From the NCBI GenBank assembly GCA_035541935.1, contig DATKMJ010000022.1:1-34552 (forward strand): a stretch of 34,552 nt of DNA, given 5' to 3'. Shown in pieces: positions 1 through 34,552 of the stretch. A program made the position numbers and the translations under genes. The stretch comes from Candidatus Binatia bacterium. GTDB lineage: Bacteria; Vulcanimicrobiota; Vulcanimicrobiia; Vulcanimicrobiales; Vulcanimicrobiaceae. Within the stretch, counting starts at the first letter, position 1. The number at the start of each line of letters is the position of its first letter. The notes under the pieces are model-generated. The model did not search any database. It was not told where the DNA came from and worked only from the letters and a program-made list of their open reading frames with translations.

Positions 1-1
1 G

Positions 2-331
2 CGCCGCGTCGGCCGCGCGACCTTCGTTCCGGCGCTCTTCAACCTCAACGAGCCGCTGCTCTTCGCAGCGCCGATCGTCTTCAATCCTCACTTGATTCTT
101 CCGTTCGTCGCCGCGCCGCTCGTGCTCGCCACGATTACGTACGCGGCGGTCGCCAGCGGCATCGTCGCGCGCGCGGCGTTTTACGTGCCGTCGTCGGTTC
201 CGACGTTCGTCTCGACGTATCTCGCCACGCAGGATCTGCGCGCCGTAGCGCTCGCGGCGGTCAACATCGCGATCGCGACGCTCATCTACTATCCATTCGT
301 GCGCGCCTACGAACGGCATCTCGCAGAGTGA
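2..331 (+). CDS. PTS EIIC sugar permease, C-terminal part (5' truncated by window)
   Basis: The reading frame is open from base 2, so the gene begins upstream of the window and only about 109 residues are visible. The segment FNLNEPLLFAAPIVFNP is the typical NEP(V/L)LFGLPIV substrate-site region of the lactose/cellobiose (EIIC, CelB-like) family. It is followed by hydrophobic membrane segments and the characteristic ending LIYYPFVRAYER. The family forms the membrane channel of the phosphotransferase system and moves a sugar, usually a disaccharide or N-acetyl-sugar, inward while it is phosphorylated by the partner EIIB. EIIA and EIIB are not visible, so the substrate cannot be assigned. The stop TGA overlaps the GTG start of the next gene (GTGA at 328-331), which suggests translational coupling. 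Confidence 0.85.
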   Translation, partial: RRVGRATFVPALFNLNEPLLFAAPIVFNPHLILPFVAAPLVLATITYAAVASGIVARAAFYVPSSVPTFVSTYLATQDLRAVALAAVNIAIATLIYYPFVRAYERHLAE

Positions 332-1575
332 TCGCCGGCCTCTGCGACGCGTTCGGGATCGACGGCGCCCTGCGGCAGAAGGCGCTCGCCGCGTACGAGC
401 GCGTCGCCGGCGTTCGGTACGACGCGCAGCGCCGCGTCGGACAGCGAGTCTTGGCGGCGTTTCTCGAGGAAGGCATCGTCGAGAGCGACTTTGCGGCGAC
501 GACCGGCTACGGCTACGACGACGCGGGACGCCGGCGATATGAGTCGCTGCTCGCGCGCGTGCTCGGCGCGGAGCGGGCGCTGGCGCGCCTCTCGATCGTC
601 AGCGGGACCCACGCGATCGTCGCGGCGCTCGCGGCGTGCACGCCGCCCGGCAAGACGCTGCTCTCGATCTCGGGCCGGCCGTACGACACGCTGCGCAACG
701 CAATCTGCGATGCGCCGCACTCGCTCGCGAGCTCCGGCATCGAGTACCGTGAGGTCGAGCTCGGCGCGGACGGAGGCATCGACGAGGATGCGATCGCCGG
801 CGCGCTCGCGCGGTACGACGTCGCGACCGTCTTCATCCAGCGTTCGCGCGGGTACGCTCCGCGCCGATCGCTCTTCGTGCGCGAGTGCGAGCGAGGCGCG
901 GCCGCCGTCAAGCGCGCCGCGCCGCAGACGAACGTGCTCGTCGACAACTGCTACGGCGAACTCGTCGAAGAGCGCGAGCCCACGCAGGCCGGCGCCGACC
1001 TCGTGATGGGATCGCTCATCAAGAATTTCGGCGGAGCGATTGCGCCCGCCGGCGCGTACGTCGCGGGGCGGGCCGAACTCGTCGATCGCGTCGCGGCCCG
1101 CCTCTTCGCGCCGGGGTTGGGAGCCGCACTCGGCCCAACGCTCGGCTTTAGCCGGGCGCTCTGTCAGGGTCTCTTCGTTGCCCCGCTGATCGTCGAGCAG
1201 TCGCTGCGCGGACTCGACTTTTTCGCAGCGCTCTTCGAATCGATCGGCTATGCGGTCGACCCGGCGCCCGGCGCGCCCCGCACCGACATCGTGCAGGCGA
1301 TACGGCTGGGGTCGCCCGAGAGGCTGCAGCGCTTTGCAACCGGGTTGCAGCAGGCGATGCCGGTCAACGCGCGGTTTCGCCCCGAGCCGGGAGCCGTTGC
1401 GGGCTACGCCGATCCCGTCTTGATGTCGTCGGGAGCCTTCATCGGCGGCGCGACGCTCGAGCTTTCGTGCGATGCGCCGATGCGCGCCCCGTTCGACGTC
1501 TACGTGCAGGGAGGGGTCACCGCGGAGCACGCCTGCCTTGGGGCGCTCTTCGCCGCGCGCGCGCTCGAAGGATAG
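328..1575 (+). CDS. PLP-dependent Met-gamma-lyase family protein (aluminium resistance protein-like)
   Basis: This is a 415-residue cytoplasmic fold-type-I PLP enzyme of the family annotated as methionine gamma-lyase family or aluminium resistance protein (YnbB-like). The likely PLP lysine is K232 in GSLIKNFGG, preceded by the cofactor-binding aspartate D206 in VLVDNCYGE. SGTHAIVAAL (residues 92-101) is the phosphate-binding loop region. Length matches the family (about 410-430). The GTG start overlaps the stop of the upstream permease gene and has no Shine-Dalgarno sequence, consistent with coupling. The reaction of this family is poorly defined; a C-S lyase or related role on a sulfur amino acid is inferred from homology only. 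Confidence 0.85.
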   Translation: MIAGLCDAFGIDGALRQKALAAYERVAGVRYDAQRRVGQRVLAAFLEEGIVESDFAATTGYGYDDAGRRRYESLLARVLGAERALARLSIVSGTHAIVAALAACTPPGKTLLSISGRPYDTLRNAICDAPHSLASSGIEYREVELGADGGIDEDAIAGALARYDVATVFIQRSRGYAPRRSLFVRECERGAAAVKRAAPQTNVLVDNCYGELVEEREPTQAGADLVMGSLIKNFGGAIAPAGAYVAGRAELVDRVAARLFAPGLGAALGPTLGFSRALCQGLFVAPLIVEQSLRGLDFFAALFESIGYAVDPAPGAPRTDIVQAIRLGSPERLQRFATGLQQAMPVNARFRPEPGAVAGYADPVLMSSGAFIGGATLELSCDAPMRAPFDVYVQGGVTAEHACLGALFAARALEG

Positions 1576-1621
1576 GCCCAGCCAGGAGGGCCCGGCGGCG
1601 GCTAGAGAAGGGCTGGCGACC

Positions 1622-1915
1622 ATGTACCTGCTCGAAGTGCTGAGCGGCCCGCTGGACGGCATGACCTGGCCGTTCGAACGGGAGATAACGATCGGGCGCG
1701 ACGACGCGCAGGCCCAGGCATGCCTCGGGCTCGACCGCTACGTCTCGCGTCAGCACGCGCGCCTTCAGATCGAAGCCGGGGCGATCCGTCTGGTCGACCT
1801 CAGCAGCCGCAACGGAACGCAGCTCGAAGGGGAAGCCGTCGTCGGCGAGGTTCCCCTGCCGGTCGGCATGCCGTTCGTCGTGGGGCGCACGATTCTCCGG
1901 GTGACGCGCGCCTAA
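1622..1915 (+). CDS. Small stand-alone FHA domain protein
   Basis: The protein is 97 residues and consists of one forkhead-associated domain, a module that binds phosphothreonine peptides. The diagnostic residues are all visible: GR at 25-26, SRQH at 42-45 and SRNGT at 62-66. I chose ATG 1622 because the domain begins immediately and a GAAGG sequence lies 10 bases upstream (1607-1611); in-frame codons back to 1472 would add a low-complexity arginine-rich stretch that overlaps the previous gene. No kinase, phosphatase or effector domain is fused to it. It sits 9 bases before panC, but no functional link to CoA synthesis is evident. A Ser/Thr kinase partner must lie elsewhere in the genome if the protein works in phospho-signalling. 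Confidence 0.85.
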   Translation: MYLLEVLSGPLDGMTWPFEREITIGRDDAQAQACLGLDRYVSRQHARLQIEAGAIRLVDLSSRNGTQLEGEAVVGEVPLPVGMPFVVGRTILRVTRA

Positions 1916-1924
1916 GGCACCTGC

Positions 1925-2752
1925 ATGGAGAGTGCGGTTACGATTGCGCGGGCGCGCGAGCTGTTCGCGTCGCTGCCGCGTCCGCTCGGCTTCGTTCCGA
2001 CGATGGGAGCGCTCCATGCGGGGCATCTCGAACTCGTCCGCCGAGCTCGCCTGGCGTGCGCCGGCGTTGCAGCCTCGATCTTCGTCAATCCAATGCAGTT
2101 CGCGCCGAACGAGGATCTCGCGAGATATCCCCGCGATCCCGGCGGCGATGCGGCGAAGCTCGAAGCGGCGGGCGTCGACGCGCTCTTCGCGCCCGATGCG
2201 ACGGCGATGTACGGCGGCGACTTCGCTTGCTTCGTCGAGCCGGGTCCGATCGGGAGCGCCTTCGAGGGAGCCTATCGCCCGACGCACTTCCGCGGGGTGG
2301 CGACGGTCATCGCGAAGCTTCTCAATATCGCGCGTCCCGACGTTCTCTTTCTCGGGCAGAAGGACGCGCAGCAAGCCGTGCTCGTGCGGAAGATGATCGG
2401 CGATTTGAATTTCGGCGTCGACGTCGAGGTCGTGCCGACCGTGCGCGAGAGCGACGGCGTGGCGATGTCGAGCCGCAATCGTTACCTCGACGCGGCGCAG
2501 CGCGCCGCCGCACCCACGCTCTACCGCGCGCTGCGGTCGGTGCGGGACGCACTCGAGCGCGGCGCCGAGAAGCGCGAAGCGATCGACGAAGCGGCGGAGC
2601 CGTTGCGCGCGGTCGCCGAGATCGACTACATCGACGTCGTCGACGCGCGCGATTTCGCGCCGCTCGAGCGGCTGAGGCCGCCGGCCTTCGTCATCGGAGC
2701 AGCCCGCTTCGGGACGACGCGCCTGATCGACAACCTGTGGATCGAGCGATGA
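1925..2752 (+). CDS. panC: Pantothenate synthetase
   Basis: PanC condenses D-pantoate with beta-alanine using ATP to make pantothenate, the vitamin B5 step in the cytoplasm. At 275 residues it has the usual length. The adenylate-forming HIGH-type motif is seen as PTMGALHAGH (residues 25-34), followed by the pantoate-site FVNPMQF, then GQKDAQQ and the KMSKS-equivalent MSSRN. An AAGG sequence overlapping the FHA stop codon lies about 7 bases before the ATG. The stop overlaps the ATG of coaBC (ATGA, 2749-2752), so panC, coaBC and coaX form a coupled pantothenate-to-CoA unit. panB and panD are not in the window. Confidence 0.97.
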   Translation: MESAVTIARARELFASLPRPLGFVPTMGALHAGHLELVRRARLACAGVAASIFVNPMQFAPNEDLARYPRDPGGDAAKLEAAGVDALFAPDATAMYGGDFACFVEPGPIGSAFEGAYRPTHFRGVATVIAKLLNIARPDVLFLGQKDAQQAVLVRKMIGDLNFGVDVEVVPTVRESDGVAMSSRNRYLDAAQRAAAPTLYRALRSVRDALERGAEKREAIDEAAEPLRAVAEIDYIDVVDARDFAPLERLRPPAFVIGAARFGTTRLIDNLWIER

Positions 2753-3936
2753 AGGGCGCGCGGATTCTCCTCGGCGTCGGCGGCGGCATCGCGGCCTACA
2801 AGGCCGCGGCACTCACGAGCACGCTCGTTCAACGCGGGGCGATCGTCGACGTCGTGATGACCGCCGCGGCCGAACGTTTCGTCGCGCCGTTGACCTTCGC
2901 GTCGCTGACCGCCCGGCCGGTCTACTCGTCGCTCTGGGATGCGCCCGAGCGGATTCCGCACATTCGCCTCGTTCGCGAAGCGGACGTCGCACTCGTCGCG
3001 CCGGCGACGGCGAACCTGCTCGCCAAGTTAGCGACGGGCATCGCCGACGATCTGCTGACGACCGCGCTGCTTGCGGCGCGCATTCCGCGGATTCTCGCGC
3101 CGGCGATGAACGCGGCGATGTACGAAGACGCGGCGACGCAGGCAAACCTCGAAGCGCTGCGCGCGCGCGGCTACGAGATCGTCGATCCGGAGCGAGGATT
3201 TCTCGCCGAGCGCGAGATCGGCATCGGCCGTCTCGCGAGCGAGGAGCGCCTGCTCGATGCGCTGGAGACGGCGCTCGCGCGCCGGCGATCGCTGCGAGGG
3301 AAGCGGGTTGCGATCACCGGAGGTCCGACGCGAGAACCGTTCGATCCGATTCGTTTCTTGAGCAACGCCTCGACGGGCGCGACGGCGATCGCGCTCGCGC
3401 GCGAGGCGGCGCTGCGCGGCGCGGAGGTGACGCTGCTGCTCGGTCCGACTTTGCTCGATCCGCCGGCGGGCGTCGACGTCGTGCGCGTCACGACGGCGAA
3501 CGAGCTGTACGAGGCGGCGCTCGCGCGCGCGACCGGCGCCGACCTCGTGATCGCGACCGCTGCCGTCGCCGACTGGCGTCCGGCGGAGCGTTCGGAATCG
3601 AAGTTGAGCAAGACCGGCGAAGGACTCACCGTGCGTCTCGAACCCAACCCCGACGTTCTCGCTGCGCTCGGCGAGCGAAAGGGCTCGACGTTCCTGGTCG
3701 GCTTCGCGGCCGAGACCGGAGAGCACGAGACGAGAGCGCGGGAGAAGCTGCGCCGCAAACGCCTCGATGCGATCGCCGTGAACGACGTGCGCGGCGAGCG
3801 CGGTTTCGGAACCGGCCAGAACGAGCTCGTGCTGCTGTGGGGTGAGGACGGACGGCGCGAACTCGGCAGAGCCGACAAAGCAACGCTCGCGGCGCGGCTG
3901 CTCGACGCCGTCGAGGAACGGATGCGATGCTCCTGA
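2749..3936 (+). CDS. coaBC: Bifunctional phosphopantothenoylcysteine decarboxylase / phosphopantothenate-cysteine ligase
   Basis: CoaBC joins cysteine to 4'-phosphopantothenate and then decarboxylates the product to 4'-phosphopantetheine. The N-terminal FMN-dependent CoaC half shows GVGGGIAAYKA (about 9-19), the catalytic histidine region PHIRL (H71) and the PAMNAAMY motif. The C-terminal CoaB half starts near residue 188 with ITGGPTREPFDPIRF, followed by AVADWRP and VGFAAET. Length (395) is normal. One deviation stands out: the CoaC loop normally reading LACGxxGxGRL reads LAEREIGIGRL here, so the proton-donating cysteine of characterised enzymes is Glu154. The CoaB SSGKMG loop is also changed to STGATA. 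The start overlaps the panC stop and the end overlaps coaX by 10 bases. Confidence 0.95.
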   Translation: MKGARILLGVGGGIAAYKAAALTSTLVQRGAIVDVVMTAAAERFVAPLTFASLTARPVYSSLWDAPERIPHIRLVREADVALVAPATANLLAKLATGIADDLLTTALLAARIPRILAPAMNAAMYEDAATQANLEALRARGYEIVDPERGFLAEREIGIGRLASEERLLDALETALARRRSLRGKRVAITGGPTREPFDPIRFLSNASTGATAIALAREAALRGAEVTLLLGPTLLDPPAGVDVVRVTTANELYEAALARATGADLVIATAAVADWRPAERSESKLSKTGEGLTVRLEPNPDVLAALGERKGSTFLVGFAAETGEHETRAREKLRRKRLDAIAVNDVRGERGFGTGQNELVLLWGEDGRRELGRADKATLAARLLDAVEERMRCS

Positions 3937-4694
3937 CGATCGACGTCGGCAACACCGAGACGAAGCTGGGGTGCTTTGCCGGCTCCGAGCTCGAGCAGAC
4001 GTGGCGCGTCACGACGGAGCTGCGCCGTACGCCCGACGAGTACGGCGTATTCTTCACGCAGCTCTTCGCCACGAGCGATCTCGAGTCGAGCGCGATCGAT
4101 GCGGTGGCGATCGCGAGCGTCGTGCCGCAGCTCGATCTCGTGCTCGACGCGGCATGCCGGCGCTTCTTCGGCGTCGAGCCGATCTTTTTGAGAGCCGATC
4201 GCCAGCGGCTGATGACCATCGCCACCGATACTCCCGCCGAGGTCGGGGCGGATCTCGTCGCGGCCGCGATCGGCGGACGCGCGCGCTTCGGAACGCCGCT
4301 GATCGTCGTGAGCTTCGGGACGGCGACGGTCTTCATCGCGCTCTCCGCGGCGGGCGAGTATCTCGGCGTCGCGATCGCGCCGGGCATCGCCGTCTCGATG
4401 GAAGCGCTGATCGGCCGGACCGCGAAGCTTCCGCAGGTTGGGCTCGAAGCGCCGCGCGCGACGATCGGGCGGAACACGAACGACGCGCTCCAAAGCGGCA
4501 TCGTCTACGGGTTCGTCGGCCAGGTCGAAGCGATCGTCGCGCGGATGCGCGCCGAGATGGGCGCGGACGCGCGCGTCGTCGCAACCGGCGGGCTCGCCGA
4601 GATCGTCGCCAAGCAGACGCGGGTCGTCGCCGCCGTCGATCCGCACTTGAGCCTGGTCGGGCTGGAACTCTTTTACCGTGCCGCGAACCCCTGA
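3927..4694 (+). CDS. coaX: Type III pantothenate kinase
   Basis: CoaX phosphorylates pantothenate, the first committed step of CoA synthesis, and completes the panC-coaBC-coaX set. The 255-residue protein belongs to the ASKHA fold: phosphate-1 motif IDVGNTETKLG (residues 5-15), GADL with the likely catalytic Asp109, phosphate-2 region FGTATVF (130-136), and the family signature YLGVAIAPGI. Two usually conserved positions differ: the Arg after GAD is Leu, and the Asp before FGTAT is Ser129. The gene overlaps the end of coaBC by 10 bases in another frame, so translation is probably coupled. The family usually needs a monovalent cation and is not feedback-inhibited by CoA, which is established for other members and not shown here. 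Confidence 0.93.
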   Translation: MLLTIDVGNTETKLGCFAGSELEQTWRVTTELRRTPDEYGVFFTQLFATSDLESSAIDAVAIASVVPQLDLVLDAACRRFFGVEPIFLRADRQRLMTIATDTPAEVGADLVAAAIGGRARFGTPLIVVSFGTATVFIALSAAGEYLGVAIAPGIAVSMEALIGRTAKLPQVGLEAPRATIGRNTNDALQSGIVYGFVGQVEAIVARMRAEMGADARVVATGGLAEIVAKQTRVVAAVDPHLSLVGLELFYRAANP

Positions 4695-4698
4695 CGCG

Positions 4699-5700
4699 AT
4701 GAGCCCGGCGCCCCTGAAGATCGGTTCGATCGAGATCTGGCCACCGCTGGTTCTTGCGCCGATGTCCGGCGTGACGAACCGAACGATGCGCGCGCTCTAT
4801 CGTCCCTTCGGCTTGGGGTTGACCGTCACGGAGTTCGTCTCGAGCAACGCCCTCAAGTACGGAAGCCGCCGAACGATGGAGATGATCGATCAGCACGGGC
4901 TCGAGAAGCCCGTTTCAACGCAGCTCTGGGGCGACGACCCGAAGACGATGGCAGACGCCGCGCGGGTCGTGCGCGAGTGCGGAGCCGACATCGTCGACAT
5001 CAATTTCGGATGTCCGGCGCCGAAGGTTACGAAGACGAACGGCGGGTCGGCCTGCCTGCGCGATCCCGATCGCTGCGAGGCGATCATGCGCGCGGTCGTC
5101 GCCGCGGTCGACTGTCCCGTCACGATGAAGATGCGGCTCGGCTGGAGCGAAGACGCGCTCGTCTACCTCGAGGTCGCGCGCCGGGCCCAGGACGCCGGCG
5201 TACGGGCGTTGACGCTCCACGCGCGCACCGCCAAGCAATTCTACCGCGGCGAGGCCGACTGGGAGCACGTCGCTCGGCTCAAGCGCGGCGTCGACATACC
5301 GGTCATCGGCAACGGCGACCTCGACGATCCGCACCTCGCGATGCGCCGCATGCGCGAGAGCGGCGCCGATGGGATCATGCTCGGGCGCGCGACGCTCGGG
5401 AACCCCTGGCTGATCTCACAGATTCGCGATCTGATGGAAGGGCGCGAGGCGCGTCCGCTTCCGGAGCCGGCCGATCGCTTGCGCTTTGCAATCGTTCACT
5501 ATCGGACGATGGTGGCCGAGCTCGGCGAGGCCCGCGCCGTTCCGCAGATGCGCAAGCACGTCGCGCTCTACCTCAAGGGAATTCCCGGCGCCGCCGTTCT
5601 GCGCGAGCGGATCATGCGCATCGAGCGCGCCGGCGAAACGATCGCGGTCATCGAAGAGACGATCGATCGCCTGCGTTCCGCGCCGCCGGTTGCCGCATGA
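4699..5700 (+). CDS. dusB: tRNA-dihydrouridine synthase (DusB-type)
   Basis: The enzyme reduces uridines in tRNA D-loops to dihydrouridine with FMN and NADPH. The 333-residue protein shows the TIM-barrel signatures in order: LAPMSGVTNRTMR (19-31), QLWGDDP, then INFGCPAPKV with catalytic Cys105, GGSACL, LTLHARTAKQFY for tRNA/FMN contacts, IPVIGNGDL and GIMLGRATLGNPW. Its length and motifs fit the DusB subfamily. I prefer ATG 4699; a GTG seven codons upstream (4678) is possible and would overlap the coaX stop. No clear Shine-Dalgarno sequence is visible. The gene ends in an ATGA overlap with the aminotransferase gene. Confidence 0.94.
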   Translation: MSPAPLKIGSIEIWPPLVLAPMSGVTNRTMRALYRPFGLGLTVTEFVSSNALKYGSRRTMEMIDQHGLEKPVSTQLWGDDPKTMADAARVVRECGADIVDINFGCPAPKVTKTNGGSACLRDPDRCEAIMRAVVAAVDCPVTMKMRLGWSEDALVYLEVARRAQDAGVRALTLHARTAKQFYRGEADWEHVARLKRGVDIPVIGNGDLDDPHLAMRRMRESGADGIMLGRATLGNPWLISQIRDLMEGREARPLPEPADRLRFAIVHYRTMVAELGEARAVPQMRKHVALYLKGIPGAAVLRERIMRIERAGETIAVIEETIDRLRSAPPVAA

Positions 5701-6998
5701 CGATGGAGCCGTCCGTCTCGCGCGCCGCGGCCGAGCTGTACGGCGCCGCGACTCCGGAGGCGCTCGCCGCGGAGACGTACGAGAATTACAAAGAGTTCGT
5801 CAATCCGGCGCTCGCGCGGGTGATGAAGGTCTCCGGCTCTCCCGTCGAGGTGCGCGCGAGCGGCAGCACGATCTGGGATCAGAACGGGAAGGCCTATCTC
5901 GATTTCGCGGGCGGTTACGGCGTCTTCACCTTAGGATACTTGCATCCGCGCGTCGTCGAGGCGGTGCGCGCCCAACTCGAGTTGATCGCGCTTTCGGGCA
6001 AGACGATGTTCAACGTGCTGCTGGGCCGCGCGGCGCGACGGTTGGCCGAACTCGCGCCGGGCGATCTGAGAATCTCGTTCTGGTGCAACAGCGGAACCGA
6101 GGCTATCGAAGGTGCGATCAAACTCGCGCGTGCCGCGACGGGACGGGCGAAGGTCGTCGGAACGCTCGACGCGTTTCACGGCAAGACGCTTGGCGCGCTC
6201 TCCGTCAGCGGGCGAGAGACCTTTCAGACGCCCTTCCGCCCCTTGCTCGCGGATTCGGCCTCGGTGCCGTACGGCGAGACGAGCGGTCTCGAGAAGGCGC
6301 TCCGCGACGCCGCGGCGTTCGTCGTCGAACCGGTGCAGGGTGAGGGCGGGGTGCACGTGCCTCCGGCGGGATATCTGCGCGAGGTGCGCGAGATCTGCGA
6401 CCGCACCGGCGCGCTCTTCATCGCCGACGAGATTCAAACGGGCCTCGGGCGTTGCGGATACCGCTTCGCGTGCGACCGCGACGAGGTCGTGCCCGACGTG
6501 ATGACGCTCGCGAAGGGCCTCTCCGGCGGCGTCGTGCCGGTCGGCGCGTTCATCGCGCGCCCCGATCCTTGGAACCGCGCGTTCGGCCACGCACCGCTGC
6601 TCCACACCTCGACCTTCGGCGGAAACGAATTAGCCTGCGCCGCGGCGCTCGCGGCGATGGACGTTCTCGAGGAAGAAGCGCTTGCCGGATCGGCGCGCAT
6701 CCGCGGCGAGCGGTTGCTGCGCGGCGCGCAGGCGATCGCGCGCGAGTACCCGGCGGTCGTGCGCGAGGCGCGCGGTTTGGGACTGCTCGTCGGCGTCGAG
6801 CTGACGAACGAAGGGTATGGCGGGTCGATCATTCCCGAGATGCTCAAGCACGGCGTCACCGCAGCCTGGACGCTCAACGCGCAGCGCGTCATTCGACTCG
6901 AGCCGCCGCTGATCGTCAGCGCGCTCGAGGTCGACACGGCCCTCGGCGCGTTGCGCGCCGGAGTTGCGACCGCGCTCGAGCGGCTCGGCACGCTCTAG
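5697..6998 (+). CDS. Class-III PLP aminotransferase (putrescine/ornithine aminotransferase-like)
   Basis: This 433-residue PLP enzyme of the acetylornithine/ornithine/putrescine aminotransferase group transfers an amino group between a terminal amine and a 2-oxoacid. Visible features are the phosphate-binding SGTEA (132-136), the cofactor aspartate D244 in IADEIQTGLGR and the Schiff-base lysine K273 in TLAKGLSGG. The N-terminal segment with YENYKEFVNP resembles YgjG-type putrescine aminotransferases and aspartate aminotransferase family proteins. The exact substrate cannot be read from the sequence. The ATG overlaps the dusB stop. Downstream lie an SRPBCC gene and an acyl-ACP-reductase homologue; if they work together, the amine or aldehyde side could be long-chain, which is speculation. 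Confidence 0.9.
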   Translation: MTMEPSVSRAAAELYGAATPEALAAETYENYKEFVNPALARVMKVSGSPVEVRASGSTIWDQNGKAYLDFAGGYGVFTLGYLHPRVVEAVRAQLELIALSGKTMFNVLLGRAARRLAELAPGDLRISFWCNSGTEAIEGAIKLARAATGRAKVVGTLDAFHGKTLGALSVSGRETFQTPFRPLLADSASVPYGETSGLEKALRDAAAFVVEPVQGEGGVHVPPAGYLREVREICDRTGALFIADEIQTGLGRCGYRFACDRDEVVPDVMTLAKGLSGGVVPVGAFIARPDPWNRAFGHAPLLHTSTFGGNELACAAALAAMDVLEEEALAGSARIRGERLLRGAQAIAREYPAVVREARGLGLLVGVELTNEGYGGSIIPEMLKHGVTAAWTLNAQRVIRLEPPLIVSALEVDTALGALRAGVATALERLGTL

Positions 6999-7008
6999 CG
7001 ACGCCGCG

Positions 7009-7452
7009 ATGCCGTATGTCGAGAGCACGATCGCGATCGCCGCGCCGGCTCGCCTGGTCTACGAGCTCGCGAAGGATCAGGAACGGTTTCCGCAGTTCAT
7101 GCCCGACGTCGAGACGGTGACGGTGCTCGAGCGCACGCCGGCCGGCGCGATCTCGCGCTGGAAGACCCTCGTCGAGGAAGCGCCGATCGAATGGACCGAA
7201 GAGGACAGCTTCGACGATGCGGCGCTGCGAATCGACTACCGTCTGCTCGAAGGCGACCTCGACAAGTTCGAGGGGGCATGGACGTTCGAGGAGACCGGCG
7301 GCGTCACGAACGTCGTGCTCGGCGTCGAGTACGACTTCGGCGTGCCGACGCTCGCCGAGCTCATCGGCCCGACGCTGCAGAAGAAGGTCCGCGAGAACAG
7401 CGAGATGATGCTGCAGGCCCTCAAGCGCCAGGCGGAGCAAGCGGTTTCGTAA
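7009..7452 (+). CDS. SRPBCC (START-like) hydrophobic-ligand protein
   Basis: The product is 147 residues and has the START/Bet v1-like layout of polyketide cyclase and COQ10-type proteins. An N-terminal strand IAIAAPARLVYELAKDQERF is followed by the FPQFMPDVETV segment, a central set of strands, and a long C-terminal helix that starts near GPTLQKKVRENSEMM. Such proteins bind lipids or hydrophobic ligands, or assist membrane-associated reactions, in a cavity. ATG 7009 was chosen because homology starts there; a longer in-frame reading from 6964 would overlap the previous gene. The gene ends two bases before the acyl-ACP-reductase-like gene, which suggests a joint transcript. Its ligand is unknown. 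Confidence 0.85.
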   Translation: MPYVESTIAIAAPARLVYELAKDQERFPQFMPDVETVTVLERTPAGAISRWKTLVEEAPIEWTEEDSFDDAALRIDYRLLEGDLDKFEGAWTFEETGGVTNVVLGVEYDFGVPTLAELIGPTLQKKVRENSEMMLQALKRQAEQAVS

Positions 7453-7454
7453 AG

Positions 7455-8546
7455 ATGAACAAGTTCTGCTTCGTCATCCATCCGCTCTCGCTGCAGGACA
7501 TCGAGCGTTACGAGCCCGGCGCGAAGGGCAAGGGCGAGCCGATCCTGCGCAAGATCATGGAGTGGATGCCGCCGTACGCGGCCGTGCACGTCACCGGCGT
7601 TCGCACCCCCGATGGCCGCGAAACCGAAGGCTGGTTCGTCGCGGCGACGCTGCTGCCGCAACAGGTCGTCGATTTTCCGCGCGAAGAGGTCTATCGCAAG
7701 GTTCTCGGCGCGATCGAGATCGGCGCGCAGCTCGGCGCGCAGATCGCCGGACTCGGCGCGTTCACCGGCGTCGTCGGCGATGCAGGCGTGACGATCAACG
7801 CGCGCTCGCCGATCCCGGTGACGACCGGCAACTCTTTGACGATTGCCTCCGGCGTGCAGAGCCTCTTTCGCGGCGCGCGGGAGATGGGAATCGACACGGC
7901 CGAGTGCACCGCCGCCGTGATCGGCGCGACCGGTTCGATCGGCGCGGCCTGCGTGCGCTTGATCGCGCCGCACGTGCGCCGCATCGTCCTCGTCGCGCGC
8001 AACGAGACGCGCCTGCGCAACTTCCACCAGGAGGCTGGGCCGTCGCTGCCGTGCGAGACGGAGTACACGACCGACGTCGCCTCCGCGGTGCGGAAATCGC
8101 GGCTCGTCCTGACCGCGACGAGTTCCACACAAGACGTCATCGAACCCGAGGATCTGCTGCCGGGCGCGGTCGTCTGCGAGCTCTCGCTGCCGCACGACGT
8201 CAGCCGCCGCGTCGACGCGGAGCGGCCCGACGTGCTCGTGCTCGAGGGCGGAAACATGCGCGTGCCGGGAAACCCGCGCTTCGAGCGCGTCCGCGAACCG
8301 GGGACGGAGTTCGACTTGGGGCTTCCGCCGCGCACGGCCTTGGCGTGCATGAGCGAGACGATGATCCTCGCGCTCGAAGGGCGTTTCGAACCCTACACGC
8401 TCGGGCGCGGCATCAAGCTCGAAAAGGTGATCGAGATCCAAGAGATGGCGGCGCGCTGCGGCTTCGAGCTCGCCGACATGCGCGCGTTCGACGTCGCGAT
8501 CACGCCGGAGAAGATCGCGGCGACGCGCGCCGCCGTTCGCGTATGA
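7455..8546 (+). CDS. Long-chain acyl-ACP reductase (AAR)-like NAD(P)-dependent protein
   Basis: The 363-residue protein resembles cyanobacterial acyl-ACP reductase, which reduces fatty acyl-ACP to fatty aldehyde with NADPH. Shared features run through its length: TGNSLTIASG (124-133), Rossmann motif VIGATGSIGAACVR (155-168), LVARNETRL, VLEGGNM, and ACMSETMILALEG. The last contains C298, aligned with the acyl-accepting cysteine of the cyanobacterial enzyme (Cys294 in S. elongatus). The C-terminal LEKVIEIQEMAARCGFEL also matches the family. No aldehyde-deformylating oxygenase is in the window, so alkane formation is not implied. Automatic pipelines may label it shikimate dehydrogenase, which I consider wrong. 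The gene overlaps the next one by ATGA. Substrate and aldehyde fate are inferred, not shown. Confidence 0.78.
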   Translation: MNKFCFVIHPLSLQDIERYEPGAKGKGEPILRKIMEWMPPYAAVHVTGVRTPDGRETEGWFVAATLLPQQVVDFPREEVYRKVLGAIEIGAQLGAQIAGLGAFTGVVGDAGVTINARSPIPVTTGNSLTIASGVQSLFRGAREMGIDTAECTAAVIGATGSIGAACVRLIAPHVRRIVLVARNETRLRNFHQEAGPSLPCETEYTTDVASAVRKSRLVLTATSSTQDVIEPEDLLPGAVVCELSLPHDVSRRVDAERPDVLVLEGGNMRVPGNPRFERVREPGTEFDLGLPPRTALACMSETMILALEGRFEPYTLGRGIKLEKVIEIQEMAARCGFELADMRAFDVAITPEKIAATRAAVRV

Positions 8547-9451
8547 AGAAGGTAGTCTCCGTCTCGCTCGGATCGAGCGGCCGCGACCATCGCGCCCGGA
8601 TCGATCTGATGGGCGAGGCGTTCGACATCTCGCGCGTCGGCACCGACGGCAAGCTCGACGTCGCGATCGCCAAGGTGCGCGAGCTCGACGGGCACGTCGA
8701 CGCGATCGGGCTCGGAGGAATCGACGTCTATCTTTACGCCGGACGCCACCGGTACGCGCTGCGCGACGGCCTGCGTCTGCTCGAGGCCGCGAAAATCACG
8801 CCGGTCGTCGACGGCAGCGGACTGAAGAACACCCTCGAGCGCGAGACCGTGCGTTTCATGCAGGACGAGCTCGGCATGGACCTTCGCGGCAGACGCGTGC
8901 TGATGGTCAGCGCCCTCGATCGTTTCGGGATGGCGCAGGCGCTCGTCGACGCGGGTGCCGACGTGCTCTTCGGCGACTTCATCTTTGCGCTCGACAAGGA
9001 CATGCCGGTGCGCGATCTCGGCGAGTTCGAGCGTTTGGCCGAGAAGTATCTCCCCGATGCCTGCAAGCTGCCGTTTCAGTTCTTCTATCCGACCGGAAAG
9101 AAGCAAGAGAAGCCGCCGGAGCCCAAATACCCGGCGTACTACGAGCAGGCCGAGATCATCGCCGGCGATTTCCATTTCATGCGGCAGTTCATGCCGGAGC
9201 GGCTCGACGGAAAGATCGTGTTGACGAACACCGTTACGCAAGCCAACGTGGAAGAGCTCGCGCAGCGAGGCGTCAAGGTGCTGATCACGACGACGCCCGA
9301 CATCGGCGGCCGCTCGTTCGGAACCAACGTTCTCGAAGCCGCGCTCGTTGCGTTGCTCGGAAAGGCGTGGAGCGAGGTCGTCCCCGCCGATTACGAACGC
9401 CTCTTGCGGGAGCTGCACCTCAAGCCGCGCGTCGTTAACCTCGGTTCCTAG
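8543..9451 (+). CDS. Conserved protein often labelled quinate 5-dehydrogenase; function unknown
   Basis: The product has 302 residues and resembles a family found in Deinococcus-Thermus and some Firmicutes that databases name quinate 5-dehydrogenase. Conserved-looking stretches include VVSVSLGSSGRDH at the start, DAIGLGGIDVYLYAG (about 54-68), VVDGSGLKNTLER, the FYPTGKKQ patch and LITTTPDIGGRSFGTNVLE near the end. I see no clear GxGxxG nucleotide-binding loop and no shikimate-dehydrogenase catalytic Lys/Asp pair, so the dehydrogenase label looks weak. The ATG overlaps the stop of the acyl-ACP-reductase-like gene, so the two proteins are probably made together and may share a pathway. Confidence 0.75.
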   Translation: MKKVVSVSLGSSGRDHRARIDLMGEAFDISRVGTDGKLDVAIAKVRELDGHVDAIGLGGIDVYLYAGRHRYALRDGLRLLEAAKITPVVDGSGLKNTLERETVRFMQDELGMDLRGRRVLMVSALDRFGMAQALVDAGADVLFGDFIFALDKDMPVRDLGEFERLAEKYLPDACKLPFQFFYPTGKKQEKPPEPKYPAYYEQAEIIAGDFHFMRQFMPERLDGKIVLTNTVTQANVEELAQRGVKVLITTTPDIGGRSFGTNVLEAALVALLGKAWSEVVPADYERLLRELHLKPRVVNLGS

Positions 9452-9482
9452 GTTCTTCGGTTCTTCCTAACCGTCGTTAACG
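9433..9482 (+). terminator. Extended inverted repeat over the end of the operon
   Basis: CGTTAAC (9433-9439) pairs with GTTAACG (9476-9482), and CGGTT (9442-9446) pairs with AACCG (9469-9473), separated by a small internal loop. Inside the 22-base loop AGG and CCT can add three more pairs. The structure spans the stop codon at 9449-9451. No T-run follows directly, so it may be an mRNA 3'-end stabiliser or a factor-dependent stop. Confidence 0.4.
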
Positions 9483-9582
9483 CCTCAACGCGCGCCCGCT
9501 TGGCTCGCGCGCAGCCTGGGGATAACTCGTCCGCGCGAGCGAGGAAGGCCTTGGGGCGGCCGCTTCAGAACAAACCGCGCCA

Positions 9583-9602
9583 GCGTTGGAGAACGCCTTT
9601 TT
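9583..9602 (+). terminator. Short intrinsic-type terminator before greA
   Basis: GCGTT (9583-9587), tetraloop GGAG and AACGC (9592-9596) form a hairpin followed by CTTTTT (9597-9602). The stem is only five pairs, but the T-run is the clearest in this gap. It would separate the upstream operon from greA. The rest of the 9452-9648 gap holds GC-rich palindromes and no gene. Confidence 0.45.
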
Positions 9603-9648
9603 CACCGCTTTGGGGCTCCTCGTCCCGAGCGCCCCGTGAGGTCTAGAG

Positions 9649-10158
9649 TTGAACGACAAAGAGATCGTCCTGACCGCGGAAGGTCTGACGAAGCTGGAGC
9701 AAGAGCTCGACGAGCTCAAGAGCGTCCATCGCCGCGAGGTGAACGACCGGATTCGCCAGGCGAAAGAGTACGGCGACCTCAGCGAAAACGCGGAGTACGA
9801 AGACGCCAAGCAAGAGCAAGCCTTCATCGAGGGGCGCATTCTCAAGCTCGAGGCGATGATTCGCAACGCGCGCATCATCGACGAGTCGGAGTATGCGGCC
9901 GACGAAGTCCACCTTGGCGCGGTCGTCAAGGTGAAAGACCTCAAGAACAACGACACCTACGAGTTCGCGATCGTCGGTTCGACCGAAGCCGACCCGCCGA
10001 ATCGCCGCATCTCCAACGAATCGCCCCTCGGCAGCGCCCTCATGGGGCACAAGAAGGGCACGACGGTTGACGTCGCCACTCCGCGCGGGCTGGTAAAGTA
10101 TAAGATCGAGTCGATCAAAAGCAGCGCGCCGAAGAAAGCGGCAAAGAAGGCCTCGTAG
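9649..10158 (+). CDS. greA: Transcription elongation factor GreA
   Basis: GreA rescues backtracked RNA polymerase by stimulating transcript cleavage through the secondary channel. The N-terminal coiled coil carries the tip motif YGDLSENAEYEDAK with the two acidic residues D43 and E46 that coordinate the catalytic magnesium in known GreA proteins. The C-terminal globular domain follows (RRISNESPLGSALMGHKKG). At 169 residues it is about ten longer than E. coli GreA because of a lysine/alanine-rich tail (PKKAAKKAS). The TTG start is supported by GAGGT at 9638-9642, six bases upstream. lysS begins 10 bases downstream, a common pairing. Confidence 0.97.
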   Translation: MNDKEIVLTAEGLTKLEQELDELKSVHRREVNDRIRQAKEYGDLSENAEYEDAKQEQAFIEGRILKLEAMIRNARIIDESEYAADEVHLGAVVKVKDLKNNDTYEFAIVGSTEADPPNRRISNESPLGSALMGHKKGTTVDVATPRGLVKYKIESIKSSAPKKAAKKAS

Positions 10159-10168
10159 GGGCTCGTCG

Positions 10169-11665
10169 TTGGACGAATTCGGCAAGACCGAAGCGGCACT
10201 CGTTGCGGCCAGACGTGAGAATCTGGCCGCTTTGCGTTCTCGGGGCAACGACCCGTTCGCGCAGCGGCGCTTCGAGGTCACCGCGACCACGCAGGAGCTG
10301 CTCGAGCGCTACGGTTTTCTCGTGCCCGGACAGGACGCGAGCGCGGAAGCATGGAGCATCGCCGGACGGATGCTCTCGAAGCGGACGATGGGCAAGACGA
10401 GCTTTGCCGACCTCGCCGACCGCACCGGCAAGATGCAGGTCTACGTCCGCAAGGAAGAGATCGGCGATCCGACCTTCGAGGATTGGGGCGCGCTCGATCG
10501 CGGCGACCTGATCGGCGTGCGGGGCTACGTCTTCCGTTCGAAGATGGGCGAGCTGACGCTGCACGTTACCGCGTTGCGCGTGCTCGGTAAGGCGATCATG
10601 CCGCTTCCCGATAAGTGGCACGGCCTGCAGGACGTCGAGAAGCGCTATCGCCAGCGCTACGTCGACATGATCGTCAACCCCGAGGTGCGCGACGTGATGA
10701 TCATGCGCAGCCGCCTCATCGCCGAGGCGCGGCGGTACATCGACGGCCACGGTTTCTACGAGATCGAGACGCCGACGCTCTTGCACGTGGCCGGCGGCGC
10801 CGCCGCGCGCCCCTTCGTTACGCACTGCAACGCGCTCGATCAACCGATGCAGCTTCGCATCGCGACCGAGCTGAACCTCAAGCGGCTCATCGTCGCGGGG
10901 CTCGAGCGCGTCTACGAGATCGGCCGGATTTTCCGCAACGAGGGCATCGACACGACGCACAATCCGGAGTTCACGATGCTCGAGCTCTACGCGGCCTACT
11001 GGGACGTCTCCGACATGATGGAGTTCAACGAGGGGCTGATCGCGCATCTCGTCTCGATCGCGACCGACGGCGGCACCGAGCTGCCCTTCGGCGAGACGAC
11101 GATCTCGTTCGCGCGGCCCTTCGCCCGGGTGGACTACTTCGACGCGATCCGCGAGCGCAGCGGCGGGAAGTATACCCGGGAGCGCCTGCTCGACCCCTCG
11201 GGCGCGCAGCAGATTCTCGCCGATCTCGAGTTGCCGGCCTCGCCGACGCACGGACACGCGCTCGACAAGATCTTCGAACGCGTCCTCGAGCCGCATCTCT
11301 TCGCGCCGACCTTCGTGCTGGGCTATCCCGTCGTGATCTCGCCGCTGGCGAAGCGCCGCGACGGCGACCCGGAGGTGACCGACCGTTACGAGCTCTTCTG
11401 CGCCGGCATGGAGATCTCGAACGCGTTTACCGAGCTCAACGATCCCGACGACCAGCGCGCGCGGTTCACCGCGCAGATCGCCGAACGCGCCGGCGGGAAC
11501 GAGGAGATCCCCGAACCCGATTGGGATTTCGTCCGCGCGCTCGAGTACGGTATGCCGCCGACGGCAGGCATCGGCATCGGCGTCGATCGCCTCGTCATGC
11601 TGCTGACGGGCCAGAAGTCGATCCGCGACGTCTTGCCCTTCCCGTTGCAGCGCCAGCACGGCTGA
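10169..11665 (+). CDS. lysS: Lysyl-tRNA synthetase, class II
   Basis: LysS charges tRNA-Lys with lysine using ATP. The 498-residue protein has the N-terminal OB-fold anticodon-binding domain (roughly 55-150) and the class II catalytic core. Visible are motif 1 around residues 170-200, motif 2 FRNEGIDTTHNPEFTMLE and motif 3 GIGIGVDRLVMLLTG with the closing IRDVLPFPLQ. The TTG start is preceded by AGGGG (10157-10161) seven bases upstream, overlapping the greA stop. The stop TGA shares one base with the ATG of the phosphatase gene. No truncation or missing motif was seen. Confidence 0.97.
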   Translation: MDEFGKTEAALVAARRENLAALRSRGNDPFAQRRFEVTATTQELLERYGFLVPGQDASAEAWSIAGRMLSKRTMGKTSFADLADRTGKMQVYVRKEEIGDPTFEDWGALDRGDLIGVRGYVFRSKMGELTLHVTALRVLGKAIMPLPDKWHGLQDVEKRYRQRYVDMIVNPEVRDVMIMRSRLIAEARRYIDGHGFYEIETPTLLHVAGGAAARPFVTHCNALDQPMQLRIATELNLKRLIVAGLERVYEIGRIFRNEGIDTTHNPEFTMLELYAAYWDVSDMMEFNEGLIAHLVSIATDGGTELPFGETTISFARPFARVDYFDAIRERSGGKYTRERLLDPSGAQQILADLELPASPTHGHALDKIFERVLEPHLFAPTFVLGYPVVISPLAKRRDGDPEVTDRYELFCAGMEISNAFTELNDPDDQRARFTAQIAERAGGNEEIPEPDWDFVRALEYGMPPTAGIGIGVDRLVMLLTGQKSIRDVLPFPLQRQHG

Positions 11666-12330
11666 TGGCGCGGCGCGTTGCGGCGCTCGCCGCGCTGCTC
11701 GTCGCCTGCGCGACGATCTCCGCAAGCGCCGATCAGCACTTCTACTATCTCAACCCGGCGCAGATCGATCTCACCGTCTATCTCCCGCCACCGCCCGATC
11801 TCGGTTCGGCGCAGGAGCTCGCCGATGAGCAGCAGGTCGCCGCGGCGGTCGCGTCGCGCAGCAAAGCGCAGGTCTCCACGGCCGAAGAGGACGCGCAGCG
11901 CACGGTCTTTTTCTTCGAGCCGTCGATCGGCCCGGGATTCGCGCCGGATCGGCTCCCGGTCACCGCGCGATTCTTCGAACGGGTCGGCTCCGACGTGAAG
12001 AAGCTCGTGGATCTCGCGAAAGTCTACTGGGAGCGTCCGCGCCCCAGCGGCGCGGAGAAGCGGCGCGGCTCCTATCCGAGCGGCCACGCCGCGTTCGCGG
12101 CCTCGAGCGCGATCTTGCTCGGCGAGTTGCTTCCCGCCAAGCGCGACGCGGTCTTCGCGCAGGCGCGCACCTTTGCAGAGAATCGCATTCTGCTGGGCCT
12201 TCACTACCCCAGCGACGTCGCGTCGGGGTGGACCGCCGGAACGCTCGCCGTCTTCGACATGATGCACGATCGCGCGTTTCAGCGCGACTTCGCGGCGGTG
12301 AAGGCGGAGTTGCGCCGGGCGAAACTCTGA
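11665..12330 (+). CDS. Exported PAP2-family acid phosphatase (class A-like)
   Basis: The 221-residue protein starts with a signal peptide (MARR, then a hydrophobic stretch ending ASA near residue 22), so it probably acts outside the cytoplasmic membrane. The PAP2/vanadium-haloperoxidase signature is complete: KVYWERPRP (K119, R126 region), YPSGHAAF (H141) and ENRILLGLHYPSD (R174, H180, D184). The usual SR of the third motif is NR. The order and the single-domain size fit non-specific class A acid phosphatases (PhoN/PhoC type), which remove phosphate from varied monoesters; a lipid phosphatase role is less likely because no multiple membrane segments are seen. It overlaps lysS by one base and truA by four. 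Confidence 0.85.
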   Translation: MARRVAALAALLVACATISASADQHFYYLNPAQIDLTVYLPPPPDLGSAQELADEQQVAAAVASRSKAQVSTAEEDAQRTVFFFEPSIGPGFAPDRLPVTARFFERVGSDVKKLVDLAKVYWERPRPSGAEKRRGSYPSGHAAFAASSAILLGELLPAKRDAVFAQARTFAENRILLGLHYPSDVASGWTAGTLAVFDMMHDRAFQRDFAAVKAELRRAKL

Positions 12331-13142
12331 CGAACCTGCGTCTGACCGTCGAGTACGACGGCAGCGAGTTCTCCGGCTTTCAATGGCAGCCGTCGGCGCG
12401 CACGGTCGCGGGCGTGCTGGAGGCGGCGCTCGCGCAGCTCTTCGGCGAGGGCGTGAAGGTGACGGGCGCGGGCCGAACCGATGCCGGCGTTCACGCAAGC
12501 GGTCAGGTCGTCTCGCTCGCGACCGCCGCGAACTTTCCGTTCGAGAAGCTGACGCTCGCGCTCAACGCGATGCTTCCGCCGGATCTCTCCGTTCGCGAGG
12601 CCGCGATCGTCGAGCCCGAGTTCTCGGCGCGCTTCTCGGCGCGCGAGCGCACCTATGTGTACGCGATTCTCAACCGCCCGCAGCCGAGCGCGTTGCTCGC
12701 CCGTCATGCCTGGCACGTTTCGCGTCCGCTCGATCTCGACGCAATGCTTGCGGCAGCGGCCGCGCTCGTGGGAGAGCACGACTTCCGCGCGTTCTCTTCG
12801 GCGCTGCCGGAGCAGTCCTCGGTTCGCACCGTCCGGCGCCTCGAGATCGAGCGGCACGACGAGCTGCTGCGGATCGAGATCGCGGCCGACGGCTTCCTCC
12901 ACCACATGGTCCGGACGATCGTCGGAACGCTCGCCGAGTGCGGCCAGGGCAGGCGACCTCCCGCGGCAATCGCCGCCGCCCTGGAGGCTCGCGAGCGGGC
13001 GGCTGCCGGAGCGACGGCCCCCGCCTCGGGGCTCTGCCTCGCCGGCGTCCGGTACGCCGGCGGGTACGACTCCTACGCCGAGCCGCCGCCCTTTGGGCCC
13101 GGGCGAGCCCGTCGGCTTGACGGAGAACGGGCTTTCCCGTAG
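12327..13142 (+). CDS. truA: tRNA pseudouridine synthase A
   Basis: TruA converts uridines 38-40 in the tRNA anticodon arm to pseudouridine. The family N-terminus LRLTVEYDGSEFSGFQWQ and the catalytic loop GAGRTDAGVHASGQV (Asp52 with this start) are clear. RFSARERTYVYAI and the late HHMVRTIVGTL also match. The start is uncertain: homology begins at 12327-12336, where only CTG codons occur in frame. The CTG at 12327 overlaps the phosphatase stop as CTGA, mirroring the ATGA couplings nearby. The only standard in-frame start is GTG 12228, which would add 33 residues (arginine-rich) and a 100-base overlap. The 3' end of the gene contains the rplM promoter. Confidence 0.93.
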   Translation: MTNLRLTVEYDGSEFSGFQWQPSARTVAGVLEAALAQLFGEGVKVTGAGRTDAGVHASGQVVSLATAANFPFEKLTLALNAMLPPDLSVREAAIVEPEFSARFSARERTYVYAILNRPQPSALLARHAWHVSRPLDLDAMLAAAAALVGEHDFRAFSSALPEQSSVRTVRRLEIERHDELLRIEIAADGFLHHMVRTIVGTLAECGQGRRPPAAIAAALEARERAAAGATAPASGLCLAGVRYAGGYDSYAEPPPFGPGRARRLDGERAFP

Positions 13143-13145
13143 GAT
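13117..13145 (+). promoter_or_regulatory. Sigma70-type promoter for rplM-rpsI inside truA
   Basis: TTGACG (13117-13122), a 17-base spacer, then TAGGAT (13140-13145) give five of six and four of six consensus matches. The predicted transcript starts near 13152, two or three bases before the GTG of rplM, so the message would be nearly leaderless. The -10 box overlaps the truA stop codon. Confidence 0.65.
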
Positions 13146-13154
13146 ACCTTGGTT

Positions 13155-13589
13155 GTGCGCACCTACCAGCAGAAAACGGCTGATACGGGGCATCGTTGGT
13201 ATGTCGTCGATGCCTCAGGGAAACGTCTCGGCACCCTAGCCGTGCGCATCGCTCGTGCCCTCTCGGGCAAACACAAGCCGACCTGGACCCCGCATATCGA
13301 CGACGGCGACCACGTGATCGTGATCAACGCCGACAAGATCGAGCTGGGCGGACAGAAGTGGAAGCAGAAGCTCTACTACCGCCACAGCAACTATCCGGGC
13401 GGATTGAAGGTCCAGACCGCGCGCGAGATCGCGGACAAACGTCCCGAGCGCCTGATCGAAAGCGCGGTGCGCGGGATGCTGCCGACCAACCGAATGCGCG
13501 ACGAGCAGTTGCGCCGCCTCAACGTGTACGCGGGTGCGGAGCATCCGCACGAGGCGCAGAAACCCGAGCCGCTCGAGTCCCTGCTGTAG
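13155..13589 (+). CDS. rplM: 50S ribosomal protein L13
   Basis: L13 is an early-assembly large-subunit protein. The 144-residue product has the family landmarks WYVVDASGKRLGTLA, GKHKPTWTPH, DHVIVINADKIELGG, and VRGMLPTNRMRDEQLRRLNVYAGAEHPHEAQ. GTG 13155 was chosen because it gives the common L13 N-terminus MRTY and lies just downstream of the predicted transcription start. The TTG at 13149 would lie upstream of that start and adds only two residues. The gene is followed after eight bases by rpsI, the standard bacterial pairing. Confidence 0.97.
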   Translation: MRTYQQKTADTGHRWYVVDASGKRLGTLAVRIARALSGKHKPTWTPHIDDGDHVIVINADKIELGGQKWKQKLYYRHSNYPGGLKVQTAREIADKRPERLIESAVRGMLPTNRMRDEQLRRLNVYAGAEHPHEAQKPEPLESLL

Positions 13590-13597
13590 GAACTACA

Positions 13598-13996
13598 TTG
13601 AACGACGCTATCGACACCATCCAATCGACCGGGCGCCGCAAGCGCGCCGTCGCACGCGTGCGGCTCGCCCTCGGACAGGGCGTGATCACGGTGAACGGCA
13701 AGCCGGTCGACGAGTATTTTCCTCGCCCTCAATTGATCCAAATCGTGCGCCAGCCGCTCGAGGCAACGCAGAGCGGTTCGCGGTTCGACGTGAAGGTCAA
13801 AGCGGAAGGGGGAGGCGTTACCGGGCAGGCAGGTGCGATTCGTCACGGCATCGCTCGCGCACTATTGGCGATCGACGAATCGTTCAAGGAGATCCTTCGT
13901 AAGAACGGTTTCTTGACGCGCGATCCGCGCGAAAAGGAATCGAAGAAGTACGGCCGCAAGAGAGCCCGCAAACGCTTCCAGTATAGCAAACGATAA
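13598..13996 (+). CDS. rpsI: 30S ribosomal protein S9
   Basis: S9 is a small-subunit head protein whose C-terminal tail reaches the P site. The 132-residue product shows GRRKRAVARVRL at the N-terminus, ITVNGKPVDEYFPR, GGGVTGQAGAIRHGIARAL and the basic C-terminus ending in the invariant SKR. The TTG start is preceded by AGGA (13588-13591) six bases upstream, overlapping the rplM stop. It forms a two-gene unit with rplM. Confidence 0.98.
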   Translation: MNDAIDTIQSTGRRKRAVARVRLALGQGVITVNGKPVDEYFPRPQLIQIVRQPLEATQSGSRFDVKVKAEGGGVTGQAGAIRHGIARALLAIDESFKEILRKNGFLTRDPREKESKKYGRKRARKRFQYSKR

Positions 13997-14022
13997 AGTA
14001 CGCGGCGCAAGCGATCGCCATC

Positions 14023-15033
14023 GTGCTCGGCACGATGGCGGTTCTATTTCCGCCCAGCCCCGCCTGGATCGAAAACTCCTACGTCAACGGCGGCTACGCC
14101 GCGTGGCAGAACTTTGCATACGCGCTGACGTTTCCGTTCCCGTTCTCGCTCGGCGACGTCGCCGTGCTGCTCGGCGTGGCGCTCATCGCATTGGAGATCT
14201 TCGGCTTCTTCCGATTGCCGCGCCGCACGTTCGGCGACGTCGCGACGATGGCGATCAACTGCGTCGCGATCGTCGCGCTCTACGCGTTGTGGTTCGAGGT
14301 GAGTTGGGGCTGGAACTACGTGCGAGCGCCGATCGAGAAGCGCGTGCAGTTCGACGCTTCGCGCGTCACGCCGGACGCAGCGGCCGCGCTGCGCGCCCGG
14401 GCGATGGACCGCATAAACGCGCTCGCGGCGCCCGCGCACGCCCGAGCGGCGCTGCCGCTCGATCGCGGATCGCTCGGCATCGCGTGGCTGCCGGCCGTGC
14501 GCCGCGCCGGCGATGACTGGACGCCGCGCGTCGGCGCGCCGAAGCCGACGATCGCCAACCCCTTCATGCTCGCGACCGGCACGAGCGGCTTCGTTAACCC
14601 GCTCACGCTCAACGTCTCGCTCGCCTCGGATCTCCTCTGGTTCGAGCGGCCCTTCGACCTGGCGCACGAATGGAGCCACACGGCCGCATACGCGCGCGAA
14701 GACGAGGCCAACTATCTCGCGATCGTGACGTGCCTGCGTTCGTCAGACCCGGTCATCGAGTACTCCGGATGGTTCGAGCTCTTCCTCAGCTTGCCGCAGA
14801 AGCGCCACTACGCGCGCGGCGAGTTCGTTCCGCTCGTCTGGCAAGATCTCGCTGCGCTGCGCCGGCGTAACAAGGCTCACATCAATCCGATGCTGGCGCA
14901 CTGGACCTGGAACACGTACGACGCCTACCTCAAGGGGAACCGGATCAAGAGCGGGGTCAACAACTACAACGAGGTGACGCGGCTCATGCTCGGCGTGCCG
15001 CTCGACTTGCAGGGGCTGCCGGTCGTCCGATAA
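14023..15033 (+). CDS. DUF3810 membrane protein with a zinc-metallopeptidase-like HEWSH motif
   Basis: The 336-residue protein has about three N-terminal membrane segments (roughly 1-12, 43-62, 75-92) and a soluble C-terminal domain matching the DUF3810 family. HEWSH at 215-219, followed by the acidic EDEANYLA near 226-233, looks like a gluzincin-type HExxH...E zinc site, so a membrane-anchored protease is a reasonable inference. The start is uncertain: GTG 14023 cuts into the first hydrophobic segment. Ten in-frame codons upstream read as IKYAAQAIAI from an ATA that overlaps the rpsI stop (ATAA at 13993-13996), and no standard start exists there. The gene is convergent with the minus-strand gene, and a shared hairpin follows. 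Confidence 0.82.
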   Translation: MLGTMAVLFPPSPAWIENSYVNGGYAAWQNFAYALTFPFPFSLGDVAVLLGVALIALEIFGFFRLPRRTFGDVATMAINCVAIVALYALWFEVSWGWNYVRAPIEKRVQFDASRVTPDAAAALRARAMDRINALAAPAHARAALPLDRGSLGIAWLPAVRRAGDDWTPRVGAPKPTIANPFMLATGTSGFVNPLTLNVSLASDLLWFERPFDLAHEWSHTAAYAREDEANYLAIVTCLRSSDPVIEYSGWFELFLSLPQKRHYARGEFVPLVWQDLAALRRRNKAHINPMLAHWTWNTYDAYLKGNRIKSGVNNYNEVTRLMLGVPLDLQGLPVVR

Positions 15034-15037
15034 CGTC

Positions 15038-15065
15038 AACGGGGACCCGTTGTCGAGTCCCCGTT
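15038..15065. terminator. Bidirectional hairpin between convergent genes
   Basis: AACGGGGAC (15038-15046) and GTCCCCGTT (15057-15065) form a perfect nine-pair stem with a ten-base loop. It lies in the 42-base gap between the DUF3810 gene and the end of the minus-strand gene. There is no T-run on either side, so termination could be factor-assisted. Confidence 0.6.
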
Positions 15066-15075
15066 CGATGGTTGG

Positions 15076-16302
15076 CTAGCCCCGCGGGGGTTTGCCACCG
15101 CCGCTGTTCGTCGGTTTGCCGCCTCCGCCGCCGCTCGGCGGCCGGCCTTGGCCGCCGCCTTGCGGCTTGGGCTGTCCTACGTTTGACGGATGACCGAGCG
15201 GGTATTGCCCCGCCGGACGCGCGTGCATCTGGCCTTGGTTCTGCGGACGGTTGGCGCCTTGCATGTTCTGCGGGTGGCCGCCCTGGCCGCCGTTCTTCGG
15301 CGGCTGATGCTGCGACTGCATGCCCTGGTTCTGCGGCTTGTGCGCGTTCTGGTTCTGCGTCGAGACCGGTGGTTTGTTGTTGGTCGATTCCATCGGTTTG
15401 TTCTGCGCGGGCTTGTTCTGCGTGGCAGGCTTGTTCTGCGTTGCAGGCTTGTTCTGCGTGGCAGGCTTGTTCTGCGTGGCGGGCTTGTTCGCCGTGGTCG
15501 GCGCCTTGTTCGAAGCGCCCGCGTTGTGCGGCTTGTAGAGCTTCTGCGCGTTCTGCTTGTCGGCGGTCGTGACCGGGGCGAAGTTCGACGGCTTGTTCTT
15601 CTCGCTGAACGGCTTCTGCGACGCGGTCAGCGACGGCTTTCCTTTGTTGACCGACGCGAGCTGATTGCGATCCTCACCGGCGACCTTCGCCTGATCCTTC
15701 TGCGCGGTCGTCGGCGCTCTGCCGTTCTTACGCGCGTTGATCTGCTGCGACGTCGGCTTCGCTTCGATGCCGCCCTTGCCGCCGTTGTAGCTGACGTTCT
15801 TGCAGTTGTTGCAGACGTTCTTGTTGATGACGGTCTTGTTGTACGTGTTATGGATGACCGTCTTGTTGACGTTGGTCACGGCGGTGTTGTAGTTGTAGTT
15901 GCCGCCGTTCCAGGCGCCCCCGTAGAAGCCCGAGCCGGGATAGCCGTAGCCGTAGTTCACGCCGCCGTAGAAACCGACGGACGCGCCCCAGTAGCCGGCG
16001 TTCCAGCCGTAGCCGCCGCCGCCATAGCCCCAATAGCCGGGCGTCCAGTACAGGCCGACGGCAGGCGGTGCGACCCACGTGCCGGGCACCCAGTAGTAGC
16101 CGCCCGGACCATACGCCCAGTAGCCGGGCGTCCATTGGTAGTTCGGATACGGGCAGGGCGGCTGCGCGTAGTAGGGCAACGGCGGCGGCGGCACGCCGAT
16201 CGTAAAGCCGATGCCGATCGAGAACTGCGCCGGCGCCGGGGCCGGAACAGCGGTAAAGATGAATGCCGCGATCAGCGCGGGGAGCAGTCTTGAGATTTGC
16301 AC
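15076..16302 (-). CDS. Secreted W/Y/G-repeat protein with long N/Q/K/P-rich tail
   Basis: The 408-residue protein begins with a signal peptide (hydrophobic stretch ending APAQFS near residue 25). Residues about 55-140 hold repeated aromatic units such as QWTPGYW, YYWVPGTW, LYWTPGYW and WNAGYWG, typical of YXWGXW/WXXGXW repeat proteins found in cell-envelope proteins of unknown role. A single CxxC (NVCNNC) follows. From about 180 to the end the chain is disordered, rich in N, Q, K, P and G, and includes four exact KPATQN repeats. The start is GTG 16302, with AGGAGG (16307-16312) four bases upstream and a TATAAT box beyond. Base use is less GC-rich than its neighbours because of the Asn/Lys codons. 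Surface or matrix location is inferred. Confidence 0.82.
   Translation of the reverse strand: MQISRLLPALIAAFIFTAVPAPAPAQFSIGIGFTIGVPPPPLPYYAQPPCPYPNYQWTPGYWAYGPGGYYWVPGTWVAPPAVGLYWTPGYWGYGGGGYGWNAGYWGASVGFYGGVNYGYGYPGSGFYGGAWNGGNYNYNTAVTNVNKTVIHNTYNKTVINKNVCNNCKNVSYNGGKGGIEAKPTSQQINARKNGRAPTTAQKDQAKVAGEDRNQLASVNKGKPSLTASQKPFSEKNKPSNFAPVTTADKQNAQKLYKPHNAGASNKAPTTANKPATQNKPATQNKPATQNKPATQNKPAQNKPMESTNNKPPVSTQNQNAHKPQNQGMQSQHQPPKNGGQGGHPQNMQGANRPQNQGQMHARPAGQYPLGHPSNVGQPKPQGGGQGRPPSGGGGGKPTNSGGGKPPRG
15410..15481 (-). repeat. Four tandem 18-base repeats encoding KPATQN
   Basis: Units at 15410-15427, 15428-15445, 15446-15463 and 15464-15481 differ from one another at only one or two positions. 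A fifth, degenerate copy follows at 15482-15499. They keep the reading frame and lie in the disordered tail of the secreted protein, so copy number could vary between strains. Confidence 0.9.
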
Positions 16303-16325
16303 GAGTCCTCCTTATTTCGGAGTCC

Positions 16326-16331
16326 ATTATA
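16326..16331 (-). promoter_or_regulatory. -10 box (TATAAT) of the secreted-repeat-protein gene
   Basis: Read on the minus strand, the sequence is GGATATAATGG, a perfect TATAAT. The -35 region 16 to 18 bases upstream is a poor match. Transcription would start near 16319, giving a leader of about 17 bases that contains AGGAGG. This is the strongest promoter-plus-ribosome-site pair seen in the window. Confidence 0.6.
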
Positions 16332-16479
16332 TCCTAGGTTCGGCGAAGTACGAGGCGCTCGGTAGGCGGTTTCACGGAAATCTTACCCGGTCGTCAGCCC
16401 CTTTCAACGCAATACTCACCGCTCTTTCACGTTGATATTTCATCCATCCGGGGTACGCGTCGCGGCCACCGAGCGCTGC

Positions 16480-16485
16480 TACGCT
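16480..16485 (+). promoter_or_regulatory. Candidate -10 element (TACGCT) in front of the flagellar-type operon
   Basis: TACGCT ends six bases before the ATG at 16492, so transcription from it would give a leaderless message. The same GCTACGCT string occurs at the same distance before fliQ. No matching -35 box is visible. An alternative is TTGATA (16432-16437) with a weak TACGCG 16 bases downstream. The remainder of 16332-16479 holds no gene. Confidence 0.3.
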
Positions 16486-16491
16486 GGCCGC

Positions 16492-16710
16492 ATGTATGAC
16501 GTCGGCGGCTCTCTGCGCGAGGCTATCCACCGCGCGAACGACCAACTGCGCGACGCGCAACTGGCGGTGGCGCGCGCAAACTCCGGTCAAGGCGCCGGGC
16601 GGTTCGCCGATGCGGCTATGGCCAAGACCGCGCAGGCCGCCATCTTTACGGAGGCCCTATTGGCGGCGGAACGCTCGCGCTTCGAGGAGATCAAGGGAGT
16701 GACGAAATGA
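16492..16710 (+). CDS. flgB: Minimal FlgB-like proximal rod protein
   Basis: This 72-residue protein is called from position (first gene, directly before flgC and fliE) and from its C-terminal half. The helix MAKTAQAAIFTEALLAAERSRF resembles the MAKLAENQLRYQALVQ helix that closes FlgB. Normal FlgB is about 130 residues and contains an NIANxxTPGY segment near the N-terminus; here that part and the central loop are missing. If real, it would sit in the first rod layer above the export gate. No Shine-Dalgarno sequence is visible at ATG 16492; a TTG at 16432 would add 20 residues without restoring the missing motif. The stop overlaps flgC by four bases. Confidence 0.6.
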   Translation: MYDVGGSLREAIHRANDQLRDAQLAVARANSGQGAGRFADAAMAKTAQAAIFTEALLAAERSRFEEIKGVTK

Positions 16711-17033
16711 CCGTCGATCTGCTCGACGCGGCCGCAAGCGGCATGGACGCGCAGCGCGCCGCCCTCGACGTCGCCGCCCGCAACGTCGCTGCTGCCGAAG
16801 CCGCCGGTCCGAACGCCGGCTACGATCGCGCCGTACCAATCTTCCGCGTCGTCGAGGGCGACGATCCTCGGGTGGAGTTTGCGGGCACGTCGATGCAGCG
16901 TGGGACGAACGTCGACTTGCTTACCGAGATGATTGCGGTGATGAACGCCTCGCGAGCCTATGAATCGGACGTCTCGCTCTTTGACGTCGGGAAGACGCTT
17001 GCGGAGAAGACGATCGAACTGGAACGGCTGTGA
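16707..17033 (+). CDS. flgC: FlgC-like proximal rod protein, shortened
   Basis: The 108-residue product matches both ends of FlgC: the N-terminal helix DLLDAAASGMDAQRAALDV and the C-terminal helix with NVDLLTEMIAVMNASRAYES followed by DVGKTLAEKTIE. The middle is compressed: the DPxHPDA...GYV loop of ordinary FlgC (about 135-150 residues) is absent. The NNIANxxT motif is reduced to RNVAAAEA. FlgC forms part of the rod that carries exported protein through the periplasm and is itself exported by the flagellar type III machine. The ATG overlaps the previous stop (ATGA), and the GTG of fliE overlaps its own stop. Confidence 0.82.
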   Translation: MTVDLLDAAASGMDAQRAALDVAARNVAAAEAAGPNAGYDRAVPIFRVVEGDDPRVEFAGTSMQRGTNVDLLTEMIAVMNASRAYESDVSLFDVGKTLAEKTIELERL

Positions 17034-17296
17034 AGGTCGAGTTACTCGTTCCCGACGCTCCCCCCGCGTCGACCGGGGACGCCGGCGATGCCGCCGCGTT
17101 CGGACGCGCACTCGACTCCATCGGCGGGGCGCTCGCGCGGGCGACGCGGGCCGAAGACAGCTTTGCCGAGGGATCGGGGTCGCTCCAGGATGCCGTCTAC
17201 GAGCGCGTTCGAGCAGACGTCGCGCTCTCCGTGGCGACCGCGACGGCTCAGCGCGCGACGCAAGCGGTGCAATCCATCCTCAACATGCAGGTTTGA
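17030..17296 (+). CDS. fliE: FliE, rod/MS-ring adaptor
   Basis: The 88-residue protein has the FliE pattern: a variable N-terminus, an amphipathic helix with FGRALDSIGGALARA, and the conserved end LQDAVYERVRADVALSVATATAQRATQAVQSILNMQV (positions about 50-88), in which the family's helix and final MQV are clear. FliE links the MS ring and export gate to the rod. Its place between flgC and fliF is the usual flagellar order. The GTG start overlaps the flgC stop (GTGA). Confidence 0.88.
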   Translation: MKVELLVPDAPPASTGDAGDAAAFGRALDSIGGALARATRAEDSFAEGSGSLQDAVYERVRADVALSVATATAQRATQAVQSILNMQV

Positions 17297-17299
17297 TCC

Positions 17300-18772
17300 G
17301 TGCAGACCGCGGCGCTCTTGCTCGCGCGCTGGAACGCGCTGCCGCGGTCGCTGCGATTTGCGGTGACCGCTCTGCTGCTGGCGGGACTGGCATTCGCAGC
17401 GATCGCGATTGCGCTGCGGCATCCCTCGCGAGTATCGCTCTTTCCCTCACCGCTTCATCCGGAGCAACTCGCCGAAGTCGAGGAGCGGCTGGCTTCGTGG
17501 AACGTTGCCTTCGCGCCGACGAACGACAACGTAGCCGTCGACGCGTCCCGACGCAACGACCTCCTCTTGCGGCTCTCTCTCGCCGGCATCCCGCACGCAC
17601 ATCTCGCCGGTACGGGAGAGGCGCTTTCGACGGTTGGCGTTTTAACGCCCGAGGCCGTCGTCGATGCGCAGACGCGAGCCGGCTTGGCAGGCGACATCGA
17701 GGCGGGATTGCGCGGCATCGAAGGCGTCGACGACGCCCGCGTGATCGTCGCCCCTGCAAAGGAACCCGAGTATGGCGATGCGGCGGCTCATGAGGCGAGC
17801 GCAAGCGTCCGTTTGCGTTTGCAGCCCGGAGCCCAGCTGCCGAAGGCGGCGATTTCGGGCATACGCGCCTTCGTCGCCGCGAGCGTGCCCGGCCTGGCAC
17901 CGGCGCACATCGCGATACTCGACGATCGCGGCGAAGCGCTGCGCGACGACGCTGCGGGCGGCGACGAGGCGCCCGACTTGCAACGTTCGCTGCAATCCGC
18001 GTTGGACAGCGCTTTCGGCGCCGGCGCGACGGTCGTGCGCGTTCGTCCGGAGTACGACGCATCGCTGTACTCGCAGCGCGACGTGCGCAGGATGCCGGTA
18101 GCCGGCGAGGCGATCGAACGAAGCAGAGAGAGCGAGAGTTTCGACGGCGGCGGAAAGCGCTACCGGCGTGTCGACGTCGGCGAAGACCGAGGCAGCGAGA
18201 CGCACGAAGTGGTGGCGCAGGTTCCGGCGGGCGCGCTCGTGCGGCTCTCCGCTGCGGTCTTCGTCGATCGAGCGCGGTCGCTCGATCTGCCGAAAGTACG
18301 CGATCTGGCCGCAGCGACGCTCGGCTTTGACGCCCGGCGCGGCGACGCGCTGACGGTAGAGGCCGTCGCGTTTTTCCACGACGCGGTCTCTCGCAGGGCG
18401 GCCTTCTGGCCGATCTACGGCGCCATCGTCACGTTGGCACCCGCCGTCGCCGTGAGCGTCGCGCTGATCGTCGTTGCCAGACTCGCATTGCCGCCGCTGA
18501 GCGCACTCGCCCAATCGCTGCTGGAACGCTCCGCCGTGGAGAACACCTCGAGGGCGGTCACTGGATACGCGCCCTCTCGCGTTCGGAGCATCCTCGAACG
18601 AGAGCCGCCTCACGCCGCGGCCGCGATCATCAGCGCTCTTCCCGCCGCCACTGCGACGGCCGTTCTGGATCTCTATCCGCCGCACGAACGAGAGGATATC
18701 GTGCGCCGCATGCAGCGGCCGCACTCGCCGCTCGTCGGCAACGCGGACGAACTATTGCGACGCGGTGGTTGA
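17300..18772 (+). CDS. fliF: FliF, MS-ring protein with a FliG-like C-terminal segment
   Basis: FliF builds the membrane ring on which the export gate sits. The 490-residue protein has membrane segments at about 20-39 and 369-396. Between them lie the ring-building motif region (LLLRLSLAGIPHAHLAG, 88-104, and LAGDIEAGLRGIEGVDDARV, 129-148) and a shortened beta-collar. After the second membrane segment the tail (about 424-472) reads like FliG: VRSILEREPPHAAAAIISAL and AVLDLYPPHEREDIVRRM, close to the EHPQxxAxxLSxL / VLxxLP pattern of FliG. A separate fliG, normally next, is absent. The start is GTG 17300, and the gene overlaps fliH by eight bases. The fusion reading is inference from motif similarity. 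Confidence 0.9.
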   Translation: MQTAALLLARWNALPRSLRFAVTALLLAGLAFAAIAIALRHPSRVSLFPSPLHPEQLAEVEERLASWNVAFAPTNDNVAVDASRRNDLLLRLSLAGIPHAHLAGTGEALSTVGVLTPEAVVDAQTRAGLAGDIEAGLRGIEGVDDARVIVAPAKEPEYGDAAAHEASASVRLRLQPGAQLPKAAISGIRAFVAASVPGLAPAHIAILDDRGEALRDDAAGGDEAPDLQRSLQSALDSAFGAGATVVRVRPEYDASLYSQRDVRRMPVAGEAIERSRESESFDGGGKRYRRVDVGEDRGSETHEVVAQVPAGALVRLSAAVFVDRARSLDLPKVRDLAAATLGFDARRGDALTVEAVAFFHDAVSRRAAFWPIYGAIVTLAPAVAVSVALIVVARLALPPLSALAQSLLERSAVENTSRAVTGYAPSRVRSILEREPPHAAAAIISALPAATATAVLDLYPPHEREDIVRRMQRPHSPLVGNADELLRRGG

Positions 18773-19235
18773 CGAGTTCGTCTCGCTCGCGGAGTATCTC
18801 TCGCCGTCCGTTTGCGAAACACCGCCGCCACCGGCGCCCGAGGAGTACCCGGCCGCGCCGCAGATGGGCGCGCGGGACGAACTTCGCGCCGCCAAGCTAT
18901 TCCGAGCGGCGCTTGCCGACGCTCTCGACGTCGCCGTCGCCGTTCTTCTCCGGCGAATTGCGCGCGACGTGCTGGCGCGGGAATTGCAACTGGAGAGGCC
19001 GGACGTGGCCGCAATCGTGAACGCGGCGCTCGAGCGTTTCTCCGACGAAAAGGAACTGACCGTGCGCGCCCATCCAGCCGATCTCGCTCTGCTCTCGCAC
19101 GTCGAGATCGAGCGGATTTCGGACCCCTCGCTGCGATGCGGTGACGTTCTCATCGAGTTGCGCAGCGGTACGATCGATCTGAGCCTCGCCGCTCGTCTCG
19201 AAGAAGCGCTGGCGGCCTGGCCTGCGCCAACGTGA
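18765..19235 (+). CDS. fliH: FliH/SctL-like ATPase regulator
   Basis: FliH-type proteins form the stalk that ties the export ATPase to the C ring. The 156-residue protein is shorter than usual (about 230). It has a proline-rich N-terminus (PPPPAPEEYPAAP, 20-32), then a helix, and a C-terminal domain resembling the V-ATPase E/FliH fold: VRAHPADLALL, RCGDVLIELRSGTIDLSLAARLEEAL. The last part matches the GGCxIExxxGxIDAxxxxQLExL signature with the first residues altered. The call also rests on position before fliI. The start is GTG 18765 inside the end of fliF, and the stop overlaps the fliI GTG (GTGA). Confidence 0.82.
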   Translation: MVDEFVSLAEYLSPSVCETPPPPAPEEYPAAPQMGARDELRAAKLFRAALADALDVAVAVLLRRIARDVLARELQLERPDVAAIVNAALERFSDEKELTVRAHPADLALLSHVEIERISDPSLRCGDVLIELRSGTIDLSLAARLEEALAAWPAPT

Positions 19236-20272
19236 CCGAGTCGCTTTCGCTCGGCATCTGCGCGCTGGGCCGCGCGATCGACGCGCGGGGAATGCCGCTC
19301 GACGGCGGTCCGCCGCCGCGCGGACGCTCCGTCTCGCTGACACCGTGCGTTCCGCGCCCCGACGAGCGCGCGCCGATCGTCTTACCGCTGTGGACGGGGA
19401 TTCGCGTTCTCGACGGCCTCTTGACGATCGGTCGCGGCGCGCGCATCGGCATATTCGGCGGACCCGGAACCGGTAAGAGCACGCTCATCGAAGCGATCGT
19501 CGCGGGCTGCGCGGCCGACGCAATCGTCGTCGCGCTCGTGGGCGAGCGGGGACGCGAAGCGCAAGGCTGGATCGAGCGGCGCAACGCCTGGACGACCGTC
19601 GTCTGCGCGACGAGCGATCGTCCTCCGGGCGAGCGCCTTCGGGCGGCCGGCATCGCCGTCGCTCACGCCGGAGCGCTGCGAGAACGCGGGCTCGACGTGC
19701 TGCTCGTTCTCGACAGCTTGGCTCGGGTCGCTTCGGCATCGCGCGAGATTCGCGTCGCTGCCGGCGAGGGCTCCGGCCGCGCCGGCTATCCTCCCGGTGT
19801 CTTTGCGGATCTCGCGAGACTCGTGGAGGTCGCGGGCGCGCTGCGCGACGGCTCGATCACACTGATCGCAAGCGTCATCCACGACGGCGACGACCGCGAC
19901 CCGGTAAGCGAGGCGGCGCGCTCTCTCCTGGACGGCCATGTCGCGCTTTCGGCGCGGCTAGCGCAAGCCGGACGATTCCCAGCCGTCGACCTCTTGGCGA
20001 GCACGAGCCGCACGATGGAAGCGGTGGCCGAGCCGCACCACGTCCGCGCGGCGCGCGTCGTTCGGCGCGCCGTCGCGCTGTTAGAACGCACCGAAGACGG
20101 CCGCGCACTCGGCGTCGAGCCCGACGATGAGCCGAGTCGCGTCGCAATCGCAGGCGAAGGCAGGATCGAGGCGTTCTTGAGGCAGGGCGGCGGTCCGGTG
20201 GAACCCGCGTCGACCTTACGCGAGCTGGCCGAACTCGTCGGACTCTTGGAGGATGGAGATGGAAATTCTTAA
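19232..20272 (+). CDS. fliI: FliI export ATPase lacking the N-terminal barrel domain
   Basis: FliI is the cytoplasmic ATPase that feeds substrates to the flagellar export gate. The catalytic domain is clear: [28 protein letters not shown] with Walker A at 76-84, [19 protein letters not shown], the Walker B region [46 protein letters not shown] and LLASTSRTM. The protein has 346 residues, about 90 to 100 fewer than typical FliI. The missing part is the N-terminal beta-barrel that helps hexamer formation; the chain opens near the LGRxxDxxGxPLDG segment. The GTG start overlaps the fliH stop, so no room exists for a longer in-frame N-terminus. Confidence 0.9.
20248..20252 (+). promoter_or_regulatory. 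Ribosome binding site deciding the transglycosylase start
   Basis: GGAGG directly abuts the first ATG (20253) but lies six bases before the second ATG (20259). Normal spacing therefore supports 20259 as the start. The site is inside the end of fliI. Confidence 0.7.
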
Positions 20273-20798
20273 CGACATCACGGCAACCGCGCGACGGATC
20301 GAGATCGTCGAGGCCGGGCCGCGGATGGAAGTGCCGGACTTCGAAGGGTACGTAGCAGAAGCTCGCGGCGCCCGCGAGAGGGGCTCGCGTTCCGTGCCTC
20401 GTTCGGCCGTCGAACGGTACGTCGCTGCGGGTGCGACCGCATACGGCGTCGATCCCGCGCTCATCGACGCAATCATTGCCAATGAATCGGGATTCGATCC
20501 GAACGCCGTTTCGCGCGCGGGTGCCGTCGGCCTGATGCAGCTCATGCCGCGCACCGCTGCAGACCTCGGCGTGCGCGATCCGTACGACCCGGCGCAGAAC
20601 GTCGCCGGCGGAACGCGGTATCTTCGGGCGCTGCTGGATCGCTTCAGCGACGTCAAACTCGCACTTGCCGCATATAATGCCGGGCCCGCCGCAGTCGAGC
20701 GTTACGGCGGCATCCCTCCATATCCCGAAACGCAGCGCTACGTGCGCGACGTCATCGCCCGGTATCGCGAACTGCGCTCGCCGTCTTCAAGCCGGTAA
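20259..20798 (+). CDS. Lytic transglycosylase (SLT domain) within the flagellar-type operon
   Basis: The 179-residue protein has an N-terminal stretch of about 50 residues and then a family 1 SLT domain. The catalytic glutamate is E76 in [10 protein letters not shown], followed by [13 protein letters not shown] and [14 protein letters not shown]. These enzymes cut peptidoglycan with formation of 1,6-anhydro-MurNAc. No Sec signal peptide is visible, and the gene sits between fliI and a fliK-like gene. A plausible role is opening the wall for the rod, with export through the type III gate, as proposed for FlgJ- and SltF-type enzymes; this is inference. The start was chosen from the GGAGG spacing. 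Confidence 0.88.
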
Positions 20799-20843
20799 CC
20801 TTTCGATGAGCGAAGGATCACAGGCCGTTGGGATCATCGGTTC

Positions 20844-21401
20844 ATGATGACGCGACAACTCGAGGTCAGCATTCTTGCCGCTCCTCTCGGAGCCATAGAT
20901 CCGCGCGCGCTCTCGCAAGCCTGGTACGCGGCGCTGCGATTCACGGCACGCGGAACGCAGACGACCGTCGGCGATCCGATTCGCCGCTCCGCCTCCGGCG
21001 GCGCGCCGCATCGCCCCGACCAGGCCTCCGCGGCGCGACCGGCGCGTGCGGCCGCCGACCGCGGGCCGCTCGAACTTCGGAAGCGCTCGCCGGGGGCGCC
21101 GTACGTCGAGTGGCACGCAACCGCTCCGCGGCGGACGGAGAGCGGAACGCTTGCCGTGCGCATCGGACGTGCCTTCACCGATCCGCGGTCGTGCGCGAAA
21201 GGGATTACGTTCTCGATGGGGCGTGGCGACGCGCGCGTTCACGTTCTGCTGCAGACCCGCGGTGAGAAGGCTCATTTGATCGCGCTTTGCCGTCCGGAGA
21301 TACGAGATGCGGTCGAGCGCGCTCTCTCCCAGGCGCGCGTCGCACTCGCGGTGCGAGGGATGGCCTGCGTGACCGAGGGCATCGCAGTACGATGTTTCTG
21401 A
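20844..21401 (+). CDS. FliK-like (hook-length control-type) protein, tentative
   Basis: The 185-residue protein is called mainly from position and from its C-terminal 60 residues. The segment RVHVLLQTRGEKAHLIALCR followed by PEIRDAVERALSQARVALAVRG has the strand-strand-helix layout and the R-x-x-VE-x-AL pattern of the Flg_hook/FliK C-terminal domain. The middle (about 45-80) is disordered and rich in Ala, Arg and Pro, also typical of FliK. True FliK is two to three times longer. If correct, it would help switch substrate class together with FlhB. The ATG at 20844 is followed by another at 20847. The end overlaps the next gene by ten bases. Confidence 0.4.
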   Translation: MMTRQLEVSILAAPLGAIDPRALSQAWYAALRFTARGTQTTVGDPIRRSASGGAPHRPDQASAARPARAAADRGPLELRKRSPGAPYVEWHATAPRRTESGTLAVRIGRAFTDPRSCAKGITFSMGRGDARVHVLLQTRGEKAHLIALCRPEIRDAVERALSQARVALAVRGMACVTEGIAVRCF

Positions 21402-22114
21402 ACCCCGACCTGGGTGCGGCGCTCGATCGAATCGTCGAGCGCGCCGGCGACGTGCGTCGCGCGTATATTTCCGGAGCGGTGCCCGCGCACGACGACGTTG
21501 CGACGGCGTCTTCCGCGTCGGACTTCACGCTGGATCCTCTCGCGGTAACTCCCCCCGAGGGCGCGTACTTCGTGACGACCGACGAACGAGGGCGGACGGC
21601 GTATACGCGCGACGGTTCGTTCGCGCTTCGCAACGGCGGCCTCGTCGATTCCAGCGGGCAGCCGATTTTCGGACGCACGTCGCCCGGCGGCCCGCTCGAG
21701 GCGCTCCGCATCGATGCGGTCGATCGCGCATTGGGAAGGGCGAGCGAGGCTGCGGTCGAGCCGGACGGGAGCCTGGTCTATCGGCGCTACGCCGTGGATC
21801 CGCGCACCGGCGCTCGCGAAGCGCAGCGCATCGTTGCCGGTCGCGTCGCGCTGGCACGATTTCCCGCCGGGACGAGACTCGAGTCGAGCGACGGCAGCCA
21901 CGCGTCGCCGCCTGCCGGCCTCGTTCCCGAGGAAGGTTTCCCCGGCGACGGCCGATTTGCTCGCATCGCACCGATGCGGCGCGAGCGCAGCCGTATCGAC
22001 CTCGACGAGAGCCTCGCGCGTTTGAAGGATGCGTATCTTGCCTTCGACGCCTTGCGGGCTGCGGAAATGGCGAAGAGTCACACCGGTAAGACGGCGATGG
22101 ACCTCTTGAAATGA
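21392..22114 (+). CDS. FlgF/FlgG-like rod or hook-basal-body protein
   Basis: The 240-residue protein contains the central signature of FlgE/FlgF/FlgG proteins: DPLAVTPPEGAYFVTTDERG, then AYTRDGSFALRNGGLVDSSG, then QPIFG (about 47-92). This matches the typical LDVAIEGDGFF...TAYTRDGSF...G.LV...G.PVLG pattern. The C-terminal helix SLARLKDAYLAFDALRAAEM replaces the usual rod-family ending. The NNIANxxT segment of the N-terminus is not recognisable. It is the only rod-family member of this type in the operon. I chose ATG 21392 because residues encoded upstream are arginine-rich and overlap the previous gene. The stop overlaps the ATG of fliM (ATGA). Confidence 0.78.
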   Translation: MFLNPDLGAALDRIVERAGDVRRAYISGAVPAHDDVATASSASDFTLDPLAVTPPEGAYFVTTDERGRTAYTRDGSFALRNGGLVDSSGQPIFGRTSPGGPLEALRIDAVDRALGRASEAAVEPDGSLVYRRYAVDPRTGAREAQRIVAGRVALARFPAGTRLESSDGSHASPPAGLVPEEGFPGDGRFARIAPMRRERSRIDLDESLARLKDAYLAFDALRAAEMAKSHTGKTAMDLLK

Positions 22115-22905
22115 AGGTCCTCGAATTTTTGCCGGTCGCGCGCACGCCGGCGTCGCTTGGATCCAAACGCGTGCGGACGGCTCGCTTCTCCGCGCGCTCG
22201 TGCTTCCCCGTGAGCGCGGCTTGCGTCGTTGCCAACGCAGTGCGCGAAACCTTGTCGTCGCTGCTGGGGACCGCCGTCTCCGTCCGGCTGCTCGAACCGT
22301 CGATCCCGACGCCGCACGCGTGGCGAGCGATTGCGGCCGACGCGCTGCTCTATCGCGTGTGTGGTCGCGTCGTGGACGCCGCACTCGTATTGCGCATGGC
22401 CGACGCGATCGCGTTCGCGGCCGCAGCGTTCGGAGAACCGCCGACGGGCGTGGCGAAGGATCGCACCCTCTCCCCGATGGAGCGCGACGTCGTCGAGCGA
22501 ATCGTCGGCGCGACGGCACCGAGCCTCGCCTCCGTCTGCGGCGCGCGCGACGGGATTCGCGCCGAACGAATTCCGGCCATCGACGGCTTCGTTACCTATT
22601 TCGAAGTGAGCGTCGAGGAGCCGGTCGGCGCGCGAATCGGCGTCGCCGTCTCGCGCGATCCGTCGCCCGAGCCGCGCGGCGCTCTCGATCTGGGACATCT
22701 CTCCGCAGTTCCCGTCACCGTGCGCGCGGGGATCGATCTCGGCAGGGTCTCTGCTGCCGCCGCCCTCGCGAGCCTCGCGCCGGGCAAGATCGTAACCCTG
22801 CGACGCGCTCACCTCGACCGATGCGACCTGCTGATGTATGGAAGGCGAGTGGCCCGCGGATCCTGCGGCGTCCGCAACGGACGATATGCGTTGAGCGTCG
22901 GTTGA
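22111..22905 (+). CDS. fliM: FliM/SctQ-like C-ring protein without the CheY-binding N-terminus
   Basis: The 264-residue protein has a CheC-like middle domain (LSPMERDVVERIVGATAPSL near 119-138, then VTYFEVSVEEPVGARIGVAV) and a C-terminal SpoA domain (about 192-262: LSAVPVTVRAGIDLGRV, LLMYGRRVARGSCGVRNGRY). This arrangement fits FliM or its injectisome counterpart SctQ. Ordinary FliM is about 330 residues and starts with LSQxEIDALL, the motif that binds phosphorylated CheY; here the N-terminus reads MKVLEFLPVARTP and lacks it. The protein would form the cytoplasmic sorting or switch ring with FliN. The ATG overlaps the previous stop, and the stop shares one base with the fliN start. Confidence 0.75.
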   Translation: MKVLEFLPVARTPASLGSKRVRTARFSARSCFPVSAACVVANAVRETLSSLLGTAVSVRLLEPSIPTPHAWRAIAADALLYRVCGRVVDAALVLRMADAIAFAAAAFGEPPTGVAKDRTLSPMERDVVERIVGATAPSLASVCGARDGIRAERIPAIDGFVTYFEVSVEEPVGARIGVAVSRDPSPEPRGALDLGHLSAVPVTVRAGIDLGRVSAAAALASLAPGKIVTLRRAHLDRCDLLMYGRRVARGSCGVRNGRYALSVG

Positions 22906-23168
22906 TGTCCGGCGGCGCGAACGGCGGCGACGCGCAGCGCATGGGGGTGCTTCTGCACGTCCCGCTCCATCTCACGGTCGAGCTTGGAAGCTGCGAGATG
23001 ACCATCTCCGACGTGCTGAAGATCGGGGCCGGCTCGATTCTAGAACTCGACCGTGCGGCAGATCACCCCGTCGAGCTCCTCGTTAACGGACGACCCGTCG
23101 CGCGAGGCGAGATCATCGCGGTTGAAGAGAGCTTCGGACTGCACGTCACCGAACTGCTCGCGCCGTAA
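22905..23168 (+). CDS. fliN: FliN, C-ring SpoA protein
   Basis: The 87-residue protein is almost a single SpoA domain: LLHVPLHLTVELGSCEMTIS, DVLKIGAGSILELDR, then VELLVNGRPVARGEIIAVEE and FGLHVTELL. This is the standard FliN ending. It pairs with FliM at the base of the apparatus and receives FliH-FliI complexes in known systems. The N-terminal extension of many FliN proteins is absent. Its stop TAA shares its last base with the fliP ATG; fliO, often found at this junction, is missing. Confidence 0.93.
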   Translation: MSGGANGGDAQRMGVLLHVPLHLTVELGSCEMTISDVLKIGAGSILELDRAADHPVELLVNGRPVARGEIIAVEESFGLHVTELLAP

Positions 23169-23827
23169 TGCCCACCGATCTTCTGTTCGGCTCGGCGAAG
23201 GGACACGCCACGGTGCCGCTCGACCTTCTCGTTGCGCTAACCGCGATCTCACTCGTGCCGCTCCTGCTCGTGATGTGCACGTCGTTCGTGCGGATTATCG
23301 TCGTGCTTTCGCTGGTTCGTTCTGCGATCGGCGCCTCGGCGCTCCCGCCGAACGCCGTGCTGACGGGCCTGGCGCTCATTCTAACGATGGTCGTTATGGC
23401 GCCGACCGCGCAGCGAGTTCGCAGCGAAGCGCTCGTTCCATATTCGAGGGGCGCGCTCTCGGCCTCGCAGGCGCTGGCGCGCGCGATCGTTCCGCTCCGT
23501 GCTTTCATGGTGCGGCAGACGCGACCCGCCGACGTCGTGCTCTTCGAACGGGTGGCGCGGCGGCGGCCGGAAGCCGTCGCGCGGGCGCCGCTCGACGTGC
23601 TCGTTCCGGCGTTCGCCGTCGGCGAACTGCGGAGCGCGTTTGCGATCGGCTTTGCACTCTACTTACCGTTCGTAGCAATAGACTTGGCGGTCGCGGGAAT
23701 GTTGATGGGACTCGGGATGATGATGCTCAGCCCTCCGGTCGTCTCGCTCCCCGTCAAGCTGCTGCTCTTCGTCATGGTAGACGGCTGGGCGTTGCTCTGC
23801 GGAGGCGTTGCGGCGAGCTTCCGATAA
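23168..23827 (+). CDS. fliP: FliP, flagellar export gate protein
   Basis: FliP (SctR family) forms the core of the export channel. Conserved blocks are visible in the 219-residue protein: LLLVMCTSFVRIIVVLSLVR, PPNAVLTGLALILTMVVMAP, PLRAFMVRQTR, VPAFAVGELRSAFAIGFALY, LMGLGMMMLSPP and KLLLFVMVDGWALL. About four membrane segments fit the family. The cleavable signal peptide of E. coli FliP is absent, as in many other phyla. The ATG shares one base with the fliN stop. It is followed by metF rather than fliQ. Confidence 0.96.
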   Translation: MPTDLLFGSAKGHATVPLDLLVALTAISLVPLLLVMCTSFVRIIVVLSLVRSAIGASALPPNAVLTGLALILTMVVMAPTAQRVRSEALVPYSRGALSASQALARAIVPLRAFMVRQTRPADVVLFERVARRRPEAVARAPLDVLVPAFAVGELRSAFAIGFALYLPFVAIDLAVAGMLMGLGMMMLSPPVVSLPVKLLLFVMVDGWALLCGGVAASFR

Positions 23828-23838
23828 GGAGAGCCCCG

Positions 23839-24735
23839 ATGCGGATCAGCGATGCGCTCGCGACCCAGCGCCCGTTCTTTTCGTTCGAGTTCTTTCCGCC
23901 GAAGGACGACGAGGGATCTCGCCGGCTCCTCGCTGCGATCGAGGCGTTGCAGCCGCTGCGACCCTCGTTCGTCTCGATCACGTATGGAGCGGGCGGTTCG
24001 ACGCGAGCGCGCACGGTCGCCCTCGCCAAGGAGATCCAGCAACGGCTCGGCCTCACCGTCGTCGCTCATGCGACGTGCATCGGCGCGACGCGAGCCGAGC
24101 TGCGAGCGCTCTTCGACGATTTAGCCCGGGCCGGCATCGAAAACGTCTTGGCGCTGCGCGGCGATCCGCCGCAGGGCGTTCCATACGAGCCGTCGCCGGA
24201 CGGATTCGCCCACGCCGACGAGCTCGTCGCGATGCTTCGGCGAAACTACGGCTTCTGCATCGGTGCGGCGTGCTATCCGGAGAAGCATCCGGACGCGCCA
24301 TCGCTCGACGACGACCTCCGTCGGCTCAAGCACAAGGTCGATGCGGGCGCGGATTTTCTCGTCTCGCAGCTGTTTTTCGACAACGCCCACTTCTTTGAAT
24401 TCGAACGCCGCGCTCGGGCGAGCGGGATCGCGGTGCCCATTCTTCCGGGCCTGATGCCGATTACGAACTTCGGACAGATTCAGCGATTCGTGGCGATGTG
24501 CGGCGCCTCGATTCCCCCGAAGTTGAGCGTCGAGATGGAGGCGCGCAAGGGCGACGACAAAGCCGTCGAGGATCTCGGCGTCGCGTACGCCTCGATGCAG
24601 GCGCTCGGCTTGCTCGCGGCCGGAGCGCCCGGCATCCACTTCTACACGCTGAACCGTTCGCCGGCGACTCGCGCGATCGTCTCGTCTCTCCTGGCCGCGA
24701 GCGCGTGGCGCCCCGCCTTTTCAACAGCGCGGTAA
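23839..24735 (+). CDS. metF: 5,10-methylenetetrahydrofolate reductase
   Basis: MetF reduces 5,10-methylene-THF to 5-methyl-THF with FAD, supplying methyl groups for methionine. The 298-residue TIM barrel shows FFSFEFFPPKDDEG (13-26), SITYGAGGSTRART, VVAHATCIGATR, NVLALRGDPPQG, FCIGAACYPEKHPD and DFLVSQLFFD. Length is normal. The ATG has a strong AAGGAG (23826-23831) seven bases upstream, stronger than most sites in this operon, so it may be translated independently. It lies on the same strand between fliP and fliQ and has no obvious role in protein export; insertion into the operon is the simplest reading. Confidence 0.97.
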   Translation: MRISDALATQRPFFSFEFFPPKDDEGSRRLLAAIEALQPLRPSFVSITYGAGGSTRARTVALAKEIQQRLGLTVVAHATCIGATRAELRALFDDLARAGIENVLALRGDPPQGVPYEPSPDGFAHADELVAMLRRNYGFCIGAACYPEKHPDAPSLDDDLRRLKHKVDAGADFLVSQLFFDNAHFFEFERRARASGIAVPILPGLMPITNFGQIQRFVAMCGASIPPKLSVEMEARKGDDKAVEDLGVAYASMQALGLLAAGAPGIHFYTLNRSPATRAIVSSLLAASAWRPAFSTAR

Positions 24736-24757
24736 CGTAGCGGCAATCGCCCGGCGC

Positions 24758-24763
24758 TACGCT
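24758..24763 (+). promoter_or_regulatory. Candidate -10 element (TACGCT) before fliQ
   Basis: TACGCT ends seven bases before the GTG of fliQ and sits in the same GCTACGCT context as the one before flgB. No convincing -35 box is present. It could restart transcription of the operon downstream of metF. The element lies in the 35-base metF-fliQ gap. Confidence 0.3.
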
Positions 24764-24770
24764 CGGCGTC

Positions 24771-25040
24771 GTGGCGGCCTTCGATGGACTCTTACGTGAC
24801 GCACTCGTAACGACCGCGACGATAGCGCTGCCGCTGCTCGGCGTTGCCGCGCTGGTCGGCACCGCCATCGCCGTCGTGCAAGCGGCCACGCAGGTGCAAG
24901 AGCAGACGCTGACGTTGCTGCCGAAGATCGTTGCGGTCGGATTGACCGTCGCCATGTTCGGCGATACGGCGATGCATCTGCTCGGGGCGCTCTTCGACCG
25001 CGCAATCGCGGCGATTCCGGCCCTCGTTGCAGGATGGTAA
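24771..25040 (+). CDS. fliQ: FliQ, flagellar export gate protein
   Basis: The 89-residue protein has two membrane hairpin segments (about 13-38 and 52-76) with the family core ALVGTAIAVVQAATQVQEQT followed by LTLLPKIVAVGL. This matches the GLxVSxxQAxTQIQEQTLxFxPK signature of FliQ/SctS. FliQ wraps the FliP-FliR core in the export gate. The GTG start was chosen because the family N-terminus is short, and it has no Shine-Dalgarno sequence. It overlaps fliR by seven bases. Confidence 0.94.
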   Translation: MAAFDGLLRDALVTTATIALPLLGVAALVGTAIAVVQAATQVQEQTLTLLPKIVAVGLTVAMFGDTAMHLLGALFDRAIAAIPALVAGW

Positions 25041-25738
25041 GCTGGCTGCTCGTCTTTGCGCGCTGCGCCGGTTTCGTCTTTCGAGCGCCGGGATTTTCGC
25101 ATCCGAGCGCGCCGTCGTCGTTGCGTGTGGGTTTCGCCGCAGTGCTGGCGCTCGCGATCGCGCGGCACGTCGGCCGGGTCGAGGTCCACAACGATTCGGC
25201 GTTCATCTGCGCCGTTGCGACAGAGTTTCTGCTCGGCGGCGTCATCGGCATGACCGCTTCGCTAGCGTACGACGGCGCCTACGCCGGGGGACGAATCGTC
25301 GACGATTACGTCGGCGTCAGGGCGATCGCGCCCAATCTGCAACTCGTAGCGCCGAGCGGCTTCGGACGCGTCTGGTCGCTCGTCTTTACCGGCGGCTTCT
25401 TTCTTACCGGCGCATATCGTCCGGTCGTCTGGTGGTTCGCGCAGAGCTTCGATCGCATTCCGCCTGGTCTGCCGTTGCATGCCGGCGGTTGGGTGCGCTA
25501 TGCGGGCGAGTATGCGGCCACGATCGTCTACGTCGCGGCCCAGATAGCGATGCCGGCCGTCGCCGGCGCGTTCGTCGTTCAGATTGCGCTGGGAGCGCTC
25601 TCGCGCGTCGTCCCCCGTTTCGGCAGCTTCACGCTAACGTTTCCGCTCGCATTCGCGGCAGCGCTCATTGCGACCGCGATCGTCGCGCCGCTTGGAGCGG
25701 AGCGCGCGCCGGGGCCCGAGCTGCCGATTCCGAAGTGA
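25034..25738 (+). CDS. fliR: FliR, flagellar export gate protein
   Basis: FliR (SctT family) completes the FliPQR channel. The 234-residue hydrophobic protein shows FARCAGFVFRAPGF near the N-terminus, EFLLGGVIGMTASLAYDGAY (64-83, matching the EIxxGxxxGxxxxxxFxAxxxAG block) and VQIALGALSRVVPRFGSFTL near residues 182-201. These are diagnostic for the family. It is slightly shorter than typical FliR (about 260). The ATG at 25034 overlaps the end of fliQ, and the stop overlaps the GTG of flhB (GTGA). Confidence 0.93.
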   Translation: MVSWLLVFARCAGFVFRAPGFSHPSAPSSLRVGFAAVLALAIARHVGRVEVHNDSAFICAVATEFLLGGVIGMTASLAYDGAYAGGRIVDDYVGVRAIAPNLQLVAPSGFGRVWSLVFTGGFFLTGAYRPVVWWFAQSFDRIPPGLPLHAGGWVRYAGEYAATIVYVAAQIAMPAVAGAFVVQIALGALSRVVPRFGSFTLTFPLAFAAALIATAIVAPLGAERAPGPELPIPK

Positions 25739-26748
25739 GCGACGCATCGGAGAAGCCGTTCGACGCAACGCCGCATCGGCTCGCGAAAGCGCGAAGGGAG
25801 GGCAACGTCGCGCGCTCCACCGAGCTCGGCGCAAACGTTTCGTTTGCGGCCGCGCTGTTGGCGGTTTGCGGCGCTGCGCCGTTGCTGGGAACGATCGCTG
25901 GGCGCTTGCTCTCGGAAGCCGCTTCGAGTGGAAGCCCGATTCCCGGATCCGGGGCGCTCGTTGCGGTCGCGCTCCTCCCGATCGCCGCCGCTGCTTGCGG
26001 CGGCGCGCTTGCCAACGCGGCACAGAACGGCGGCTTTGTCGTCTCGCCGGTCGTGCTCAAACCCGAGAGGCTCAATCCGATCGAGGGAGTGCGCCGCATC
26101 CTTTCACGCGACACCTTGAACCACTCGCTGCGGGCGACGCTCGCGTTCGTCTGCGGAGCGATCGCGATCGTGCCGATTCTGACGTCCGGCGCCTCCGCGT
26201 TCGTCGGTGCGGCGACGCCGATGCAGGGGGCCGCAGCGGCGTGGACGGCCGCGCGGCAGGTCGCGGCGGCGGCGGCCGGCGTCGGATTCTGTTTCTCCAT
26301 CGCGGAGTACGCCGCCGCACGATCGGCGTGGCTGCGAAAGCTGCGAATGAGTCTCGAGGAGCGCAAACGCGAGACGAAGGAAGAAGAGGGCGACGCCGTC
26401 GCGCGCGGCCGCCGGCGCTCGTTGCACCGCGCCCTCTTGCGCACGGGCCTCGCGCGCGTGAAAGATGCCTCCTTTATCGTTGCCAACCCGGCTCACGTTG
26501 CGGTTGCTCTGGAGTATCGTCCGCCGGACGTCCCCGTGCCGCGGATTCTGGCGCGCGCGCTCGACGACGGCGCGATGCTCGTGCGCCGCCTCGCCGAGCG
26601 GCACGGCGTGCCGATTATCGAGGACGTCCTGCTCGCGCGCTCCCTCTACCGGGACGCACGCATCGGTGAGGCGATTCCGGTGGCGTACTACGTCGCGCTG
26701 GCGGAAATCGTCGCCGCATTGTCGCGTGCGAACGAGATCCGCCGATGA
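25735..26748 (+). CDS. flhB: FlhB, export substrate-specificity switch protein
   Basis: FlhB has four membrane segments and a cytoplasmic domain that normally cleaves itself at NPTH to switch export from rod/hook to filament substrates. The 337-residue protein opens with EKPFDATPHRLAKARREGNV (6-25), the family hallmark. The cytoplasmic part includes the linker RMSLEERKRETKEEEGD and ends with IGEAIPVAYYVALAEIVA. The cleavage motif is NPAH (251-254, bases 26485-26496) in place of NPTH, so the catalytic Asn, Pro and His are present but Thr is Ala. The GTG start overlaps the fliR stop, and the stop overlaps flhA (ATGA). Confidence 0.95.
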   Translation: MSDASEKPFDATPHRLAKARREGNVARSTELGANVSFAAALLAVCGAAPLLGTIAGRLLSEAASSGSPIPGSGALVAVALLPIAAAACGGALANAAQNGGFVVSPVVLKPERLNPIEGVRRILSRDTLNHSLRATLAFVCGAIAIVPILTSGASAFVGAATPMQGAAAAWTAARQVAAAAAGVGFCFSIAEYAAARSAWLRKLRMSLEERKRETKEEEGDAVARGRRRSLHRALLRTGLARVKDASFIVANPAHVAVALEYRPPDVPVPRILARALDDGAMLVRRLAERHGVPIIEDVLLARSLYRDARIGEAIPVAYYVALAEIVAALSRANEIRR

Positions 26749-28793
26749 CGCAGCATAAGCGCGCCGTCTACGCTTTTGCGGCGCTGCTGCTGGCGATCGT
26801 CGCCATCCTGATCGTGCCGTTGCCGCCGTCTCTGCTCGACGTGCTGCTCGGCATCAACGTATTCGCCTCCGCATTGATACTATTGCTCTCGGTAACCGTC
26901 GACGACCCGCTCGAGTTCTCGGCCTTCGCGCCGGCATTGCTCATCGCGACGCTCTTCAGACTCTCGCTCGACGTCTCGGCGACGCGTCTCATACTCACCG
27001 ACGGCGCGTCGCCGGGGGCCGTCGGCGCGATCATCCCCGCATTCGGCGCGTTCGTCGTCCACGGTAACCTCATCGTCGGCCTGATCGTATTCTCGATTCT
27101 GATCACGATTCAGTTCGTCGTCATCGCTAGCGGATCGCAACGGGTAGCGGAAGTGGCGGCGCGCTTCACGCTCGATGCCATGCCGGGTAAGCAGATGGCG
27201 ATCGATGCGGACGTGCACGCCGGCGTGCTGGATGCCGACGGCGCCCGCCGCAAGCGCGAGGCGGTTCAGCGCGAGGCGGATTTCTACGGTGCGATGGACG
27301 GCGCGGGAAAGTTCGTTAAGGGCGATGCGGTCGCCGCTCTCGTGATCGTGGCGCTCAACCTTACCGGAGGAGTCGTCGTCGGAATTGCCTATCACGCTCT
27401 CTCGCCGCTCGACGCGCTCAACACGTTCGCGCTCCTCTCGATCGGAAACGCGCTCGTGACGACGCTGCCCGCGTTCCTTATCTCCACCGCCATGGGCATG
27501 ATGGTGACGAGGGTTGCATCGGACGGCGCGCTGGGCGCGGACCTCGCCGCGCAGCTTCTCGCCCGCCCCGACGTCTTATGCAGCGCCGGCGCGCTGCTCG
27601 TCGTGCTCGCGCTCGTGCCGGCGCTCCCCCGGCCTCTCTTTCTCACGCTCGGCTGCAGCGCGTTCGCCATAGCCTATGCCGCGCAATCTCATCGCAAACG
27701 GCTGGAATCGGCGGCGATCGAGACGCGCGAGCGGGTCAAGCGCAACGCCATGCGGCGCCCGGAGTTGGCGCTGGCTCTCGTCGGAGTCGACGCCGTTACG
27801 ATCGAGATCGGCGCCGATCTGACGCCGTTGCTCGTACCGCCGCTCTCTGAGGCGTTGCTGGATCGTATCGGCGAAGTCCGTCGAGCGCTCGCGGCCGATA
27901 TCGGCATCGTTCTGCCGGGGGTGCGCCTCCGCGACGACCTGGCGCGCGATCCGCTCACGTATGGAATTCGCGTACGGGAACGATTTGCCGGCGCCGGCCG
28001 GCTCGCGCTCGAACGTCTGCTCGTCGTCGCGGACGAATCGATCCTCGCGCGTCTAAACGCCGCAATAGAGCGAGAGCCCGTCTATGGTCTCCCGGCAGCG
28101 TGGATGCCGCCCGAGGCGCGCGAGAGCGCGGTGAATGCCGGCGCGCTCGTCTTCGACCCGATATCCGTCTTGGGATCGCACTTGGCCGAGGTCGCGCGCA
28201 CGCACGCGGCCGCCCTCGTCGGTCGTCAAGAGCTGCAGACGCTCTTCGATCACTTGCGCTCGACCGTTCCAGCCCTCGTTAAAGAAGTCGGCGGCGACGT
28301 GCTGCCGTTCGCTGCGGTGCACAGGGCATTCGCGCTGCTCTTGCGGGAAGGCGCGTGGCCGCGCGATCCAATCGTCGTGCTCGAAGCGATGCTCGAAGCT
28401 CGAACCCACGATCCATGCGAGCTCGCCGAAGCGGCGCGGCGCGCAATCGTCCCCGATCTCCTGCGCCGCCGGGGCATCCCGCAGCTCGAACCGGTGATTT
28501 TCGAACCGGAGCTCGAGCGAAAACTCACCGACGGATGGCGACACGGAACGAGCGCTCTGGAACCGGGAGCGGCGCTCGCTTTGCGCGCGCGGATCGAAGC
28601 GTACGCGACCCGCACGCCGCGCGATCGCGCCGCCGTCGTCTGCACGGCGGCGCTTCGTCCCGCGCTCGCCGATTTTCTCGTTCGTTCGAACGTTCGCGTC
28701 GGCGTCTACGCATACGGCGAGCTTCCCGCCGAGATGGCGCTGGTGCCGAGCGAGGTCATCGCCGACACGGGACCGAACGCCGCCGTCTCATGA
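26745..28793 (+). CDS. flhA: FlhA, flagellar export gate protein
   Basis: FlhA is the proton-driven, nine-subunit platform of the export gate. The 682-residue protein has about eight N-terminal membrane segments, including the FHIPEP block: RFTLDAMPGKQMAIDADVHA (140-159), then READFYGAMDGAGKFVKGDA (176-195). The C-terminal cytoplasmic domain (about 330-682) carries REPVYGLPAAWMPPEAR and VVLEAMLEA, both typical. Length is normal, which contrasts with the shortened rod and ATPase genes upstream. The ATG overlaps flhB, and the stop overlaps the symporter gene (ATGA, 28790-28793). FlhA is the last export-apparatus gene of the operon. Confidence 0.97.
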   Translation: MTQHKRAVYAFAALLLAIVAILIVPLPPSLLDVLLGINVFASALILLLSVTVDDPLEFSAFAPALLIATLFRLSLDVSATRLILTDGASPGAVGAIIPAFGAFVVHGNLIVGLIVFSILITIQFVVIASGSQRVAEVAARFTLDAMPGKQMAIDADVHAGVLDADGARRKREAVQREADFYGAMDGAGKFVKGDAVAALVIVALNLTGGVVVGIAYHALSPLDALNTFALLSIGNALVTTLPAFLISTAMGMMVTRVASDGALGADLAAQLLARPDVLCSAGALLVVLALVPALPRPLFLTLGCSAFAIAYAAQSHRKRLESAAIETRERVKRNAMRRPELALALVGVDAVTIEIGADLTPLLVPPLSEALLDRIGEVRRALAADIGIVLPGVRLRDDLARDPLTYGIRVRERFAGAGRLALERLLVVADESILARLNAAIEREPVYGLPAAWMPPEARESAVNAGALVFDPISVLGSHLAEVARTHAAALVGRQELQTLFDHLRSTVPALVKEVGGDVLPFAAVHRAFALLLREGAWPRDPIVVLEAMLEARTHDPCELAEAARRAIVPDLLRRRGIPQLEPVIFEPELERKLTDGWRHGTSALEPGAALALRARIEAYATRTPRDRAAVVCTAALRPALADFLVRSNVRVGVYAYGELPAEMALVPSEVIADTGPNAAVS

Positions 28794-30583
28794 AGTTGAC
28801 GACGCTCGATTGGATCATCGTCGTCGTCTCCTTGGGCGTGAGTTTCGTGCCGGCGATCGTGCTCGCGCGTCGCGCGGGGCGCAACATCACGGAGTTCTTT
28901 GCCGCCGGCCGTCAGGCGCCGTGGTGGCTCATCGGGATCTCGCTCGTCGCGACGACCTTTTCGACCGACACGCCGAACCTCGTCACGAATCTCGTGCGCG
29001 ACGGCGGCGTCGCGGAGAACTGGCTCTGGTGGTCGTTTCTGCTCACCGGCATGGCGACGGTCTTTTTCTACGCGCGTCTCTGGCGGCGTTCGAGCGTGCT
29101 CACCGATCTCGAGTTCTACGAACTGCGCTACGCGGGTCGCGCGGCCTCGTTCGTGCGCGGCTTCCGCGCGATCTATCTCGGCCTGTTCTTCAACTGCTGG
29201 ATCATCGCAACGGTCAACCTCGCGCTCGTGAAGATCGCCGGCATTCTCTTTGGGTGGCCGCGCGCCGAGACGCTCGCGATCGCCGTCGTCGTGCCGATCG
29301 TCTTCGCCGCGACCGCCGGGCTGTGGGGCGTCATGGTGACCGACATGATTCAGTTCTGCATTACGATGACGTCGGCGTTCGCCGCCGCCTATTTCGCGGT
29401 CCACGCGCCGGGCGTCGGCGGTCTGCACGGTCTCGTGACGCACCTCGCCGCCGGTAACGCCGGCACGCTCTCGATTCTTCCGAACTTCCACGACTGGCAC
29501 ACGGCGCTCGGCATCTTCGTGATCCCGCTGACGGTGCTGTGGTGGTCGGTCTGGTATCCGGGCGCCGAGCCGGGCGGCGGCAGTTACGTCGCGCAGCGCA
29601 TGCTCGCGGCGCGCACGGAATCCGACGCGCTCTTCGGAACCTTTGTCTTCCAAGCGATGCATTACGCGCTGCGGCCGTGGCCGTGGATCGTCGTCGCGCT
29701 CGCCTCGACGGTTGTTTATCCGAGCCTGCACGACATTCAAGCGCGCTTTCCGGCGGTCGCGCCGAGCCTCATCGGCAACGACATCGCGTATCCGGCGATG
29801 CTCGTCTTCCTGCCGGCCGGTTTCGCGGGCTTCATGGTCGCCGGCATCTTCGCCGCGTACCGCTCGACGATCGAGACGCACCTCAACTGGGGCACGTCGT
29901 ATCTCGTCCACGACTTCTACCAGCGCTTCATCCGCCCGGGCTCGAGCCAGCGCGAGCTCGTCTTCGCCGGCCGACTCGTTACCGCGCTGCTCATGGTGCT
30001 CGGCGTGCTCTTCACGCTCTGGCTCGACAACGCGAAGAACGCGTTCACGCTCTTGCTCTCGATCGGCGCCGGCACCGGCCTCATCTATCTGTTGCGCTGG
30101 TTCTGGTGGCGGATCAACGCGTGGAGCGAGGTGAGCGCGATGCTGGCGTCGTTCGTCGTCTCGCTCGCGTTCTTTGCCGCCCAGAAGATGGGGCACGCGA
30201 TCGACGCGACGACGGTGCTCTTAACGACGATCGGCGTTACGACGCTCGTCTGGGTGACGGTCACGTTCTGCACGCCGCCCGTCGAGGCAAGCGTGCTGCG
30301 CTCGTTCTACGAGAAGGTGCGCCCGGCCGGTCCGGGCTGGGCGCGGGTTCGCCGCGAGTATGCGCTCCCGGCCTCGCCCGATTCGCTCCCGCTCGCGTTG
30401 CTCGGCTGGGTGCTCGGGCTGGCCTCGGTCTACGGCGCGCTCTTCGCGGCCGGCGCGTTCGTCTACGAGCGGCGCGTCGAGGGCGCGGTCTGGAGCGCGG
30501 TCGCAGCCGTCGCCGTGGCGGGGCTGCTCGCCATCGGTCGCCGGCTCTGGGCTCCGGCAGGCCCGGCCCCCGCCGAAGGCTAA
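28790..30583 (+). CDS. Sodium:solute symporter family (SSS) transporter
   Basis: The 597-residue membrane protein has about 13-14 hydrophobic segments and SSS-family signatures. These are FFAAGRQAPWWLIGISLVAT (35-54), TFSTDTPNLVTN for the sodium-site region, GLWGVMVTDMIQFCITM (matching GGxxAVxxTDxxQ), and FMVAGIFAAYRSTIETHLNW (a variant of the MAAxxSTxDS motif). The substrate cannot be assigned; sugars, amino acids, nucleosides and carboxylates are all used in this family. It is translationally coupled to flhA by ATGA, but no functional link is evident. A 15-base gap separates it from secD. Confidence 0.88.
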   Translation: MKLTTLDWIIVVVSLGVSFVPAIVLARRAGRNITEFFAAGRQAPWWLIGISLVATTFSTDTPNLVTNLVRDGGVAENWLWWSFLLTGMATVFFYARLWRRSSVLTDLEFYELRYAGRAASFVRGFRAIYLGLFFNCWIIATVNLALVKIAGILFGWPRAETLAIAVVVPIVFAATAGLWGVMVTDMIQFCITMTSAFAAAYFAVHAPGVGGLHGLVTHLAAGNAGTLSILPNFHDWHTALGIFVIPLTVLWWSVWYPGAEPGGGSYVAQRMLAARTESDALFGTFVFQAMHYALRPWPWIVVALASTVVYPSLHDIQARFPAVAPSLIGNDIAYPAMLVFLPAGFAGFMVAGIFAAYRSTIETHLNWGTSYLVHDFYQRFIRPGSSQRELVFAGRLVTALLMVLGVLFTLWLDNAKNAFTLLLSIGAGTGLIYLLRWFWWRINAWSEVSAMLASFVVSLAFFAAQKMGHAIDATTVLLTTIGVTTLVWVTVTFCTPPVEASVLRSFYEKVRPAGPGWARVRREYALPASPDSLPLALLGWVLGLASVYGALFAAGAFVYERRVEGAVWSAVAAVAVAGLLAIGRRLWAPAGPAPAEG

Positions 30584-30598
30584 ACTCGTCCGGCTCCA

Positions 30599-31975
30599 AT
30601 GAACTGGAAAACCTTCAAGGCGCCGTTGAAGGCGCTCGTCATCGTCGCGATTTGTGCGATCTCGATTTGGGCTATCGTGCCGATCCAGAAGACCATCCAT
30701 CTCGGCCTCGACCTGCAGGGCGGAGCGCGGCTCTTGCTGCAGTTGTCGCCGACCGCCGAGGTGCCGCAGATCACGCCGCAGATTCAGGCGCAGACGCGCG
30801 AGGTGATCGATCGCCGCATCAACGGCCTCGGCGTCGCCGAGCCGTCGATCAGCAACGTCGGCTCCGATCGCATCCTCGTCGAGCTGCCCGCGGTGAAAGA
30901 TCCCGATCAGGCGGAGAAGGTGCTCAAGCAGGTCGCGGTCTTGGAGTATAAGATCGTGCCGTTCGACGTGATGCAGAAGGCCGAGGGAGCGATCGCGACG
31001 CTCGCGCAGCCGAATCTCACGGCCAAGCAAAAGGCCGAGGCGGAGCTCTACCTTTCGACCACGGCATACGAGAAGAGCGGCGATATCGTCTATTCCGGCA
31101 AGGATCTCAAGGCCGCGCAGGCGAGCTACGACCAAGCCGGGCGCCCCGACATCAACTTTCAGACGAAGGATCCCGCGAAGTTCGGCAAGCTGACGACCGC
31201 GAATCTGCAGAAGCCGCTCGGGATATTCCTCGACCACCGCTATCTGTCGGCGCCGATCATCCAGAGCCCGATCTACGACAGCGGCCAGATCACCGGCTCG
31301 TTTACGGAAGAAGAGACGGTCACGCTCGCCAACGAGCTCAACGCCGGCGCCTTGCCCGCGAAGGTGACGATCATCGAGAAGGAGACGATCGGCCCGACGC
31401 TCGGCAAGATTGACTTGATTCAGTCGCTGCGCGCCGCGATGCTCGGGCTCGGGCTCGTGCTGATCTTCATGATCGTCGTCTACCGGCTGCCCGGCTTGCT
31501 CGCCGACCTCGCGCTCGCGATCTACGTGCTCGTGATGATGGCGATCCTCGCGCTCTCGCACGCGACCTTGACGCTGCCGGGCATCGCCGGCTTCGTGCTC
31601 TCGATCGGCATGGCCGTCGACGCGAACGTTTTGATCTTCGAGCGCATCAAGGAAGAGCTGTGGAACGGCAAGACGATGCGCGCCGCGGTCCGCGTCGGCT
31701 TCCAGCGCGCCTTCTCGGCCGTCTTCGACAGCCACTTCACGACGATCGTCGGCGCGGGCGTCCTCTACATGCTCGGCACGGGAACGGTCAAAGGCTTTGC
31801 GTTCACGCTCTTCTGGGGAACCGTCGTCTCGCTCTTTACGGCCGTCTTTATCACGCGCTTCTTCGTTGACCTATTGGTGGACAACGACGTCTTGACCGCA
31901 CCGGAACTCTGGGGCGTCAAGCGCTCCGACATCGGCGTCTTCGCGCGGGGCGCCGCGGCCGAGGCGGGAGCATAA
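30599..31975 (+). CDS. secD: Protein translocase subunit SecD
   Basis: SecD works with SecF to pull secreted proteins across the membrane using the proton gradient. The 458-residue protein has one N-terminal membrane segment (about 11-28), then IHLGLDLQGGARLLLQ (33-48), a P1 head domain and a C-terminal five-segment membrane domain. The latter shows VVYRLPGLLADLALAIY and IGMAVDANVLIFERIKEEL, the conserved RND-type motifs with the functional aspartate. The P1 region is shorter than in E. coli SecD (615 residues) and similar to other phyla. No Shine-Dalgarno sequence is seen; TAAACT (30581-30586) could be a -10 box. secF follows after three bases. Confidence 0.96.
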   Translation: MNWKTFKAPLKALVIVAICAISIWAIVPIQKTIHLGLDLQGGARLLLQLSPTAEVPQITPQIQAQTREVIDRRINGLGVAEPSISNVGSDRILVELPAVKDPDQAEKVLKQVAVLEYKIVPFDVMQKAEGAIATLAQPNLTAKQKAEAELYLSTTAYEKSGDIVYSGKDLKAAQASYDQAGRPDINFQTKDPAKFGKLTTANLQKPLGIFLDHRYLSAPIIQSPIYDSGQITGSFTEEETVTLANELNAGALPAKVTIIEKETIGPTLGKIDLIQSLRAAMLGLGLVLIFMIVVYRLPGLLADLALAIYVLVMMAILALSHATLTLPGIAGFVLSIGMAVDANVLIFERIKEELWNGKTMRAAVRVGFQRAFSAVFDSHFTTIVGAGVLYMLGTGTVKGFAFTLFWGTVVSLFTAVFITRFFVDLLVDNDVLTAPELWGVKRSDIGVFARGAAAEAGA

Positions 31976-31978
31976 GCG

Positions 31979-33289
31979 ATGCTCTTTCGCCGGCTAAACT
32001 GGAATATCGTCGGATGGTTCCAGATCGTTCAAACAATCTCGGGCCTGATCATCGCGCTCGGCATCGGCGCGATGATCTACCACGGCTTTGCCGGCGGCGA
32101 CGGCTTCCACGCCAACCGCATGCTGCGTTTGGGCCTCTCGTTCACCGGCGGCACCGACATCTCGGTGCAGTTCACGCAGCCGACGACGGCCGATAAGGTC
32201 AAGCAGGCGCTCGCGGGTCTCGGGCTGACCGAGGAGTCGGTCACGACCGCGGGCTCCGACGGCAAAGGCTTCATCATTCAGACGCAGACGGCGTACGCGA
32301 ACGACTCGGCGCCGGTCTGGAACGCGCTCAACACCGTCGCGCCGGTCGATCGCGCAGCCTCGCAGATCACCGCCGTCGGCCCGTCGCTCGGGCGCGAGTA
32401 TCTGATGAAGGCGGTCTGGGCGCTCGTCATCGCGCTCGGCATCCAGTTCCTCTACATCGCGTTCCGATTCGGCTGGAATTACATCTTCGGCTTGGTGACG
32501 GTCATCGCGCTCGTCCGCGACGCGGCGATGATGATCGGCATCTACGCGCTCGCCGACAAGCGCGCGGACGACGCCTTCCTCGCGGCCGTCCTGACGGTCA
32601 TCGGCTACTCGGTCATGGATACGATCGTCATTCTCGATCGAATTCGAGAGAACACGCGCCTGATGGCCGGTGCGCCGTACGAGACGATCGTCAACGAGTC
32701 GATCAAACAGACGATGACGCGCTCGTTCAACACGCTCGCCACCGTCGTCATCACGCTCGTCGCGCTCCTCGCGCTCGGCGGCGCGAGCCTGAAGAACTTT
32801 GCCTTCGCGCTGCTCGTCGGCATCTGCTCGGGCGGTTACCACTCGATCTTCTACTCGGCGCCGCTCGTGCTCGTCTTCCGCAAGCGCCAGCTCGAGGCCG
32901 CCGCTCGGCGCCGCCGCGCCGGTCTCTCGCACGACCGCACGGCGACGGCGCGCTCGCGTTCCGAGTCGTCGGCTCTGCAGAGCCGCAGCGGCGTGGCGCG
33001 CGAGGATATCGTTGCCGCGCGCCGCGACCGTCGTCAGAAGGCGAAGGCCGCGCGCACGGTCTCGCCCGTCGCGCCGCCGCGCTACCGCAAGAAGCGCGCG
33101 GAGACCGGCGGCATCGCGCTCGAAGAACCGTATGCGGGCGAAGAGCAGATCGATCCGCTCGACGCGCAAGAAGCCGGTCTGCACGACGCGGCGATGGAGC
33201 AAGGCCACGAAGAGATCGCGCTCAACCTCGACGAATTCCCCTCAAGCGCAGAGCAAGCCGAGCACCGCGAAGAAAGCGCGCAGCCCTAA
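31979..33289 (+). CDS. secF: Protein translocase subunit SecF with long charged C-terminal tail
   Basis: SecF is the membrane partner of SecD. The core (about 1-300) shows LSFTGGTDISVQF (usually DFTGGT; Asp is Ser here), AVGPSLGREYLMKA, FRFGWNYIFGLV, GYSVMDTIVILDRIREN and NESIKQTMTRSFNT. At 436 residues it is about 130 longer than typical SecF. The extension after FRKRQLE is first basic (RRRRAGLS, RRDRRQKAKAAR) and then acidic (EEPYAGEEQIDPLD, HEEIALNLDEF), with no recognised domain and probably disordered in the cytoplasm. The gene ends inside the predicted start region of the helicase gene. Confidence 0.94.
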   Translation: MLFRRLNWNIVGWFQIVQTISGLIIALGIGAMIYHGFAGGDGFHANRMLRLGLSFTGGTDISVQFTQPTTADKVKQALAGLGLTEESVTTAGSDGKGFIIQTQTAYANDSAPVWNALNTVAPVDRAASQITAVGPSLGREYLMKAVWALVIALGIQFLYIAFRFGWNYIFGLVTVIALVRDAAMMIGIYALADKRADDAFLAAVLTVIGYSVMDTIVILDRIRENTRLMAGAPYETIVNESIKQTMTRSFNTLATVVITLVALLALGGASLKNFAFALLVGICSGGYHSIFYSAPLVLVFRKRQLEAAARRRRAGLSHDRTATARSRSESSALQSRSGVAREDIVAARRDRRQKAKAARTVSPVAPPRYRKKRAETGGIALEEPYAGEEQIDPLDAQEAGLHDAAMEQGHEEIALNLDEFPSSAEQAEHREESAQP

Positions 33290-34552
33290 GGCTCGCGCGC
33301 CCTCGCGCGTCTCGCTCGGACGCCCGACGCCGTCCGAGCTCGCCTTCGAGGCCGCCTTTCTCGCGCTCGACGATTCGCAAGCGGACGCCCCGGCGCAACG
33401 AACCGAAGCCGACGAGTTCGTCGAGCGCGCCTTCGCCAAGGGCGACGAATACCTCAACGATCCGTACGCAACGATCGGCGACGCTCCCCACTTCCACACG
33501 AAGCTCGCCGGCGTCTCGTTCGAAGGGCGCCAGGACGTCATCGCCGGATTGCGCGCGGGGCTGCCGCTCGAACTCCACCGGCAACGCGACAACCCGTACG
33601 ACGCCAACGCGATCGCGGTGCATTACGGCCAGCTCCAGCTCGGATTTATCAACCGGCAGATGGCCGCGCACATCGCGCCGCTGATCGACGCGGGCGCCGT
33701 CTACAGCGCGCGCGTCGCCTCGGTCACCGGCCCGGCCGCGGGCGCGCGGGGAGACGAGCGCAATCGCGGCGTCAACATCTTCGTCGAGCGCGAGGTCGCG
33801 GTGCGATCGCCGCGCAGAGAAGACGGAACGCGCGTCGATCGCGGCGATGCGCCGGCGACGGCCGAGCTCGTGCGCGCCGCGTTGATCGGCGCGTCGCAAC
33901 CGCATCCGGCACAGCAGGCCGTGCTCGAGCGCGTGAACGCCGGGAAGCGCACGCTCGCGGTGCTCGGTACCGGGCGCGGCAAGTCGTTCTGCTTTCAATT
34001 CTCTGCCGCGATGCGCGCCTTTGCCGGCGGCGGGAAGACGCTGGTCGTCTATCCGCTGCGCGCGCTTGCCAACGATCAATACGAGGCGCTGCGCCGAACG
34101 CTCGATCCGCTCGGGCTGCGCTTCTATCGCGCGAACGGCTCGATCGATAACCAGGAGCGCGAGGAGCTTTTCGAGGTCTTGCGCGAGGGCGCATGGGACG
34201 TCGTGCTCGCGACGCCCGAATTTCTCGAGTTTCACCAAGACGCGCTGCGCGGCAAGAGCGCGCCTTCGTTTGCGGTCGTAGACGAAGCGCATCACCTCCA
34301 CGAGTCGCGGCACCGTCCCGCGTACGCGCGCCTGGCGGAGACGCTCGCCTCGCTCGGCAACCCGCAGGTGCTCGCGCTGACGGCCACCGCGGGCGACGAC
34401 GCATTCCGCCGCATCGTGGACGAACTGGAGATCGAGGCGTGGGTCATCGACCCGACCGTGCGCGAGAACCTCAACGTCGTCGACGCGCGCGGAACGCGCG
34501 ACAAAATCGGCTATCTCACCGATCTCTTCGGCCCCCGCGCTTCCGAGCGCGA
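33132..34552 (+). CDS. HIRAN-domain DEAH helicase, N-terminal part (3' truncated by window)
   Basis: The frame stays open to the window edge. After a basic, disordered N-terminus it holds a HIRAN domain (about 33486-33795: LAGVSFEGRQ, LHRQRDNPYDANAIAVHYG, LGFINRQMAAHIAPLIDAG), a DNA-end-binding module. A superfamily 2 helicase core follows: Walker A GTGRGKS (33966-33986), VVYPLRALANDQYEAL, LATPEFLEF, DEAH in VVDEAHHLHE (34281-34292) and LALTATAG. A DNA-repair or RecQ-like role is likely. The first in-frame start before the domain is ATG 33132, which overlaps secF by 158 bases; the next is TTG 33552 inside HIRAN, so the start is uncertain. A RecJ fusion or neighbour could follow, since secDF often precedes recJ. 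Confidence 0.82.
   Translation, partial: MRAKSRSIRSTRKKPVCTTRRWSKATKRSRSTSTNSPQAQSKPSTAKKARSPKARAPSRVSLGRPTPSELAFEAAFLALDDSQADAPAQRTEADEFVERAFAKGDEYLNDPYATIGDAPHFHTKLAGVSFEGRQDVIAGLRAGLPLELHRQRDNPYDANAIAVHYGQLQLGFINRQMAAHIAPLIDAGAVYSARVASVTGPAAGARGDERNRGVNIFVEREVAVRSPRREDGTRVDRGDAPATAELVRAALIGASQPHPAQQAVLERVNAGKRTLAVLGTGRGKSFCFQFSAAMRAFAGGGKTLVVYPLRALANDQYEALRRTLDPLGLRFYRANGSIDNQEREELFEVLREGAWDVVLATPEFLEFHQDALRGKSAPSFAVVDEAHHLHESRHRPAYARLAETLASLGNPQVLALTATAGDDAFRRIVDELEIEAWVIDPTVRENLNVVDARGTRDKIGYLTDLFGPRASER

Follow-up and report, generated by a model that had tools for sequence, protein, structure and literature searches.

A FliM-like C-ring protein lacking the CheY-binding N-terminus, in a flagellar-type export operon that is probably non-rotary

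The window analysed here, meaning the whole stretch of 34,552 nucleotides, is an entire contig (DATKMJ010000022.1) of a 2.41-Mb genome that is 98.95% complete. Its genes between positions 16492 and 28793 specify the rod, the MS and C rings, the ATPase, a transglycosylase and the export gate, and the metabolic gene metF lies within the operon:

16492-16710, plus strand: FlgB-like, shortened proximal rod protein (tentative; position and conservation only, no Pfam match)
16707-17033, plus strand: FlgC, shortened proximal rod protein (PF06429 above cut-off)
17030-17296, plus strand: FliE-like protein (position and conservation in homologous operons)
17300-18772, plus strand: FliF fused to a FliG_M-like tail (about 18572-18718), without FliG_C (PF01514, PF08345 and PF14841 above cut-off)
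18765-19235, plus strand: FliH (PF02108, 2.2e-11)
19232-20272, plus strand: FliI export ATPase, N-terminal domain missing (PF00006, 2.8e-60)
20253-20798, plus strand: SLT lytic transglycosylase (PF01464, 1e-30)
20844-21401, plus strand: FliK-like protein (tentative; PF02120 matches 2 of the 27 orthologues in the alignment with a best E of 3.6e-4, and not the window's own protein)
21392-22114, plus strand: FlgE/F/G-family rod or hook protein (PF22692, 1.8e-7; NCBIfam TIGR03506 and flgF under cut-off)
22111-22905, plus strand: FliM-like C-ring protein of 264 aa without the CheY-binding N-terminus (Pfam, AlphaFold2 and Foldseek), with a CheC-like middle domain at about 22189-22680 and a SpoA domain at 22699-22899
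22905-23168, plus strand: FliN, one SpoA domain (PF01052, 6.7e-22; NCBIfam TIGR02480 above cut-off)
23168-23827, plus strand: FliP (PF00813; TIGR01103 above cut-off)
23839-24735, plus strand: metF (PF02219, 2e-90)
24765-25040, plus strand: FliQ (TIGR01402 best, under cut-off)
25034-25738, plus strand: FliR (PF01311, 4.9e-32)
25735-26748, plus strand: FlhB (PF01312, 2.4e-68)
26745-28793, plus strand: FlhA (PF00771, 7.2e-189; TIGR01398 at 593.8 bits vs 474.4 for SctV)

This combination of FliP, FliQ, FliR, FlhB, FlhA, FliH and FliI with rod genes is, as judged from sequence, that of a predicted flagellar export apparatus. The best NCBIfam matches to FliI start at profile positions 71-99; its N-terminal domain is missing from the window's protein and, to judge by the length of the ORF, from those of two close relatives (L094, L096), and other members of the class keep a long FliI ORF. 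ATPase assembly may therefore be altered in this species.

The 264-aa protein contains a single C-terminal SpoA domain (PF01052, residues 197-263, E 2.2e-6, above cut-off), the next SpoA domain lying in the separate ORF of FliN. The Pfam FliM model finds no match in it, so that the assignment of the CheC-like part rests on structure. The AlphaFold2 model, built from a 31-row alignment, has a mean pLDDT of 84 and a pTM of 0.64; Foldseek places Salmonella FliM at full length first (best E 3.4e-11), followed at lower ranks by FliM middle domains, FliY, CheX and CheC, and VIA-align superposes model residues of about 27-190 on FliM middle domains with Z 13-15 and rmsd 3-4 A. By its predicted structure the protein is thus of FliM fold, with a CheC-like domain and one SpoA domain, as the original prediction had proposed. 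The same prediction had noted that no LSQxEIDALL-type motif stands at the start of the protein, and this extends to its orthologues: a pattern search found the motif in 0 of 32 ORFs from reduced loci and 0 of 30 from named genomes, two sets that share contigs and are not independent. The pattern was present in 13 of 15 FliM loci labelled canonical (the labels canonical, other-class and reduced were assigned manually on gene content). One of the two exceptions reads LSQEQIDA, and in the other the fetched stretch ends within the ORF. The 13 include every one of the 11 second FliMs that belong to the window's family and order. Because the pattern does recognise canonical FliMs, the absence of the motif belongs to the gene lineage and not to the search.

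From the missing motif the original prediction had drawn that a rotational switch driven by a response regulator is unlikely, which would fit a non-rotary apparatus. The motif is no proof by itself, because syntenic operons of other classes that also lack it keep a whole FliG, but the rest of the genome supports the non-rotary reading well. In profile searches of the genome FliG_C did not exceed its cut-off, and the MotB plug, flagellin and CheW were not found, so that the marks of a motile flagellum (FliG torque domain, stator and flagellin) are not seen there; this absence is a profile-search result, and a stator unlike MotB that acts on a part other than FliG_C would lie outside its reach. 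A FliG_C match on another contig (C34) stays under cut-off (E 0.0057). The genome has only two SpoA proteins, the FliM-like protein and the adjacent FliN, both in the operon; a third, weak SpoA match sits in a malic enzyme. A second, canonical fliM or chemotaxis genes, named beforehand as what would speak against the reading, were searched for elsewhere in the genome, and neither was found. The 17 other genomes of the genus (18 in all) likewise hold no FliG_C, flagellin or MotB above cut-off and no CheW. Weak flagellin matches in seven genomes of the genus all fall under the family cut-off, and the one whose sequence was read (L177) resembles an HlyD/EmrA-type membrane fusion protein. It might be argued that the motor still turns, moved by some other stator and controlled through the CheC-like domain in place of the N-terminus. 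CheC-like domains can bind response regulators, a CheX-CheY complex being among the Foldseek matches, and CheW occurs in 14 of the 48 genomes of the class that have only the reduced system, among them Vulcanimicrobium alpinus, which reportedly moves on type IV pili. However, with FliG_C, the MotB plug and CheW all absent by these searches from the window's genus, we regard a turning motor as very improbable.

What remains of FliG appears to be joined to the MS ring. The C-terminal ~50 residues of FliF match PF14841, the FliG middle domain, and are among the best conserved stretches of FliF; the assignment is based on Pfam and not on the iterated FliF profile, because that profile may have absorbed FliG sequences. 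The structural model of FliF is weak (pLDDT 67). FliF and tail form a single ORF at 33 of 33 fetched loci with a match in families f1 and f2, at 8 of 8 in f3 and at 19 of 21 named loci with a match; none of the 15 canonical loci and none of the 12 other-class loci with a FliF match has the fusion. In the window's system FliG would thus survive only as the FliG_M-like tail on FliF. Such a fusion is already known as a kind from Chlamydiaceae, where it is natural and where the cytosolic part of FliF is described as homologous to FliG_M (PMC4768692). According to the same source those bacteria have few flagellar genes, beside an injectisome, and a FliF without part of its periplasmic region, whereas here the entire operon is present, rod, FliM, FliN and gate included. 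The contact between FliM GGxG and FliG EHPQ is documented by crystal structures (PMC7355467). GGxG is at its expected place in 0 of 32 reduced loci; all 15 canonical and all 14 other-class loci have it somewhere in the FliM ORF, the match reported for L180 preceding the domain. EHPQ is present in all 26 canonical and other-class loci where the pattern was found, and the tail of the class's reduced loci reads EPPH in 28 and EPAH in 4. Since both sides have changed together, the contact between FliM and FliG may have been kept in a remodelled form. The window's protein resembles flagellar FliM in its CheC-like middle domain, its one SpoA domain and its position next to fliN and the export gate, and differs from it in lacking both the CheY-binding N-terminus and GGxG and in having as its partner a FliG reduced to a tail on FliF.

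The system is widely kept. A FliF homologue is present in 84 of 91 genomes of the class examined, 6 giving no match to the FliF query and one with a weak match (G071) being counted out. Among the 84, FliG_C, flagellin and MotB are all missing in 48 and all present in 30, and 6 are mixed. The operon is kept in three families of the class, although at the fetched loci of family f3 only the half from flgC to the transglycosylase gene was found. In 30 named loci, from Eremiobacterota or MAGs without a phylum label and one labelled Rhodospirillales, gene content is kept and order is kept as far as the contigs reach, adjacent overlapping ORFs being swapped in some gene lists by sorting on ORF start. 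Across three genome pairs dN/dS lies between 0.02 and 0.50 in every comparable gene (fliQ, fliR, flhB and flhA not being comparable in two of the three), which indicates that the operon genes are under purifying selection. These data bear on the possibility that the operon is the remnant of a decaying flagellum on its way to loss. In favour of decay are the missing stator, flagellin and FliG_C, the shortened FlgB, FlgC and FliI, and the six genomes without a FliF match. However, a remnant would hardly be expected to persist in three families and in 84 of 91 genomes, to show dN/dS well below 1 in all compared genes, or to be retained in 30 genomes that also have a canonical flagellar set, and decay is in our view distinctly unlikely. 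As a separate observation, the reduced system is present twice in one genome (G039; loci L120 and L121), which also has FliG_C and MotB and in which no flagellin passes the cut-off.

A related operon occurs in other classes of the phylum. Of 27 such genomes, 22 have FliG_C, and 12 of these are without flagellin and MotB. The operon has the same gene order, including the transglycosylase and one FlgE/F/G gene, and a FliM without EIDxL (the EIDALL-type motif is absent in 14 of 14 loci); it differs in a whole FliG with FliG_C, in keeping GGxG and EHPQ, and in FliJ-like and FliO-like ORFs. It is in these respects like an intermediate.

The original prediction had also offered a role of the SctQ type, and that suggestion holds as a role but not as an identity. 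The window's protein shares with SctQ, which docks on the inner ring (SctD) of injectisomes, a SpoA domain and a proposed function as the non-rotating ring of a sorting platform; however, SctQ is described as holding two SpoA domains (PMC4832279), and here there are one SpoA domain, a separate FliN gene and a FliM fold. Non-flagellar type III secretion systems (NF-T3SS) are defined, in the account of PMC3459982, by a secretin with the system and by the lack of flagellum-specific rod genes. In the window flgC and an FlgE/F/G-family gene are present, the operon holds no secretin, and the sole secretin of the genome adjoins a Tad pilus gene. A true injectisome, with the 264-aa protein as its SctQ, would find some backing in FliI and FlhB, which score slightly better with the NCBIfam SctN and SctU models than with the flagellar ones, and in trees with an injectisome outgroup, which can place the system outside flagella, a position not rejected by an AU test. 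However, the flagellar models give the best scores for FlhA, FliP, FliQ, FliR and FliN, and the rod-family genes, the FliM fold and the setting of the secretin leave this alternative unlikely. The Myxococcales NF-T3SS, proposed as descendants of the step from flagellum to injectisome, are likewise flagellum-derived and without motor or secretin; as presented in that source they are without FlgB, FlgC and FliE, whereas the window's system keeps its rod genes. Buchnera hook-basal bodies are similar in retaining the base without flagellin or MotAB, but Buchnera is an endosymbiont and, as reported, keeps FliG and hook genes (PMC8109811). The operon could also be the base of another structure, such as membrane nanotubes or an inner-membrane hat complex tied to the flagellar export core, since non-swimming uses of such cores have been reported (PMC9380563). 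However, nanotubes and hats are tied in that account to an ordinary flagellar core, and a dedicated operon with rod and C-ring parts makes a base of this kind most improbable.

The trees allow two origins, kinship with the second system of the phylum or a position closer to injectisomes. When FliI, FliP, FliR, FlhB and FlhA are concatenated and rooted on E. coli alone, the window's group joins the other-class system with a FastTree support of 1.0, and among single genes FlhA and FliP, not FliI, give this pairing. With an injectisome and more flagella added, the concatenated tree puts the window's group outside every flagellum; the pairing persists with FlhA (1.0) and not with FliP, FliI or FlhB. 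In an AU test, made with 1000 replicates (too few by IQ-TREE's own message), four topologies all lie within the confidence set (p 0.31-0.62). One IQ-TREE tree (280 s, without supports) and three constrained ones (80 s each) were not fully searched, the runs having ended early. Long-branch attraction is likely.

Taken as a whole, the evidence favours a flagellum base and export pump lacking a propeller, a motor, chemotaxis and the site at which the steering signal would dock, which is probably a protein-exporting machine and not a swimming organ. We consider it rather probable that the 264-aa protein serves as FliM in a flagellar-type export machine that does not rotate and is conserved through the window's class of Eremiobacterota, because the motif is lost in all orthologues, the fold is that of FliM, and FliF is fused to FliG_M at the fetched loci of the class; because FliG_C, flagellin, MotB and CheW are absent by profile search from all 18 genomes of the genus, and the first three from 48 of the 84 genomes of the class with the system; because GGxG and EHPQ have changed together at a known contact; because selection is purifying and gene order is kept in named MAGs; and because the operon is present in V. 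alpinus, a bacterium described as showing no flagella. In the proposed model FliM would dock directly on the FliG_M-like tail of FliF by way of the altered contact and bear FliN; together with FliH and FliI it would make up a static sorting platform supplying the FlhA/FlhB gate. Rod subunits, and afterwards other proteins, may then leave by the gate through a short rod that crosses the cell wall. With its torque domain lost, such a machine would have no use for CheY-P input.

A cultured relative allows the exporter reading to be tested. The genome taken as that of V. alpinus WC8-2 (G025) carries the operon (L111, L146). Its describers report no flagella, no flagellin gene and movement on type IV pili (PMC9758169), and the main text of that description contains no word starting with 'secretion'. 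Injectisomes are thought to stem from flagella by loss of motility parts, with few surviving intermediates (PMC3459982). The related operons of this one phylum fall into three states. Two of these coexist in single genomes, and one occurs in a cultured bacterium reported to have no flagella. It is conceivable, and we put it forward tentatively and with more doubt than confidence, that Eremiobacterota preserve living stages of the passage from flagellum to secretion machine: a motor-bearing flagellum; a second form with a motif-less FliM and a whole FliG, accompanied in many genomes by neither flagellin nor MotB; and the window's form, which has lost the torque domain and carries the FliM dock as a fusion to the MS ring. 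On this scheme the window's lineage may branch near the origin of injectisomes. A literature search on flagellar or type III secretion in Eremiobacterota/WPS-2, judged mostly by title, returned no title on such a system, and within the literature searched a motorless, rod-bearing operon with graded relatives appears to be new. Counting fli and flg genes would further overcall motility, as 48 of 91 genomes of the class have the system with no flagellin, MotB or FliG_C above cut-off.

Several smaller features of the locus may be recorded. In most f1 loci metF separates fliP from fliQ; it was not seen in the three f2 loci. The cleavage-site region of FlhB, usually NPTH, reads NPAH in the window. 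Upstream of the operon, at 15076-16302 on the minus strand, a long low-complexity protein with repeated GYW/WxPG-like stretches is encoded, and similar ORFs occur in 9 other loci. Hook genes were sought through PF06429 only. Another contig of the genome (C49; L212 5147-7706) holds two further, unlinked rod-family genes of 118 and 244 aa as read. A sigma-70 family gene lies near this pair, and the factor is a possible regulator of the apparatus' late genes. A like arrangement of rod genes and sigma-70 gene is found in V. alpinus and in other-class genomes, in one case with a rod-binding FlgJ-type gene.
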